The notes under the pieces: generated by a model
The model's database searches: none
What the model was told of the DNA's origin: nothing
The model's input: only the letters and a program-made list of their open reading frames with translations
Shown: piece by piece, positions 1-64,000 of the stretch
Layout of the letters: the number at the start of each line of letters is the position of its first letter
How positions within the stretch are numbered: position 1 is the stretch's first letter
Source: Porticoccaceae bacterium
GTDB taxonomy: Bacteria > Pseudomonadota > Gammaproteobacteria > Pseudomonadales > Porticoccaceae
Length of the DNA stretch: 64,000 nt
Reading direction: 5' to 3'
Assembly (NCBI GenBank): GCA_029252555.1
Contig: JAQXBF010000004.1
Location: forward strand, 1 to 64,000
Program-made: the position numbers and the translations under genes

Positions 1-125
1 CTGGTACAGGGCATTTTTATACTACAGATAAGAACAAGCGCAATATGCCTGAGAAAATGGAGATCAAGAAGTATGATCCCACCATTCGTCAGCATGTGAT
101 CTATAAAGAAGCCAAAATCAAGTAG
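1..125 (+). CDS. rpmG: 50S ribosomal protein L33 (3' end only)
   Basis: The window opens inside this gene; the reading frame begins at base 3 and ends at TAG 123-125, giving 40 residues. The end reads [14 protein letters not shown], then [12 protein letters not shown], then [12 protein letters not shown], which is the C-terminal four-fifths of bacterial L33 of the 51-residue proteobacterial type. L33 is a small structural protein of the large ribosomal subunit. The usual partner rpmB would lie just upstream, outside the window. A strong terminator follows directly. Confidence 0.95.
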
Positions 126-156
126 CGTTGTCTTCTGCGAGAAGTCGCGCGAAAGA

Positions 157-184
157 ATCCTGCCGGTTGGCGGGATTTTTTTTG
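157..184 (+). terminator. Rho-independent terminator after rpmG
   Basis: An 8-bp stem (ATCCTGCC 157-164 with GGCGGGAT 169-176, one G-T pair) closes a four-base loop and is followed by a run of eight T. It sits 31 bases after the rpmG stop codon. Confidence 0.85.
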
Positions 185-270
185 CCCATGGTATTTTCTA
201 TATCGGCTTAAGCGAGAAAGCGCACATAAATTACCCGAGTAAGCACAAACGAAAAGCAGCGCACATAAAA

Positions 271-300
271 AAAGCCCCGATAATCTCTTATCGGGGCTTT
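271..300 (-). terminator. Terminator of the cold-shock gene
   Basis: A perfect 13-bp stem (271-283 with 288-300) closes a TCTC loop. Read on the minus strand it follows the csp stop codon by about 40 bases and ends in a T run (the A run at 267-273 on the plus strand). It could also act as a back-up for rpmG read-through. Confidence 0.85.
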
Positions 301-341
301 CTAATAATTTTCGTGCTGCTATCTAGTGACAGCGACAGAAA

Positions 342-551
342 TTATTCAGCGACTACAGCTTCAGCTTGATCGCCTTTAGCACCAGCAGTAACTTCCATAG
401 TTACTTTTTGGCCTTCTTTCAAAGATTTAAAGCCATCAGCTTGGATTGCGCTGTGGTGTACAAAAACGTCACCGCCACCTTCCTGCTCAATAAAACCAAA
501 ACCTTTGCTGTCGTTGAACCACTTTACAGTGCCAGAAACTCTCTCCGACAT
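342..551 (-). CDS. Cold-shock domain protein (CspA family)
   Basis: A 69-residue single cold-shock domain that binds single-stranded RNA/DNA and acts as an RNA chaperone in the cytoplasm. The RNP1 motif KGFGFI and RNP2 motif VFVHH are intact, and the start GTVKWFN is typical. The ATG at 549-551 is chosen because MSERVSG is the usual beginning and a GAGG ribosome-binding site lies 8 bases before it; an upstream start would add four residues. The gene is monocistronic with its own terminator. Which csp paralogue it is cannot be told from sequence alone, and cold induction is not shown. Confidence 0.93.
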
Positions 552-717
552 AACTAACCTCACTTATAAAAAATTATATACCGTTTAAGGCGTTTAAAAT
601 ATCCAGCCTCATAACGGGGCTAGCCTATACCCCTAAGCCAAAAAACGAGTTGTGAACTAAGGGCACCTCTGCATCAACCGTACTTAAATTAAAGATTTGG
701 ATGAGGCAGGTTGCAGA

Positions 718-747
718 AGTGTATTGTTTTTTTAACCAATTAGCCAA
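718..747 (-). promoter_or_regulatory. Possible promoter of the cold-shock gene
   Basis: On the minus strand, TTGGCT (742-747) and TACACT (718-723) are 18 bases apart and each match the sigma-70 boxes at four of six bases. Use of this promoter would give a leader of about 160 bases, like the long leaders of cspA-type mRNAs. The match is weak and other boxes in this AT-rich 268-base gap are possible. Confidence 0.25.
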
Positions 748-819
748 TTTTGCGTCAATTTTGTACAAAATAAATGGTTTTTGGCTTGTTTTAGGCCCTT
801 TTTAACCCGTTTTACCGAT

Positions 820-2049
820 TTAGAATAAAACCCGGCAGCGAATTGTACCTGCGATGCCTTTGAGTGCAGCGAGGGCGTCATTGCTATATTCAGAGTCAAT
901 GTCTACCACCACATAACCTACCTTATCGTTGGTCTGCAGATATTGTGCGGCCACGTTAATGTTGTACTGGGAGAAAACCTGATTGATCGCACTCATGATG
1001 CCCGGGATATTGCCATGAACATGCAGCAAGCGATGGGTATCGGCGTGGGCGGGCAGTGCCACCTGAGGGAAATTAACCGCACTGGTGCTGGTGCCATTGT
1101 CGCTGTACATGACAATCTTCTCAGCCACTTCAATACCAATGTTTTCCTGTGCTTCTTGAGTTGAGCCACCAATATGAGGTGTAAGGATGACATTATCAAA
1201 CTGCCGCAGTGGTGAAATAAACTCTTCTTGATTCGATTTGGGCTCCACAGGAAAGACATCAATGGCAGCTCCGCCAAGATGTTTACTGGCTAGATGGTCG
1301 CAGAGGCTGTCGATATCGACAATCTGGCCTCGTGCGGCATTAATTAGCATAGCACCTGGCTTCATGGCCGCTAGCTCTACCGCTCCCATTAGACCGCGGG
1401 TAGTGGCGTTGTCTGGCACATGCAGTGATACCACATCGGCCTGGCCCAGCAGTGTTTTTAAGCTGCGAACCTGCTCTGCGTTGCCCAGGGGTAGCTTGGT
1501 TGCGGTGTCATAAAAGCGCACTTTCATACCCATGGATTCTGCCATAACGCTGATTTGGCTGCCGATATTGCCATAGCCGACAATGCCTAATGTTTTACCG
1601 CGCACTTCAAAGGCATCGCTGGCAGACTTTAACCATTGCCCACGGTGGGCCTTGGCGCTTTTGTCCGGAATGCCGCGCATCAACATAATGGCTTCGGCAA
1701 TGACCAGTTCTGCAACACTGCGCGTATTAGAATAAGGCGCATTGAATACAATAACCCCATGCTCTGTAGCGGCCTGCAAATCCACCTGATTGGTGCCAAT
1801 ACAGAAACAGCCGACACTGATCAGTTTTTTCGCAGCGGCGAACACCTTGGCGTTTAATTGGGTGCTCGAGCGGATGCCGACAAAATGGGCGTCGGCAATT
1901 ATCTCTAGCAGCTCATCTTCTGGCAGTGCAGCGGGGTGATAGTCGATATTTTCATATCCGGCGGTTTTAAACACTTCCACCGCCGAGGGATGAACCCCTT
2001 CAAGCAGCAGGATTTTGATTTTTTGTTTGCCAAGAGAGAAATTTAACAT
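820..2049 (-). CDS. serA: D-3-phosphoglycerate dehydrogenase
   Basis: Oxidises 3-phosphoglycerate to 3-phosphohydroxypyruvate with NAD, the first step of serine synthesis. The 409-residue protein is collinear with the E. coli enzyme: an N-terminal substrate domain, a Rossmann NAD site GYGNIG near residue 160, the NAARGQIVD segment with the catalytic Arg region, the PHIGGSTQEAQ segment with the catalytic His, and a C-terminal ACT domain (last ~75 residues) that binds serine for feedback inhibition. The ATG at 2047-2049 fits the family start (MLNFSLGKQKIKILLLEG); the frame is also open to a TTG 27 bases upstream. It is divergent from the dehydrogenase at 2150, a pairing also known in Pseudomonas. 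Confidence 0.95.
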   Translation of the reverse strand: MLNFSLGKQKIKILLLEGVHPSAVEVFKTAGYENIDYHPAALPEDELLEIIADAHFVGIRSSTQLNAKVFAAAKKLISVGCFCIGTNQVDLQAATEHGVIVFNAPYSNTRSVAELVIAEAIMLMRGIPDKSAKAHRGQWLKSASDAFEVRGKTLGIVGYGNIGSQISVMAESMGMKVRFYDTATKLPLGNAEQVRSLKTLLGQADVVSLHVPDNATTRGLMGAVELAAMKPGAMLINAARGQIVDIDSLCDHLASKHLGGAAIDVFPVEPKSNQEEFISPLRQFDNVILTPHIGGSTQEAQENIGIEVAEKIVMYSDNGTSTSAVNFPQVALPAHADTHRLLHVHGNIPGIMSAINQVFSQYNINVAAQYLQTNDKVGYVVVDIDSEYSNDALAALKGIAGTIRCRVLF

Positions 2050-2149
2050 GGACGAATACGCCTGTTGAGCAGTCAATTTTTGACCATTATGGTAACATGT
2101 TTAGCAAGTAATCTTTTCTAAATACCACCCGAATGACGAGGATTTCCGA

Positions 2150-3541
2150 ATGTTATCGGAACAGATAGTTGAGCGTTTAAACGCGGTTGTTGGCGCACAA
2201 AGAGTGCTGCTAGATAGCTCAGATTTTCAGCGTTTTGGCGTTGACCGCACGACCATCTGGGAGCCTAATCCCTGTGCTGTCGTTTTGCCAGCCTCCATTG
2301 AAGAGGTGCAGGAAGTTGTGCGGCTGGCCAATGAGTGGAATCTGGCTATTGTGCCCTCCGGTGGCCGAACCGGTCTCAGTGGCGGCGCAGTGGCCAAAGA
2401 TGGTGAGATCGTGGTGGCAATGGATCGACTCAATCAGGTATTGGATTTTAATCCTTTGGACCGCACCGTCAGGCTGGGGGCTGGGGTTATTACCGCCAAT
2501 CTGCAAGACTTTGCCACTGAGCAGGGGCTGTTTTATCCGGTTGACTTCGCTTCCACCGGCTCTAGTCAAATTGGCGGAAATATTGCCACCAATGCTGGCG
2601 GCATCAATGTGATTCGCTACGGTATGACTCGCGATTGGGTTATGGGGCTTAAGGTGGTGAACGGCGCGGGAGATATCCTCGAACTTAATAAAGGCCTGGT
2701 TAAAAATAATACCGGCTATGATTTTCGCCACCTATTTATTGGCTCTGAGGGCACCCTAGGTCTTATTTGCGAGGCGACCATCCAGCTGACCCGCCCGCCG
2801 GTGGATCCAAATGTGCTGATATTGGGGGTGAATAATTTCCCCGCTATTTTGGATGTGCTGCAAACCTTCAGTGCGCAGATCGATCTCAATGCCTTTGAGT
2901 TTTTTAGCCAGGCGGCACTGGATAAAGTGACAGCTCAGATGGGTCACGCCAAGCCCTTTGATACTGAGACTCCTTTTTACGCGCTGCTGGAATTTGAGGG
3001 CAGTACTGAAGCGGTGATGGATAAGGCAATGACGCTGTTTGAGCAAACCGTTGAACAGGGCTGGGTGATGGATGGGGTATTAAGTCAGAGCCTGTCGCAG
3101 GCGGAGTCCCTGTGGAAACTGCGAGAGGATATTTCGGAAACACTCTGGCATTGGCAGCCCTATAAAAATGATATTTCAGTGCGCGTCTCGCGCATGCCCG
3201 ACTTCCTGCGTGAGGTTGATGAGCTGGTTGCCAGCCGTTACTCAGACTTTGAAGTGGTATGGTACGGCCATATTGGCGATGGTAATTTGCATCTCAATAT
3301 TCTCAAGCCAGAGAATTTATCTAGCCAAGACTTTGTCGCCCGATGTGTTCCGGTGAGCAGTGAAATAGGCCAGTTGCTTGCTAAGTATGAGGGCAGTGTC
3401 AGTGCGGAGCATGGCGTTGGCCTGTTGAAGAAGGACTATCTGCACTACAGCAGATCGCCACTTGAGCTAGAGCTGATGAAACAGGTTAAAAAGGCATTCG
3501 ATCCCAATGGTATCCTTAATCCAGGGAAACTGTTTGACTAG
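2150..3541 (+). CDS. FAD-linked D-2-hydroxyacid dehydrogenase (probable D-2-hydroxyglutarate dehydrogenase)
   Basis: A 463-residue flavoenzyme of the GlcD/DLD/D2HGDH family. The N-terminal FAD_binding_4 domain (about 35-215) has PSGGRTGLSGGA and the glycine-rich GGNIATNAGG flavin segments. The C-terminal FAD-oxidase domain has the metal/substrate motif GHIGDGNLHLNI near residue 375 and EHGVG near 420. SerA enzymes make D-2-hydroxyglutarate as a by-product, and in Pseudomonas stutzeri a D2HGDH encoded beside serA recycles it. The divergent serA here makes that role more likely than glycolate or D-lactate oxidation, but substrate is inferred. The start ATG has an AGGA site 9 bases upstream. Confidence 0.85.
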   Translation: MLSEQIVERLNAVVGAQRVLLDSSDFQRFGVDRTTIWEPNPCAVVLPASIEEVQEVVRLANEWNLAIVPSGGRTGLSGGAVAKDGEIVVAMDRLNQVLDFNPLDRTVRLGAGVITANLQDFATEQGLFYPVDFASTGSSQIGGNIATNAGGINVIRYGMTRDWVMGLKVVNGAGDILELNKGLVKNNTGYDFRHLFIGSEGTLGLICEATIQLTRPPVDPNVLILGVNNFPAILDVLQTFSAQIDLNAFEFFSQAALDKVTAQMGHAKPFDTETPFYALLEFEGSTEAVMDKAMTLFEQTVEQGWVMDGVLSQSLSQAESLWKLREDISETLWHWQPYKNDISVRVSRMPDFLREVDELVASRYSDFEVVWYGHIGDGNLHLNILKPENLSSQDFVARCVPVSSEIGQLLAKYEGSVSAEHGVGLLKKDYLHYSRSPLELELMKQVKKAFDPNGILNPGKLFD

Positions 3542-3582
3542 CTGGGTATCCAAGACCCAGAAATGATTGTTAGGAGACCGTA

Positions 3583-3948
3583 ATGAGTGAAAATATCGCT
3601 GAGGCCAATGACACGCCAGACAATACTTTAGAGGTTCAGCACCGAAATTTGGCGCTGCTGGTTTATGTGTTGCAGGGCTTTGGTTTTGTCACCGGTGGTT
3701 TGACTTGGATTGCCGCGCTAGTGGTCAACTATCTTAAGCGGTCAGAGGTGCGCGATACCTGGTTAGAGAGCCATTTTCGTTGGCAGCTCAACACGTTCTG
3801 GTATGGCTTGCTGTGGTCCCTGGTGGCGGGTTTATTTTGGCTGGTCCTGCTCGGCTGGTTTGCCGGAGGCGTTGTCACGCTCTGGCTTATTTACCGTATC
3901 GTTAAAGGGCTTTTGTACCTGAATGACAGCAAGCCGATTATTTTTTAA
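3583..3948 (+). CDS. Conserved small membrane protein (COG3671-like)
   Basis: A 121-residue protein of unknown function with about three hydrophobic segments: LALLVYVLQGFGFVTGG, the WIAALVVNYL stretch, and a long C-terminal one around LLWSLVAGLFWLVLLGWF. The conserved cytoplasmic piece LKRSEVRDTWLESHFRWQ and the ending VKGLLYLNDSKP are the family signature as I recall it from Pseudomonas homologues that also lie near serA. It follows the dehydrogenase by 41 bases, with a TTAGGAG ribosome-binding site, and is probably in the same transcript. No function is assigned. Confidence 0.8.
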   Translation: MSENIAEANDTPDNTLEVQHRNLALLVYVLQGFGFVTGGLTWIAALVVNYLKRSEVRDTWLESHFRWQLNTFWYGLLWSLVAGLFWLVLLGWFAGGVVTLWLIYRIVKGLLYLNDSKPIIF

Positions 3949-4002
3949 ACCGACAATATTTATGGGCCGCGGAACTACCGCTGCCGTTGAGGAGTGGGAG
4001 TA

Positions 4003-4674
4003 TTGAACTACCGTCATAGCATTGATGGCGCTGAGGTCGATCTGCCGGTCGGTAAGGTGGTTTGTGTGGGTAGAAATTATGCGGCCCATGCCAAGGAGCT
4101 TAATAATCCGGTACCCACCGAGCCAGTATTATTTATAAAACCTAACACGTCTATTGTCAGCCTTGCCGAGTCTATTTTTATTCCCACCCATCTTGGTCAA
4201 TGTCATTTTGAAACAGAGATGAGCATTCTGATTGGCACTCAACTCGGTGCTGGCTGTAACGAAGAGCAGGCTCAGGCCGCTATTGCCGGCGTTGGATTGG
4301 CGCTCGATCTCACCCTGCGGGAACTGCAGCAGCAACTCAAGGATAAAAGCCTGCCCTGGGAAAAGGCCAAGTCTTTTGATGGTGCTTGCCCTGCCTCTGA
4401 ATTTGTGTCGGCCAGTAGAGTGGCCAACCTACAGAATCAGCAGATACAGCTGCACCAGAATCAGCAGCTGCGCCAAGATGGCAATAGCGCTGATATGCTG
4501 ACACCTGTGTTGCCTCTGCTGGTGTATATAAGCCAGTTCTTTACTCTGATGCCCGGGGATATGGTTTTGACTGGCACCCCAGCAGGTGTCGGGCCACTGG
4601 CTGTTGGCGATCAATTACACTTATCCCTGTCTGACCTGATTCAACGTCAGACTCAGATTTGCGCCACTGTTTAA
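4003..4674 (+). CDS. Fumarylacetoacetate hydrolase family protein (YcgM-like)
   Basis: An FAH-fold enzyme of 223 residues, close in length and sequence to E. coli YcgM (219). It shows the family pieces KVVCVGRNYAAHAKEL, EPVLFIKPNTS, FETEMSILIG with metal-binding Glu residues, and GDMVLTGTPAGVGPL. Members are Mg-dependent acylpyruvate hydrolases or oxaloacetate tautomerases/decarboxylases like FAHD1; which reaction applies cannot be read from sequence. There is no ATG: TTG 4003 has a GGGAG site 5 bases upstream, and GTG 3994 preceded by GAGGA is an alternative. Cotranscribed with DUF1653 and arfB. Confidence 0.85.
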   Translation: MNYRHSIDGAEVDLPVGKVVCVGRNYAAHAKELNNPVPTEPVLFIKPNTSIVSLAESIFIPTHLGQCHFETEMSILIGTQLGAGCNEEQAQAAIAGVGLALDLTLRELQQQLKDKSLPWEKAKSFDGACPASEFVSASRVANLQNQQIQLHQNQQLRQDGNSADMLTPVLPLLVYISQFFTLMPGDMVLTGTPAGVGPLAVGDQLHLSLSDLIQRQTQICATV

Positions 4675-4683
4675 GGAGAGAGC

Positions 4684-4911
4684 ATGAGCCTCGAAAACGG
4701 AATTTATAAACATTACAAAGGTAACCTATATGAGGTGCTGGGCGTTGCCCGGCACAGCGAGACCGAGGAGACACATGTGGTGTATAAAACGCTCTATGGC
4801 GATTACAGCCTATGGGTGCGACCCCTCGGCATGTTTACTGAGTCGGTCGAGGTGGACGGCCAGCAAATTCCTCGGTTTGAATTTGTTGAGCCCACTGAGT
4901 CGAGCGCCTAA
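4684..4911 (+). CDS. DUF1653 protein
   Basis: A 75-residue protein that is one DUF1653 domain from end to end: it starts ENGIYKHYKGNLYEVLGVARHSET, has VVYKTLYGDYSLWVRPLGMF in the middle and ends PRFEFVE. The family is widespread, small and soluble; function unknown. A GGAGAG site precedes the ATG. Its TAA overlaps the next ATG (TAATG), so translation is likely coupled to arfB. Confidence 0.9.
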   Translation: MSLENGIYKHYKGNLYEVLGVARHSETEETHVVYKTLYGDYSLWVRPLGMFTESVEVDGQQIPRFEFVEPTESSA

Positions 4912-5327
4912 TGCTTTTTATCACCAGCAATATTTCCATTGCTGATACCGAGATAGAGTTCACCGCGGTGCGCTCTCAGGGCCCCGGCGGCCAAAATGTG
5001 AATAAGGTGTCATCGGCGATCCACCTGCGTTTTGATATTCGCGCTTCTTCTATGCCAGAAATCTACCAGCAACGCTTGCTAAAATTGCGAGACCATCGTA
5101 TTACCAAAGAGGGTGTGGTGGTGATTAAGGCCCAGCGTTATCGCAGCCAGGACAAAAACCGAGCTCAGGCATTGCAGAGGCTGCAAGACCTGCTGCAGTC
5201 GGTGACTCACAACCCTAAGGTGCGCAGGCCCACTAAGCCTCCGCGCGGGTCGCAGTTGAGACGTATGGATAAAAAAACTCAGCATGGTAAAAAGAAAACC
5301 ATGCGATCTAAACCTAACCTTGATTAA
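4911..5327 (+). CDS. arfB: Alternative ribosome-rescue factor ArfB (peptidyl-tRNA hydrolase)
   Basis: Hydrolyses peptidyl-tRNA on ribosomes stalled at mRNA ends without needing a stop codon. The catalytic GGQ motif is at residues 26-28, within RSQGPGGQNVNKV. The C-terminal tail is long and basic (KKTQHGKKKTMRSK), the part that enters the empty mRNA channel and senses the stall. At 138 residues it matches E. coli YaeJ (140). It overlaps the DUF1653 gene by one base and is followed by srkA after 20 bases. Confidence 0.95.
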   Translation: MLFITSNISIADTEIEFTAVRSQGPGGQNVNKVSSAIHLRFDIRASSMPEIYQQRLLKLRDHRITKEGVVVIKAQRYRSQDKNRAQALQRLQDLLQSVTHNPKVRRPTKPPRGSQLRRMDKKTQHGKKKTMRSKPNLD

Positions 5328-5347
5328 AGATCGCAACAGGCTGCCCC

Positions 5348-6340
5348 ATGACAGATGAAAGCAACCACCCCTTCGAAATATTAACACCGGATCTATTAAT
5401 TGATGCGGTGGAAGATCAGGGGTTTGTTTCTGATGGCCGGTTTATTGTATTAAATAGCTATGAGAATCGGGTATACCAAATTGGTATTGAAGATCAGACG
5501 CCAATGATTGCGAAATTTTACCGGCCGGAACGTTGGACAGATGAGCAGATTCAAGAGGAGCATGATTTTTGCTTTGATCTACTGGAGCAAGAGTTACCCG
5601 TGGTCTGCCCCTGGGTTAATGCCCAGGGCAAGACAATCAATCATTACGCCGATTTTAGTTTTGCCCTATACCCTCGCAAAGGCGGCCATGCTCCCGAGTT
5701 AGATAATCTGGATAACCTGTTTATTCTCGGGCGCTTGCTGGGGCGTTTCCATGCCATTGGCGCAACCCGCCCCTTTCAATATCGCCCGAGCCTGAATGTA
5801 GAGTCATTTGGTCGCCGCTCTTACGAGCTAATAAGCACTCAGTTTATGCCCAGTGAGCTCAGCCCAGCCTATGATTCTCTGGCGCTGGATTTGCTAAAGA
5901 AGATAGACGAGATTATGGCGGGCTTTGGCTCAGTCAATAATATCCGTGTTCATGGGGACTGCCATTCGGGCAATATTTTGTGGCGCGATGACAACCCCCA
6001 TTTTGTCGATTTTGATGATGCGCGTATGGCACCGGCAGTGCAGGATCTTTGGATGTTGTTGTCAGGTGATCGCCAGGAGCAAACGCTGCAAATGGCTGAG
6101 TTAATTGAGGGCTACAGTGAGTTCTATGATTTTGACTATCGCGAACTTCAGTTGATCGAGGTATTGCGAACTTTGCGAATTATGCATCACAGCGCTTGGA
6201 TTGCCCGGCGCTGGTCAGACCCAGCATTCCCTCGGGCGTTTTCCTGGTTTGATACCCCCCGCTACTGGAGTGAGCATATTCTGATATTGCGGGAGCAGTT
6301 GGCGGCACTCAATGAGCCGCCTCTGCAAGTTATTCCCTAA
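5348..6340 (+). CDS. srkA: Stress response kinase A (YihE-type Ser/Thr kinase)
   Basis: A 330-residue aminoglycoside-phosphotransferase-fold protein kinase, collinear with E. coli SrkA/YihE (328). Diagnostic pieces are LNSYENRVYQIGIED in the N-lobe, the catalytic loop VHGDCHSGNILWRD (Asp and Asn) and the metal-binding FVDFDDARMAP. SrkA protects against envelope and oxidative stress and counters MazF-type death; in enterobacteria it is Cpx-controlled and sits beside dsbA, which is not so here. It is the last gene of the forward run and ends 4 bases before the convergent DUF481 gene. Confidence 0.92.
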   Translation: MTDESNHPFEILTPDLLIDAVEDQGFVSDGRFIVLNSYENRVYQIGIEDQTPMIAKFYRPERWTDEQIQEEHDFCFDLLEQELPVVCPWVNAQGKTINHYADFSFALYPRKGGHAPELDNLDNLFILGRLLGRFHAIGATRPFQYRPSLNVESFGRRSYELISTQFMPSELSPAYDSLALDLLKKIDEIMAGFGSVNNIRVHGDCHSGNILWRDDNPHFVDFDDARMAPAVQDLWMLLSGDRQEQTLQMAELIEGYSEFYDFDYRELQLIEVLRTLRIMHHSAWIARRWSDPAFPRAFSWFDTPRYWSEHILILREQLAALNEPPLQVIP

Positions 6341-6344
6341 GGGT

Positions 6345-7238
6345 TTACCAGCTGTAGCTAACGCCTATGGTGAGCTGGCTATCACTGGGGTCTGTGCCTT
6401 CAACAGGCTGGTTATCGTAGATCCACTCCAACTTGAGTTCGGTGAAAATATCTCTGATCAGCGGTGCTTTTAGCCCCAGATCTGCCCGCAGTTCCGAGTC
6501 GTCTAAATCTGAAATTGAGACTCTCAGGCTGTGAGTGTGAAATAGTTCGAGACTGGACGTAATCATCTGCCGGTAGTCGGCAGCCCAGCTCCAGGTCAGG
6601 CGATCATCTGTGGTGCTATCTTCATATTCCTCACTGATCCACAGCAAACCGGTTTCGGCTGATAGAGCACCGGATTCTTTGTCCCAAAACTGCCGACCGA
6701 TCGCGCTGCCGATTGCGTAATACTGGTCGATAGCACGGTTATCATTGGCACCCCATGATGCGCCATTGTTCCAAAACCACTGCTCTTGGAAGAACCAGTC
6801 GACGCCATAGTTAAGGTGATACTCCTCATTCGCAGGGCTGCCATCCAGACTGTGGCTCTCATAGTTGATGCCACTGTGATGACGAAAGTCTCCCTCACGC
6901 CATTCTACCGAGCCTTCAATATCCCAATCTTCCCTCTCTTCGTTGCCACTGGCATAGGCTCCGGTTGCACTAACATCGCCGTTGTAGGTTGAGCTAAAAA
7001 CGGGCTGGGGCTTTGGCCCATTGTCTATGCTGGCAATAGCTGCCCCATTGAGGGTTGAGATTTTGTCTATGGCAATGTTTAGGTCGCCAAAATTTTCCGA
7101 GGCCCAGATAATCTGTTCGCTGCTCTGTTCAATCAGGCTGCCCTGAATAATGTCGCCATTTTTTAATACTAGGTCGTCAGCGGACAGGCTTCCCGCTGCC
7201 AGAGTAAGAAAGATAATTGCGTATGTTCCGTATCGCAT
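6345..7238 (-). CDS. DUF481 outer-membrane beta-barrel protein (YdiY-like)
   Basis: A 297-residue exported protein. The chosen ATG (7236-7238) gives a clean signal peptide (MRYGTYAIIFLTLAAGSLSA, cleavage before DD) and has a GGGGA site just upstream; the open frame also runs 69 bases further up. After a short N-terminal domain that reads DDLVLKNGDIIQGSL, the rest is alternating beta strands with many W/Y (e.g. WFFQEQWFWNNGASWG) and ends in the aromatic YSW typical of outer-membrane barrels. DUF481 proteins are of unknown function; a salt-induced outer membrane role has been named for some. Confidence 0.82.
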   Translation of the reverse strand: MRYGTYAIIFLTLAAGSLSADDLVLKNGDIIQGSLIEQSSEQIIWASENFGDLNIAIDKISTLNGAAIASIDNGPKPQPVFSSTYNGDVSATGAYASGNEEREDWDIEGSVEWREGDFRHHSGINYESHSLDGSPANEEYHLNYGVDWFFQEQWFWNNGASWGANDNRAIDQYYAIGSAIGRQFWDKESGALSAETGLLWISEEYEDSTTDDRLTWSWAADYRQMITSSLELFHTHSLRVSISDLDDSELRADLGLKAPLIRDIFTELKLEWIYDNQPVEGTDPSDSQLTIGVSYSW

Positions 7239-7438
7239 GATGTCCCCAAAAGATGATTGATTAGCGTTGCAGGTCGGGTATTTTACAGATTTGAACACAA
7301 TGTTCATTAGTTGGTGAAAATCACTTTATCTTTTTATCTAATACTCAGTAAAATATGCGCGAACTGGACTGAGCGGCTGCATCAGGCGCTCTTGTAACAT
7401 CTGAAACATCACTAATAAGGTGAGTTAAGGAGAGATTT

Positions 7439-7828
7439 ATGAGCGAACTTCCAACTGAATTGAAGTATGCCAGCAGCCACGAATGGGCGCGGCTGGAGAG
7501 TGACGGTACTGTAGTTGTAGGTATCACGGATCACGCTCAAGACACTCTGGGTGATGTTGTCTATGTGGAGCTTCCAGAGATGGGTGCGTCAGTGGATGCA
7601 GGCTCTGAAGTTGCTGTTGTTGAATCTGTTAAGGCGGCCTCAGATATTTATTCACCGGTTACCGGAGATGTTGTTGAGATCAATCCGGCTCTTGAAGATG
7701 AGCCTGAGACGGTGAACAGCAGCCCCTATAGCGATGGCTGGCTTTTTCGCGTTAAGGTTTCTGGCCCTGAAGAGCTGGAAGATATGATGGATGCGGATGC
7801 TTATCAGACAGAGGTCGACCAGTCCTAG
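7439..7828 (+). CDS. gcvH: Glycine cleavage system H protein
   Basis: The lipoyl shuttle protein of the glycine cleavage system; it carries the aminomethyl group from GcvP to GcvT. At 129 residues it is full length. The lipoylated lysine is Lys65 in [14 protein letters not shown], and the flanking [12 protein letters not shown] and PYSDGWLF segments are conserved. A GGAGAG site precedes the ATG. It stands alone: gcvT and gcvP are not beside it, and I see no glycine-riboswitch architecture in the 200 bases upstream. A terminator follows. Confidence 0.97.
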
Positions 7829-7850
7829 CTGGGCAGCAAAGCTCAGGATT

Positions 7851-7879
7851 AAGCCCCGGCGAGTTGCTGGGGCTTTTTG
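7851..7879 (+). terminator. Rho-independent terminator after gcvH
   Basis: AAGCCCC (7851-7857) pairs with GGGGCTT (7869-7875), extended by a partial inner GC pairing, followed by a T run. It lies 22 bases after the gcvH stop codon. Confidence 0.8.
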
Positions 7880-7931
7880 TTTCTGGGGTGCTCTATTGGT
7901 ATAGCTGATTTATTTTTTCTTTTCTCATATT

Positions 7932-8588
7932 TTAATTACGTAAAGAAATTATGTCCCAGCCCCGCTTGCTCGCTTCGTCACGCAAGGGCTCGTCTGGGTC
8001 TACTGCAACGGGGTGAGTTACCTGCAATAGCAGTGGCAGATCATTGATAGAGTCCGAGTAGAAGTAGCTGCCCTCAGACTGTTCATTGTTTTCAGCCAGC
8101 CATTGGTTGAAGCGTTCGACTTTGCCTTCCTTATAGGTGGGGGTGCCGACAATGTTACCTGTGTAGCGGCCATCAACTATTTCAGGGTCTGTGGCCAATA
8201 ATTCATTGACCCCCAGAGACTGGCAAATCGGCTCGACGATAAAGCGATTAGTCGACGTAATTATTAGCAGGCGATCACCGGCGTCCCGATGCCGTTGAAT
8301 TAAATCACTGGCTTTGTTTAGGCGCATTGGCTCGATAACGGCCTGCATAAATTCATTGTGTAGCAGTTGCAGTTCGGCGCTGGGAATTTGCGCTAGTGGG
8401 GCCAGTGAAAAATCGAGGTAGGCATATATATCCAGGCAGCCCGCTTCATAGTCCTGATAAAAGCGGTCGTTCATCATACGGTAATACTCAACGTCTACCT
8501 TGTTTTTGGCTACCAAGAATTCACCCCAGCCATGGTCGCTATCCCCTGCAATCAATGTGTTATCCAGATCAAAGATTGCCAGGGCCAT
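7932..8588 (-). CDS. HAD-IB family phosphatase (candidate histidinol-phosphatase)
   Basis: A 218-residue SerB-like HAD hydrolase. Motif I is FDLDNTLIAGD near the N-terminus, motif II is the ITSTN segment, the motif III lysine lies in TYKEGKVERF, and motif IV is YSDSINDLPLL. The helical cap between motifs I and II is of the C1 type. The family includes phosphoserine phosphatases and, for the Pseudomonas homologue encoded beside rppH, a reported histidinol-phosphate phosphatase. The same neighbour (rppH-ptsP, divergent) is present here, so histidine biosynthesis is a reasonable but unproven role. Confidence 0.82.
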   Translation of the reverse strand: MALAIFDLDNTLIAGDSDHGWGEFLVAKNKVDVEYYRMMNDRFYQDYEAGCLDIYAYLDFSLAPLAQIPSAELQLLHNEFMQAVIEPMRLNKASDLIQRHRDAGDRLLIITSTNRFIVEPICQSLGVNELLATDPEIVDGRYTGNIVGTPTYKEGKVERFNQWLAENNEQSEGSYFYSDSINDLPLLLQVTHPVAVDPDEPLRDEASKRGWDIISLRN

Positions 8589-8735
8589 AGGATTGTTCTC
8601 GTCAGTCAGAAAAGGTTAATTAAACGCAGATGCAGGATAGCGATGATGTAAGATGGTCTCAAGAGAAAATTGCTGGTCCTCCAAGACTGTGGAACAATAG
8701 TCCGCTGATAATTGATTAAAGAAGGAATAGCTTAC

Positions 8736-9233
8736 GTGGTTGATAAGGACGGTTTTCGCGCAAATGTTGCTATGATCATCAGTGATGGTCAGGGCAGAGT
8801 ATTTTGGGCGAAAAGGCTGGGGCAAAAAGCCTGGCAGTTTCCTCAGGGCGGCGTCAGCGCAGGTGAGTCTGCTGAGCAGGCGCTTTATCGTGAGTTATAC
8901 GAAGAAGTTGGCCTTGAATCTACCGACGTAAAAATTGTCCAGCGCAGCAAAAAATGGCTACGCTATCATATTCCTGTGCAGATGCAGCGCAAAAACTCCA
9001 AGCCTCTGTGTGTCGGGCAAAAGCAAAAATGGTTTTATCTGCAATTGACTGGCGATAGTAATAAAGTGCGTTTTGACGCTACTGGCACCCCGGAGTTTGA
9101 TGGTTGGGAATGGGTTAATTATTGGTATCCCGTCGAATCTGTTGTCTCGTTTAAGCGCAATGTCTATCGCAATGCTCTAATGGAATTTTCCTCGGCCAAC
9201 GCGCGCTTTGAAAAGCGTAGTCGAGGGCGGTAA
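8736..9233 (+). CDS. rppH: RNA pyrophosphohydrolase RppH
   Basis: Removes pyrophosphate from the 5' end of mRNA, starting RNase E-dependent decay. The Nudix box is exact (GGVSAGE at its start, RELYEEVGL at its end), and CVGQKQKWF and TPEFDGWEWVNYWYPVE are RppH hallmarks. GTG 8736 is chosen because it gives the family start VDKDGFRANV and has an AAGGA site 9 bases upstream; a TTG at 8712 is also in frame. Length 165 residues. Its stop abuts the ptsP ATG with no gap, so the two are translationally coupled, as in many gammaproteobacteria. Confidence 0.95.
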   Translation: MVDKDGFRANVAMIISDGQGRVFWAKRLGQKAWQFPQGGVSAGESAEQALYRELYEEVGLESTDVKIVQRSKKWLRYHIPVQMQRKNSKPLCVGQKQKWFYLQLTGDSNKVRFDATGTPEFDGWEWVNYWYPVESVVSFKRNVYRNALMEFSSANARFEKRSRGR

Positions 9234-11549
9234 ATGGATATGCTCAGTTCCCTGAGAACCATAGTCCAAGAGGTCAATAGCGCCCGCAATTTGCCCCAGG
9301 TGCTAAATATTATTGTTAAAGAGGTGCGCGCCTCAATGCAGGCGGGCGTCTGCTCTGTTTATCTATTTGATGAAACCGACGAACGCTATGTACTGATGGC
9401 GACTGAAGGGTTGCGCGAAGAGTCGATTGGTAAAATTCGTCTGTCCATGCGCGAGGGTCTGGTGGGCCTAGTGGCCGCGAAAGAAGAGCCTCTTAATCTT
9501 GACGATGCCGATCAGCATCCCAACTTCGCCTATTTTGAAGAGTCCGGCGAAGCCCCTTTCCATTCTTTTCTCGGTGTGCCAATTATTCACCACCGCAAGG
9601 TGCTGGGAGTATTGGTGCTGCAACAGCAAACCCAGCGCCGTTTTGCCTCGGAAGAAGAGGCCTTTGTGGTGACCGTCTGTGCCCAGCTGTCTGGTGCTAT
9701 TGCCCATGCAGAGGCTACCGGCGCATTGCGCAAGCTGGCCTCGGCGGGGCGCGGCAAAAGCCGCGAGGCAATGTTTCGTGGCATTCCCAGTGCGCCAGGT
9801 GTGGGTATTGGCCGAGTGGTGCTGGTTGCCACTAATACTGATCTCACCTCGGTGCCAGAGAGGTTCACCAATAACCCAGCGTCTGAAGTCGAGATATTTC
9901 GCCGTGCGCTAACGGCGGCTAAAAAGGACATGCGCAATCTGAGCGATGGCCTGGTCAACAAGCTGAGCTCCGAAGAGCTGGCCCTGTTCGATGTGTATAT
10001 TCGCATGCTAGACGATAGCTCTCTCGGTGGTGAGGTGATCGCTGCCATTACCGCCGGTCAGACTGCTCAGAGTGCTTGGAGCTCGGTCATTCTCAAACAT
10101 GTGCGCACCTTCCGACAGATGGAGGACCCCTATCTGCGTGAGCGCGCGGCGGATGTTAATGACCTGGGTAAGCGGGTATTGGGTTATCTGCAAACCAGCG
10201 ATAAGAAAGAGCTGCCCATGCCCCGCCGAGTGGTGTTGGTTGGAGAAGATCTATCGGCAACAGCGCTGGCAGACATTCCAGTCAATCGTTTGGTGGGGAT
10301 TATCTCGCTGAAGGGTTCGAGCAATTCCCATATGGCGATTGTGGGGCGTGCGCTAGGTATTCCCACGGTGATGGGTGCGATAGATTTGCCCTGGGCTGAG
10401 TTAGAAGGCCAAGAATTAATTGTCGATGGCTTTACCGGTGACGTGGTCAGCAGTGCGACCCGCACTGTGCGTCGGTCCTATCTGCAGCGCCAGCGCGAAG
10501 AAAAAATACTCACCAAAGATTTAGAAAAGCTGCGGGATATACCCTGCATTACACCTGATGGTTTTCGCTTCTCCCTGTGGGTCAATACTGGGCTGCGCCA
10601 AGACACCATGATGTCGCTTAAAAGTGGCGCGGAAGCAGTTGGCTTGTTCCGCACTGAGATGCCGTTTTTAATGCGTTCAAGCTTTCCCACAGAAGACGAG
10701 CAGGTTGCTATTTACCGTGAGCAGCTGGTGGAGTTTTCGCCGCGGCCGGTGACTATGCGCACCTTAGATATTGGTGGCGATAAAGACTTGCCCTATTTCC
10801 CAATCGAAGAGGAAAACCCGTTTTTGGGTTGGCGAGGTATTCGTATTTCTCTGGATCATCCAGAGATATTTCTGGTGCAGATTCGCGCTCTGTTGCGGGC
10901 TAGTCAGGGCACTAATAATTTACGCATTATGCTGCCCATGATCAGCAACGTGCCGGAGCTAGACCGTGCCCTTGAGTTGATTGATCGGGCCTATCGCGAG
11001 CTGACCCTAGAAGAAGGTTATCAAATTGAGCGGCCGCCAGTTGGGGCCATGATCGAGGTGCCTGCAGCGGTTTATCAGGTCAAAGAAATTGGTCGCCGGG
11101 TCGACTTTTTGTCTGTGGGAACCAATGATCTCACTCAGTATCTTCTGGCTGTAGACCGCAATAACCCGCGAGTCGCAGACCTTTATCACAGTCTGCATCC
11201 GGCGGTTTTGCGTGCTCTCAAGGTAATTTATGAGCAGGCTTCTTCGGTCAACTGCCAACTCAGTGTCTGTGGTGAGATGGCCGGCGACCCGCTCAGTGCG
11301 GTGGTATTGCTAGGGCTTGGCTATGAGAATTTCTCGATGAGCGCGAGCACCTTGCTGAGGGTAAAATCGATGTTGCTTAATGTCACCCGCAAAGAGGCCA
11401 GAGAAATGGTCAAGCGTGCGTTGCGCCTGTCGGATGCCGCATCTGTTGCCCAGTTTATCTCGGACTCATTGGATCAGCCGGAAGTGGCTAAACTGATTCG
11501 TCCCTCCAGAGCCAATCAGCGCTCACAGGCGTTAAAGGTAAAAGTCTGA
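9234..11549 (+). CDS. ptsP: Phosphoenolpyruvate-protein phosphotransferase PtsP (enzyme I-Ntr)
   Basis: First phosphotransferase of the nitrogen-type PTS: takes phosphate from PEP and passes it to NPr. The 771 residues comprise an N-terminal GAF domain (about 1-160), the PEP-utilising N-terminal and swivelling domains with phosphoryl-acceptor His366 in SSNSHMAIVG, and the C-terminal PEP-binding TIM barrel with RTEMPFLMR, GGDKDLPYFP and the CGEMAGDP active-site Cys motif. The GAF domain is thought to sense glutamine/2-oxoglutarate status. The start codon directly follows the rppH stop. The last 34 bases overlap the convergent NRDE gene. Confidence 0.96.
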   Translation: MDMLSSLRTIVQEVNSARNLPQVLNIIVKEVRASMQAGVCSVYLFDETDERYVLMATEGLREESIGKIRLSMREGLVGLVAAKEEPLNLDDADQHPNFAYFEESGEAPFHSFLGVPIIHHRKVLGVLVLQQQTQRRFASEEEAFVVTVCAQLSGAIAHAEATGALRKLASAGRGKSREAMFRGIPSAPGVGIGRVVLVATNTDLTSVPERFTNNPASEVEIFRRALTAAKKDMRNLSDGLVNKLSSEELALFDVYIRMLDDSSLGGEVIAAITAGQTAQSAWSSVILKHVRTFRQMEDPYLRERAADVNDLGKRVLGYLQTSDKKELPMPRRVVLVGEDLSATALADIPVNRLVGIISLKGSSNSHMAIVGRALGIPTVMGAIDLPWAELEGQELIVDGFTGDVVSSATRTVRRSYLQRQREEKILTKDLEKLRDIPCITPDGFRFSLWVNTGLRQDTMMSLKSGAEAVGLFRTEMPFLMRSSFPTEDEQVAIYREQLVEFSPRPVTMRTLDIGGDKDLPYFPIEEENPFLGWRGIRISLDHPEIFLVQIRALLRASQGTNNLRIMLPMISNVPELDRALELIDRAYRELTLEEGYQIERPPVGAMIEVPAAVYQVKEIGRRVDFLSVGTNDLTQYLLAVDRNNPRVADLYHSLHPAVLRALKVIYEQASSVNCQLSVCGEMAGDPLSAVVLLGLGYENFSMSASTLLRVKSMLLNVTRKEAREMVKRALRLSDAASVAQFISDSLDQPEVAKLIRPSRANQRSQALKVKV

Positions 11550-12301
11550 GACTCTAGTGTTTCCCCAGCCTCGTACGTTTGTTCTGCTACAGATATCTCT
11601 GCGGAGGCCGAAATTATGATGGCGGCTGAGGCCCTCGTGCCATAACCATCGGCAACAATAAAAGGCGATGACAGCAAGGTTTCCCATTCCTGGGGTACAC
11701 CGGTATTAGGCAGCAATTCCGGGGCGTAGGTTTTCTGTAGTGACAGGGTCGCCATCAGCTGTTTCAAATAGGAACTGTCTACGCTAGCGCTATTAATAAC
11801 CTCTTCAAGTTGCTCGCGGGCATGAACAACCTTAGGCCATGGACTATCCAATGTGCTATTGCTCAGGGCATAGACTCCGGGCTGCAATTTTTGTGGGGCC
11901 AGATTTTCATAGTTATTTAGGTAGACCAGATTGTCACCGTCGAAGAGGACCAGATTAAAGCCACCATATTCGGATGCGCCTGGGCCTAACGCGTTGGCCC
12001 AGTCCATTGCGCCCTGGCCCGACAATAAAAAATCGGTCACCAAGTTACCCCGAGACAGAGGTTTTGATTCCATAACACCGTTTTCATCCACATAGCGGTA
12101 GTTGGTGACTGCGGCGAAGCGACCATTGCGCGACAGGCCCAACCAGGTACCTCCCGCCTCGAGATCCTTGCCTGCGAGAATAGGCTCATCTGACCACCAG
12201 TGCATAGGCATGGTGGGGCGTGGATAAAATTCGTCGCGATTAGAGGTGATAATCAACGGCGTATCGGCTTGGGTTTTATAGGCAAAGGCGAGTAGACACA
12301 T
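11516..12301 (-). CDS. NRDE family protein (TANGO2-like)
   Basis: A 261-residue member of the NRDE (TANGO2) family. It starts MCLLAFAYK with the family's conserved Cys2 and carries the name-giving NRDEFYPRP at about residue 20, followed by AGKDLEAGGTWLGLSRNGRFAAVTNYR. The fold resembles N-terminal-nucleophile hydrolases; function is poorly known, with a role in haem or lipid handling proposed for the eukaryotic homologue. Its 3' end overlaps the end of ptsP by 34 bases on the opposite strand. It is divergent from lgt. Confidence 0.88.
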   Translation of the reverse strand: MCLLAFAYKTQADTPLIITSNRDEFYPRPTMPMHWWSDEPILAGKDLEAGGTWLGLSRNGRFAAVTNYRYVDENGVMESKPLSRGNLVTDFLLSGQGAMDWANALGPGASEYGGFNLVLFDGDNLVYLNNYENLAPQKLQPGVYALSNSTLDSPWPKVVHAREQLEEVINSASVDSSYLKQLMATLSLQKTYAPELLPNTGVPQEWETLLSSPFIVADGYGTRASAAIIISASAEISVAEQTYEAGETLESQTFTFNACER

Positions 12302-12405
12302 GCGCAGCAGTGTAACTATTTATGCCTCGCAGTAATATCCCGCTTGGCGCACTACCGCAGAAACCGCTATTATCTGCGCTTAAATTGATAGGGGCACAAA
12401 CGAGC

Positions 12406-13224
12406 ATGCTAACTCATCCAGCCATAGACCCAATCGCGATTTCTCTGGGGCCATTGCAGATTCATTGGTACGGCATCATGTATCTACTGGCCTTCGCTAC
12501 AGCTTGGTTTTTGGCTGGGCGCAATGCTCAGCGACCCTGGTCACCGGTAGCTAAAACTCAAGTGGAAGATCTGATTGTCTATGGCGCTTGGGGCGTGATT
12601 TTGGGCGGGCGTCTGGGCTACATGTTTTTCTACAATGCAGATAAATGGCTGGCCGACCCCGCTATGTTGTTGCGAATTTGGGAAGGTGGCATGTCTTTCC
12701 ATGGTGGGTTAATTGGTGTTGCCCTGGCTATCTTTACCTATGCTCGTAAACATCAGCTATCGTTCCTTAGCCTAGCCGACTTTGCCGTGCCTCTGGTACC
12801 TGCGGGCCTGTTCTACGGGCGTCTGGGCAATTTTATTGGCCAGGAGCTCTATGGCCGGCCTACAGACCAGCCTTGGGGAATGGTTTTTCCGGCTGACCCA
12901 ACCCAGCTTGCTCGCCACCCATCTCAGCTCTATGAGGCATTCCTTGAGGGCTTGGTACTGTTCTTTGTTATCACCTGGTTTGCGCGCAAACCGCGATTGG
13001 CTGGTGAAGTCACAGGGATATTCTTGGTGCTCTATGGCTGTTTCCGCTTTATGGTTGAATTTGTTCGCGAGGCCGATGCGCAGTTTGCTGGTCAGTCGGC
13101 AATGATGGAGTCCTTGAATTGGATGACCCGCGGCCAGGCCCTCTGCGTTCCTATGGTTTTATTGGGGCTATGGTTTATGCGTAAAACTTTGCAGCGCCTG
13201 ATGGCAAGACCTGTAACTCACTAA
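12406..13224 (+). CDS. lgt: Prolipoprotein diacylglyceryl transferase
   Basis: Transfers diacylglycerol from phosphatidylglycerol to the lipobox Cys of prolipoproteins in the inner membrane; first step of lipoprotein maturation. About seven transmembrane segments. Family motifs are present: [32 protein letters not shown], and [17 protein letters not shown] with its essential Arg/Asn region. ATG 12406 gives the family start [21 protein letters not shown]; an in-frame ATG 84 bases upstream would add a segment with no homology that I recognise. Precedes thyA and folA, a common gammaproteobacterial order. Confidence 0.95.
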
Positions 13225-13240
13225 GACTGGAACACCGGCA

Positions 13241-14146
13241 ATGAAACAGTACCTAGATTTAGTTCGTCATATCCGCGATCAGGGTATGAAAAAAGAAGAT
13301 CGCACGGGCACGGGCACATTAAGCGTGTTTGGCTATCAGATGCGTTTTGATCTGGCGGAGGGGTTTCCGCTGGTGACCAGTAAAAAGGTTCACCTCAAGT
13401 CAATTCTCCACGAGCTGCTGTGGTTTATCCGCGGCGATACCAATATTCGCTATCTGGTTGAAAACGGCGTTGGCATCTGGAATGACTGGCCCTACCAGAG
13501 CTGGTTGCGGGAAACGGGCCAAGACAGTGACTATGAGATGTATTCGCCGGAGTGGAAGGCGAAGATGAAAGAGTTTATAGAACAGATTAAAACTGATGCT
13601 GCTTTTGCTGAGCAGTATGGGGACCTTGGCCCTGTCTACGGCCATCAGTGGCGCAATTTTGAAGGGGTGGACCAACTTGCTCAGCTAGTTGATGATATAA
13701 AAACCAACCCGGACTCTCGCCGTTTAATTGTGTCGGCCTGGAACCCCAAAGATATTCCGATCATGGTCAAGTCTGGGCTGCCACCCTGCCACAGTCTGTT
13801 TCAGTTCTATGTGATCGATGGGCGTTTATCCTGCCAGCTCTATCAGCGCAGCGCAGATGTTTTCCTAGGGGTGCCTTTTAATATCGCTTCCTATGCCATA
13901 TTGACCATGATGATTGCCCAGGTGACCGGCCTTGAGCCAGGGGATTTTGTACATACCTTTGGTGATGCCCATCTTTACACCAATCATATGGATCAGATGG
14001 AGGAGCAGTTGTCGCGCTCAACCTTCCCTTTGCCAAAGCTATCGCTAAATCCAGAGGTCGATAATCTATTTGATTTTGTGTTCGAGGATTTCCAGTTGCT
14101 CGGCTATGAATCCCATGGGCCGATCTCCGCCCCAGTGGCCGTTTAA
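13241..14146 (+). CDS. thyA: Thymidylate synthase
   Basis: Methylates dUMP to dTMP using methylene-tetrahydrofolate, giving dihydrofolate. The catalytic Cys183 is in [12 protein letters not shown], with [17 protein letters not shown] and DAHLYTNH as further signatures and the N-terminal DRTGTGT loop. At 301 residues it is longer than the 264 of E. coli because of an insertion around residues 85-125 ([17 protein letters not shown] region), a feature of the longer ThyA type. Starts 16 bases after lgt and is followed by folA, which regenerates tetrahydrofolate from its product. Confidence 0.97.
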
Positions 14147-14158
14147 TAAGGACCAACA

Positions 14159-14656
14159 ATGAAGCTTTCTCTCATAGTCGCGGTAAGCCGCAATGGCGTG
14201 ATTGGTATTGATAATCAGCTGCCCTGGCATCTGCCGGAAGATCTTAAGTATTTTAAGTCGGTGACTATGGGTAAGCCGCTAATTATGGGGCGCAAAACCT
14301 ATGACAGTATTGGCCGCCCTCTGCCGGGCAGAACTAATATTGTGGTGACCCGAGATGCCAGCTGGCAGGCTTCTGGCGTAGAGGTGGCAAAGTCGCTGGA
14401 GGCTTCTATGAGTCTGGGCCAGAAGGCCTGCCTAGACGCTGAGGCTGATGAGATTATGGTGATTGGTGGTGAGCAAATTTACCGTATGACTCTGCCCGCA
14501 GCAGACCGCCTGTATCTCACTCAGGTGGACGCTGAGGTTGAGGGTGATGCGTTTTTCCCAGAGGTAGATTTTAGCCAGTGGAAGCAGGTTAATGAATTAC
14601 TGCCAGAGCTGACCGATACCCACCCCTATCGATTTCTTCAGTTCGATCGCATTTAG
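14159..14656 (+). CDS. folA: Dihydrofolate reductase
   Basis: Reduces dihydrofolate to tetrahydrofolate with NADPH. The 165 residues start SLIVAVSRNGVIGIDNQLPWHLPEDLKYFK, with the Met20-type loop and the acidic active-site residue in LPEDLKYF, then GRKTYDSIGRPLPGR and VIGGEQIYR for NADPH. It is chromosomal type and of normal length (E. coli 159). It lies 12 bases downstream of thyA with an AAGGA site, consistent with one lgt-thyA-folA transcript. Confidence 0.96.
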   Translation: MKLSLIVAVSRNGVIGIDNQLPWHLPEDLKYFKSVTMGKPLIMGRKTYDSIGRPLPGRTNIVVTRDASWQASGVEVAKSLEASMSLGQKACLDAEADEIMVIGGEQIYRMTLPAADRLYLTQVDAEVEGDAFFPEVDFSQWKQVNELLPELTDTHPYRFLQFDRI

Positions 14657-14687
14657 ATAGGCATAATTTTCAAATCTAAGACTCAAA

Positions 14688-14704
14688 TGTTACGTTAGGT
14701 AACA
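14688..14704. promoter_or_regulatory. Palindrome upstream of the TonB operon (possible operator)
   Basis: A perfect inverted repeat TGTTAC-N5-GTAACA of 17 bp in the 220-base gap between folA and the DUF3450 gene. The half-site recurs nearby as TGTTAC at 14771 and GTAAC at 14833. This is the size and symmetry of a dimeric repressor site, but it does not match a regulator motif I know (it is not a good Fur box). The rest of the gap holds no other structure I can support. Confidence 0.3.
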
Positions 14705-14876
14705 GTCACTTCAGTTCTCACTTTTATCCGGTTATTTCCCCTCAGCCAAATTGCTTCTTGAACTATAGACTGTTACAAAGGGGCCCGAAACAAAGCATGT
14801 CTGATGTCGATTGTGTGATTTTTCGATTTTAGGTAACGAAAGATAAATAAACTGGTAGACCCAAATTGAGGGAACT

Positions 14877-15659
14877 ATGAATAAGCAACCACTAAAAGCA
14901 TTGGCCTTTGCCGCCGTTCTTGCTGGTGGTCTGACTGTAGGTGCAGTTCAGGCTTCAGAAGTAAGTGATGTGCTCAAAGCTGGAGCCGCCAAAGTCCAGA
15001 TCGCAAAAACCGCGCAAACCAAAGTTGATCGTATCGCCGATCAAACTGATGGTCTTTTGCAAGAATTCAAACAGGTTAATAAGCAGATCGAATCACTGCG
15101 AGTTTATAACTCACAGCTGGAGCGTCAAATCGATAGCCAGAAGCAAATGATGGCTGAGCTTAAAGAGTCGATCGAGAATGCCACTATTATTGAGCGCGGT
15201 ATCTCGCCATTGATGCTGAGCATGCTAAAAGGCATTGAAGACTTTATTACCCTTGACGTACCGTTTAAGAAAGACCAGCGTCAAGCGGCAATTGCTGACC
15301 TCTATGTCAATATGGATAGCGCCAAGTTCTCTGCGGCGGAAAAATTCCGTCAGATTCTTGAAGTCTATGATATTGAATCCGAATACAGCTTATCTCTAGA
15401 ATCCTATCGCGATCTGATTGATATTAATGCTGACGGCTCTGAAGTAGAAGTAGAGATGCTTCGTGTCGGCCGTGTTGCTCTGATGTATCAGACTAAAGAC
15501 AAATCTCAGACTGGTGCTTGGAATAAAGACACTGGTTCTTGGGAGACTTTGGGTTCTGAGTACCGCAGAGCCGTTGATCAGGGCATCCGCATAGCTAAGA
15601 AGCTATCGCCTCAGGATGTTATGGAGATGCCAATTACAACACCGGAGACAGCACAATGA
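14877..15659 (+). CDS. DUF3450 periplasmic protein of the TonB2-type operon
   Basis: A 260-residue exported protein with a Sec signal peptide (LAFAAVLAGGLTVGAVQA, cleavage after QAS). A coiled-coil helix follows (about 40-110, KQVNKQIESLRVYNSQLERQ), then a globular part with RVGRVALMYQTKDKSQTG, the DUF3450 signature. DUF3450 genes stand first in TonB2-type clusters of Vibrio and relatives. The exact task is unknown; a periplasmic scaffold for the TtpC-ExbBD-TonB complex is my inference. A GAGGGAACT site precedes the ATG, and the TGA overlaps the next ATG (ATGA). Confidence 0.88.
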   Translation: MNKQPLKALAFAAVLAGGLTVGAVQASEVSDVLKAGAAKVQIAKTAQTKVDRIADQTDGLLQEFKQVNKQIESLRVYNSQLERQIDSQKQMMAELKESIENATIIERGISPLMLSMLKGIEDFITLDVPFKKDQRQAAIADLYVNMDSAKFSAAEKFRQILEVYDIESEYSLSLESYRDLIDINADGSEVEVEMLRVGRVALMYQTKDKSQTGAWNKDTGSWETLGSEYRRAVDQGIRIAKKLSPQDVMEMPITTPETAQ

Positions 15660-17020
15660 ATAAATTTGTAAAAGTTTGTGCCGCTTTTGTAGCCGCTGCT
15701 GCTTTTAGCACGCCAGCGCTGGCACAGGATGCAAAGACTCTTGACGAGCTTCTGCAAATGATTGAGAGCGCCAAGATTTCTGAGTCTTCAGAGTATCGCA
15801 AGCGCGAAGCATCGTTTAAAAGCGACCAGCGCAAGCAGGCGCAGCTGTTAAAGCAGGCTCAGAATACTAAGGCCGCTGAAGAGCGTCGCTCTGACCGTCT
15901 AGAGCAGAACATTCGTGATAACGATGTGGTTCTTGCCGGTCTGCGTGAGCAGCGTGACAAGCGTCTGGGCTCTCTTAAAGAGCTGTTTGGCCACCTGACT
16001 GGTGCTGCTGGTGATATTCGCGCCAACTTGAATCAGTCAATTGTTAGTGCTCAGATTCCTGGCCGTACAGAATTCCTCGACGAACTGATTGCCAAGATGA
16101 GTAGTGATACTCGCCTGCCTTCAATCGAAGATATCGAGAAGCTTTGGTACGAGCAGCAGCGTGAAATGATTGAAAGTGCGCGGATTGTTAAGTTCAACCG
16201 TTCCGTACTGCTAGCTAATGGCGAACAGGCTGAGATGGAAGTAGTTCGTGTTGGTACTTACAACCTGATGGCCGATGGTATGTACCTCGAGTACAGCCCA
16301 GAGAATGGTCTTGTATCTGAACTCGCTCGTCAGCCTTCAGATCACCAGGGTAGTGCAGAAGATCTTCAAGAAGCGACTTCAGGGTTCACCAAGGTTGGTC
16401 TGGATCCAACAGGCCCACTGGGTGGCGGTCTGTTGCGTGCTCTGATCAACACTCCAACTCTGGTTGAGCGTTGGCATTATGGTGGTATCGTAGGTTACGT
16501 GATCACCGCTGTATTTGCGGTAGCGATCCTTCTGGCTATCTGGCGCTTTATCGTACTGAGCGGTATGTCTAGCAAGGTATTTAGTCAGCTTAAGTCTGGT
16601 ACTGCAACTGAAGACAATCCTCTTGGTCGCGTACTTAAAGTGGCTGCCAACAACCCAGGCCTTGATGCCGAGTCGTTGGAATTGAAGTTACACGAAGCCG
16701 TGCTTAAAGAGCGTCCGGACATCGAATCAGGTCTCGACCTGCTGAAGATTATCGCGATGGTTGCACCGTTGTTGGGTCTTCTGGGTACAGTAACCGGCAT
16801 GATTATTACCTTCCAGATGATTACTTTGTTTGGTGCGGGCGATCCTAAGGCAATGGCTGGTGGTATTTCTCAGGCACTGATCACTACTGTACTGGGTCTT
16901 GTGGTAGCTATTCCTACCGTACTGATGCACACATTGGTGAACGGCAAAGCTCAACGCATCCTGCATGTTCTTGAAGAGCAAAGTGCGGGCATTGTTGCTG
17001 GTTCCGTAGAGGGTAAATAA
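15656..17020 (+). CDS. TtpC-like MotA/TolQ/ExbB protein with long periplasmic N-terminal domain
   Basis: A 454-residue inner-membrane protein. It has a signal peptide (ending TPALAQD), then a long coiled-coil-rich periplasmic domain (about 25-265) related in layout to the DUF3450 protein (KSDQRKQAQLLKQAQNTK, VVRVGTYNLMADGMYLEY). A C-terminal MotA/TolQ/ExbB domain follows with TM helices near 280-300, 360-385 and 400-425, including LLKIIAMVAPLLGLLGTVTGM. This is the TtpC architecture, which in Vibrio is required for TonB2-dependent iron uptake in addition to ExbB2. Overlaps the DUF3450 stop; followed by exbB after one base. Confidence 0.9.
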   Translation: MNKFVKVCAAFVAAAAFSTPALAQDAKTLDELLQMIESAKISESSEYRKREASFKSDQRKQAQLLKQAQNTKAAEERRSDRLEQNIRDNDVVLAGLREQRDKRLGSLKELFGHLTGAAGDIRANLNQSIVSAQIPGRTEFLDELIAKMSSDTRLPSIEDIEKLWYEQQREMIESARIVKFNRSVLLANGEQAEMEVVRVGTYNLMADGMYLEYSPENGLVSELARQPSDHQGSAEDLQEATSGFTKVGLDPTGPLGGGLLRALINTPTLVERWHYGGIVGYVITAVFAVAILLAIWRFIVLSGMSSKVFSQLKSGTATEDNPLGRVLKVAANNPGLDAESLELKLHEAVLKERPDIESGLDLLKIIAMVAPLLGLLGTVTGMIITFQMITLFGAGDPKAMAGGISQALITTVLGLVVAIPTVLMHTLVNGKAQRILHVLEEQSAGIVAGSVEGK

Positions 17021-17021
17021 G

Positions 17022-17546
17022 ATGTTTTTCGTTGATACGATGGCGGAAGTTGGGAAGTTTATGGATTCAGGCGGCATGGTCCTTTGGGCTATTGTCGTCT
17101 TGCTATTCGTTATGTGGACTCTCATCTTCGAACGCATGTGGTATCTCCGATCCAGTGTAGGCATCGATGTTCAAGGCGCCCTTGATGTTTGGGAAAATCG
17201 CAAAGAGCGAAAGTCCAAGCACGCCCGCCAAATTCGGGAGAAGTTGATTTCCGAGGTGAGCATCAAGATCGACGAGAACCTTATGATGATCAAAACTTTG
17301 GTTGCTCTAGCGCCGCTATTTGGGCTGCTGGGTACAGTGACTGGAATGATCGTGGTATTTGACGTGATGGCATTTACTGGTGGTGGTGATGCCAAGGCAA
17401 TGGCCGGTGGTGTTTCGCAGGCAACTGTTCCGACAATGTCAGGAATGGTTGCTGCTCTCTCAGGCGTATTCGGCATGACTTATGTCGAGCGTTCCGCAGA
17501 GCGAGAGAAACATCTTTTGGAAGACCATTTGACCATGGATCACTAA
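17022..17546 (+). CDS. exbB: ExbB-type proton channel subunit (TonB2 system)
   Basis: A 174-residue MotA/TolQ/ExbB proton-channel protein of the short ExbB2 kind. Three TM segments are seen: MVLWAIVVLLFVMWTLIF near 20-40, TLVALAPLFGLLGTVTGMIV near 95-115, and the segment after GGVSQATVPTMSGMVAALSG near 130-155. With ExbD it forms the channel that energises TonB from the proton-motive force. The ATG lies one base after the TtpC stop, so translation is coupled. Confidence 0.92.
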   Translation: MFFVDTMAEVGKFMDSGGMVLWAIVVLLFVMWTLIFERMWYLRSSVGIDVQGALDVWENRKERKSKHARQIREKLISEVSIKIDENLMMIKTLVALAPLFGLLGTVTGMIVVFDVMAFTGGGDAKAMAGGVSQATVPTMSGMVAALSGVFGMTYVERSAEREKHLLEDHLTMDH

Positions 17547-17592
17547 GTGGAGCCTGCCTATTTTTGGGGCAGGCATCCGATGAGAGAGAACT

Positions 17593-17997
17593 ATGCGCAA
17601 CAGAACAAATAGAGCAAAACCGCAGGGTGAGACAATCGATCTAACCCCAATGCTTGACGTGGTTTTCATTATGCTGATCTTCTTTATTGTGACAGCATCG
17701 TTTATTAAGCTTCCGGGTGTTGAGGTCAACAAGATTGACGCAAATACTGCAAGTTCCTACAAAAAAGTAGGCATCCTGGTTGCCATTAGCGAGAACAATG
17801 ATTACTGGATTGATAAAAAGCGTGTGGAACCAACTGCGCTAAAGATCAATCTAACTAGATTATTCAATGAAAACCCAAAGGGCGGCATGGTTATCCAAGC
17901 CGATAATGAATCCGACATTGAAACAGTTGCCAAGGTAGCTGATATCGCGCGCGATATTGGTATTAATCCGGTAGCTATTTCTGTAGAAAACGACTGA
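17593..17997 (+). CDS. exbD: ExbD/TolR family biopolymer transport protein
   Basis: A 134-residue protein with one N-terminal TM helix and a periplasmic domain. The functional segment IDLTPMLDVVFIMLIFFIVTASF contains the essential TM aspartate (LDVVF) that carries protons. The periplasmic part ends with DIARDIGINPVAIS. It partners with the adjacent ExbB and TonB. A 46-base gap with an AGAGAG site separates it from exbB. Confidence 0.93.
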   Translation: MRNRTNRAKPQGETIDLTPMLDVVFIMLIFFIVTASFIKLPGVEVNKIDANTASSYKKVGILVAISENNDYWIDKKRVEPTALKINLTRLFNENPKGGMVIQADNESDIETVAKVADIARDIGINPVAISVEND

Positions 17998-18006
17998 GTT
18001 AATAGT

Positions 18007-18612
18007 ATGGCTGCAATCAGAGTTGGTGTTTCTGCCGCACTTGGAATCCTAGTTACATTTGCGTTGATTATCTTGATGTACAAGTTAATCGATTCTGGTA
18101 ACAAAGATCTGGATGAAAAAGAAGCCTTTAAAATTCCAGACTTTCTTCATGTCGATAGAGAATTAACCGAGAACGCGAAGAATACTGAGGTTGAAAAACC
18201 AGAAGACCCTGAGACCCCCCCACCGGAGATTCCAGAAGAGAACCTGGAATTTGAAGTGCCAGACAATGCAGTAAGCATGGCAGCACCCTCTGCGGGCGGT
18301 AATCTCAGCATTGGTAATTCAGGCTTTGCACGCGATTCGGACTATATTCCTGTTTACGTTCCACAGCCCCAGTACCCACGTCGTGCGCAAACTCGCGGCA
18401 AAGAGGGTTATGCGGTAGTAGAAGTTATTATTACGACTACTGGTGGCGTTCGTGACCCGGTCATGATTGAAGAATGGCCAGAGGGTTGGGGTTTTGGTCG
18501 CGCAGCGATCAAGGCTGCTAACAAGCTAAAATATAACCCAAGAGTGATTGATGGGCAGGCTCAAGAAGTACCGGGCGTGCTGTATAAATTCACTTTCCAG
18601 ATGGCCAAATAG
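18007..18612 (+). CDS. tonB: TonB2-type energy transducer
   Basis: A 201-residue TonB family protein. One N-terminal TM anchor (GILVTFALIILMYKLI) is followed by a Glu/Pro-rich spacer (VEKPEDPETPPPEIPEENLEFEV) that is short compared with enteric TonB, then a C-terminal TonB domain (about 115-201) with YPRRAQTRGKEGYAVVEV, the core motif that contacts the TonB box of outer-membrane receptors, and GRAAIKAANKLKYNPRV. The short spacer fits TonB2, whose reach is thought to be helped by accessory proteins such as TtpC. No receptor gene is in the window. Confidence 0.93.
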   Translation: MAAIRVGVSAALGILVTFALIILMYKLIDSGNKDLDEKEAFKIPDFLHVDRELTENAKNTEVEKPEDPETPPPEIPEENLEFEVPDNAVSMAAPSAGGNLSIGNSGFARDSDYIPVYVPQPQYPRRAQTRGKEGYAVVEVIITTTGGVRDPVMIEEWPEGWGFGRAAIKAANKLKYNPRVIDGQAQEVPGVLYKFTFQMAK

Positions 18613-18621
18613 GGGATTCAG

Positions 18622-19986
18622 ATGTTTAAAAGCACAAAATTCTTAGCCGTATTTGGTGCTGCTTTTTTGTTGCCCCTGATGGTAACAGTGGCAGATCCGC
18701 AGTCGGTACTGAGTACCAGCGCGGTAGCAGCCGAAGAAAAGAAAGAGCCAAAGTATAAAGACGTTAAAACCCGTCAGCGTCAGTCCGTTGGTGCCAAATG
18801 TGCCAAGGCCCTGGAAAAGGTGCAGGTTGTTCTTGAAGAAGAGAACTGGCCTGAGTCGCTGAACATGCTGGTCAATATTGAAAACAGCACCAAGACCTGT
18901 AAATCTGACTATGAGCAGACGCAAATCTGGAAGTTTAAAGGTTATATCTACTACTCATTAGATGATTTCAATGGCGCAATTCGTTCCTATAAGCAGGTTA
19001 TCAACGGCGTGGGTACTCCACCGGAGCTGCGCTTAGATACCCGCTACACATTGGCTCAGCTGTACACAGTTGAGGAGCAATATGGGCTGGCAGCTAGAGA
19101 ACTAGAGACTTGGATGAGTGAAGCAACCATTATTGGTGCCGATGCTCGTGTTCTGCTGGCACAGATTTACTACCAGTTGGACCGAAAAGCGGATTCTTTG
19201 GAAATGCTGGAGACAGCGATCAACGATGTTGAATCCAAAGGTATTCTGCCAAAAGAAGGCTGGTGGGGTTTGCAGCGTGTTCTTTATTACGAGAAAAACG
19301 ACTACAAGCGTGTGGTCAGTATTCTTGAGAAACTGGTTACCCATTACCCAAAGTGGACCTACTGGAAACAGATTGGCGGCATGTATGGTGAGCTAGAGCG
19401 TGAGGACGACCGACTTGTGGCTACTGAAGTTGTCTACATGAATAACCAGTTTGATAAAGAGAGCCAGGTCATGAGCATGGCCTATATGTATCTCGGAGCT
19501 GAAGTGCCCTATCGTGCAGCAAGAATTATCGAAAAGGGTATTAATGACAAGATTATTGAGCGCAATGCCAAGAATCTTGAGGTTCTGGGTACAGCTTGGT
19601 ACCAGTCTAAAGATCTTAAGCGTGCCTTGAAGGCGCTGGAAAGTGCTTCAAAGTACTCGGATACAGGTAATCTGCAGTCTCGTCTGGCTGGCATCTATCT
19701 CGATCTGGGGCGTGACAAAGAAGCGTATCGCGCCTCACAGCGTGCGGCCAAAAAAGGCGGCGTAAAGCGTCCCGATGCCAACTATCTGGTGATGGGTAAT
19801 GCTCTGATTAATCTGCACTGTTATAAAGATGCAATCAAAGCATTCCAAAAGTCACTGAAGAAAGCCAAAGACAAGAAGAGTAAGAAGTACCCACAGCAGT
19901 GGATCCGTTATGCGGATACCGAGGGAACTCGACTGGGCAAGCTTCGCGACGTAGGTGCCAAGGTACCTGGTTGCAGCAAAAGTTAA
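18622..19986 (+). CDS. TPR-repeat periplasmic protein of the TonB2-type operon
   Basis: A 454-residue exported protein: signal segment FLAVFGAAFLLPLMVTVA, then tandem tetratricopeptide repeats through most of the length (for example KGYIYYSLDDFNGAIRSYKQ, ALKALESASKYSDT, AGIYLDLGRDKEAY, MGNALINLHCYKDAIKAF). It is the last gene of the six-gene operon, as in the Vibrio cholerae TonB2 cluster, where a TPR protein is encoded next to tonB2. TPRs bind proteins, so a scaffold for the transducer or a link to outer-membrane receptors is inferred. Basic Lys-rich C-terminus. A terminator follows. Confidence 0.87.
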   Translation: MFKSTKFLAVFGAAFLLPLMVTVADPQSVLSTSAVAAEEKKEPKYKDVKTRQRQSVGAKCAKALEKVQVVLEEENWPESLNMLVNIENSTKTCKSDYEQTQIWKFKGYIYYSLDDFNGAIRSYKQVINGVGTPPELRLDTRYTLAQLYTVEEQYGLAARELETWMSEATIIGADARVLLAQIYYQLDRKADSLEMLETAINDVESKGILPKEGWWGLQRVLYYEKNDYKRVVSILEKLVTHYPKWTYWKQIGGMYGELEREDDRLVATEVVYMNNQFDKESQVMSMAYMYLGAEVPYRAARIIEKGINDKIIERNAKNLEVLGTAWYQSKDLKRALKALESASKYSDTGNLQSRLAGIYLDLGRDKEAYRASQRAAKKGGVKRPDANYLVMGNALINLHCYKDAIKAFQKSLKKAKDKKSKKYPQQWIRYADTEGTRLGKLRDVGAKVPGCSKS

Positions 19987-20012
19987 ATAGCTGATTAGCC
20001 TAGAAAAATTAA

Positions 20013-20045
20013 AAAGCCCAGTATGAAAATACTGGGCTTTTTTTA
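20013..20045 (+). terminator. Bidirectional terminator between the TonB operon and ilvD
   Basis: A perfect 12-bp stem (20013-20024 with 20029-20040) with a GAAA loop, flanked by an A run before and a T run after. It therefore serves both the forward TPR gene and the convergent ilvD. Confidence 0.88.
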
Positions 20046-20091
20046 TGGCTATTGCTTATTCATAGCTAAGCCTACTGTTTAAGCGCCATAT

Positions 20092-21927
20092 TTAGAGCTG
20101 AGATAAATCTCGCACAGCGCCTTTATCAGCACTGGTGGCCAATTTGGCGTAGGCCTTAAGCGACGCTGTTACCTTGCGTGGGCGCTCTTCAACAGGCTTC
20201 CAACCCAGTGTGTCTTGCTCTGCGCGGCGGCCTTCAAGCTCGGCATCAGAGATCAGAATATCGATACTGCGGTTGGGAATATCGATACGAATGTTATCGC
20301 CCTGACGCACTAGACCAATATTGCCACCAGCACCGGCTTCTGGGCTGACATGGCCGATAGATAGGCCTGAGGTACCACCGGAGAAGCGACCGTCGGTAAT
20401 CAGCGCACAGGCCTTGCCCAGGTCCTTAGATTTGATATAGCTAGTCGGATAGAGCATTTCCTGCATGCCTGGTCCACCCCGGGGCCCTTCGTAGCGAACA
20501 ATTACCACATCGCCAGCTTTAACTTCATCATTGAGAATACAGGCAACCGCCTCATCCTGACTTTCAGTAATAAAAGCTGGGCCTTCAAACACATGAATAG
20601 ACTCATCTACCCCAGAGGTTTTGACCACACAGCCATCAGGGGCCAAATTACCGGTTAACACCGCAAGACCGCCCTCGAGACTAAAGGCATTTTGCAAATT
20701 GCGGATACATCCATTGGCGCGGTCGGCGTCCAACGAAGGCCATCTGGTACTCTGGCTAAAGGCAGTTTGGGTTGGTATTCCGGCAGGGCCTGCTTTGTAG
20801 AATATTTTAATCTCTTCGCTAACACTGCCGCTGACAATGTCCCATTTCTCCAGCGCTTCTTGCAGGCTCGACGAGTGCACTGTGGGTATATCTCCATGAA
20901 TTAATCCCGCGCGATTAAGCTCCGCCAAAATACCCATGATGCCACCGGCACGGTGAACATCTTCAACATGATATTCCGGTGTATTGGGAGCCACCTTACA
21001 GAGCTGAGGCACCACACGAGACAGGCGATCAATATCGGCCATATCAAAGTCGATACCAGCTTCTTGAACCGCAGCCAGCAAATGCAAAATAGTATTGGTT
21101 GAGCCGCCCATGCAGATATCCAATGTCATGGCATTTTCAAACGCCTTGAAGTTGGCGATTGAGCGTGGCAGAACCGAGTAGTCGTCTTGGTCATAATGTT
21201 GGCGAGCCATCTTTACAATGGTGCGACCAGCTTCCTGAAACAGTTCACGGCGGTCTGAATGGGTAGCCAAAACCGTGCCATTTCCTGGCAATGACAGGCC
21301 CAGAGCCTCAGTCAGACAGTTCATGGAGTTGGCCGTAAACATACCAGAACAGGAACCACAGGTAGGGCAGGCGGACCGCTCGTATTCTGCAACTTTCTCA
21401 TCACTGGCTTTGTCATCCACAGCAATCACCATGGCATCAACGAGATCCAATTTATGGTCCGCCAGCTTAGTTTTACCTGCTTCCATGGGGCCGCCGGATA
21501 CAAAGATCACTGGGATATTAAGACGCATAGCCGCCATCAACATACCGGGAGTAATTTTGTCACAATTTGAAATACACACCAGCGCATCGGCACAGTGGGC
21601 ATTGACCATATACTCCACAGAATCAGCAATAATATCCCGGGATGGTAGCGAATAGAGCATGCCGTCATGGCCCATGGCAATACCATCATCCACAGCGATA
21701 GTATGAAACTCTCGAGCAATGCCTCCAGCCTTGGCAATCTCGGCTGCCACCAAGTCGCCCATATCCTTGAGATGCACATGGCCAGGAACAAACTGAGTGT
21801 AGGAGTTGGCAATAGCGATCATCGGCTTATTAAAGTCGTCGTCCTTCATCCCCGTGGCGCGCCAAAGTGCACGGGCACCAGCCATATTGCGGCCTTGGGT
21901 TGTAGTGTGAGAGCGATACTTGGGCAT
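20092..21927 (-). CDS. ilvD: Dihydroxy-acid dehydratase
   Basis: Dehydrates 2,3-dihydroxy-isovalerate and 2,3-dihydroxy-methylvalerate to the 2-oxo acids of valine and isoleucine synthesis. At 611 residues it is full length (E. coli 616). The start [25 protein letters not shown] is typical. Fe-S ligand cysteines are in [13 protein letters not shown] and [19 protein letters not shown], and substrate-site [15 protein letters not shown] and [17 protein letters not shown] follow. It is the partner in pathway of ilvE at 28129 but not in the same transcript. Confidence 0.97.
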
Positions 21928-22003
21928 GGTGATTCTCTTTATTAATACTGTGGTTGTAATATATTTAAAACGTTATGAAAGTGCAGCCCTTAAAGGCGGC
22001 ACC

Positions 22004-23308
22004 TTATATGGATTTGCTAAAAATTCTTGAGTTGCGCTGATAATTATACAGTGACTGTTTTTGTGCTGGTAGGTCAGCAACTGCCGACTCTACAAAACCC
22101 CTCTCCAAAAACCAGTGGGCTGTTTGAGTGGTGAGCGCAAATAACTGCTTTAAACCCTGCTGTTTAGCCTCCTGGACAATGGCATCAAATAGCCTTGACG
22201 CTATACCCTGACCGTGAAATTCAGGATGGCTAGCAACACAGGCCAGCTCACCCACATTGTCGTCAGTGGTCGGGTACAGAGCGGCGCAGCCCAGCAGCAC
22301 ACCCTCTGGGTGTACCACCAACATAAAGCGGGAAATCTCCGTTTCGAGCAACTCTCGGGAGCGTTTTACCAATACCTGCTGTTCTTCCATTGGCGCAATC
22401 AGATTAATAATACCGCCCACATCGTCTATGGTCGCAGGCCTTATCACTTCAGAATGATCTTTCATCACCAGAGTACCGCTGCCATCACGGGTAAATAACT
22501 CCGATAACAGGCCACCATCTTCAGCACAGCCCACAAGATGCACGCGATCAACACCATTGCCACAGGCTTGATAGACCGATGACAGCAACTGCTGCTCTGC
22601 GCTATCCGCTGACTTGGCTCTAAGGGTTTTTACTTCGGGCAGAGACAGTGCGCGCACAAGATTGCCATCACTAAGGATGCCTCTTGCCTGGCTGACTAAA
22701 ATAAGTTTTTCAGCCTTAAGTGCCACCGCTGTCTGGGCGGCTAAATCTTGATAACTAAGGTTAAAAGCCTCACCTGTCGGGGAAAAGCCGATAGGCGAAA
22801 TTAATACCAAGGCACCCTCTTTAACCTGATCTTGAATAGCACCTGCATCGATGCGGCGAACTTCGCCTGTGCGCTGGAAGTCGATACCGTCGCGCACACC
22901 AACAGGTTTAGCAGTAACAAAGTTACTCCCAATAACGCGGATACGTGCGCCGTGCATTGGAGAATTGGGCAGGCCCATCGACAGCTCTGACTCGATCTGT
23001 AATCTGGTCGCTCCCACTGCTTCTTTGACACAGTGCATGGCGTCGCCATCGGTAATCCGTATGCCATTATTAAATTCAGTTTTAAGGCCAGAAAGAGTAA
23101 TACGCTGATCTGTCTGCGGCCGCGCCCCATGCACTAGTACCACACGAATACCCAGACTTTGCAGCAGGGCAATATCATGCACTGTACTGTGGAAGTTGCC
23201 ATGCAAAACCGCATCACCGCCAAGGGCAATGACAAAGGTCTTGCCTCTATGGGCATGGATATAGGGCGAGGTCTGGCGAAAGAACTCTACGTAATGGTTT
23301 TCGTTCAT
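22004..23308 (-). CDS. argA: N-acetylglutamate synthase
   Basis: Acetylates glutamate with acetyl-CoA, the first step of arginine synthesis. The 434 residues comprise an amino-acid kinase domain (about 20-285, FVIALGGDAVLHGN, VLVHGARPQTDQRI), which carries the arginine feedback site in this ArgA class, and a C-terminal GNAT domain (about 295-434) with the acetyl-CoA loop HPEFHGQGIASRLFDAI. ATG 23306-23308 gives the family start NENHYVEFFRQTSPYIHAHRGK; the open frame extends 30 bases further. Divergent from the ruined ATPase gene. Confidence 0.95.
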   Translation of the reverse strand: MNENHYVEFFRQTSPYIHAHRGKTFVIALGGDAVLHGNFHSTVHDIALLQSLGIRVVLVHGARPQTDQRITLSGLKTEFNNGIRITDGDAMHCVKEAVGATRLQIESELSMGLPNSPMHGARIRVIGSNFVTAKPVGVRDGIDFQRTGEVRRIDAGAIQDQVKEGALVLISPIGFSPTGEAFNLSYQDLAAQTAVALKAEKLILVSQARGILSDGNLVRALSLPEVKTLRAKSADSAEQQLLSSVYQACGNGVDRVHLVGCAEDGGLLSELFTRDGSGTLVMKDHSEVIRPATIDDVGGIINLIAPMEEQQVLVKRSRELLETEISRFMLVVHPEGVLLGCAALYPTTDDNVGELACVASHPEFHGQGIASRLFDAIVQEAKQQGLKQLFALTTQTAHWFLERGFVESAVADLPAQKQSLYNYQRNSRIFSKSI

Positions 23309-23421
23309 TGGACGATTATAGCATGAGCAGGCTCGCAATCAGCCTCTGAGTTTAGCTTACTGGGCGGATAGCGCAGATTCATACTAATGTTAAGGGACAG
23401 TGATACAAATGGAGTTCAATA

Positions 23422-25187
23422 GTGCATCACGGCAAACTTCGCGGTGACAAATTACACCTTGGCTGGCTACTCAAAGAATTGGTCAGTGATGGCTCCCTAG
23501 TGCAGGCAGACGGCAATAGCATTGCCGCCAAACAGTGCAATAAGGAAGAAGCACTAATGCACCCACTGCATATTATTGCCGCCAAGCAGTGTTGCCATGC
23601 CAAGACGCAACAACCCTTCAATCTGGAAGACCTATGCCAATGGTTGGCGGCCAAAGCAGGTCTGGACTTTGCGCCTATAGACCCGCTAAAAATTAATGTA
23701 CCAGCTGTTACTGCGGAGATCTCTTTTGCCTATGCCCAGCGCTATGGAATTCTCTGTATAGAGGTCAACGCCCATGATTTAGGGGTGGCCACTAAGCAGA
23801 CCTTCGTCCGTACCTGCATTGAGAGCTTAGAGCAAACCTCTCAAAAATCGTGCGACCGGTGATGGCAAACCCGTTGGATATTGAAAAATATCGAGTGGAA
23901 GTTTACTCTCTGGCTAAATCTGTGTCGGGCGCTGGTTCAGCCAAAACCAGCGCTGGTATGGCCAATTTTGAGCGGCGTTTAGAGGTGGGTAAACTAAAAG
24001 ACCCTGATGCTCAGGACCAGCATATCGTTAATATTGTCTACTGGTTGCTGCAGTATGCCTTTGAGCAGCGGGCCAGTGATACCCATCTTGAGCCCCGTCG
24101 AGACGAGGACAAAGAGCGTTTTCGCATCGATGGAATACTGCATCTGGTCTACGAACTTCCCAGCAATGTGATGACAGCAATGATCAGCCGGTTAAAGATA
24201 CTGGGCCGTATTGATGTGGCTGAGAAGCGTCGCCCCCAAGATGGCCGCATTAAAACCATTGCTCCTAACAGCCATGCAGTTGAGCTGCGGCTTTCGACTA
24301 TGCCCTCCGCCTTTGGTGAAAAATTGGTCATGCGGATATTTGATCCGGAGGTATTGTTGCGCAACTTCACCCAGCTGGGCCTGGTAGACCAAGACTGCAT
24401 CCATCGGCGAGCCATGACATTGCGCTCCCATGGCGTTGTGCTGGTAACTGATCCTACAGGGTCGGGGAAAACAACAACCTTATATTCCACTCTTAAAAGC
24501 CTCGCGGAGGAATCGGTAAATGTCAGCACCATTGAAGACCCGATTGAAATGGTGGTCGATGCTTATAACTAGAGCCAGATTCAACCGGCCATCGACTTTG
24601 ATTTCGCTGCTGGTATTAGGACCCTCATGCGCCAGGATGCAGATATTATTACAGCGGGTGAAATTCGCGATCGCGAGACTGCGGAAATGGCTATTCAGGC
24701 CGCGTTTACTGGGCATTTGGTTCTATCAACCTTGCATACCAATGATGTGCCCACGGCCATCAGCCGGCTACTTGATCTGGGAATGCCCGCCCATTTATTG
24801 AAGGCGACTCTCAATGGAGTCATGGCCCAGCGGCTGGTGCGCACCCTATGTATAAGCTGCCGAAAAGAGGTGGCCCCTGATAAAGAGGCCTCGCAGGAGT
24901 TAGTGCAGCCATTCAAAATGGCCATGCCCGGTAGCATTTATCAGCCCGGAGGCTGTTTGGATTGCCGTAACACTGGCTATTCAGGTCGACAGGGGGTTTA
25001 TGAAATAATGCCAATAAGCAAACCGCTAATAAAAGCCATTAGCGCAACCAGCGATATACAATCTTTACGGGACCATGCTGTGAAATTGGGACTGAAGCCG
25101 TTGCGCTTGGCTGGAGGTAAAAAGGTGGCTATGGGCATTACATCAATTGAGGAGGTAATGCGCGTTACGCCAGAACTGGGGGGCTAA
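23422..25187 (+). pseudogene. Ruined GspE/PulE/PilB-type secretion or pilus ATPase
   Basis: Read across frames, this is a full-length (~588 residue) type II secretion/type IV pilus assembly ATPase: N-terminal MshEN-like domain (GTG 23422 onward), central RASDTHLEPRRDEDKERFRIDG, Walker B-like ITAGEIRDRETAEMAIQAAFTGH, and a tetracysteine zinc motif (LCISC and GGCLDC). Three lesions: a one-base loss at the A run 23843-23847 shifts the frame just before ANPLDIEKYRVE; TAG 24570-24572 replaces a codon after DAYN, where Gln is expected; and Asp (24450-24452) replaces the first Gly of Walker A, giving DPTGSGKT. The altered P-loop argues for real decay, not sequencing error. No other pilus or secretion genes lie nearby. 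Confidence 0.85.
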
Positions 25188-25205
25188 ATCAACGATACCA
25201 ACGAG

Positions 25206-28106
25206 ATGATGAATATACAGCAGTCAGAATTATTAAAAAAATCCTATCAGCGTCATCTTGAAAATTACTCCAGGGTTGATTCTGAGTCTAATTGGCTACA
25301 AGAGCAGCTCGCAAATCGGGATTTTGCATCTCAACTAGAGCTGGTTTGGAGCTGCAGTGATTTTGTCGCCGAGCAATCTGCCGCCGATCCCCAAAGCTTT
25401 CAAGATCTGGTCGAGAGCGGCGATCTTCAGCGCAGCTACAGTCACAAACACTACCTGCAGGCTTTGCAAGCCAGAGCCGCACAGTTGCCCCAACCCTGTC
25501 CTGAAGAGCAATTGAATCGAGAGCTGCGCCTATTCCGGCGTCGGGAAATGATACGTATTGTCTGGCGTGACTTTACCCGTCAAGCCGAGATGCTAGATAC
25601 CACCCGCGATGCCACATTGTTGGCTGAAGCCTGTATCAATGTTGCACTTGAGCAGTTACACCAGATTACGGTCGCTGAATTGGGCACGCCCATAGGTCAG
25701 GTGAGCGGTAATGAACAGCAGCTACTGGTTATTGCAATGGGTAAAATGGGTGCCTATGAACTCAATATTTCTTCAGATATCGATCTTATTTTTGCCTACC
25801 CAGAGTCTGGCCAGACTCAGGGCGGTACAAGGGCGGTATCCAATCAAGAATTTTTTGCTCGCCTGGGTCAGAAGTTAATTGCAGCCTTGGATCGACAGAC
25901 TGGCGATGGCTTTGTTTTCCGTGTTGATATGCGCCTGCGGCCCTATGGTCAGAGTGGCGCACTGGTGCTTAATTTTGGCGCGCTGGAAGAATATTACCTC
26001 ACCCAGGGTCGAGACTGGGAGCGCTATGCCATGATCAAAGCGCGAGTAGTGAGCGGTGCCAAGGCCGAGGCTGAGGCTTTACAGCAGATGTTGCAGCCAT
26101 TTGTCTACCGTAAGTATCTGGACTACGGTGCTATTGAATCCCTGCGCGATACCAAGCGCACCATTAATCGGGAAGTCAGCCGCAAAGGCATGCAAGACAA
26201 TATTAAGCTGGGTTCAGGGGGTATTCGCGAGGTCGAATTTATCGCCCAGACCTTCCAGCTTATTCGCGGTGGACGAGACAGTCGCCTGCAGACCCAATCT
26301 TTGTACGAGGTGCTCAAGCAGTTGGCAGAGGACAATGTGCTGGATAGGGCAGAGCAGGAAAGCCTTTGGTCTGCCTATCTTTTTTTGCGCAACACAGAAC
26401 ATGCACTGCAGGGAATCGCTGATAAACAAACTCAGCAGTTGCCTATTGATGAGCTGGGGCAACAGCGTGTGGCTTGGCTAATGGGGCAGTCCGGCTGGGA
26501 ACAATTCTATCAGCAGCTGCACAGCCATCGTAGGAAGGTCAGCAGCAGCTTTAGTGCCATTATCTCCGACACCATTGAAGCTGGAGATAAGACTGCTGAG
26601 GAGGTTCAAGGTCAGCCCCTGCCAACAAGCCTTCGGGAGCGGGAGATACTGCCCACTTTACAGCAGCTCAATTATCAGCAGCCTCAGGAGCTGGCAACAG
26701 TGCTGGATGATTTCTATCAAAGCCGAGCAGTACAGTTGTTAGAAACACTGCCGAGGACGCGCCTGGAGAGTTTGATGCCGAGGCTACTAGAGACCTGCGC
26801 GAGACGTGAAAATAATCACCAAACGTTTTTAAGGGTGCTGCGACTTATTCAGATGATATTGCGCCGCAGCGCCTATTTGGCCCTGCTAGTGGAAAATGCT
26901 CAGGCCCTTGAACAGCTGTGCATACTCTGCCAGCGCAGCAGCTGGATTGCCGATGAGCTGGTCGCTTATCCCGCTTTGCTAGACGAGTTACTGGATTCTC
27001 GCACCCTTTACACCGCCCCAGACAAACAACTGCTTCGAGATCAACTGCGGCAGCAGACTATGCGTATTGCCAGCGATGACCTTGAGCAGCAAATGGAAGT
27101 CATTCGCTACTTCTGTCGATCCTACATATTGCGGGTGGCGGCCTGCGAAGTCACCGATATTCTTCCTCTAATGCAGGTTAGTGATTACCTTACTTGGATT
27201 GCTGAAGTCGTGGTTGAACATGTGGTTAATGTTGCCTGGGATCAGCTGGTTGCGCGCTATGGCTTGCCGCCTTTGGTTGGCCCAAGTCCAAGCGAGAGTC
27301 ATACCCCAGGGTTTATTGTTGTCGGCTACGGCAAAATGGGCGGTATTGAGCTGGGCTACAAATCCGATCTGGATTTGGTGTTTCTGCACAGCGGTGATCC
27401 CAAGCGTCAAACCGATGGCCCTCGCAGCATAGATAGCAGCACATTTTTTATGCGCCTGGGTCAGCGCATTATCCATATGCTGGCGACACCGACACCCTCG
27501 GGAATGGCCTACGAAATTGATATGCGTCTGCGCCCCTCTGGCAACTCAGGTATGTTGGTTTCCAGCCTTGCCGCCTTTGATAAATATCAGCGAGCAGATG
27601 CCTGGACCTGGGAGCATCAGGCTCTGGTGCGCTCTCGTGTGGTAGCTGGAGATAAACATCTGGCAGCAGCCTACGATTTGGTGCGGGAAAATACATTGCG
27701 GCAAAAGAGAGACGCGCAACCTCTGAGCACTGAAGTACGGGAAATGCGTGAAAAAATGCGCAAATATCTGGGTCAAAGTATTAAAGATGGCAAATTCTCC
27801 CTCAAGCAAGGCAGCGGAGGTATCGTCGATATTGAATTTATGGTTCAATTTGCAGTCTTGGCTTGGTCCCATGACCATCCCCAGCTTGTCCGCTGGAGTG
27901 ATACCATCCGCATACTGGAGTCGCTGGCTCAATGTGGGTTGTTCTCAGAAGAAGACTCGCTCCGGTTGATAGACGCCTACAAGAGACTCCGTTCCGCAGG
28001 GCATCACGCCCAGTTGCAAAATCAGCTGGCTGAAGTAGCTTTGTCAGAGTTTGTTGAAGAGCGAGAGACGGTGGCGAAACAGTGGCAAGCAGTATTGAAT
28101 AACTAA
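25206..28106 (+). CDS. glnE: Bifunctional glutamine synthetase adenylyltransferase/adenylyl-removing enzyme
   Basis: Adds AMP to, and removes it phosphorolytically from, glutamine synthetase (glnA is at 62406), under control of PII. The 966 residues hold two nucleotidyltransferase domains with GlnD-type helical bundles: N-terminal (removal) with VIAMGKMGAYELNISSDIDLIF, and C-terminal (adenylylation) with VVGYGKMGGIELGYKSDLDLVFLH. Each has the G-S/K-S-D-x-D metal site and a following MRLRP segment. Two adjacent ATGs make the start uncertain by one residue. Followed by ilvE after 22 bases, an order also found in Pseudomonas. Confidence 0.97.
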   Translation: MMNIQQSELLKKSYQRHLENYSRVDSESNWLQEQLANRDFASQLELVWSCSDFVAEQSAADPQSFQDLVESGDLQRSYSHKHYLQALQARAAQLPQPCPEEQLNRELRLFRRREMIRIVWRDFTRQAEMLDTTRDATLLAEACINVALEQLHQITVAELGTPIGQVSGNEQQLLVIAMGKMGAYELNISSDIDLIFAYPESGQTQGGTRAVSNQEFFARLGQKLIAALDRQTGDGFVFRVDMRLRPYGQSGALVLNFGALEEYYLTQGRDWERYAMIKARVVSGAKAEAEALQQMLQPFVYRKYLDYGAIESLRDTKRTINREVSRKGMQDNIKLGSGGIREVEFIAQTFQLIRGGRDSRLQTQSLYEVLKQLAEDNVLDRAEQESLWSAYLFLRNTEHALQGIADKQTQQLPIDELGQQRVAWLMGQSGWEQFYQQLHSHRRKVSSSFSAIISDTIEAGDKTAEEVQGQPLPTSLREREILPTLQQLNYQQPQELATVLDDFYQSRAVQLLETLPRTRLESLMPRLLETCARRENNHQTFLRVLRLIQMILRRSAYLALLVENAQALEQLCILCQRSSWIADELVAYPALLDELLDSRTLYTAPDKQLLRDQLRQQTMRIASDDLEQQMEVIRYFCRSYILRVAACEVTDILPLMQVSDYLTWIAEVVVEHVVNVAWDQLVARYGLPPLVGPSPSESHTPGFIVVGYGKMGGIELGYKSDLDLVFLHSGDPKRQTDGPRSIDSSTFFMRLGQRIIHMLATPTPSGMAYEIDMRLRPSGNSGMLVSSLAAFDKYQRADAWTWEHQALVRSRVVAGDKHLAAAYDLVRENTLRQKRDAQPLSTEVREMREKMRKYLGQSIKDGKFSLKQGSGGIVDIEFMVQFAVLAWSHDHPQLVRWSDTIRILESLAQCGLFSEEDSLRLIDAYKRLRSAGHHAQLQNQLAEVALSEFVEERETVAKQWQAVLNN

Positions 28107-28128
28107 TTAAAGAGAGAGGAAAAGGTCG

Positions 28129-29058
28129 ATGTCGTTTTCAGACCGCGATGGTTTTATTTGGATGGATGGTGAGATGATTGATTGGCGAGATGCACAGACG
28201 CATTTTCTCACCTCGTCATTGCACTATGGCAACGCTGTATTCGAAGGAATCCGCGCCTACGAAACCGCCAATGCAGGCACCTGTATTTTTCGCCTGGAAG
28301 ACCATATTAAGCGACTATTTAACTCGGCGAAGATTCTGCATATGCAGATTCCCTTCACTCAGGAAGAAATTTGTGCCGCCCACCGCCAAGTCATTCGCGA
28401 GAATAATCTTGATGCCGCCTATATTCGGCCTCTGGTGTTTTTAGGTTCCGAAGGTATGGGCTTGCGCGCTGAAGGTCTTAAAGTCCATGTCGGTATTGCC
28501 GCTTGGGACTGGCCTTCCTATATGTCGCCAGAGACTCTGGAGGCCGGGCTTAAAGTGCGCACCTCGTCTTACACCAGGCATCATGTGAACATTACCATGG
28601 TAAAAGCCAAAGCCAGCGGCAACTACCTCAACTCAATGTTGGCCCTCAGAGAGGCACTGGATTCTGGCTGCGACGAAGCGATTATGCTCGACCCCGAAGG
28701 CTATGTCTCAGAGGGCAGTGCAGAGAACTTCTTTATGGTTCGCGATGGTGTTATTTACACGCCGGACCTTACTTCTTGCCTCGATGGCCTGACCAGAGAC
28801 ACCGTAATTAAATTAGCGACAGACCACGGCATTGAAGTGCGCGAAAAACGTATTTCTCGGGATGAAGTCTATATCGCCGATGAAGCCTTCTTCACTGGCA
28901 CAGCGGCGGAAGTAGTGCCTATCCGCAAATACGATAGCCGTATCATTGGTAGTGGCAAGCGAGGCCCAGTGGCGACCACTTTGCAGGCTGCCTACTTTGA
29001 TTTAGTGCGTAGTAAAAGTGATAAGTACCAGAACTGGTTGGCGCCGGTTGCTGAGTAG
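28129..29058 (+). CDS. ilvE: Branched-chain amino acid aminotransferase
   Basis: PLP enzyme of fold type IV that makes valine, leucine and isoleucine from their 2-oxo acids. The 309 residues include FIWMDGEMIDWRDAQTHFLT, HYGNAVFEGIRAYET, the PLP lysine in MVKAKASGNYLNSML, and ISRDEVYIADEAFFTGTAAEVVPI with the cofactor phosphate-binding Thr. AGAGAGGA precedes the ATG. Sits directly after glnE and before two glycosyltransferase genes. Confidence 0.96.
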   Translation: MSFSDRDGFIWMDGEMIDWRDAQTHFLTSSLHYGNAVFEGIRAYETANAGTCIFRLEDHIKRLFNSAKILHMQIPFTQEEICAAHRQVIRENNLDAAYIRPLVFLGSEGMGLRAEGLKVHVGIAAWDWPSYMSPETLEAGLKVRTSSYTRHHVNITMVKAKASGNYLNSMLALREALDSGCDEAIMLDPEGYVSEGSAENFFMVRDGVIYTPDLTSCLDGLTRDTVIKLATDHGIEVREKRISRDEVYIADEAFFTGTAAEVVPIRKYDSRIIGSGKRGPVATTLQAAYFDLVRSKSDKYQNWLAPVAE

Positions 29059-29084
29059 TCGTTTCGATTATCGGAAACAATATA

Positions 29085-29816
29085 ATGGCAGCAAAAGAAG
29101 TAGTGAATGTTCTCTGTATGAAGTGGGGTACCAAGTACTCCGCTGACTATGTAAATACATTGTATTCCATGGTCGCGCGCAATATGAGCCGAGACTTTCG
29201 CTTTGTGTGCCTTACTGAAGACGGTGTGGGCCTGCATGAAAAGGTCGAAGTGTTTCCTCTTCCTGAGTTGTCTGTTGACTTGGGTGGCCCAGAGCGCGGC
29301 TGGAACAAGTTAGCTGTTTTCGCAGAAACTCTCTACGACCTAAAGGGCAAAGTGCTGTGCCTGGATCTGGACTTAATCATTACTGGCAGCCTGGATGATC
29401 TTTTTGACTACCCTGGCGACGTCATGATTATTAAAGACTGGATCAAAAAGGACGGCACAGGTAATTCCTCAGTTTACCGTTTTGAAGTAGGTGCCCATGC
29501 TGAGGTGTTGGCAGAGTTTGAAAATTCCTTTGATGAAATTAAAAAGATTCACCGCAATGAACAGGAATATATGTCTGCTGCGATGATGGCCAAAAATGAG
29601 TTGGTCTACTGGCCCGACCACTGGTGCAGAAGTTTTAAACGCCACTGTATCAAGCCCTTCTCATTCTTTGTTGCGCGGGAAACGGAAATGCCAGTAGACA
29701 TGCGTGTATTAGTCTTTCATGGCAAACCAGACCCCCATGAAGCCATCGCTGGTGTCAGCGGCAAATGGTATCGGCGCTTTAAGCCCGCGACCTGGGTTAG
29801 CGAGCACTGGCATTAA
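29085..29816 (+). CDS. Putative glycosyltransferase (GT-A fold), first of a tandem pair
   Basis: A 243-residue soluble protein with GT-A features: start VLCMKWGTKYSADYVNTLYSMV, a central LCLDLDLIITGSLDDLF that holds a DxD metal/nucleotide-sugar motif, and QEYMSAAMM and VFHGKPDPHEA near the C-terminus. It is a clear paralogue of the next gene (shared WGTKY-ADYVN-LY-MVARN and LDLDL). Donor and acceptor are unknown. The location between ilvE and waaA, near a sulfotransferase gene, points to LPS core or another surface glycan (inference). Ribosome-binding site weak. Confidence 0.75.
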   Translation: MAAKEVVNVLCMKWGTKYSADYVNTLYSMVARNMSRDFRFVCLTEDGVGLHEKVEVFPLPELSVDLGGPERGWNKLAVFAETLYDLKGKVLCLDLDLIITGSLDDLFDYPGDVMIIKDWIKKDGTGNSSVYRFEVGAHAEVLAEFENSFDEIKKIHRNEQEYMSAAMMAKNELVYWPDHWCRSFKRHCIKPFSFFVARETEMPVDMRVLVFHGKPDPHEAIAGVSGKWYRRFKPATWVSEHWH

Positions 29817-29837
29817 GCATACGGAGCCAGTTTAGAC

Positions 29838-30665
29838 ATGGAGACTGTAGTGGCAAATTCCGCAAAACAATTTATCTGCATCAACTGGGGTACAAAATAC
29901 GGCGCCGATTACGTTAATCGTCTCTACGGCATGGTGGCGCGCAATACGACACCGCCATTCACCTTTACCTGCTTTACTGACAATAGCGACAATTTTCGCC
30001 CAGAGGTGGATGCAGTTCCATTGCCAGAGCTCAGTTTTGAGTTACCCAAAACCAAGAAAGGGATTTGGCCAAAATGTCGGCTTTGGAGCGAAAAGCTTGC
30101 TCATTTATCTGGGCCAGTTTTGTTCCTCGACCTTGATTTAGTTGTTACCGGCAATCTTGATAGCTTCTTTGAATACGGCGACCCAGATGATGTGATTTTG
30201 GCTCGTAACCCCAGTAATCCATTGGAAAAATTAGGGCAGACCTCGGTTTACAGGTTCCCAGTGGGTAAGTTGTTGCCACTGTTAGAGAGTTTTGCCGAGT
30301 CTCCTCTGGAGATTGCAGAGCAGTATAAATATGAGCAGCGCTATGTCACACGCAATGCGCCTGGTGGCGTCAAATTCTGGCCCAAGTCTTGGGTGTTGCA
30401 CTTCCGCCAGCAATGCCGTCGCAGTTTCCCATTTAACTATTTAAAAGTGTCCAAGTTGCCAGACAGCAGCAAGCTGATTATCTTCCCTGGCGATTTAAAC
30501 CCAATGGACGCCATTGAGGGCCGGTATCATCAGGGGGACGAGGTGCTGTCTGCGAAAGAGCATCTTGTGGCTGGGTTTAAAGGTCAGCGCAACCGCTCAT
30601 TAATGGCCCATCTGCGCCATTTTATTTTACCCACACCCTGGGTTGAGCAGCACTGGAAAGAATAG
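29838..30665 (+). CDS. Putative glycosyltransferase (GT-A fold), second of a tandem pair
   Basis: A 275-residue paralogue of the preceding gene: FICINWGTKYGADYVNRLYGMVARN at the start, VLFLDLDLVVTGNLDSFFEYG with the DxD motif, and a conserved end around FPGDLNPMDAIEG. The C-terminus is about 30 residues longer (AHLRHFILPTPWVEQHW). ATG 29838 has GGAG 11 bases upstream; GTG 29850 is an alternative start. Likely cotranscribed with the first copy, and duplicated in place then diverged. Substrates unknown. Confidence 0.75.
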   Translation: METVVANSAKQFICINWGTKYGADYVNRLYGMVARNTTPPFTFTCFTDNSDNFRPEVDAVPLPELSFELPKTKKGIWPKCRLWSEKLAHLSGPVLFLDLDLVVTGNLDSFFEYGDPDDVILARNPSNPLEKLGQTSVYRFPVGKLLPLLESFAESPLEIAEQYKYEQRYVTRNAPGGVKFWPKSWVLHFRQQCRRSFPFNYLKVSKLPDSSKLIIFPGDLNPMDAIEGRYHQGDEVLSAKEHLVAGFKGQRNRSLMAHLRHFILPTPWVEQHWKE

Positions 30666-30686
30666 GCTTGGCTAAATGCACAGGGC

Positions 30687-31352
30687 TTAAGCTTGCCGCA
30701 TTTCATAGCCATAATGTTCAAAATCTTGCTGATAAATTCGATTAATTATTTCTAGGCATCTCGGGCTAATGGTCTGTGGTGCCATAATTTTACCTGTGCT
30801 ATTAGCGCGCTTTGAAAAATCAAAACCAGTTGCATTGGCAAAGGCTTCCATTTCACCGGCTCTATCCATTTTGTAAACCGATAACCGCTCCGCTTTAATA
30901 CCTAGGTCTGTAAGCATTAGATAATTGGGGTGATTAAGAATCCAGTGTTGGGGGTGGATATGCTCATCCAGCCAGTAACAGTTGGCCAGTAATCCAACAA
31001 AGTCATCGAAAGAAGTATTCAGCAGTGCCTGCTGAATCTCTTCATTGCTATTACACTTCACCGATAGTCCCATCAGAGGAAAAAAAACTCGCTGGGGCTT
31101 TTCCCATTTAAAAGATTTACTGAAGTCTGCGTTCTGCGGAATCTTTTGAAACTTGTCTTTGTAAAACGAAATGGCCTTTTGATAGGGGTCTCGAACAGTA
31201 AAATACACCTGTGGGTCAGCGTACTTGATTATCAGCTTTGCTTTGTAGCGTTTAATTTTGTTGAATTTATTGGTTTTTTTAAAGGATGAAAACATGACTT
31301 TAAAATTAGTGACAACCAACTTATTGCTGTCCGAGACAGTGAAATACGGCAT
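30687..31352 (-). CDS. Putative sulfotransferase (Sulfotransfer_2-like)
   Basis: A 221-residue protein. VYFTVRDPYQKAISFYKDKF matches the 3'-phosphate-binding R-x-P-x-x-R/K-x-x-S segment of carbohydrate sulfotransferases, and the C-terminal IINRIYQQDFEHYGYEM matches their closing Y-x-x-D-F-x-x-x-G-Y motif. The N-terminal PAPS loop is degenerate (NFKVMFSSFKK instead of the usual PKxGSTS type). The gene is visibly more AT-rich than its neighbours and on the opposite strand, which suggests acquisition by transfer. It is convergent with the glycosyltransferase pair. Substrate unknown; family membership inferred from motifs only. Confidence 0.65.
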   Translation of the reverse strand: MPYFTVSDSNKLVVTNFKVMFSSFKKTNKFNKIKRYKAKLIIKYADPQVYFTVRDPYQKAISFYKDKFQKIPQNADFSKSFKWEKPQRVFFPLMGLSVKCNSNEEIQQALLNTSFDDFVGLLANCYWLDEHIHPQHWILNHPNYLMLTDLGIKAERLSVYKMDRAGEMEAFANATGFDFSKRANSTGKIMAPQTISPRCLEIINRIYQQDFEHYGYEMRQA

Positions 31353-31525
31353 TTAGATGCTCTTATTATAAATACTAAGGCGAGATGGTATCTTAAATCA
31401 CCTATAGCAAAGTGCATAATAATATTTATCACCAGTGGCTTTAGGATAATAATCTGTCAATCCCTCGGTGACTTTGCTAACTTACAACTGCATTGGCCAA
31501 CAGGTGATTTCGACCGGTATTGTGA

Positions 31526-32803
31526 ATGACATTTAGCAGGTTTCTTTACACAGTTAGTTTTTATCTACTGAGCCCAATTATTGTGTTGCGGTTGCTTTAC
31601 CGCGCCCTAAAAGCGCCGGCCTATGCCCGTCGCTGGGCCGAGCGATGGGGTTTTGTAACGGCCCCAATGGTCAATAATATTATTTGGTTGCACGCTGTCT
31701 CTGTCGGTGAAACTCTGGCAGCGACCCCGTTGGTAAAAGAGTTGCAGCAGCGTTTCCCCAATCATCGGTTAATGGTCACATGCATGACCCCCACGGGCTC
31801 TGAGCGAATTAAAGCGGCCTTTGGTGATACCGTTGATCACAGCTACGCCCCCTATGATATGCCCGATGCAGTAGGGCGGTTTTTAGGGCGGGTAACCCCC
31901 AGCGCGCTGATTATTATGGAGACAGAGCTTTGGCCCAATACCATTGCCGCCTGTTCCAGACGCAGTATTCCGGTGATCTTGGCCAATGGTCGGTTATCGG
32001 AAAAGTCTGCTAGGGCCTATTGCAAAATTGGTTCTCTGGTGGGCCCAATGCTTCGATCTATGTCAGCAGTTGTCGCCCAGCATAGGGACGACGGCAACAG
32101 ATTTGTCGAGCTGGGGCTGCCAGCCGAGGCCCTCAGTATTAGTGGCAATATTAAATTTGATTTGGATTTGGACGCCGCTGTGCAGGGTAAGGCCCAGCTG
32201 CTGGGTGCTGAATGGCGCGGTGACAAGCAGAGGCCTATTTTGCTGGCCGCCAGCACTCACCAAGGTGAAGACGAACTTATATTGCAGGCCTTTGCGCAGA
32301 TTAAAGGTGCCCTGACTAAAGCTCCTTTATTGGTTTTGGTACCAAGACATCCTGAACGTTTTAATTCAGTAGCCCAGCTCTGCCATGATGGGGGCTTTGC
32401 TTTAGCAAGGCGCAGTGCAGAAGAGGCGACAGCTCAGGCAGATATCCTGCTAGGGGATACCATGGGCGAATTAATGGCTTTTTTTGGTGCCTGTGATATT
32501 GCTTTTGTGGGCGGTAGCCTAGTGTCTTCCGGTGGGCACAATATTATTGAGCCAGCTGCCTGGGGAGTTCCTGTTCTTACTGGCCCCCATCTTTTCAACT
32601 TTGCTGAGGCATCGAGACTGCTGATTGAGGGCGGCGCAATGTCTGTCTGTGGCAGTGCTGAGAGGCTTGCCGAGCAGGCTATTGGACTTTTTGAAAACCA
32701 GCAGCGACGGACCGAAATGGGCGATGCAGCGCGCCTTATAGCCGACGCTAATCGCGGTGCCCTGGAGAGACTAATGGCGGTGATTGACCGCCATCTTTCA
32801 TAA
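31526..32803 (+). CDS. waaA: 3-deoxy-D-manno-octulosonic acid (Kdo) transferase
   Basis: Adds Kdo from CMP-Kdo to lipid IVA at the inner membrane, the first step of LPS core assembly (GT30). The 425 residues have an N-terminal membrane anchor (YTVSFYLLSPIIVLRLLYRAL), YARRWAERWG, the catalytic HAVSVGETLAATPLVKEL with the essential Glu, and a C-terminal CMP-Kdo domain with VPRHPERF and GGSLVSSGGHNIIEPAAWGVPV. Whether it adds one or two Kdo residues cannot be told. Convergent with tolC after 8 bases. Confidence 0.96.
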   Translation: MTFSRFLYTVSFYLLSPIIVLRLLYRALKAPAYARRWAERWGFVTAPMVNNIIWLHAVSVGETLAATPLVKELQQRFPNHRLMVTCMTPTGSERIKAAFGDTVDHSYAPYDMPDAVGRFLGRVTPSALIIMETELWPNTIAACSRRSIPVILANGRLSEKSARAYCKIGSLVGPMLRSMSAVVAQHRDDGNRFVELGLPAEALSISGNIKFDLDLDAAVQGKAQLLGAEWRGDKQRPILLAASTHQGEDELILQAFAQIKGALTKAPLLVLVPRHPERFNSVAQLCHDGGFALARRSAEEATAQADILLGDTMGELMAFFGACDIAFVGGSLVSSGGHNIIEPAAWGVPVLTGPHLFNFAEASRLLIEGGAMSVCGSAERLAEQAIGLFENQQRRTEMGDAARLIADANRGALERLMAVIDRHLS

Positions 32804-32811
32804 GAGACTAA

Positions 32812-34191
32812 TTACTTGGCAATAACCAGTTGCGGATCCAGCCAGGCATTTAAGGCAAACACATCCTCTGGAGACAGCTGGCCAGCAACTTCTTTCAGGC
32901 CCATCATCGACAAAATATAATCGTAGCGAGCATTAGCGTAGTTGCGGCGCGCTTGGTACAGGGTGCGCTGGGCGACCAAAACATCGACGATATTTCTGGT
33001 GCCGACTTCATAGCCCGCCTGAGTTGCTTCCAACGCGCTGTTAGCTGAGGTGATAGCCTGTTTGCGCGCGTTGACTCGGGCAGCATTGGTGATGACTAGC
33101 TGGTGTTTGGAGCGAGCGGACTGCAGTGTGTTGCGTTTCGCCGCCGTATAGCCTTCTCCTGACTGAATCGCCCGCTGCTTAGCCTGGCGACGCTGGGCAT
33201 CAACGCCCCCACCCCAGATAGGCATGCTCACAGAGACAACAAATTGGTGGCCATCTTGTATAGATTCAAAGGGGGAGCCAAAGCTCACACCGTCGGAATC
33301 TGAATCGTAGTAGGTGGCTCGCCCCGAGATTCTCGGCAGGCGCGCGGCTGCAGCGGCCTTGGCTTCGTTATAAGCAGCATCTTTACCCAGTTCAGCAACC
33401 TTCAACTGGAAGTTATTACTCATGGCCAGATCTACCCAGGCTTCACTAATTTCTGGTGTCGGGTTGGTCGCTTCAAACTTGTCCATCAGGCCGGCTAAAA
33501 CCGTATGGCTCTGTCCTGTAAGTACTTCTAGGGCTTCAAAGGCGATATTAAGAGTGCCTCTAGCTTCAAGGCTATTAACAGCGGCATCGTCGAATACAGC
33601 CTGAGCTTCATGGACATCGGTCACTGGCAACAGACCTACCTCGAAGCGCTCTCTGGTCTGCTCTAGCTGACGCTGGATCGCACGCTCCTCTGCTTTGCGT
33701 GTCTCCATATTGTCATGGGCGCGCAACGCATTGAAGTAAGCTTGGCTTACACGAATAATCAGAGACTGCTGGTCGGCGGCAAACTGTGCCTTGGCGCTCT
33801 GGCTGAGGGCTTTACCACCTCTAAACCTGTACCAAGACGGCATATCAAAAATAGCCTGAGTCAGTGTGGCACTGTAGCGAGTTTGGCTGCTATCAATCAA
33901 GCCATTGCGAATGGATGGAATAGCCTGATCTTGGATAACAAGGATTTGCTGGGAATTTTCGTTATTTTCTGACTCAGTGTATTCACCAGCGATGGAAATC
34001 TGAGGCAGTAGAGCAGCGCGGTTAATATTCTTTATTTCACGATCAGCGTTAAAGCTGGCGCGGGCAGCACTCAAGACAGGGTCATTCTGCATTGCACGCT
34101 CATAAATATCTTTTAGGGAGTCAGCCCAGCTGACCTGAGCAACCATTAAGGTGGTGCCTATGGCAAATAATCCTTGCTTGACCAAACGCAT
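32812..34191 (-). CDS. tolC: TolC family outer-membrane channel
   Basis: Outer-membrane exit duct for tripartite efflux pumps and type I secretion. The 459 residues begin with a signal peptide (LFAIGTTLMVAQVSWA, cleavage before DSLKDIYERA), and the protein is two repeated OEP halves of coiled-coil hairpins. The first half starts DSLKDIYERAMQNDPVLSAARA, and the second includes QAGYEVGTRNIVDVLVAQRTLY, a standard TolC signature. ATG 34189-34191 is chosen because a GGAG site lies 5 bases upstream. Divergent from nudF, a common arrangement. Confidence 0.94.
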   Translation of the reverse strand: MRLVKQGLFAIGTTLMVAQVSWADSLKDIYERAMQNDPVLSAARASFNADREIKNINRAALLPQISIAGEYTESENNENSQQILVIQDQAIPSIRNGLIDSSQTRYSATLTQAIFDMPSWYRFRGGKALSQSAKAQFAADQQSLIIRVSQAYFNALRAHDNMETRKAEERAIQRQLEQTRERFEVGLLPVTDVHEAQAVFDDAAVNSLEARGTLNIAFEALEVLTGQSHTVLAGLMDKFEATNPTPEISEAWVDLAMSNNFQLKVAELGKDAAYNEAKAAAAARLPRISGRATYYDSDSDGVSFGSPFESIQDGHQFVVSVSMPIWGGGVDAQRRQAKQRAIQSGEGYTAAKRNTLQSARSKHQLVITNAARVNARKQAITSANSALEATQAGYEVGTRNIVDVLVAQRTLYQARRNYANARYDYILSMMGLKEVAGQLSPEDVFALNAWLDPQLVIAK

Positions 34192-34421
34192 ACAATCTCC
34201 GTTAGAATTTTTATAGTGGGTGGGGCTCAAAGAGCCATTTTAATTTAAAAGGTCGCTTCTTCGTTTGCGCTCATTCTAGCAGAATTGCCCCTTTGTGTTA
34301 GCAAATTTGCCCTGTCATGCAATGACATCATTAAGACGCAACTGCCCTGAAAACGTTGACCTCTGTTCAAATAACATATTTATTAGCGCATTGATGCAGC
34401 AATACGGATATTATTCGTAAA

Positions 34422-35048
34422 ATGATTACAAAACATCGCTTTAGTGCCAGAGATTACCGCATAGAATCCCGTGAAACCGTCTTTCAGGGTTTCTTTCGTA
34501 TCAGCAAGCTGATTATCCGCCATCGCCTTTTTGGCGGTGGTTGGAGTAAGGCCCTGGGGCGAGAGCTTTTTCAGCGGGGTGATGCTGTTGGCGTACTCCT
34601 GTATGACCCTCGAAGGCACGCCATTGGCCTAGTGGAGCAGTTCCGTGCCGGGGCACTCAATGACCAGCACGGTCCCTGGCAATACGAAGTTGTCGCCGGG
34701 ATGATAGAGCCGGGCCAGACTCCAGAGAAGGTGGCGGCGAAAGAATTACAGGAAGAAGCCGGTATTGAGGTTGAAAAACTGCTGCCCATCACTGATTATT
34801 TGGTTAGTGCTGGGGGCACGGATGAGAAAATGCACATGTACTGTGGCCTCTGCGATCTGCACAGTCGGGAAGGGATATTTGGCGCCGAACAGGAGGGAGA
34901 AGATATTTTATTTCAGGTTTGGCCTTACGACGACGTGATGGCGGCTCAGGCCGAGGGCCTTTTAAATAGTGCGGCCCTGACCATAGGCTTGTTTTGGCTA
35001 CAACTGAATATCGAAAATTTACGTAACAGTGCAATATTGAAAGACTAA
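34422..35048 (+). CDS. nudF: ADP-ribose pyrophosphatase
   Basis: Nudix hydrolase that splits ADP-ribose to AMP and ribose 5-phosphate. The 208 residues show AVGVLLYDPRRHAIGLVEQFRAGA, the Nudix region AGMIEPGQTPEKVAAKELQEEAGI and the NudF-specific SAGGTDEKMHMYCGLCD. The Nudix box differs slightly from consensus: Gln replaces the first Glu and Lys replaces the Arg, while the metal-binding Glu pair is kept. First gene of the conserved nudF-yqiB-cpdA-yqiA-parE run. Confidence 0.92.
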   Translation: MITKHRFSARDYRIESRETVFQGFFRISKLIIRHRLFGGGWSKALGRELFQRGDAVGVLLYDPRRHAIGLVEQFRAGALNDQHGPWQYEVVAGMIEPGQTPEKVAAKELQEEAGIEVEKLLPITDYLVSAGGTDEKMHMYCGLCDLHSREGIFGAEQEGEDILFQVWPYDDVMAAQAEGLLNSAALTIGLFWLQLNIENLRNSAILKD

Positions 35049-35104
35049 AATAAAAGGTAGTACGCCAAGGCGTAGGTTTATAAAGAAATAAGGAAGTAGA
35101 GACT

Positions 35105-35545
35105 TTGTCAGTGTTTGAAATGCGAAAACAGCAGCAGGACTTAGCTCGCTTACATGAGGAATGTGAGCTTAATTACCTTCGTCTGCACCAGATTATCCCC
35201 GACAGTTTAGCGTTGGGAGCCTCGTATTCCCTGCATTATCAGGATCGCCCTCGCTCTGGCATTCGATTTGAGATTATTGAGGTCACCAAGTACACCTGTA
35301 CATTGTTGATGACAGCGGACAGAGCAGGCCCCCTCTGGCTGCCAGAAATTGAAGTTAAAGTCAGGGTTTATCGGGATGCGCGTATGGCCGAGGTGATCGA
35401 GTGGTGTACTGATCGCACCATCCCCTGGGCACTGACCGAAACCAAAGGCATGCAGGCGAGAGATGAGAAGTGGCAGTGGAATATCTTCCTCAGCGAACTT
35501 TTATCCCACGGCCTGAGACATGGAATGACAGAATTGGAAGTCTAG
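35105..35545 (+). CDS. yqiB: DUF1249 family protein (YqiB)
   Basis: A 146-residue soluble protein of unknown function, always found between nudF and cpdA in gammaproteobacteria. Family segments: LARLHEECELNYLRLHQIIP, RIVEVTKYTCTLL-like IIEVTKYTCTLLMTAD, and MEVRVYRDARMAEVIEW-like VKVRVYRDARMAEVIEW. The start is uncertain: TTG 35105 has AAGGAAG 8 bases upstream, while GTG 35111 and ATG 35120 are alternatives. Confidence 0.88.
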   Translation: MSVFEMRKQQQDLARLHEECELNYLRLHQIIPDSLALGASYSLHYQDRPRSGIRFEIIEVTKYTCTLLMTADRAGPLWLPEIEVKVRVYRDARMAEVIEWCTDRTIPWALTETKGMQARDEKWQWNIFLSELLSHGLRHGMTELEV

Positions 35546-35551
35546 CAGCCA

Positions 35552-36337
35552 ATGGATATTACCCGCCTCACTCAGATTACCGATTTACATCTAGGTATTG
35601 ATGCCAGTGCTACTCTTGGCGGCGTGCCCACACTGGCGAGTTTCGAGGCGGTTTTGCAGGCGGTGGCCGATCAGGGCCGTGGCAGCGATACATTGTTACT
35701 TACTGGGGATCTGGCCAGCGACTATCAGCCCGAGGCCTATCAGCTGCTCAATAAAACTTTGAAAGCCCATCAAAAGCAGGCGCTTTGGCTGCCTGGCAAT
35801 CATGACGACAACACAGTTATGGCAGACAATCTAATTGATTTCCCTGCCCAGACAGTTATTGACTTGGGTGCCTGGGGCATCCTGACGTTGGACAGCTCAC
35901 AACCCAATAAGCCCGGTGGCCATATCTGTGACCAACAGTTGCAGCATGTGGAGCAGGGCCTTAAAGCCTTGGCACACAAATTTGTCTTGCTGGCCATGCA
36001 CCATAGCCCGCTGCCGGTTGGCTGTGCCTGGCTCGATAAGCAGCAGATTGCTAACCAACACCAGCTCTATGAGTTATTGTCGCAGCACGGCAATGTGAGA
36101 GCGGTTATCACTGGCCATGTACACCAACATTCTGACGGCCATTGGGGTGACTTGCCGACCTATTCCACACCCTCCAGCTGCGTGCAGTTCAAGCAATTTA
36201 GTGAAGATTTCGCGCTCTCTGAACAGCCCCCAGGCTATCGCTGGCTTGATTTGCATGGAGATGGAAAGTTTGCAACCGGCGTAGAGTTCTTATCAGATTT
36301 TACCCTGCACCCTAATCTGGATTGTGCGAGCTATTAA
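35552..36337 (+). CDS. cpdA: 3',5'-cyclic-AMP phosphodiesterase
   Basis: Calcineurin-type metallophosphoesterase that hydrolyses cAMP and so lowers CRP activity. The 261 residues carry the five metal-binding blocks in order: TDLHLG, LTGDLASDY, GNHDDN, MHHSPL and GHVHQH. It lies 6 bases after yqiB in the conserved operon. Confidence 0.93.
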   Translation: MDITRLTQITDLHLGIDASATLGGVPTLASFEAVLQAVADQGRGSDTLLLTGDLASDYQPEAYQLLNKTLKAHQKQALWLPGNHDDNTVMADNLIDFPAQTVIDLGAWGILTLDSSQPNKPGGHICDQQLQHVEQGLKALAHKFVLLAMHHSPLPVGCAWLDKQQIANQHQLYELLSQHGNVRAVITGHVHQHSDGHWGDLPTYSTPSSCVQFKQFSEDFALSEQPPGYRWLDLHGDGKFATGVEFLSDFTLHPNLDCASY

Positions 36338-36429
36338 CCTCAGGGCAGTGCCAAATTGATGCGCAAATCAGTGCCTGACAACCAGTCAGCTTTGGCTATA
36401 ATGGAACCTGATTTATAGGTTAGCTGAAT

Positions 36430-37041
36430 ATGCCAATGCTGCTGTATCTTCACGGGTTTAACAGCTCGCCTCAGTCTAAAAAGGCTTTGCAGACCCAGCG
36501 CTGGTGTGCTGATAATGCACCTGATTTAAAGTTTGCTTGTCCGCCACTACCACCATTTGCAGAGTCGGCGATAGGCCTGTTGCGATCATTGATTGAGACC
36601 CGGCTCCCCGAGCCAGTTTATTTGGTTGGAAGTTCCATGGGAGGCTTTTTTGCCACCTGTTTGGCGGAGCAATACAATCTGCCGGCGGTGCTTATTAATC
36701 CAGCGGTCAGCCCAGGTCGCGGGCTGCACAAATGGTTGGGTGAAAACAGCAACTATATGACTGGCGAAAAATGGGTTTTTGAGCCCCGGCATATAGATCA
36801 GTACCTCGCGTTGGACCCAAGTGAGATAAGCGTCAAGAATAATTACAAGGTGCTCTTGCAAGCCGGAGATGAAGTGCTTGATTATCGTGATGCCCAGAGC
36901 CGCTATCAGGGTTGTGACATGATTATCGAAGAGCAGGGAGACCACAGTTTTATAAATTACGATCAGCATCTGGCCGCTATTTACCAGTTCCTGATTTCCG
37001 CCCCAGCAAATAATAACCAAATCGATCCTGTGAGCAGATGA
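36430..37041 (+). CDS. yqiA: YqiA family alpha/beta-hydrolase (esterase)
   Basis: A 203-residue small esterase. It begins LLYLHGFNSSPQSKKA, has the nucleophile elbow GSSMGG (Ser) near residue 70, and ends with the catalytic His in QGDHSFINY. E. coli YqiA hydrolyses palmitoyl-CoA and short p-nitrophenyl esters; the physiological substrate is unknown. Its TGA overlaps the parE ATG (ATGA). Confidence 0.9.
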   Translation: MPMLLYLHGFNSSPQSKKALQTQRWCADNAPDLKFACPPLPPFAESAIGLLRSLIETRLPEPVYLVGSSMGGFFATCLAEQYNLPAVLINPAVSPGRGLHKWLGENSNYMTGEKWVFEPRHIDQYLALDPSEISVKNNYKVLLQAGDEVLDYRDAQSRYQGCDMIIEEQGDHSFINYDQHLAAIYQFLISAPANNNQIDPVSR

Positions 37042-38930
37042 GCAATTACGACGCAAAAGATATTGAAGTCCTAACTGGCCTTGATCCGGTGCGCAAGCGC
37101 CCCGGCATGTATACAGATACCAGCCGCCCCAACCATTTGGCCCAAGAGGTCATTGATAACAGTGTGGACGAAGCCCTAGCCGGGCACGCCAGTCGCATCG
37201 ATGTCACGTTACATAAAGACGGTTCATTGTCGGTCTGCGATGATGGCCGTGGTATGCCGGTGGATATTCATCCAGAACAAGGTCTGCCGGGGGTGGAAGT
37301 AATCCTGTCGACATTACATGCCGGTGGCAAGTTTTCTAATGACAACTACCAGTTCTCGGGTGGCTTACACGGAGTGGGCGTGTCGGTGGTAAATGCTCTA
37401 TCCAACAAGCTTGATGTGATCGTTAAACGCGATGGCAAGGTGCACCAAATTCTATTTGCCCATGGGGATAAAACCTCTGATCTGGCGGTGATCGATAGCT
37501 GTGGCCAGCGCAATACAGGCACTATTTTGCGTTTTTGGCCCGATGCCTCCTACTTCGACTCGGTGAAATTTAGTGTTTCGAGGCTGCGCCATGTGCTGCG
37601 AGCCAAAGCGGTACTTTGTGGCGGCCTAACCATGAGTTTTCATGACGAAAATACCGGTGAAGGCGAAGAGTGGTGCTACGAAGATGGCCTAAAAGATTAT
37701 CTGGCCGGTGCACTTCACGGCTGGGAAGTTTTACCTGCTGAGCCTTTTATCGGTGCCTTTTCCTCTGAGAACGAAGCTGCTGACTGGGCCGTGCAATGGA
37801 TGCCAGACGGTGGCGAGCTGGTTCAAGAAAGTTATGTCAACCTGATCCCAACGCCCCAAGGTGGCACCCATGTAAACGGCCTGCGCAGCGGTCTGTTGGA
37901 CGCTATGCGAGAGTTCTGTGAGTTCAGAAACCTGCTGCCCCGAGGGGTTAAGTTGACCCCGGATGATATATGGGATCGCTGTAGTTTTGTGCTGTCATCA
38001 AAGCTCGCCGATCCGCAGTTTTCAGGGCAGACCAAAGACCGGCTTTCATCTAGAGAAGTGGCGGCCTTTGTTTCCGGGGTGGTTAAAGATGCTTTCAGCC
38101 TGTGGCTGAACCAGCATACCGAAGAGGCAGAAAAGCTCGCTGAGCTATGTATTTTCAATGCCCAGCGGCGTATGCGCGCCAGTAAAAAGGTAGTGCGCAA
38201 AAAGATTACCCAGGGTCCAGCTCTGCCGGGCAAGCTCGCCGACTGCTCCAGCGGTGAGCCAGAGCAATGTGAAATATTTTTGGTGGAGGGCGACTCCGCT
38301 GGCGGGTCTGCCAAGCAGGCGCGAAATCGCGAGAACCAAGCGATTATGCCCCTGCGAGGTAAGATTCTTAATACTTGGGAAGTGGATTCTCAGGAGATTC
38401 TTGGGTCCCAGGAAGTACATGATATCTCTGTGGCGTTGGGAGTAGATCCAGCTCTGGAAAATACCGATTCCCTGCGTTATCACAAGATTTGTATTCTCGC
38501 TGATGCGGACTCCGACGGCCTACATATCGCAACATTATTATGTGCGCTGTTTGTGCGTCACTTCCGCCCATTGGTCAGCGCCGGTCATGTCTATGTTGCC
38601 ATGCCGCCGCTGTTTAGAATCGATGTTGGCAAAGAAGTTTACTATGCTCTGGATGATACTGAGCGTCAGGGCATACTCGATCGTATTCAGGCCGAGGGCA
38701 AGCGTGGCAAAGTGAATGTGCAGCGCTTTAAGGGGCTGGGCGAAATGAATCCGCTGCAGTTGCGCGAGACCACAATGGATCCTGACACAAGGCGACTGGT
38801 GCAGCTGACTCTAGAGCCCGGTGATGACACCAACAGTATTTTAGATATGTTGCTGGCCAAAAAACGCGCCTCAGATCGTCGCGAATGGTTAGAAACCAAA
38901 GGTAACTTGGCTGATGCAGCCAATCTTTAA
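37038..38930 (+). CDS. parE: DNA topoisomerase IV subunit B
   Basis: ATPase subunit of topoisomerase IV, which decatenates daughter chromosomes. The 630 residues show the GHKL ATPase (VIDNSVDEALAG, DDGRGMPVDIH, GLHGVGVSVVNALS), the transducer domain and the Toprim domain with EGDSAGGSAKQARNR, LADADSDGLHIATLL and QRFKGLGEMNP. Length equals E. coli ParE (630). Followed by parC after 30 bases, so both subunits are made together. Confidence 0.97.
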   Translation: MSNYDAKDIEVLTGLDPVRKRPGMYTDTSRPNHLAQEVIDNSVDEALAGHASRIDVTLHKDGSLSVCDDGRGMPVDIHPEQGLPGVEVILSTLHAGGKFSNDNYQFSGGLHGVGVSVVNALSNKLDVIVKRDGKVHQILFAHGDKTSDLAVIDSCGQRNTGTILRFWPDASYFDSVKFSVSRLRHVLRAKAVLCGGLTMSFHDENTGEGEEWCYEDGLKDYLAGALHGWEVLPAEPFIGAFSSENEAADWAVQWMPDGGELVQESYVNLIPTPQGGTHVNGLRSGLLDAMREFCEFRNLLPRGVKLTPDDIWDRCSFVLSSKLADPQFSGQTKDRLSSREVAAFVSGVVKDAFSLWLNQHTEEAEKLAELCIFNAQRRMRASKKVVRKKITQGPALPGKLADCSSGEPEQCEIFLVEGDSAGGSAKQARNRENQAIMPLRGKILNTWEVDSQEILGSQEVHDISVALGVDPALENTDSLRYHKICILADADSDGLHIATLLCALFVRHFRPLVSAGHVYVAMPPLFRIDVGKEVYYALDDTERQGILDRIQAEGKRGKVNVQRFKGLGEMNPLQLRETTMDPDTRRLVQLTLEPGDDTNSILDMLLAKKRASDRREWLETKGNLADAANL

Positions 38931-38960
38931 CATTAATTTAGTTAGCAAACAGGAACAACG

Positions 38961-41213
38961 ATGAACGATATCGTCACGTTTAACGACCAGGGTTTAGAGA
39001 GTCGGCCTCTGAGTAGCTATGCAGAGCAAGCCTACCTGGACTACTCCATGTACGTAATTCTTGATCGTGCACTGCCCCATATTGGCGATGGGCTCAAGCC
39101 CGTGCAGCGGCGCATTGTCTATGCCATGAGTGAGTTGGGTCTCAAGGCCAATGCCAAGTACAAGAAGTCGGCCCGTACCGTGGGTGACGTAATTGGTAAG
39201 TACCATCCCCATGGAGATAGTGCAGCCTATGAGGCTATGGTGCTAATGGCGCAGCCATTCTCCTATCGCTATCCTTTGGTAGATGGTCAGGGCAACTGGG
39301 GCTCTGCAGACGACCCCAAATCATTTGCTGCCATGCGCTATACCGAATCCAAGTTATCAAAATATGCGGATGTTCTGCTCTCTGAGCTGGGTCAGGGCAC
39401 CGCTAATTGGCGCCCTAACTTTGACGCCACTATGGATGAACCCGAGATTTTGCCGGCTCGGGTGCCCAATGTGCTGCTCAATGGCACCACTGGTATCGCC
39501 GTGGGTATGGCGACAGATATTCCGCCCCATAACCTCAATGAAGTTGTCAATGCCTGCCTGCATCTTCTCGATAGCCCAAAGGCGACTGTGCCGGAGCTAA
39601 TGGAATATATTAAAGCCCCAGACTTCCCAACTAATGCGGAAATTATTACTTCCCAGAGCGATATTCTAAATACCTATGAGACGGGCCGCGGTTCTGTAAA
39701 ATTGCGTGCCATCTGGAATAAGGAAGACGATGACGTGATTGTGACCGCGCTGCCATTTCAGGCTTCCGGATCAAAAATCCTCGAGCAGATCGCTACCCAG
39801 ATGCGCAATAAAAAGCTGCCAATGGTAGAAGATTTGCGTGACGAGTCGGATCATGAAAACCCCACCAGGTTAGTGATCACCCCTCGCTCCAATCGAGTTG
39901 ATATCAATGTACTGATGGACCACCTTTTCGCTACCACTGACCTTGAGCGCAGTTATCGCATCAATATGAATATTATTGGTATCGATGGGCGCCCTGCGGT
40001 AATGGACCTGCGCCGTATTCTCAAAGACTGGCTGAGCTTCCGTACAGATGTTACCCGCCGTCGCTTGGATTACCGTCTGCAAAAAGTAGATAAGCGCCTG
40101 CACCTGTTAGATGGTTTGCTGATCGCGTTTTTGAATATCGATGAAGTCATTCATATCATTCGCACCGAAGATGAGCCCAAGCCTGCACTTATCGCCCGTT
40201 TTGATCTATCAGACATCCAGGCCGAATATATCCTCGATACCAAGTTGCGTCAGTTAGCGCGCCTTGAAGAAGTCAAAATTCGTGCTGAGCAGGATGAGTT
40301 AGCCCGGGAAAAAGCCGAGCTTGAGCTGTTGCTGGGTTCTGAAGCGCGTCTAAAAACATTAGTTAAGAAAGAGCTTAAAGCTACCGCTGAAGAATTTGGC
40401 GATGATCGTCGCTCACCACTGACCGAGCGCGGTGAAGCCCAGGCCTTTAATGAAAAAGACCTCATGACCGCTGAGCCAATTACAGCAGTGCTTTCAGATA
40501 AGGGCTGGCTGCGCGCGGCCAAAGGTCACGAGATTGACCCCACCAGCCTAAGCTATAAATCTGGCGATAAGTTCCTGTCAGCGGCCAAAGGCAAAAGTAA
40601 TCAAAATATATTTCTTCAGGACACTACCGGGCGTTACTACGCCTTGCCAGGACACACTTTGCCCTCGGCGCGAGGCCAGGGGGAGCCGGCCACAGGTCGG
40701 TTAAAAATGCCCCCAGGCGCCCTATTTACCGATGTGCTCATGGGTGCAGATGAGCAAAAAATCCTGATGGGTACAGATGCTGGTTATGGTTTTATCGCCA
40801 AAATTGGAGACCTGTTCACTAAGAATAAAGCAGGTAAGGCCGTGGTTTCGATTCCCAAAGGGGCGCGCATACTGGGGCCAAAAATGGTGAATACCGACAA
40901 TGCACTGATCGCTGCGGTGAGCAATGAAGGGCGCATGCTGGTCTTCCCCATTACCGAGCTGCCTGAGTTAGCTCGGGGCAAAGGCAACAAGATCATTAAT
41001 ATTCCGGGGTCACGACTGCAGTCTCGGGAAGAATTTGTGATTGATTACGGCATTATTCCCGAGGGTGGCTCTCTAGTGGTGCATTCGGGTAAGCGCTATC
41101 TGGCAATGAAAGAAAAAGATCTTGAGCATTATCGCGGTGAGCGTGGCCGTCGCGGGCACAAGTTGCCTCGTGGTTTCCAAAAGGTCGATAAACTGGATGT
41201 CGAAAGCAACTAA
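38961..41213 (+). CDS. parC: DNA topoisomerase IV subunit A
   Basis: DNA-cleaving subunit of topoisomerase IV. The 750 residues open with [25 protein letters not shown]. The winged-helix region has [16 protein letters not shown], where Ser and Glu of the quinolone-resistance-determining region are both wild type (quinolone-sensitive pattern), and the catalytic Tyr is in [13 protein letters not shown]-terminal beta-pinwheel with [22 protein letters not shown] follows. AGGAAC precedes the ATG. Confidence 0.97.
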
Positions 41214-41276
41214 TTAGCCATTGATAGCCAAGAGTCGTTTCGAAAAAGTTTCTTTAATCGACTACGCTTAATAGGA

Positions 41277-41301
41277 ATGCCCAATCATTCGGATTGGGCA
41301 T
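41277..41301 (+). terminator. Hairpin after parC (weak terminator candidate)
   Basis: A perfect 10-bp inverted repeat (ATGCCCAATC 41277-41286 with GATTGGGCAT 41292-41301) and a five-base loop, about 65 bases after the parC stop. No T run follows, so if it ends transcription it is not a classic rho-independent site; it may instead protect the 3' end of the parC message. Confidence 0.35.
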
Positions 41302-41328
41302 CCTGGTAGCGATTAAAAGGACTTAAAG

Positions 41329-42267
41329 ATGGGCGAGACGATTGAGGTCATACAGGAGCTGGCACTGCTCTATGGGGTTAAGGTAATTTCGGCACTGGCA
41401 ATATTTATTGTCGGTAGATGGGCCGCAAAAAAATCTCTAAGATAGTGCAAAAAATAATGTTGATCCGGCTATTGAGCATTTTGTTGGCAGCCTGGTTTCC
41501 TGGACATTATCAATCTTTGTGGTGATAGCCGCTCTTGGTCAGCTAGGTATTCAAACTACCTCCTTTGTCGCCATAGTCGGTGCTGCCGGTCTGGCAGTGG
41601 GGCTGGCTCTGCAGGGTTCACTGGCCAATTTTGCCGCTGCTGTGCTCATTCTTATTTTCCGCCCTTTCAAGGTAGGTGATTTTGTTGAAGTCGCCGGTGT
41701 CTCTGGGGTGGTGCAAAGGATTCAGATATGTACCACCGAACTTCATTCCCCAGATAACAAAAAAATTATTGTGCCCAACGGTGGTGTAATCAGTGGCAAT
41801 ATCACCAACTATTCAGCCAATGACACCAGACGTGTGGACTTAGTTTTGGTGTTGGCTACGGCTATGATATTGATGCTGCAAAAGCAGTACTGGAATCTGT
41901 GTTGGCGGCTGAGCCTACAGTTCTCAAAGACCCTGCACCGACCATCGCAGTGGTGGAGCTGGCGGATAGCTCGGTCAATCTGGTGTGCCGCCCCTGGGTT
42001 GCTACCAATGATTATTGAGACGCCTATTTCAATCTTACTGAAGCGACGAAAAAGGCATTGGATGCCAAAGGTATTTCTATACCTTTTCCCCAACGCGACT
42101 TGCATTTGCACAATGTGGGTGAGATGAAGCAACCAACAGCGGCCGAGACATCGGCGGCCAAATTTTTAAATAAGGAGAAGTTGTATGAGTATTTCTTCAT
42201 GGATTTTATTGGCGCCTTTATTGGCGGTTGGCTGGGCTCATTGGTTGGCCTTTGGCACTGTGGGTGA
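41329..42267 (+). pseudogene. mscS: Ruined small-conductance mechanosensitive channel (MscS family)
   Basis: Read across frames this is an MscS of about 270 residues. It starts at ATG 41329 (GETIEVIQELALLYGVKVISA, with AAGG upstream), then ALAIFIVGRWAAKK, NVDPAIEHFVGSLVSW, the pore helix GAAGLAVGLALQGSLANFAAAV, FRPFKVGDFVEVAGV, NGGVISGNITNYSANDTRRVDL and GISIPFPQRDLHLHN. Lesions: frame shifts at the A runs 41427-41433 and 41449-41454, a one-base loss at about 41843-41850 (VDLVLVLAT for the expected VDLVFGVGYGYDID), and TGA at about 42018 where Trp is expected (NDY-W-DAY). The longest open piece covers only the pore and beta domain. The last ~85 bases of this frame overlap a small ORF. Confidence 0.85.
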
Positions 42268-42319
42268 ATTTAGTCTCGGCAATTTAGTCACCGCAGAAGC
42301 GGCGTTTTTAATAGGGTAA
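42185..42319 (+). CDS. Small hydrophobic ORF, 44 residues, unknown
   Basis: ATG 42185 is preceded by a strong AGGAG site (42173-42177, 7 bases away) and opens 44 codons: SISSWILLAPLLAVGWAHWL begins a single hydrophobic segment, followed by a short polar end. I recognise no family. It overlaps the tail of the mscS frame in a different frame, and the good ribosome-binding site is the only real evidence for it. It could be a single-pass membrane peptide or chance. Confidence 0.3.
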   Translation: MSISSWILLAPLLAVGWAHWLAFGTVGEFSLGNLVTAEAAFLIG

Positions 42320-42345
42320 ATAAAGTGCCCTAAAAAGTGGCCAAT

Positions 42346-43686
42346 TTATTTATTACCCAGCAGATAAAAACCTTTGAGTAAATTAAGTGCTTCGTAAAGC
42401 TGATTGTCGGCTGTTAAATCTTCTTTGGTGTTTGCATCGCCGTCTTTGGTCTTGTCGTTATCTGTATCCGCAGTTTCCAAGTGGCCCTCTAGGTCTGCCT
42501 CACGAACCCGCTCGGGAATGTTGTAGGGCCGAATCTCGGCGCGCTCGACACTGATGTCAGGCACAATCCCTTCGGCCTGAATTGAGCGGCCATTGGGGGT
42601 GAAGTAACGAGCCGTTGTTAACTTGATTGCACGGCCATCTCCAAGAGGAATCACTGTTTGCACCGATCCCTTACCAAAACTTTGAGTCCCTAATATAGCA
42701 GCGCGCCCATGATCCTGAAGGGCGCCAGCAACAATCTCTGAAGCTGAGGCACTGCCTCCATTGACTAACACAACAACAGGTACGCCTTCGAGCATATCCC
42801 CCTCTGTTGCTTCAAAGCTATGATTGGCACTGGGCAGACGGCCCTCGGTATAGACAATGGTTCCCGAGTCTAAAAGGGCATCAGCAATTTCCACAGAAGC
42901 GGGTACCAGACCACCGGGATTATTGCGCAGGTCAATAACCAGACCTTTTAGGGTTTGCTCCTCGCTGCCCTCTTTTAACTCTTCCAGTGCGGCGACAAAG
43001 TCTGCACCGGAATTGCGCTGGAACTGGGCGACGCGAACATAGCCATAGCTGGGCTCAAGCAGTCGGCTGCGCACGGCGCTTACCGAGATAATATCTCGCA
43101 CCACATTAATATCGATGGTGCTATCTTCCCCTTCGCGAAAAACGGTGAGCTTGATAGGCTTGCCTTTTTCACCGCGCATTTTTTCAATCGCTTTTTGCAA
43201 GCTCATGCCTCGCACCGGGTGATCGTTCATTTTTACAATCAGATCACCAGCCTGAACACCGGCTTTGGCAGCAGGGCTATCATCAATCGGCGAAACGACA
43301 CGAATAACCCCATCCTCAGTGGCAACTTCTAGCCCAAGGCCACCATATTCACCGGACGAACTCTCTTCGAGGTCACCGTAACTCTCTTCGTTGAGGTAGA
43401 CGGAATGGGGATCCAATTCGGTCAGTAGCCCGGCTATGGCGTTTTCTAGTAGTTCGGTATCAGTAACCTCCTCCACATAACCCTGGCGTATCTGTTCAAA
43501 TACCTGGGTAAATAGGCGCAGTTGACGCAGGGGTAAACGCGGGTCTTTGTCGGCGGCTGCTATCGCTGTCTCGCTCTGTGAGAGCTTATTATCTGCGGGT
43601 GATAAGCCGGTATCTGACTCAGCGGGTTGCGCCAGAGGCGACGGAGAAATAAACCCTAGGCACAGGCTTAAAATGATTCTTGGCAT
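42346..43686 (-). CDS. ctpA: Carboxy-terminal processing protease (S41 family)
   Basis: Periplasmic serine protease with a Ser/Lys dyad. The 446 residues have a signal peptide (MPRIILSLCLGFISPSPLAQ), a PDZ domain around GLGLEVATEDGVIRVVSPIDDSPAAKAG, then the catalytic S41 domain with GGSASASEIVAGAL (Ser) and TQSFGKGSVQTVIPL (Lys), and PNGRSIQAEGIVPD. In Pseudomonas CtpA degrades peptidoglycan cross-link hydrolases; here it is encoded after the hydrolase activator gene envC. ATG 43684-43686 is chosen because AAGGA lies 9 bases upstream. C-terminal Asp/Lys-rich tail. Confidence 0.95.
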   Translation of the reverse strand: MPRIILSLCLGFISPSPLAQPAESDTGLSPADNKLSQSETAIAAADKDPRLPLRQLRLFTQVFEQIRQGYVEEVTDTELLENAIAGLLTELDPHSVYLNEESYGDLEESSSGEYGGLGLEVATEDGVIRVVSPIDDSPAAKAGVQAGDLIVKMNDHPVRGMSLQKAIEKMRGEKGKPIKLTVFREGEDSTIDINVVRDIISVSAVRSRLLEPSYGYVRVAQFQRNSGADFVAALEELKEGSEEQTLKGLVIDLRNNPGGLVPASVEIADALLDSGTIVYTEGRLPSANHSFEATEGDMLEGVPVVVLVNGGSASASEIVAGALQDHGRAAILGTQSFGKGSVQTVIPLGDGRAIKLTTARYFTPNGRSIQAEGIVPDISVERAEIRPYNIPERVREADLEGHLETADTDNDKTKDGDANTKEDLTADNQLYEALNLLKGFYLLGNK

Positions 43687-43796
43687 AGATGATTTCCTTA
43701 AAGTGACCAAGCTTGGAGTCTAAAACTGCCGCTTGGTTGCATCTGTCTGGTTATCTGTCTGTTATTGGTTGGTTGTCACAGAGATAAGTTTAGACC

Positions 43797-44963
43797 CTAA
43801 CGTTTGCCTAGCCAGGATTTTGGGTCTGCCGGGTTGCCGTCTTTGCGAATTTCAAAATACAGTGCGGGCTTACTTAGCCCTCCAGTATCGCCAGCGCGGG
43901 ATAATATTTCATTGCTTTGCACCCAGTCTCCGGTGTCTTTGAGTAGCTCCTGATTATGGGCGTAGAGGGTCATATAGCCATCGCTATGATCGACAATAAC
44001 CAGCAGGCCAAACCCACGCAAATAATTGGAAAAGACCACCCGGCCATGGTGGACAGCTTTCACTGCATCGCCAGCTTTTGCGCTAATTAGCCAGCCCTCC
44101 CAGAGCAGCTCGCCGCTTCGTCTATTGCCAAAGCTGTGGGCCACACGCCCTTTTAAGGGCCATTTGAGTTTGCTTTTGCGGGAGACAAACGACTCATAGT
44201 TTGAGGGCAGAGATAAATCTGCGGCTGCCTGTTTAACAGCGGCCAGCAGTTCTTCTAATTTGCCCCGCTCTTTTTGCAATTTACTGAGTTTCTTTTTATC
44301 TGTGCGCAGCGATACTTTGACGTTATCTAGAGTCTTTTTACGTTTTTTAACCTGGCGGGCCAGTTTGGTTTTATCACTTTCCAATTCCGCCCGTGACTGG
44401 GTAAGGCGCCATTTTTGACTTTCGATATCGGCAATCACCGCGGCCAGTTTATCGACGTCTTGCTTATAGCGCTGAATTTTTTCAGTGCGCGCCTGCAAAA
44501 AATAATCATAGTATCTGAACACGCGAGCAATTTGCTGGGGGTCTTCTTGATTGAGCAGAAGTTTTATCGGTTCCTGATTACCCAGTTTATAAGCAGCGGC
44601 AATCTGTTCAACAATAGCAGTGCTCTGCCCGCGAATACCCAGTTGCAGGTCTCTCTCCTGGCTACTCAGTTTTTTAAGTTGGGCTTCTAACATGTTTATT
44701 TTGTTGCGTAGACGGCGGACATTGCTATTGATTTTGCTGGCTTCCAGCTCAACCTTTTTAAGCTCGCTCTGCAAACTATTGCGCTCTTTGCCCCGATCTT
44801 CCAGTTTCTTTTCCAAGTTTGAAATTGAACGTTTGAGATTGTCGAGCTGTTGTTCCTGTTTCTCGCCGGCCACTACTGTTGAGCTCAGGCCCAACAGTAG
44901 TGAGCAAATCAATAAGCTGCACAGCAGCGAAAGCCAATCTTTTTTCGCTGCTGCACTAGTCAT
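43797..44963 (-). CDS. envC: Murein hydrolase activator EnvC
   Basis: Periplasmic activator of division amidases AmiA/AmiB. The 388 residues have a signal segment (LLCSLLICSLLLGLSSTVVA), a long coiled coil (about 35-255; LDNLKRSISNLEKKLEDRGK and similar heptads) that docks to FtsEX, and a C-terminal LytM (M23) domain with WPLKGRVAHSFGNRRSGELLWEG and GLLVIVDHSDGYMTLYAHNQ. As in other EnvC proteins the zinc ligands are incomplete, consistent with an activator and not a peptidase. ATG overlaps the gpmI stop (ATGA). Gene order gpmI-envC-ctpA is conserved. Confidence 0.93.
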   Translation of the reverse strand: MTSAAAKKDWLSLLCSLLICSLLLGLSSTVVAGEKQEQQLDNLKRSISNLEKKLEDRGKERNSLQSELKKVELEASKINSNVRRLRNKINMLEAQLKKLSSQERDLQLGIRGQSTAIVEQIAAAYKLGNQEPIKLLLNQEDPQQIARVFRYYDYFLQARTEKIQRYKQDVDKLAAVIADIESQKWRLTQSRAELESDKTKLARQVKKRKKTLDNVKVSLRTDKKKLSKLQKERGKLEELLAAVKQAAADLSLPSNYESFVSRKSKLKWPLKGRVAHSFGNRRSGELLWEGWLISAKAGDAVKAVHHGRVVFSNYLRGFGLLVIVDHSDGYMTLYAHNQELLKDTGDWVQSNEILSRAGDTGGLSKPALYFEIRKDGNPADPKSWLGKR

Positions 44964-46504
44964 CAGATAAGGAGGGTGCGACCGGTCATTTCGGCCGGTT
45001 GTTCCAGGCCCATCAATGCCAGCATGGTGGGGGCAATATCGGCTAGGGAACCATCCCTATCCAGATTTAGCTCACGGTGCCCAGCGTAGACCAGTGGCAC
45101 TGGCAAGGTAGTATGCTGGGTATGGGGTTGATTATTAGACTCGTCGAACATTTCTTCGACATTGCCATGGTCAGCGGTGATTAATAGTTCACCCCCCGCG
45201 GTTGAGATGGCCTCAAGGATTTGCCCAAGACAGACATCTACAGCTTCAACCGCTTTAACCGAGGCATCAAAGTCTCCGGTGTGACCTACCTGATCGCAGT
45301 TGGCATAGTTGCAAATAATGGTGTCGAATTTACCACTGCCAATGGCCTCTACTAACTTTTCAGTGACCTCTGGCGCGCTCATCTCTGGCATCTGATCGTA
45401 GGTGCTTACATCTGGAGAGGGCACTAATACTCGCTCCTCACCTGGATAGAGAGACTCGCGACCGCCACTGAAGAAGAAGGTCACATGGGCATATTTTTCG
45501 GTCTCGGCGATGCGCAGCTGCTGTTTGTCCTGGCTAGCCAAATATTCACCCAGAGAGTTAATTAATGTCTCTGGCGGATAGGCGCAGGGCACATCGATAT
45601 TGGCTTCATATTCGGTGGTCATTACAAAGGTAGATAGTTTTGGCAGCAATGAGCGTTCAAACCCATCAAAGTTTGTATCCACTAATGCATGGGTAATTTC
45701 TCTGGCGCGGTCCGGGCGGAAGTTCATATAGATAACCGCATCGCCATCTTTAATGGCAGCAACATCTTCACCTGGGCCTGCAATAGTGGTGGCCTGCACA
45801 AACTCATCGTTTTCGTCTCGAGTATAGGCCGCCTGCAATGCGCTGATTGGATCATTGGCACTATGACTGCCAAGCCCTTCAGTCATCAGGCGATAGGCAT
45901 GTTCTACCCGATCCCAGCGATTGTCACGGTCCATGGAATAGAAGCGACCAATAATCGAGGCTATTCGGCCCACACCCAGTTTTTCGCAAATTGCCTGGGT
46001 TTTTTCCAGAGAGGACTGCGCGCTGCGAGGTGGGCAGTCACGGCCGTCGAGAGAGGCATGGATATAAATTTCTTTCGCTCCACGCTGAGCGGCTAGCTCG
46101 AGCATGGCATTGATATGGTCTTCATGGCTGTGCACACCACCGGGCGACAGCAAGCCCATAATATGCACGGCATTATCTGTGGCGATGGCTTTATCTATGG
46201 CCTCGCAAAAAATGCTATTGGTATAGAAATCACCATCGGCAATGGCTTTATTGATACGGGTAAAATTTTGATAGACCACACGTCCGGCACCCAATGTCAT
46301 ATGACCCACTTCAGAGTTACCCATTTGCCCTTCGGGCAAGCCCACTGCCAGGCCGGAGGTGTGAATCAGGGTCTTGGGGTTATTGGCCCATAATTTTTCC
46401 CACACTGGCGCGTTGGCACCGGCAACAGCATTGTGTTTTACATCGTCGCTGTAGCCAAAGCCGTCAAGGATCAGCAGTACTAGGGGAGATTTCTCGGTCG
46501 TCAT
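44963..46504 (-). CDS. gpmI: 2,3-bisphosphoglycerate-independent phosphoglycerate mutase
   Basis: Interconverts 3- and 2-phosphoglycerate in glycolysis and gluconeogenesis using two Mn ions. The 513 residues begin [20 protein letters not shown], with the metal/Ser site [21 protein letters not shown] (phosphoserine acceptor Ser), [19 protein letters not shown], and the closing metal site [13 protein letters not shown] and [11 protein letters not shown]. Full length (E. coli 514). Coupled to envC. Confidence 0.97.
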
Positions 46505-46601
46505 AGGTTTGTATCAATATCCGTTTAAAAAAGTTTAATTAACTGTTTGATTCTAATGATAACTTCGCCATTTCGCTACGTTAGACCGGTAATTAAATGG
46601 C

Positions 46602-48482
46602 CTACTGGTTTTCCAGTAACTCCCAGCGCTCGTAACAATGGCTCAGCTGTTGCTGGAATTCAGAGAGTTGGGTTTCGGTTTTGGCTGTCTCGGTGCGATC
46701 GCCCTTGTAAAAGTCGGGCTGGCTAATTAGCTCAGAGACCTCAGCAATTTGAGTTTCCAGACTTTCAATCTGCTGGGGCAGATTATCTAGTTCACGTTGC
46801 TCTTTGTAAGACAGCTTCTTCGCTGTCGTCTGAGTTTTGGAATGGGCTTTTGAGGCCTGCTCTGGGACTGCTGGCTGCTCGGCTTTGCGCTGACGCAACC
46901 AGTCATCATAGCCGCCGATATATTGATTGATGTTGCCATTGCCCTCAAATACCAGAGTGCTGGTGACCACATTGTTGAGAAAGGCCCGGTCGTGGCTCAC
47001 CAGAATAATGGTGCCTTTGTAGTCTATCAGCAGCTCTTCGAGCAGATCTAATGTGTCTATATCCAGGTCGTTAGTTGGTTCGTCAAGCACCAGTATATTA
47101 GATGGCTGGGTAAACAGCGTAGCGAGCAAAAGGCGGTTGCGTTCACCACCAGAAAGAGCCTTAACCGGCTGGCGGCAGCGCTCAGGGGCGAATAAAAAGT
47201 CCTGTAGATAGCTTATAACGTGGCGGGATTTGCCACCAATCTCCAGCATATCTCTGCCGCCAGAGACGTTGTCTTGCACGGTTTTTTCTTCATCCAGTGC
47301 CGACCTATACTGATCAAAATAGGCCACGCTCAGGTTAGTACCGGTTTTAATAGAGCCCTGCTGCGGGCTCAGTTCGCTGAGTAGCAGCTTAATCAATGTG
47401 GTTTTGCCAACACCATTGCGGCCGATAAAACCTACTTTGTCACCCCGCTGAATCAGGGTGGAAAAATTGCGCACTACGGGCTCGTCACTGCCGTCAAAGG
47501 TGAAGCTGATGTTTTCTGCTTCGGCGACAATCTTGCCGGACTTTTCTGCTTGCTGAATATCCATTCGCGCTGTGCTCAACTGTTTGCGGCGATCGGCGTA
47601 CTCTCGACGCATGGATTCCAAGGCGCGAACACGCCCCTCGTTGCGAGTGCGGCGGGCTTTAATACCCTGACGAATCCATACTTCTTCCTGGGACAGGCGC
47701 TTATCAAACAGTGCGTTTTGTTTCTCTTCGACTTCTAGAATATCTTCTTTGCGTTGGAGGTAGGTTGCGTAGTTACAGTTAAATTCTGCTAGCTGACCGC
47801 GATCAATTTCGATAAACCGCGTTGCCAGATTATCCATAAAGCGGCGATCATGACTGATGAATAATAATGAGCCCTCCCATTTGAGCAGGAATTGCTCGAC
47901 CCACTGGATAGCATCAATATCCAGATGGTTGGTGGGCTCATCAAGCAGCAGCAAATCTGGGTTACAGACCAGCGCGCGGGCTAGTAATACTCGTCGCTTA
48001 TAGCCACCGGAGAGGCTGGAGATATCCACATCAGCATCGAGATTCATTTTGGTAATAATAGATTCGACACGCTGGTTAATATCCCAGCCATTAACCCGAT
48101 CGAGTTCGCTCTGACAGTCTTCCAGATCGCGCATAGTTTGGTCGCTGGGATTATTGCCCAGCTGGAGAATAAGGTGGTGGTAGCGTTTAGCTAGCTCACC
48201 TTCAGCACCTAACCCCTGAGTGATAACATCAAACACACTACCCTGAGCATCCTGGGGCACTGACTGTTCAAGCTGCGCAATCTTGACTCCAGAGGCGCGC
48301 TTTAAAACACCATCGTCGGCAACAATCTGGCCGGTGAGAATTTTAAGCAGGGTCGACTTGCCAGCGCCATTGCGGCCGATAAGACAGACTCGTTCGCCTC
48401 GCTTAATAACCAGATTAATATGGTCGATCAAAGGGGGCTGGCCATAGCTAAGATAAATATCTTCCAGCGTGACTAGGGGCAT
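46602..48482 (-). CDS. uup: ABC-F ATPase Uup
   Basis: A soluble ABC-F protein of 626 residues with two ATP-binding cassettes. First: Walker A GRNGAGKSTLLK, signature LSGGYKRRVLLARAL, Walker B LLLLDEPTNHLDI. Second: GRNGVGKTTLIK, LSGGERNRLLLATLF, NILVLDEPTNDLDI. The linker and the C-terminal coiled coil (KKLSYKEQRELDNLPQQIE onward) mark the Uup subgroup, which binds DNA/branched structures and affects transposon excision and ribosome function in E. coli. Its stop is 3 bases from the start of nothing else on this strand; the RND gene lies just upstream. Confidence 0.94.
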   Translation of the reverse strand: MPLVTLEDIYLSYGQPPLIDHINLVIKRGERVCLIGRNGAGKSTLLKILTGQIVADDGVLKRASGVKIAQLEQSVPQDAQGSVFDVITQGLGAEGELAKRYHHLILQLGNNPSDQTMRDLEDCQSELDRVNGWDINQRVESIITKMNLDADVDISSLSGGYKRRVLLARALVCNPDLLLLDEPTNHLDIDAIQWVEQFLLKWEGSLLFISHDRRFMDNLATRFIEIDRGQLAEFNCNYATYLQRKEDILEVEEKQNALFDKRLSQEEVWIRQGIKARRTRNEGRVRALESMRREYADRRKQLSTARMDIQQAEKSGKIVAEAENISFTFDGSDEPVVRNFSTLIQRGDKVGFIGRNGVGKTTLIKLLLSELSPQQGSIKTGTNLSVAYFDQYRSALDEEKTVQDNVSGGRDMLEIGGKSRHVISYLQDFLFAPERCRQPVKALSGGERNRLLLATLFTQPSNILVLDEPTNDLDIDTLDLLEELLIDYKGTIILVSHDRAFLNNVVTSTLVFEGNGNINQYIGGYDDWLRQRKAEQPAVPEQASKAHSKTQTTAKKLSYKEQRELDNLPQQIESLETQIAEVSELISQPDFYKGDRTETAKTETQLSEFQQQLSHCYERWELLENQ

Positions 48483-48485
48483 AGA

Positions 48486-51065
48486 TTACTGTCCTGAACT
48501 TGCTTGTGAATCAGGAATAGTTTCTTCCCCAAATGGTTGGGCCATCAAAATCAGTTTTGGTAGCAAAGTCATGGAACCCAGCAGTGCAGCTGTCATGGCC
48601 AAGCCAGTTAGCAAACCAAAGTAAATCGAAGGAATAAAGTTGGATAGCGCCAAAATTGAGAAACCTACGATAATGGTGATGGCGGTGTAAAAAAGTGCCT
48701 GACCAATGCTGGCATGGGCCCGGTGCATTGATGCCAAGTAGTTATTCTGCACGGCAAACTCTCGTCTGAATCTGGTGATGTAGTGAATCGAGTGATCCAC
48801 GCCAATGCCCACGGTAATGGCAGCGATGGTAATCGTCATCATATCCAAGGGAATAGCAAATAGGCCCATTCCGCCCAGCACAACACCAGCGGCTAAAAAG
48901 TTGGGTAGCATGGCGATTAGGGAAATCTTCAGGGACCGGAACAGCACCAGGAACATCAGCATAATGCCGATAAATACTGCTCCTAAAGTAAGAATCTGCG
49001 ACTTATAAAGACTCTGCAGCATATTGTTATACAACACCAGCAGGCCGGTGTAGCGAATATCGGACTGGGCGATACCCACGTCGTTGACGGCAAAGTCATT
49101 GATTTTCGCAAGCAGGTCTGCGCGTCTAAGGCCAGCGGTTTCCATTGCCCGCAACTGAATTCGAGCTTCGTCGATATCCACTAGAAGAAAGGGCGCTACC
49201 ATCTGCTGATAGATTTCATCGCCAAGGCTCTGGCGCATAAAGGCCAGCTCAAAGTCATTTAGCTTATGGCCGCTGAGGTCCGTGGCTACCTGATAAATTT
49301 GCACTAGAGAACTCACTTTACCTATTTCTGGTTGAGCTTCGAGGAAGTCTTGTAACTTACTAAGATCGGCGAGACCAGCGGAAGAAAACCAGTAGCTATC
49401 TTTTAGGCTGCTGTTGTCTTCAATTGCGTCCTCTTCCCCATACTCGTCCTCAGCATATTCATCGCCGTACTCACTTTCGCCATAATCGTCTTCCTCATAC
49501 TCATCATATTCAGAGGCTTCAGATTCGACGGCAACTGGCAGAGCAGCAAATGTAGGGGCTTGCAGAATAATATCTAAGGGCGTGGTGCCCCCCAGGGTCG
49601 TATCGATTATTTCCATCCCCTGATAGATTTCCGTATCGCTGCGGAAGTAATCAATAAAGCGATTTTCTACTTCAAGCCGCGAGATACCATAGGCTGATAG
49701 AGCGGCGAGGGTCGCGGCGATTAGTAACACCAGAGAGCCATAGTGCTCGGTAAACTTGGCAAATTTGGTGGTAAATACCGCGCTATTATCCTTGCTTGCA
49801 GCGGCAGTGCCTTTGCCAAATAACATCATGCCAGCGGGAATAACGATAAAGGCCATAATTAAAGCCAGACTGATACCCATGGTCATCATCCAGCCAAAAT
49901 CGATCACCGGACGGATATTACTGACCACCAATGAGGTGAAAGCCACGATAGTGGTCAGCACTGTGTACAGGCAGGGTTTGGCCATAGAGGTAACGGTGCT
50001 GGTCACTAGCTGGCGCTGATCTGCCTCTGGTGATTCGGCCTGCAATTCCCGATACCGCACAATTAGGTGGATGCACAGCGCCAGAGTGATGATCAGCAGC
50101 AGCGAGACAAAGTTCGAGGAGATAACCGTCAGCCGCCAGTCGATCCAGCTAAGGAAGCCAAGAATAGTTACCAAGCAGAAAGTACAGGTGGCCAGAGGCA
50201 GTATGACCCAGCGCAGTTTGCGGAAGATCAGGGCCAGAGTGGCGATAATAAACAGCAATATGCCGGTGCCAAAAACCATGAGATCATTTTTAATAAAGTC
50301 GACCATATCCGCGGTGATCATATCTGGGCCGCCAAGAAAAATAGTAGCGCGATCGCGATAGGTATCCATCAGCGCCCGCACCTGAGCCACACGCTCATGA
50401 TCCTGGGCGGCTTTTTCGGTACGGTAGTCTAGAAATTGTTGGCTGACGTTGGCCAGCTCTGTATCCTGCTCGGCAGTCAGACCCTCAGTGTCGCGAATAA
50501 GGCGCAGTGCATCACGTTGAGTGACCAAATCTAAATACTGTCTATCCAGTGCCAGGGTGGCTAGAACACCGGTGGTCTGACCGTCGGGGCTAAGCAAAAC
50601 ATCCTTATAGATGGGGCTATTTAGAAATTCTTGTTTTGCGGCCTGTTGGTCCACACCCTCTGACATCAGTGTATTAAGCTGCTCTTTTAAATCTGCAATA
50701 CCAATTTTAGGGCTGTACAGCAATGGTACGTCGAGCATAGACAGCATGCCTTCTACGCCATCGATATCACTCAGGTCTGCCTTTAGTGCCGCCAATGTAT
50801 CAAGATTCTGCTGGTCGAACAGATCGCCCTGCTTGGGAGAGAAAGTCACAATCAGAAAATTATCGCTGCCATAGCGTTGCACCACTTCACGGAAGAAGTT
50901 CAGGTCGTCATCATGCTCCAGAGTCAGCGAGTCTGCCGAGGCATCTAGCTTAAAATTGGGCAGGCCCATGGCCATCGCGGAGGTGATTGCAATAACCGCA
51001 ATAATAGCTCTGAGAGGCCGGTCGAGAATGGCTTTCTGATAAAAATCTAGTAATGGTGAAGGCAT
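48486..51065 (-). CDS. RND superfamily exporter (MMPL/HAE3-like) with acidic tract
   Basis: An 859-residue inner-membrane transporter with the 12-TM RND layout: TM1 near 18-35, a large periplasmic loop, TM2-6 (about 250-410, with VFGTGILLFIIATLALIFRK), TM7 near 435-455, a second periplasmic loop, and TM8-12 (about 680-850). ITVGIGVDHSIHYITRF in TM10-11 is the conserved MMPL/HAE3 piece. The second periplasmic loop carries an unusual tract of Asp, Glu, Tyr and Gly at about residues 512-545. Relatives export hopanoids, lipids or xanthomonadin-type products; the cargo here is unknown. It ends 3 bases before the uup start, so the two may be cotranscribed. Confidence 0.87.
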   Translation of the reverse strand: MPSPLLDFYQKAILDRPLRAIIAVIAITSAMAMGLPNFKLDASADSLTLEHDDDLNFFREVVQRYGSDNFLIVTFSPKQGDLFDQQNLDTLAALKADLSDIDGVEGMLSMLDVPLLYSPKIGIADLKEQLNTLMSEGVDQQAAKQEFLNSPIYKDVLLSPDGQTTGVLATLALDRQYLDLVTQRDALRLIRDTEGLTAEQDTELANVSQQFLDYRTEKAAQDHERVAQVRALMDTYRDRATIFLGGPDMITADMVDFIKNDLMVFGTGILLFIIATLALIFRKLRWVILPLATCTFCLVTILGFLSWIDWRLTVISSNFVSLLLIITLALCIHLIVRYRELQAESPEADQRQLVTSTVTSMAKPCLYTVLTTIVAFTSLVVSNIRPVIDFGWMMTMGISLALIMAFIVIPAGMMLFGKGTAAASKDNSAVFTTKFAKFTEHYGSLVLLIAATLAALSAYGISRLEVENRFIDYFRSDTEIYQGMEIIDTTLGGTTPLDIILQAPTFAALPVAVESEASEYDEYEEDDYGESEYGDEYAEDEYGEEDAIEDNSSLKDSYWFSSAGLADLSKLQDFLEAQPEIGKVSSLVQIYQVATDLSGHKLNDFELAFMRQSLGDEIYQQMVAPFLLVDIDEARIQLRAMETAGLRRADLLAKINDFAVNDVGIAQSDIRYTGLLVLYNNMLQSLYKSQILTLGAVFIGIMLMFLVLFRSLKISLIAMLPNFLAAGVVLGGMGLFAIPLDMMTITIAAITVGIGVDHSIHYITRFRREFAVQNNYLASMHRAHASIGQALFYTAITIIVGFSILALSNFIPSIYFGLLTGLAMTAALLGSMTLLPKLILMAQPFGEETIPDSQASSGQ

Positions 51066-51255
51066 GAAAATGGGCGTCCCTGAAGATCGTGAAATCAGGG
51101 CGCTATTATGCGGTTTTGAACAGCAATATCATAGGGTGTGAGCGGTTTGAATAATAATACCCAAAATTAATACCGCACATTTTTTCAATATACCATTTGC
51201 CCTGAGAGCTCGGTGATTTACACTCCATTTTTATAACCCAGATAGCGGAAAATCT

Positions 51256-52215
51256 ATGCGCGGTGTAATTCTCGATTGTGATAGCCTCGGCCCCGATGAT
51301 CTCGACTTCAGTGCCCTGAAAGACTTGCCGGTAGACTGGACAGTCTATGCCAACTGCGCGCCTTCAGAGGTGATCGAGCGCATTATAGATGCCGAAATAG
51401 TGATGACCAATAAAACGGTTATCAATGCCTTTTCCCTGTCTCAGGCACCCGAACTAAAACTGATTACCTTGCCGGCGACAGGCACTAATGTGGTCGACTT
51501 AGAGGCGGCCAAAAAACAGGGGGTGGTGGTCTGTAATGCGGTAAATTATGGCACTGCCTCGGTAGTTCAGCATGCCTGGTCATTAATTCTAGCCCTGACC
51601 ACTCATCTTCAGTCCTACAACCGCGCGGTGATGGATGGAAGTTGGGCCGAGAGCAACTCTTTCTGTCTGCTGGGATATCCGGTGCGCGAGCTGGCGGGTA
51701 AAACCCTGGGAATTATTGGTGCAGGTGATCTTGGCAGAGGTGTGGCCAAAATTGCACAGGCCTTTGGTATGCAGGTTATTTTTGCAGCACTGCCGGGTCG
51801 ACACTACAGCGATGATCTGCCACGGGTGGAGTTGCACAGGCTACTACCAATGATAGATATACTTAGCCTTCACTGCCCTTTTACGCCACAGACTCAGAAT
51901 CTTATTTCCACTGCTGAGCTTGCTTTGATGAAAGATTCGGCAATACTGATTAACACTGCCCGTGGCCCGCTTATTGATGAGCCGGCGCTAAAGCAGGCAT
52001 TGGTCAGTGGTGGAATTGCAGGGGCTGGGTTGGACGTGTTGTCTGCAGAGCCACCAGTAGATGGCAATGTGCTGCTTGAAGAGCCTATCCCCAATTTAAT
52101 TGTGACACCGCACAGTGCTTGGGCGGCATTGGAAGCAAGGCAGCGCCTAATGGGGCAGATGGTGGAAAATATCAACGCCTTCCTCGATGGCAAGGCGCTG
52201 CGCCAAGTCAATTAG
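51256..52215 (+). CDS. D-2-hydroxyacid dehydrogenase (hydroxypyruvate/glycerate dehydrogenase-like)
   Basis: A 319-residue NAD(P)-dependent dehydrogenase: Rossmann site LGIIGAGDLGRGVAKIAQAFG near 150, INTARGPLIDEPALKQAL with the catalytic Arg, and ending PHSAWAALEARQRLM with the catalytic His replaced in position as in the GyaR/HprA group (TPHSAW). The first half matches hydroxypyruvate reductase (VMTNKTVINAFSLSQAPELKLI). Probable reaction: hydroxypyruvate or glyoxylate to D-glycerate or glycolate. Substrate not proven. Overlaps the convergent phosphofructokinase gene by four bases. Confidence 0.87.
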   Translation: MRGVILDCDSLGPDDLDFSALKDLPVDWTVYANCAPSEVIERIIDAEIVMTNKTVINAFSLSQAPELKLITLPATGTNVVDLEAAKKQGVVVCNAVNYGTASVVQHAWSLILALTTHLQSYNRAVMDGSWAESNSFCLLGYPVRELAGKTLGIIGAGDLGRGVAKIAQAFGMQVIFAALPGRHYSDDLPRVELHRLLPMIDILSLHCPFTPQTQNLISTAELALMKDSAILINTARGPLIDEPALKQALVSGGIAGAGLDVLSAEPPVDGNVLLEEPIPNLIVTPHSAWAALEARQRLMGQMVENINAFLDGKALRQVN

Positions 52216-53474
52216 CCATCAAAGGTAGTGTCGAGCTTTTTGGCGGCCATAACTTTTTTAAGTTTTGGGTACTGTGGGATACCATTTTTATAGGGGGGAT
52301 AATCTTCCCCGATAATTAATGGCTGTAAATAGTCTCGGGCTTTCTGAGTAATACCAAAACCATCTTTAGTAATAAATGATCTGGGCATTTTCTTTTCCAC
52401 ATTGGCGACTTTTGCCAGTGACGCCTCGCCGAGAGACCAGGAAAACTTCTTACCCTGGCCGCGCTCAATGGTCACCATAATAGCACTTTTGCCTTGCACT
52501 GCTTTTTCGACCGCAGCACGGCCTACAGCATGGGCCTGTTCTACATCTGTCTTCGATGCGACATGGCGTGCGGAGCGCTGGAGATAATCAGCGAGGGCAT
52601 AATGGTATTTATAGCCCAGGGAATGTTTCACCATGCTGGCCAGAGTGGGAGCTACGCCACCCAGCTGCTGATGACCAAAGGCATCCTTATTTAATGATCC
52701 AGAGATCAGTGCGCCGTCGGCATAGCTGGCACCCTCAGAGGCGACCACTACACAGAAGCCTTTTTCTGCGACGGTCTGTTCTACCTTGGCAATAAACTGT
52801 TCTCGAACAAAGGGGATTTCCGGGAAGACAATAATGTGTGGCGCGTCCCCGACTTCATCGGCAGCTAAACCACCAGAAGCAGCAATCCAGCCGGCGTGCC
52901 TGCCCATCACTTCGAGAATAAAAATTTTGGTCGACGAGGCAGCCATAGAAGCGATATCTAGGCTGGCCTCTTTGGTTGAGACCGCAACATATTTTGCTAC
53001 CGACCCAAAGCCCGGCGAGCAGTCGGTAAAGGGCAGGTCATTGTCGATAGTTTTAGGAATATGTATAGCCTGGATCGGGTAACCCATTTTGGCTGATATC
53101 TGTGACACTTTTAGGCAGGTGTCTGCGGAATCACCACCACCGTTATAAAAGAAGTAACCAATATTATGGGCTTTAAACACCTCAATAAGACGCTCGTACT
53201 CTGCGGTACTATCCTTGATGTCTTTCATTTTGTATCGGCAGGAGCCAAAGGCACCGCCGGGTGTGTGTTTGAGGGATGTGACAGCGGTGGGAGATTCTTT
53301 ACTGGTATCGATCAGATTTTCATGCAGAGCGCCGAGTATGCCATTTTGACCGGCGTAAAGAGTACCGATCTTGTCTTTGTGTTCCCGGCAAGCCTCAATA
53401 ACGCCGCATGCGGAGGCATTGATAACTGCTGTGACACCGCCCGACTGTGCGTAAAACGCATTCTTTTTGGCCAT
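52212..53474 (-). CDS. Pyrophosphate-type 6-phosphofructokinase
   Basis: A 420-residue PFK-fold enzyme. FFYNGGGDSADTCLKVS and PKTIDNDLPFTDCSPGFGS are the nucleotide/phosphate segments; Lys in PKTIDND, where ATP-dependent enzymes have Gly, marks the pyrophosphate-dependent group. MGRHAGWIAASGGLA is the fructose 6-phosphate site. It would make the glycolytic step reversible and save ATP; a PPi enzyme is common in marine and methylotrophic gammaproteobacteria. Phosphoryl donor is predicted, not shown. Monocistronic, convergent with the hydroxyacid dehydrogenase. Confidence 0.9.
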   Translation of the reverse strand: MAKKNAFYAQSGGVTAVINASACGVIEACREHKDKIGTLYAGQNGILGALHENLIDTSKESPTAVTSLKHTPGGAFGSCRYKMKDIKDSTAEYERLIEVFKAHNIGYFFYNGGGDSADTCLKVSQISAKMGYPIQAIHIPKTIDNDLPFTDCSPGFGSVAKYVAVSTKEASLDIASMAASSTKIFILEVMGRHAGWIAASGGLAADEVGDAPHIIVFPEIPFVREQFIAKVEQTVAEKGFCVVVASEGASYADGALISGSLNKDAFGHQQLGGVAPTLASMVKHSLGYKYHYALADYLQRSARHVASKTDVEQAHAVGRAAVEKAVQGKSAIMVTIERGQGKKFSWSLGEASLAKVANVEKKMPRSFITKDGFGITQKARDYLQPLIIGEDYPPYKNGIPQYPKLKKVMAAKKLDTTFDG

Positions 53475-53550
53475 AAAGCCTGATTTCCATTAGTCCGTTA
53501 CTTGGCTCGACATTTTACTGTTTTGCGCTCTCAGGTAAAAGAACAAAAAT

Positions 53551-54097
53551 TTAATCTGTGGCTATGGTGAAAATAAGTTTCACCACAAATTGATCTGGGT
53601 TCAGGCCTCTGTGGTTTGGCTCGCGAATATATTCTGTGATGGCAGAAAACCAAGCCTGTTTTTGCGCGATCTGATGGGACAGGTGGTAGCCTAGCTCCAA
53701 CTTCTGCTCCCGCCCCTGAGGGCTGAGATCAATGGCTAAATCCTTATAGACCAATTAGCGATCAATAGTTCTGCCTGTGGCCATTCTCTGCGCGCAGAGG
53801 CTGTATGTGGAAGGGGCTGAGTTGATCGTTGGACCGTCATAGCGATTGGTCCTTGAGCCCCAGTGCCCAGGAGCCACTGCGAATCTGCCGATCAACAGTA
53901 AAGGCTTCACTCACCACTGAACTGATATCGGTATTGCCGCTGTATATGTCGGCGACAGCCTGCCAGCGACTGCCCATTTGAATATGGCCATTGAGCCCAA
54001 TAAATAAAGTTCCACCGCCACCGCAGGCATTAAGAAATATCAGGGTTATAACGAGTACAGTGATTCTCTGGGAAAAACCGTTTAAGTGGTGCATCAT
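53551..54097 (-). pseudogene. Remnant of an outer-membrane-like protein gene
   Basis: Two frames join into a beta-strand-rich protein. ATG 54095-54097 opens a lipoprotein-like signal (ITVLVITLIFLNACGGGG), then GSRWQAVADIYSGNTDISSVV and RSGSWALGLK. A frame shift near 53842-53850 is needed to continue as TNRYDGPTINSAPSTYSL, a TAA at 53755-53757 interrupts, and the end LELGYHLSHQIAQKQAWFSA with FVVKLIFT resembles a C-terminal barrel strand region. I do not recognise the family. The small size suggests an internal deletion as well. Confidence 0.5.
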
Positions 54098-54235
54098 CTA
54101 TGACCTAAATAGATTAGATTCTCTATTTCACCGCTGGTTAAGCTATATTAATGTCCTTAAACTCTTGGTTAGTCTCTTGTATCAGACACTAACGATATAA
54201 CCAGCCCGACAAGCACAAAAGGGAAAATAGCAAAT

Positions 54236-55597
54236 ATGCATATTCATATCCTTGGTATCTGCGGCACCTTTATGGGCGGCATGGCTCAGTTGGCCAAGGG
54301 TTTAGGGCACCAGGTGTCTGGCTGTGACAGCAATGTTTATCCACCAATGAGTACACAGCTTGAACAGGCGGGCATTGGTCTTACTGAAGGCTTTAATCCT
54401 GAACAATTACACCCAGCCCCAGATTTAATTGTAGTAGGTAATGCGATGTCTCGTGGAAATCCTTGTGTCGAATATATGCTCGACCATCGCCTGCCCTATA
54501 CTTCCGGTCCCCAGTGGTTAGGTGAAAATATACTGCGTAACAAGCACGTACTGTCGATATCTGGTACCCATGGCAAAACCACAACGAGCAGTATGCTGGC
54601 AAAAATTCTCGATAGCGCTGGCCTAGAGCCGGGGTTTTTAATTGGTGGTGTGCCCCAAAACTTTGGCCTGTCAGCACGCCTTACTAAAAGTGATTATTTT
54701 GTGGTGGAGGCCGATGAATACGACAGCGCCTTCTTTGATAAACGCTCTAAGTTTGTCCACTACTTCACTGATACTTTGGTGGTTAATAATCTTGAATTTG
54801 ACCATGGTGATATCTTTGACGATTTGGCTGCGATTCAGAAACAGTTCCACCACTGTGTGCGCACAGTGCCCAGCACCGGAACGGTGGTTTACCCGGTGGC
54901 CGATCGAAATGTGCAAGCTGCTATAGATCAGGGCTGCTGGAGTACCCAGCAAACCTTTGGTACTCAATCCGCCGACTGGGGCTACAGATTATTAGCTGAA
55001 GATGGCTCAAGGTTTGAGGTGAGCCATACCACCACCAACCAGTGTTCTGAGGTTAGCTGGAATCACAGCGGAACTCATAATGTCTGCAACGGTGTTGCGG
55101 CGATTATCGCCGCTCATCAGGTGGGCGTGAGCCTTGAGCAGGCCTGTGCAGCACTATCAGATTTTGTCGGCGTTAAGCGACGCATGCAGGTGATCTATTA
55201 CGCGCATGGTGTAACCGTTTACGACGACTTTGCCCATCACCCAACCGCTATAAAAACCACCCTTGAAGGCCTGCGTGCTAAGGTAGGGGACAGCCCCATT
55301 GTCGCGGTGATCGAACCCCGTTCCGCGACCATGAGGCTGGGTATTCATAAGGACACATTGAGTGCCGCGGTAGCAGATGCCGACCAAGTTTTCTGGTACC
55401 AGAACCCGCGTATTGATTGGGACATTAACGCCGTGGCTGATGCCTGTGCTGTGCCGTCAACAGCAACGGCAGACATTGAAAGTTTGTTAGCGCTTACTAC
55501 CAATAATATAGCTGATAAATCGCATATTGTGATTATGAGTAATGGTGATTTTGAGGGCTTTCACCTGAGGCTAATTGAGCGTTTGCAAGCTGGGTAA
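54236..55597 (+). CDS. mpl: UDP-N-acetylmuramate:L-alanyl-gamma-D-glutamyl-meso-diaminopimelate ligase
   Basis: Mur-ligase family enzyme that joins recycled tripeptide (L-Ala-D-Glu-mDap) to UDP-MurNAc, feeding cell-wall recycling. The 453 residues start HIHILGICGTFMGGMAQLAKGLGH, which separates Mpl from MurC, then the ATP site SISGTHGKTTTSSMLAKIL, EADEYDSAFFDKRSKF, NNLEFDHGDIFDD, and the C-terminal DDFAHHPTAIKTTLEGLR and EPRSATMRLGIH. GGGAAAATAGCAAAT precedes the ATG. Confidence 0.96.
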   Translation: MHIHILGICGTFMGGMAQLAKGLGHQVSGCDSNVYPPMSTQLEQAGIGLTEGFNPEQLHPAPDLIVVGNAMSRGNPCVEYMLDHRLPYTSGPQWLGENILRNKHVLSISGTHGKTTTSSMLAKILDSAGLEPGFLIGGVPQNFGLSARLTKSDYFVVEADEYDSAFFDKRSKFVHYFTDTLVVNNLEFDHGDIFDDLAAIQKQFHHCVRTVPSTGTVVYPVADRNVQAAIDQGCWSTQQTFGTQSADWGYRLLAEDGSRFEVSHTTTNQCSEVSWNHSGTHNVCNGVAAIIAAHQVGVSLEQACAALSDFVGVKRRMQVIYYAHGVTVYDDFAHHPTAIKTTLEGLRAKVGDSPIVAVIEPRSATMRLGIHKDTLSAAVADADQVFWYQNPRIDWDINAVADACAVPSTATADIESLLALTTNNIADKSHIVIMSNGDFEGFHLRLIERLQAG

Positions 55598-55632
55598 CCA
55601 CATATTAATTATTGCGGCTTCTTATAGTTTTT

Positions 55633-56070
55633 TTAGATTTCTAGGTTAAATGTCACTGGGCCATCATTGCACAGGGATACTTTCATATCGGCACCAAAAA
55701 CCCCATTTCCAACCTTTCTGTGCAGTGCATTTGCCCTCGTTAAAAAGTAGTCGTAAAGTGCCTCAGCTTGCTCTGGGGGTGCCGCTGAGGAGAAGCTTGG
55801 CCGAAGCCCTTTTTTAGTATCTGCGGCCAGGGTGAACTGGGAAATAATCAGTAAACCACCGCCAACATCTTGTACTGATAAATTCATTTTTCCGTCAGCA
55901 TCTGAAAATATTCGGTAGTTAAGTACCTTCTGCAAAAGCTTATCTGCGCTCGCTTGGGTATCGGTTTTCTGCACTCCTAACAATAAGAGAATGCCTTGAT
56001 CTATCTGTGCATGCACTTGCTGATCAATGCTCACCGACGCGCTGGAGACACGCTGAATTAAACCCTGCAT
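55633..56070 (-). CDS. dtd: D-aminoacyl-tRNA deacylase
   Basis: Removes D-amino acids (and glycine mischarged on tRNA-Ala) from tRNA. The 145 residues match E. coli Dtd in length (145). Both active-site motifs are present: SQFTLAADTKKG near residue 80 and the C-terminal NDGPVTFNLE. It follows pip on the same strand with a 2-base gap, so they are cotranscribed. Confidence 0.96.
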   Translation of the reverse strand: MQGLIQRVSSASVSIDQQVHAQIDQGILLLLGVQKTDTQASADKLLQKVLNYRIFSDADGKMNLSVQDVGGGLLIISQFTLAADTKKGLRPSFSSAAPPEQAEALYDYFLTRANALHRKVGNGVFGADMKVSLCNDGPVTFNLEI

Positions 56071-56072
56071 AG

Positions 56073-57035
56073 TTACTCTGTCTCTGAATTAAGCTGGTGG
56101 GCTAGGCTCTCTGTTGCTGAAATTAGCGCGTCAGTGATGCCGGGCTCGCTGGAGGAATGGCCTGCATCGGCTATAACTTTTAGTCGCGCCTCCGGCCAGG
56201 CTTCGCTGAGAGCAAAGGCCTGGTTAACCGGGCAGACCATATCGTAGCGGCCATGCACTATGGTGCCGGGAATATTCTTAAGTTTATGGGCGTTGTCTGT
56301 GAGCTGATTAGGTTTGAGGAACGCCTTGTTAATAAAAAAGTGCGCCTCAATTCGGGCCATAGCCATAGCCATATGAGGGTTGGCGAAATGATCTACCAGA
56401 GCATCGTTGGTATGCAGCGTTGCACAGCGACCCTCCCAGACAGACCAAGCCTTGGCTGCGGCCATGCGCTCTATCTCGTTCTCGCCAGTAAGGCGCGCAT
56501 AATAGGCTGATAGCATATCGCCGCGCTCGGCTTCTGGTATCACCTGAAGGTACTGTTCCCAGTAGTCGGGGAAAACACTGCTCGCGCCCTGCTGGTAAAA
56601 CCACTGAATATCTTCATCGCGACAGAGGAAAATACCTCTCAATATCAACCCGCGCACCAGCTCTGGATACTGCTCGGCATAGGCTAAGCCCAACGTCGAC
56701 CCCCAGGACCCACCAAACACAACCCAGCGATCAATACCTAACTTCTTACGGATGGTTTCGATATCTTCAATAAGCGCAACGGTATTGTTATCTTCAAGGC
56801 GAGCATGGGGTGTTGACTGGCCAGCACCCCGTTGATCAAACAGAATAATGCGATATTTATCTGGGTCAAAAAAGCAGCGATCTGTAGTTCTAGTGCCACC
56901 ACCGGGCCCACCATGAACAAATAGCACAGGTATGCCCTCTGGCTTGCCGGACTCCTCCACATACAGCACATGGGGTGCGGTGACTTCTATACTGTGGGTC
57001 TCGTAGGGGCGTATGGCTGGAAACGCTTTTCTCAT
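56073..57035 (-). CDS. pip: Proline iminopeptidase
   Basis: An alpha/beta-hydrolase (peptidase S33) of 320 residues that removes N-terminal proline from peptides. It shows VLFVHGGPGGGTR for the oxyanion hole, the nucleophile elbow VFGGSWGSTLGLAYAEQYP (Ser), HGRYDMVCPV (Asp) and DAGHSSSEPG (His). It starts FPAIRPYETHSIEV. Gene order pip-dtd on one strand is common in gammaproteobacteria. Confidence 0.95.
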   Translation of the reverse strand: MRKAFPAIRPYETHSIEVTAPHVLYVEESGKPEGIPVLFVHGGPGGGTRTTDRCFFDPDKYRIILFDQRGAGQSTPHARLEDNNTVALIEDIETIRKKLGIDRWVVFGGSWGSTLGLAYAEQYPELVRGLILRGIFLCRDEDIQWFYQQGASSVFPDYWEQYLQVIPEAERGDMLSAYYARLTGENEIERMAAAKAWSVWEGRCATLHTNDALVDHFANPHMAMAMARIEAHFFINKAFLKPNQLTDNAHKLKNIPGTIVHGRYDMVCPVNQAFALSEAWPEARLKVIADAGHSSSEPGITDALISATESLAHQLNSETE

Positions 57036-57205
57036 TAACCTTGGTTCCTTTTGGTGATGGTTTGGCGGTACTTTTTCTAAGTGTTTGGCCTAAGTGTCTG
57101 GTTAAAGTGCCTGCTAGTCAGGATAATATAGACAACATCAATCAACTAGACTAGTTTTAAGCAGCCATTATCCACCGGCCATTAAGCCAAGACTGAGGAA
57201 GTCCT

Positions 57206-57775
57206 ATGACTGAACCTGTTCGCTGTATCTGGTGCGGAAATGAACCGCTCTACCAAGCCTACCACGATACAGAATGGGGTCTACCCTGCCGAGATGATAA
57301 AAAGCTCTTTGAGTTTGTCTTGCTGGAGGGTGCTCAGGCAGGGCTGTCTTGGATCACCATACTACGCAAGCGAGAGAATTATAGAAAAGCCTTCGCTGAC
57401 TTTAACGTGGCAAAGGTGGCGGCCTTTACTGACGCGGATGTGGAGCGCTGCGTTGAGGATGCAGGCATTGTGCGCAATCTTTTAAAAATTAATAGTGCTG
57501 TGTCCAATGCGCGCTGCTTTATGGAGGTGCAGGCTGAGTTTGGACGTTTTAGTGACTATTTTTGGGGATATGTCGACGGGGAGCCTCTTGTTAATCACTG
57601 GAAGGCTCATTCACAGATACCCGAATCCACGGCATTATCAGATTGCATCAGCAAAGATATGAAGAAGCGCGGTTTTAAATTTTTTGGCACCACCATTTGC
57701 TATGCCTATATGCAGGCCATGGGTGTTGTTAATGATCACACTACTGACTGCTATCGCCACAGAAAATGCCAGTAA
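57206..57775 (+). CDS. tag: DNA-3-methyladenine glycosylase I
   Basis: Excises 3-methyladenine from alkylated DNA. The 189 residues begin VRCIWCGNEPLYQAYHDTEWGLP, with Cys and His of the N-terminal zinc snap, then LFEFVLLEGAQAGLSWITILRKRENYRKAF, the base-binding core, and GFKFFGTTICYAYMQAMGVVNDHTTDCYRH at the C-terminus with the other zinc ligands. Monocistronic; divergent from pip. Confidence 0.96.
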   Translation: MTEPVRCIWCGNEPLYQAYHDTEWGLPCRDDKKLFEFVLLEGAQAGLSWITILRKRENYRKAFADFNVAKVAAFTDADVERCVEDAGIVRNLLKINSAVSNARCFMEVQAEFGRFSDYFWGYVDGEPLVNHWKAHSQIPESTALSDCISKDMKKRGFKFFGTTICYAYMQAMGVVNDHTTDCYRHRKCQ

Positions 57776-57782
57776 GCCTGGC

Positions 57783-58600
57783 TTAGCCCAGCACAACCAT
57801 ATCGCGGCCCATATGCTTGGCCTGATAGAGCCCGTTTTCTGCGGTCGACATCAGGTCATCGACCCCAGTGCATTTATCAATCTAAGCCACGCCTACACTG
57901 AGTGAAATCCTCAGTTTATCGCTCTGGGCTTCAATCTCAATTTCGATCGCCCTAGTGCGCAAGCGTTCAGCAATATTCACTGCAACTTCAGAGTTAGCCG
58001 TGGGCAGCAAGATCATAAATTCATTGCCCCCCAGCGTGCCGCCACATCATGGGCAATTTCATCGACATGGGAAGAGAGGTCTTTAAATTTGGCCAAGCTG
58101 TCAAAGCGCGAGTTATACATGGCTACGGCAAAGGCGGCCAAAATAGCGTATGAGGAAAGAAATCTCACCACCACGGTATCGCCGTAACCTGAGACCTCAA
58201 AAGGCATGGCGCCGCCAAACATAATCCAGACTACGGCGGTTAAGAGTAGGATGAGCATGCCAAGGCTCTGGCGATGATCAAAGGCGCCCACCAATACTGG
58301 CACCACAGTCAAACACCACGTGAGGGCCGTTGCGTCAGATGCTCCCAGCAACAGAGAGAAGAAGCCAACAAATAACTTGCTGGCCAGCAGGATTCTGGCG
58401 AGGCGGCGCTGTACAAAAATATAAAATATACCTAGGGCGGCAATCAATGCGCCGGCGATAGCGAGATAGAAAGTGGCCAGGCCCATTTCACCTTGACGGT
58501 AGGAGTAAAAGGCGAACATAACGGCGATAATTTCGTGGGCCATCAATCAAAACAACAGAAATCCGCCGGTGACTGAATCCTTGTTATCCTTCTTGGACAT
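57783..58600 (-). pseudogene. Ruined GGDEF (diguanylate cyclase-type) membrane protein
   Basis: Starts at ATG 58598-58600 (SKKDNKDSVTGGFLLF), has about six TM helices (FYLAIAGALIAALGIFYIFV and others), then the end of a GGDEF domain: DVAAR, GGNEFMILLPT, IAERLRTRAIEIEIEAQSDK, SVGVA, AENGLYQAKHMGRD. Lesions: TGA 58547-58549 in the N-terminus, a one-base loss at the G run 58027-58032 that breaks the GGNEF motif out of frame, TAG 57882-57884 after SVGVA, and a deletion of the first half of the GGDEF domain, since only about 25 residues separate the last TM helix from GGNEF. Confidence 0.85.
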
Positions 58601-58681
58601 ACTTCGACTTCGATGCACTATTCACTAAATAATAGTTCACAGACTCATAGAAATCGAAGTTTACCCTGATAAATCAGAGAC

Positions 58682-60493
58682 TTATTTTGGCGCGCGTTTG
58701 CGTAAGGTCTCAGTCAGAAGTTTTTTACGTAGACGGATGCTCTGAGGAGTCACTTCCACCAACTCATCGTCTTCAATAAATTCAAGAGCCTGCTCAAGGG
58801 TATGCTTGATTGGCGGCACCAGAGTCAGAGCTTCGTCAGTACCTGAAGCGCGTACATTAGTCAGCTGCTTGCCTTTAATCGGGTTGACCACAAGGTCGTT
58901 GCCACGGCTGTGAATGCCGACAATCTGCCCTTCGTAAACATCAATAGCATGACCCAGAAATAAACGGCCACGAGCCTGAATATTAAACAGGGCAAAAGCT
59001 GCAGTCTTGCCTTTAACCATGCTTACCAGAGCACCATTTTGACGGCTGTGCGCTTCACCTTCTTTTAAAGGGCCATAATGATCAAAGACGCTAGTCATAA
59101 TTCCCGAACCAGAGGTCAGGGTCAGGAAGGCGCCACGGAACCCAATCAGTCCGCGAGAAGGAATCATAAACTCTAGGCGCACACGACCTTTACCGTCTGG
59201 CTCCATATTGGTCATTTCGCCTTTGCGAATACCAAGCTCTTCCATTACCGAGCCCTGGTGCTGATCTTCTACATCAATAACAACCTGCTCGTAGGGTTCC
59301 TGAACGCTGCCATTGACCACTTTAGTCACTACTTCTGGGCGTGAAACACCCATTTCGAAACCTTCGCGGCGCATGGTTTCAATCAGTACAGACAGGTGAA
59401 GTTCGCCACGGCCTGAAACGATAAATTTATCGGGAGAGTCGCCCTGCTTAACGCGCAGGGCCACGTTGTGAATCAACTCTTGCTCAAGGCGGTCTTTAAT
59501 GTTTCTGGTGGTAACGTACTTGCCTTCCAGGCCAGCGAACGGGGAGTTATTGACGATAAATGTCATGCTCACTGTTGGCTCATCAACGCTGAGTGCTGGC
59601 AGTGCTTCAATATTATCTGGGTCGCAAAGGGTATCTGAGATACCGAGGCCATCGATGCCATTAATACAGACAATATCACCGGCTTCTGCCAACTCAGTTT
59701 CCACCTGATCAAGCCCCAAATAGCCTTTAACATTTAGGACCTTGCCCTTCCGCTCTTTTTCGTCAGAGGATTTAATGACCACCTGCTGCCCCGGCTTCAA
59801 AATGCCTCTGGTGATGCGGCCTACACCGATAACACCAACATAGCTGTCATAGGCCAGTGCCGAAATCTGCATTTGGAATGGGCCGCTAATATCAACCTTG
59901 GGAGCGGGGACATCAGCAACAATCATTTCATACAGAGGCGTCATATCCTCCGCCATATTGTCAGAATCAGTTCCAGCGATGCCGTTTAGGGCTGACGCAT
60001 AGATAACAGGGAAGTCGAGCTGTTCGTCGGTAGCGCCAAGGCTATCAAACAGATCAAAAACTTGATCCATTACCCAGTCTGGGCGAGCGCCGGGGCGGTC
60101 AACCTTGTTGATAACAACAATCGGGCGCAACCCCTGCTCAAACGCTTTAGAGGTTACAAACCGCGTCTGAGGCATAGGGCCATCAACCGCATCAACCAAA
60201 AGCAGTACTGAGTCGACCATCGACAGAACACGCTCTACCTCACCACCGAAATCGGCGTGTCCTGGGGTATCTACGATATTGATGCGGTAGTCATTCCATT
60301 TGATCGCAGTGTTCTTGGCGAGGATGGTAATACCGCGTTCTTTCTCCTGATCGTTGGAGTCCATCAGTCGCTCGGAACCAACGTCCTTGCGATCGAGAGT
60401 TCCTGACTGGCTCAGAAGTTTATCAACCAGAGTTGTTTTACCGTGGTCAACGTGGGCGATGATTGCAATATTACGCAAGTTTTCAATGGACAT
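58682..60493 (-). CDS. typA: Ribosome-associated translational GTPase TypA/BipA
   Basis: A 603-residue EF-G-like GTPase that helps 50S assembly and stress/cold adaptation. G1 [15 protein letters not shown], switch [18 protein letters not shown], and [13 protein letters not shown] are intact, followed by EF-G domains II, III and V and the BipA-specific C-terminal domain ([32 protein letters not shown]). In Pseudomonas typA neighbours thiI and glnA; here the thiI remnant and an EAL remnant lie between it and glnA. Confidence 0.97.
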
Positions 60494-60570
60494 TGGGGTA
60501 CCTAAGTTTACCGCACAGGGCGAAAAAGCCGCGATTATACGAGAATCTACAGGAACTGCTACCGATCTTT

Positions 60571-61584
60571 TTAGCTGGAGGAGCCGTCCGCTGAAGCAGG
60601 AGAGTTACGTTCAATCAACATTCGGTTAAAGGAAGTAGGTGGAGATGGGGGTGCGATAAGGTTTCCCTGCAGAAATTGGCAGCTGAGATCAAGCAGCTGG
60701 TGGTGAATAATGGGCTCTTCAACACAGGGGGAAAAGCATTTTAACCCCACAGATTTGGTGCGTTCCACCAGTGCTTTCACCAAATTCCATGAGCCTTCAA
60801 TCTCAGTTGACTCGGCCATTAAGCGATAGGATATGCGAATGGCTTCAACCTGCAGTTTTCGGAGTTTTCGCAATGGCAGGCTCCAGTAGCCGATATTGTC
60901 AACCAGCAATCCACAGCCGAGCTCGTGAAGCCTTTCTACTTGTAGCTTCAATGAGCTACTTATTTTCGCTAGACATTCAGTTTGCAGGCCAAACATAAAC
61001 ATCCGCGGCTTTACCCCATGTTTAAGCATAATTTCTTGCACCTGGAGAATAAAAGGGGGGTGCTCTAGCTCACGCAAACTCTGGGTGAAGAGAATACGCT
61101 GTTGGTTTTGCCAGATTCCCTGACTGCGCCAAAGATTAATCTGCTTGCAGGTAGAAGCCCGGGCAGGCCATGGAGACAATAATGATGATGGTGCTGATTA
61201 GAATAGCGTCCTGCACCGGTGCACCATTGATAAACATTGGCGCCGCGAGGCCCCAAAATAGAGCACAAACAGCGATTGAGGCGAAAGCCGTAGTTTGGGT
61301 TTTGGCGCGGGGTGAGACACAAAGCCATACAAGCAAATAGCACAGCCCCAAACTGCCCATCCAGATGCTCGCAAAAAGTTGAATTCAGTGCCAAACCTAA
61401 CCAAAAGAAGGCCCAGACCGGCAATAATAGACAGAGCCACACTAGTGCCTAGATGGGTGACAATGGTTTGGTTTAGCTCAAATTTTACAGACTGATCTGA
61501 AGGTGAAGAGCTAGCGGTAGCGGCGTCCATGCGCTCACCGAGATCTGACTCATTGTTCGTCATCAGCTGTACCTTTCGGCTCAT
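60571..61584 (-). pseudogene. Ruined membrane EAL-domain signalling protein
   Basis: The N-terminal frame (ATG 61582-61584, or 61561-61563 with AAAGG upstream) encodes TM helices (THLGTSVALSIIAGLGLLLV); a frame shift near 61380 leads to SLGLCYLLVWLCVS, ALFWGLAAPMFINGAPVQ and ILISTIIIIVSMACPGFYLQ, stopped by TAA at 61136. A third frame from about 61145 gives only the second half of an EAL domain (INLWRSQGIWQNQQRILFTQ to QFLQGNLIAPP). The EAL motif half is missing and the catalytic DDFGTG is VDNIGYW. The linker and first domain half were evidently deleted, so no phosphodiesterase activity is expected. Confidence 0.75.
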
Positions 61585-61701
61585 TTATGACTTAACCTAA
61601 TTCTCGATACTTAAATATTGTTGATAATGCTAAAAAATGGGCACCAATCACCATAATACTGTGATTTACCTCCCATTTTTGGTCTATAGTTCCCAAATAG
61701 C

Positions 61702-62004
61702 CTAGGTTTTGGCGATAAAAACGGCAACCTGTTCAAAACCTTTGTCACGCATAAGCTGGGCCTGAAGGCGACTCATAATGCCCTTGCTACAATAGAGCCG
61801 ATATTTTTTTTGAGGGTCCAGCTCTCTTAGCCTCTGTTCGAGGTTAAAGAAGGGGATGCAAAGAATCTGGTTGTCTGGCAACGAAATTGGTTTGGCGTCA
61901 ATTTCTCCTGGGTGGCGCACATCAATCAAAATATCGCCCAGGGCTAGCTGGGAGATATGCTTTATAGTGCCAGTTCTAGAGGAAGCGATAATAAAGCCCT
62001 CAAA
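61702..62004 (-). pseudogene. thiI: 3' remnant of thiI: rhodanese domain of tRNA 4-thiouridine synthetase
   Basis: The open frame (no ATG; TTG 61927-61929 is the first likely start) reads IDVRHPGEIDAKPISLPDNQ, then CIPFFNLEQRLRELDPQKKY, the catalytic Cys in RLYCSKGIMSRLQAQLM, and KGFEQVAVF. This is the C-terminal rhodanese domain of E. coli-type ThiI, including the essential Cys. The THUMP and adenylation domains are absent: the frame is closed by TGA at 62005-62007 and no ThiI sequence is visible further up. Position between typA and glnA is where intact thiI sits in Pseudomonas. A short stand-alone rhodanese product cannot be excluded. Confidence 0.75.
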
Positions 62005-62141
62005 TCATTTAGCGACCTAAGTTTAATGGGGCACAGTTTGAGATTGCCAAAAATACAAAAACCGCGGGAAAAGATGACAGCAGTCATCGAGGTGGGCATT
62101 ATACCGATGCGGCTCATAATAATACTATTCGAAATCAAAAT

Positions 62142-62158
62142 CGCACCGTATAGGTGCA
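62142..62158 (+). promoter_or_regulatory. NtrC binding site 1 upstream of glnA
   Basis: CGCACC-N5-GGTGCA matches the NtrC palindrome TGCACC-N5-GGTGCA at all but its first base. It is centred about 160 bases upstream of the predicted sigma-54 start site. Confidence 0.8.
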
Positions 62159-62171
62159 CATCTTGCGAATA

Positions 62172-62188
62172 AGCCCCATTTTGGTGCA
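62172..62188 (+). promoter_or_regulatory. NtrC binding site 2 upstream of glnA
   Basis: AGCCCCATTTTGGTGCA matches the NtrC palindrome TGCACCA-N3-TGGTGCA at 12 of 14 fixed positions. It lies 30 bp from site 1, about three helical turns, the arrangement of the paired enhancer sites of enteric glnA. Confidence 0.7.
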
Positions 62189-62285
62189 TTTGTTATTGCT
62201 TGTAGTGGTCGCTATAGAGAGCACTTTGTTGCCTTAGCCGCAGTGGTGGTGGCGCTTTGAGTGCCTGACGTATCTTGTGGTTCAT

Positions 62286-62302
62286 TGGCATGACTATTGC
62301 TA
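62286..62302 (+). promoter_or_regulatory. Sigma-54 promoter of glnA
   Basis: TGGCAT-N5-TTGCT has the invariant GG (62287-62288) and GC (62299-62300) with exactly ten bases between, as in -24/-12 promoters (consensus TGGCAC-N5-TTGCA). Predicted start near 62312, giving a leader of about 95 bases. With the two NtrC sites it predicts induction of glnA under nitrogen limitation. The 400 bases between the thiI remnant and glnA hold no other feature I can support. Confidence 0.8.
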
Positions 62303-62405
62303 TCTTAATAGAGGAAAAAAACATTATTAACCAAGTCAGACCGGTTTCAATGCGCCGACTGACTTTTTAATCAAAAGCATTACTGATTCCATAGTGGAGG
62401 AAACA

Positions 62406-63812
62406 ATGTCTGAAAAGACTCTAAATCTGATTAAAGATAGTGAAGCTCGTTGGGTTGACCTTCGATTCACTGACACCAAAGGTAAAGAGCAGCACGTATC
62501 GATTCCTATCGGTGAAGTTGGCGAAGACTTTTTTGTCGAAGGTAAAATGTTTGACGGTTCGTCTATTGCTGGTTGGAAGGGCATTAACGAATCAGACATG
62601 ATCCTGATGCCAGATGACAGCACTGCGATGCTGGATCCCTTCACTGATGAGCCAACAGTTATCGTCCGATGTGGCATCGTTGAGCCTTCCACTATGCAGG
62701 GCTATGAGCGCGATCCACGGTCCATCGCCGAGCGCGCTGAGAAATACCTTGCGTCTACTGGCCTGGGCGACACTGCCTACTTTGGCCCGGAGCCCGAGTT
62801 CTTCGTGTTTGACGATATCAAATGGGGTGCCGACATGAGCGGTAACTTCTACAAAATTAACTCTGACGAAGCCGCATGGTCCTCTTCAATGGAACTAGCC
62901 GATGGCAACATGGGTCACCGTCCCGGTGTTAAAGGCGGTTACTTCCCCGTACCACCAGTTGATAGCCTGCACGATCTGCGTGCTGCTATGTGTGGTGCTA
63001 TGGAGCAGATGGGCCTTGAGGTAGAAGTGCATCACCACGAAGTGGGTACTGCTGGTCAGTGTGAGATCGGTATCCGTTTTGACACATTGGTTAAGAAAGC
63101 TGACCAGGTTCAGATTCTTAAATACTGTGTACACAATGTAGCTCACGCCTATGGCAAGACTGCGACCTTTATGCCTAAGCCAATCGTTGGTGACAACGGT
63201 TCTGGTATGCACTGCCACATGTCTTTCTCTAAAGGCGGCGACAACCAGTTTGCTGGCGATGCCTATGCGGGTCTGAGCGAAACTGCTCTGTACTATATTG
63301 GCGGTATTATCAAGCATGCCAAAGCGCTTAACGCCTTTGCCAATGCATCTACTAACTCTTACAAGCGTCTGATCCCAGGCTTTGAAGCCCCAGTAATGTT
63401 GGCTTACTCAGCGCGCAACCGTTCAGCGGCGATTCGTATCCCTTACGTTTCAAGCCCGCGCGGCAAGCGAGTTGAAGTCCGTTTTGGCGATCCAACGGCC
63501 AACCCATACCTGATGTTTGCTTCAATGCTGATGGCTGGTCTGGACGGCATCAAGCACAAGATGCACCCTGGCGACGCAGCGGACAAAGATCTCTACGATC
63601 TGCCCGCTGAAGAAGCTGCAGCTATTCCACAGGTTGCTGGTAGCCTGCGTGAATCGCTGGACGCATTGGATGGTGATCGCGAGTTCTTGACTGCCGGCGG
63701 TGTCTTCACCGACGATATGATCGACGCGTTTATCGAACTGAAGATGGAAGAAGTCTACCGTGTTGAGCACACCACTCACCCGGTTGAGTTCGATATGTAC
63801 TACAGCTGCTAA
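62406..63812 (+). CDS. glnA: Glutamine synthetase type I
   Basis: Makes glutamine from glutamate, ammonia and ATP; the dodecameric GSI-beta type. The 468 residues (E. coli 469) show [17 protein letters not shown], the metal/substrate segments [10 protein letters not shown] and [53 protein letters not shown], and the adenylylation site Tyr in [11 protein letters not shown], the target of GlnE (gene at 25206). ATG 62406 is chosen because GGAGG lies 5 bases upstream and [16 protein letters not shown] is the family start. Regulated by NtrC and sigma-54, as seen in the promoter. Confidence 0.97.
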
Positions 63813-63850
63813 GACCTTAGCACCAGCTGTGTTACAGCAAAATCGGACAG

Positions 63851-63880
63851 GCCCGTCATTCTTGGAATGGCGGGCTTTTT
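63851..63880 (+). terminator. Rho-independent terminator after glnA
   Basis: An 11-bp stem with one G-T pair (63851-63861 with 63865-63875), a TTG loop and a following T run, 38 bases after the glnA stop. Confidence 0.88.
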
Positions 63881-63960
63881 CTTTGTATGCTATTTTTTTA
63901 ATATAGGTCTAATCTTTAAGTGATGGTTATGCGCAGCCCGCGACTTTAAAGGAGATTTGT

Positions 63961-64000
63961 ATGGGAATGAGATATTTAATGATTGCTTTGCTCAGCTTGC
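63961..64000 (+). CDS. Start of an exported or membrane protein (5' end only)
   Basis: ATG 63961 has an excellent AAGGAGA site 5 bases upstream and opens GMRYLMIALLSL, the beginning of a signal peptide or membrane anchor, before the window ends. In Pseudomonas the gene after glnA is a small DUF4124-type protein followed by ntrB-ntrC, so that is the best guess from position alone. Confidence 0.55.
   Translation, partial: MGMRYLMIALLSL

Follow-up and report, generated by a model that had tools for sequence, protein, structure and literature searches.

What is encoded between typA and glnA in the window (the whole analysed stretch of DNA, 64,000 nucleotides long, from a Porticoccaceae genome)? 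The short reverse-strand frame found there, called thiI-C below, resembles the C-terminal part of the bifunctional enzyme ThiI, and it could be a gene remnant, the retained thiamine half of ThiI or a protein with a different task. The initial annotation described a ThiI-type rhodanese domain with its catalytic Cys at this place, noted the loss of the THUMP and adenylation domains, and left a choice between a dying fragment and a thiamine half that had been kept. The description of the domain and of its losses holds, while both of the fates proposed for it fare poorly. The domain might instead serve in the synthesis of the molybdenum cofactor (Moco).

The frame and its locus

The stop-to-stop frame at 61702–62004 on the reverse strand has 100 codons, none of which is ATG. 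The first canonical start codons in it are a TTG at codon 26 (61929) and a GTG at codon 29. The frame matches the profile TIGR04271 (ThiI_C_thiazole) with a score of 97.8 bits (E = 3e-28) over profile positions 14–99 of 101, well within the ThiI rhodanese domain family as delimited by the curated cut-off of 70 bits, and Pfam Rhodanese with 28.3 bits (cut-off 22.2). It carries the active-site loop YCSKGIMSR with the catalytic Cys67. Judged by its sequence, thiI-C is a ThiI rhodanese domain. The AlphaFold2 model of the 95-residue protein has a mean pLDDT of 89.3 and a pTM of 0.81, and the best ten rows of a Foldseek comparison of thiI-C with the Protein Data Bank are rhodaneses or persulfide-handling proteins with 22–30% identity. 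There is no ThiI among the nine sequence matches of thiI-C in the same databank. The features of the locus are as follows.

58682–60493, reverse strand: typA, the downstream neighbour (frame; matched in 49 of the 50 SAR92 genus genomes)
60571–61584, reverse strand: remnant of a GGDEF-EAL-type gene (GGDEF by eye), the next gene downstream of thiI-C
61702–61989, reverse strand: thiI-C, a stand-alone ThiI-type rhodanese of 95 codons from the proposed ATC, plus stop (TIGR04271, model)
61717–61974, reverse strand: stretch matched by TIGR04271 (profile 14–99 of 101)
61789–61791, reverse strand: codon of the catalytic Cys67 in the loop YCSKGIMS (from sequence; Cys in 44 of 44 stand-alone sequences)
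61987–61989, reverse strand: proposed ATC start, aligned with the ATG of genomes G013 and G019
61990–61992, reverse strand: ATT, a possible start alternative to the ATC
61998–62001, reverse strand: Shine-Dalgarno core GAGG, 8 nt before the ATC
62098–62103, reverse strand: TATAAT, a candidate −10 box (from sequence; also in many relatives)
62143–62157, no strand: GCACC-N5-GGTGC box, which we take to be NtrC-site-like
62173–62187, no strand: degenerate second GCACC-N5-GGTGC-like box, 30 bp off (by eye)
62250–62265, forward strand: GG-N10-GC, candidate sigma-54-like glnA promoter (by eye)
62406–63812, forward strand: glnA, the divergent neighbour (frame; a glnA 87–97% identical to it adjoins thiI-C in 30 of the 43 genus loci)

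The boxes and the GG-N10-GC motif between thiI-C and glnA suggest an NtrC/sigma-54-like control of glnA that might reach thiI-C too. Paired GCACC-N5-GGTGC-like boxes recur 5' of thiI-C in most of the genus loci scanned. A search of 61400–62600 against Rfam for an RNA element in the leader gave no match at E ≤ 1. On the other side of thiI-C, the GGDEF-EAL remnant looks like the result of an internal deletion. A 793-residue protein of another genome of the genus (G032) matches this remnant over residues 604–785 only (56.6% identity; Pfam: partial EAL domain), and adjoining the remnant is a short frame that looks membrane-like and has no Pfam match.

The THUMP and adenylation (PP-loop) domains are absent from thiI-C, as initially described, and a search of the source genome (G000; 2.30 Mb in 40 contigs, 97.5% complete by tool estimate) with PF02568 and TIGR00342 found no ThiI core. 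One place in G000 was matched, over 35 of 197 and 46 of 373 profile positions, with the PF02568 match above the Pfam cut-off. It was rejected as a ThiI core: the frame carries all three Pfam domains of MnmA. Two simple explanations foreseen at the outset, an intact thiI elsewhere in the genome and an assembly gap at this point, do not apply, the only candidate for the former being this MnmA and thiI-C lying away from any edge of its contig (C39, 93,245 bases). With G000 at 97.5% completeness, a ThiI in the missing sequence is a slight possibility. Judged by gene content, thiI-C alone cannot be a tRNA 4-thiouridine synthase.

TIGR00342 reaches its cut-off in 0 of the 50 genomes of the SAR92 genus, against 39 of 112 in the family. 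Full-length ThiI, in frames of 486–575 residues, occurs in other genera of the family. In all 20 loci examined there, its gene lies next to a divergent glnA, precedes typA, or does both, and a TATAAT box comes before it in 16 of them (by eye). In the 43 genus loci with thiI-C, both glnA and typA flank the gene in 21, glnA only in 9 and typA only in 13, within the stretch fetched. That full-length thiI occupies the same glnA/typA locus in these other genera supports an origin of thiI-C by loss of the tRNA half, in agreement with the origin first suggested: of an ancestral thiI between glnA and typA, only the C-terminal domain would have remained once the THUMP and adenylation domains were gone. 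In terms of sequence, thiI-C is ThiI minus roughly its first 370–400 residues.

The identity of the divergent neighbour varies. In 5 of 13 typA-only loci inspected, it is a 336-residue frame that by eye is a type II glutamine synthetase. Such a type II-like enzyme stands beside thiI-C instead of glnA in a subgroup of the genus (loci L033, L037, L041, L196 and L198). It is also divergent from thiI-C in two loci of a further genus, g23 (L200 and L201; 336 residues, by eye).

Conservation and the molybdenum-cofactor genes

The closest named relatives (the best 80 of 163) belong mostly to the SAR92 clade or the Porticoccaceae, the isolates HTCC2207, MOLA455, H231 and H921 included, all four of which carry thiI-C. 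An intact short frame with a TIGR04271 score over the cut-off is present in 40 of the 50 SAR92 genus genomes. The gene is in pieces in three more, being split into two frames in G017 and cut by contig ends in G070 and G032 (in the latter the contig ends inside thiI-C, leaving 34 residues with 70.6% identity). The frame of G074 scores 61.5 bits, below the cut-off, and keeps the Cys. Five genomes (G005, G008, G010, G014 and G034) lack thiI-C; their empty loci hold no detectable remnant of it (best tblastn E 0.02), and glnA and typA are intact. In G071 (74% complete), no typA was found and the locus is missing from the assembly. All three genomes of genus g23 have a stand-alone thiI-C, and none of the 44 stand-alone sequences extracted, three of them from g23, has lost the catalytic Cys. 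An order-wide survey with TIGR04271 gave 231 of 390 over the cut-off, with frames of 341–764 residues among the matches listed; these stop above the scores of the SAR92-genus thiI-C and have no bearing on stand-alone copies. We found no paper on thiI-C in SAR92 among the titles and abstract openings of the papers listed.

In the assemblies of G011 (locus L243), G017 (L244) and G018 (L236), which have few contigs, a number of moa genes are each broken into two frames. Indel errors are the probable cause, and the split thiI-C of G017 may have the same origin.

The dN/dS ratio of thiI-C is 0.065–0.219 in twelve disjoint close pairs, chosen among the 40 closest pairs listed, and has a median of 0.18 over the 66 pairs with dS < 1.5, reaching ~0.5 at large distances. 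For the closest pair overall (dS 0.019) it is 0.29. Between G000 and G013 (dN 0.15, dS 1.7), the differences at codon positions 1, 2 and 3 number 13, 10 and 36, and between G074 and G075 dN/dS is ~0.1 with dS saturated. The initial annotation had proposed to look for decay in further breakage of the fragment at the same locus in relatives and in its dN/dS; intact frames in most of the genus and low ratios argue against it on both counts. thiI-C is an intact gene under selection, not a decaying one.

The moa genes of G000 stand in a row, moaC-moaD-moaE-mobA-moeB-moaB-moeA-moaA (most names given by eye and from similarity). The MoeB of this operon has 247 residues and a ThiF domain only, with no fused rhodanese of the MOCS3 type. 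MoeZR is reportedly another MoeB–rhodanese fusion. All 38 assessable genus genomes with a plain (rhodanese-less) MoeB have thiI-C as well (in pieces in G017, G032 and G070), none lacking it, and plain MoeB occurs in 0 of the 5 genomes that lost thiI-C (Fisher p = 1.5e-4, with genomes treated as independent of kinship and G071 and G074 left out). Two apparent exceptions to this link, G032 and G071, were rejected, the contig of the former ending inside thiI-C and the locus of the latter, with no typA found, being absent from its assembly. Among the 30 genomes that are at least 90% complete, 26 have both genes, G005 and G010 have neither but carry a divergent MoeB, and G008 has no MoeB and no thiI-C. 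In G074 (90% complete), which has the below-cut-off thiI-C, MoeB and MoaD were not found. Its thiI-C was called degenerate, yet with a dN/dS of ~0.1 and a retained Cys it may be a case of the domain without the Moco pathway. Five genomes, 74–82% complete, and possibly also G074, have thiI-C with no plain MoeB found.

In G005 (L232) and G010 (L233), both of which lost thiI-C, the moa operon is divergent. The moa proteins other than MoeB are 34–59% identical to those of G000, and the operon looks replaced. The G005 MoeB ends in a rhodanese-like domain with a CSSGKRS loop, which scores 27.2 bits against TIGR04271, below the cut-off of 70, and this tail has no Pfam Rhodanese match at E ≤ 0.001. 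The G010 MoeB is 92% identical to it over 173 residues, after which the contig ends before the rhodanese-like tail. A glnA tree of 34 genus genomes places the five genomes that lost thiI-C in one fully supported clade of seven, together with G074 and G075. The seven genomes measure 1.2–1.7 Mb, and if loss of thiI-C is irreversible, about three events within this clade are needed. All losses falling in one small-genome clade, genome reduction alone could have removed both thiI-C and MoeB. Outside the genus, G057 and G058 of g23 carry a moa operon with plain MoeB, and several genomes of g35 encode proteins of MoeB length and show no ThiI rhodanese above the cut-off.

In the proposed mechanism, Cys67 of thiI-C would be loaded with a persulfide, for which IscS is the most likely source, as it is for full-length ThiI; within the MoaD–MoeB complex, thiI-C would hand this sulfur on to MoaD at its C-terminus, which is adenylated there. 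The resulting MoaD thiocarboxylate would then be used for building molybdopterin. thiI-C would thereby be the separate-protein counterpart of the rhodanese domain that is fused in MOCS3, acting beside a rhodanese-less MoeB. The evidence that points to MoaD is the co-retention of thiI-C with plain MoeB and its loss where MoeB is gone or divergent, that is, about three losses in one genome-reduced clade. Against it stand the five genomes with thiI-C and no plain MoeB found, G074, the MoeB-length proteins of g35 with no ThiI rhodanese, and the low score of the rhodanese-like tail of the G005 MoeB. According to excerpted literature, IscS and TusA supply sulfur to MoaD in E. coli, and the presence of TusE in 45 of the 50 genus genomes, all five that lost thiI-C included, also counts against this role. 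The explanation as a whole, an intact stand-alone ThiI rhodanese of SAR92 that passes persulfide sulfur to MoaD and is translated from an AUH start codon, is given a probability of about 0.42. Its most far-reaching version is possible but doubtful. There, a bifunctional enzyme would have lost both of its known jobs and its relay domain would have been reassigned to Moco, so that the job of MOCS3 is split and rebuilt from ThiI, with an AUC, AUU or AUA start held low by IF3 in one branch.

Rhodaneses are versatile, and it is quite conceivable that thiI-C is a general persulfide carrier or one with another acceptor (FdhD, MnmA, TtcA or low-molecular-weight thiols), or that it handles sulfane sulfur, the link to MoeB being indirect. 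FdhD in particular would match the presence pattern: FdhD-like and formate dehydrogenase-like frames adjoin several moa operons (by eye). G074, which keeps the frame with no MoeB or MoaD found, fits such a carrier too. What speaks for MoaD over these acceptors is that thiI-C is missing where moa has given way to an operon whose MoeB is fused to a rhodanese. MnmA was set low as an acceptor, since TusE, which belongs to its relay, is still there in each of the five genomes without thiI-C, so that this relay does not track the gene.

The start codon

The absence of ATG, with only a TTG in its place, had been read as weighing toward decay. The homologues suggest a different reading. Where G013 and G019 have their ATG, the aligned codon of G000 is ATC, and at the homologous position of 14 related genes there is ATC in 8, ATT in 3, ATA in 1 and ATG in 2. 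A purine-rich core (mostly GAGG) lies 7–8 nt before this codon in the 14 genes, though the spacer sequence varies; in G009, for instance, the Shine-Dalgarno core is 8 nt before the aligned start codon. The 14 genes are a hand-picked set that omits G027, with only a GTG, and G077, which has no ATG and whose ATT follows a stop and a single codon. An AUH codon in 12 of 14 genes, at a homologous position behind a Shine-Dalgarno sequence, has the appearance of a non-canonical start like that of infC, and the missing ATG is probably a near-cognate start of this kind and not a sign of decay. Translation of thiI-C in the G000 species and in part of the genus would then begin at an AUH codon, which would keep expression low and sensitive to IF3.

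It is unlikely that the protein starts at the TTG at 61929 or at another downstream codon and that the AUH start is a misreading. No canonical start codon precedes the TTG in the frame, and the 75-residue version that it would give still scores 89.9 bits against TIGR04271. In the AlphaFold2 model, a start there would remove strand 10–12 and cut the core strand 20–23, inside which the TTG falls; the homologous position, the Shine-Dalgarno spacing and the ATG of G013 and G019 all favour the upstream start. Six of the 12 AUH genes (G000, G012, G021, G069, G078 and G080) have no ATG, GTG or TTG earlier in the frame, and in the other six a canonical codon upstream in the frame makes the AUH reading weaker. 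Over the N-terminal 16–21 codons, dN is near dS in several pairs; the values are noisy, show no clear purifying selection and support neither side.

The AUH start resembles known non-canonical starts under IF3 control, those of infC and of Streptomyces sigR, as described in the excerpt of PMC5472188: infC, which IF3 represses, begins with ATT in E. coli and with ATC in Streptomyces. Unlike in infC, the third base of the start of thiI-C drifts between C, T, A and G from species to species. Control of thiI-C by IF3, drawn by analogy with infC, is putative.

Thiamine, decay and known relatives of thiI-C

The second fate proposed at first, that the thiamine half was kept as the present role, has the domain give sulfur to ThiS for thiazole synthesis, as happens in Salmonella and in those insect symbionts whose thiI is rhodanese-only. 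This is very improbable here. TIGR04271 is named for thiazole, and the excerpt of PMC10654098 describes an insect symbiont, Arsenophonus of Ornithoica, in which thiI is reduced to its rhodanese and the thiamine pathway is kept, citing Wigglesworthia and Ca. Pantoea as further rhodanese-only cases. In G000, there is no match for ThiG (PF05690). The PF05690 cut-off is passed in 8 of the 50 genus genomes, but six of these matches are partial (~90–97 of 247 positions, in frames of 324–341 residues) and full-length ThiG (E ~1e-100) is confined to two sisters, G001 and G081. thiG and thiI-C do co-occur in this pair; however, its operon, thiC-thiO-thiS-thiG-thiDE-thiF(rhodanese) (L207 and L208; frames other than ThiG and ThiF by eye), has its own ThiF with a C-terminal rhodanese. 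Limited to two sister genomes of the genus, the operon is either a gain or a relic. The Thi4 route fares no better: PF01946 passes its cut-off in 50 of the 50 genomes, every match listed ends by position 82 of 235, spanning just the FAD motif, most lie in longer frames, and there is no true Thi4 among the matches listed. By gene content, thiI-C does not appear to serve thiazole synthesis in G000 and most of the genus.

That thiI-C is a functionless remnant of thiI, the dying fragment of the initial annotation, is hardly credible, for although the ATG and the THUMP and adenylation domains are gone, the adjacent downstream gene is itself a remnant and 6 of the 7 genomes of the reduced clade either lack thiI-C or have a frame that scores under the cut-off, the frame is intact in 40 of 50 genomes and in pieces in 3 more, the Cys is kept throughout, and dN/dS is low with differences mostly at codon position 3.

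In its domain and active-site loop, and in the glnA/typA locus shared with other genera of the family, thiI-C is like the C-terminal rhodanese (TIGR04271) of full-length gammaproteobacterial ThiI; unlike the latter, it stands alone, with no THUMP and adenylation domains. The reduction to a rhodanese domain has a parallel in the insect symbionts, as far as the excerpt of PMC10654098 describes them. The symbiont Arsenophonus keeps its thiamine pathway, whereas the holders of thiI-C are marine genomes, mostly with no ThiG. The closest functional parallel to the proposed role would be MOCS3 and other MoeB–rhodanese fusions. In humans, the rhodanese domain of MOCS3 donates sulfur to the MoaD homologue (excerpt of PMC5372717), and by analogy thiI-C would be a rhodanese sulfur donor to MoaD beside the MoeB adenylase. 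Unlike the MOCS3 domain, it is separate and ThiI-derived, not fused, and its function is putative.

Several consequences follow if this explanation is true. A lone match to TIGR04271, annotated as a "thiazole biosynthesis protein", does not imply a thiamine pathway. Gene callers limited to ATG, GTG and TTG would shorten thiI-C or miss it, and AUG, AUC, AUU and AUA at one homologous site would make a natural series for near-cognate initiation. Bacteria with a rhodanese-less MoeB would have a new sulfur route to MoaD, and a domain would have outlived both textbook roles of its enzyme. A free-living ocean genus, nearly all of whose members have no pathway for the thiazole ring of vitamin B1, lost the tRNA-modifying half of ThiI, and the sulfur domain that it kept may now feed the molybdenum cofactor.
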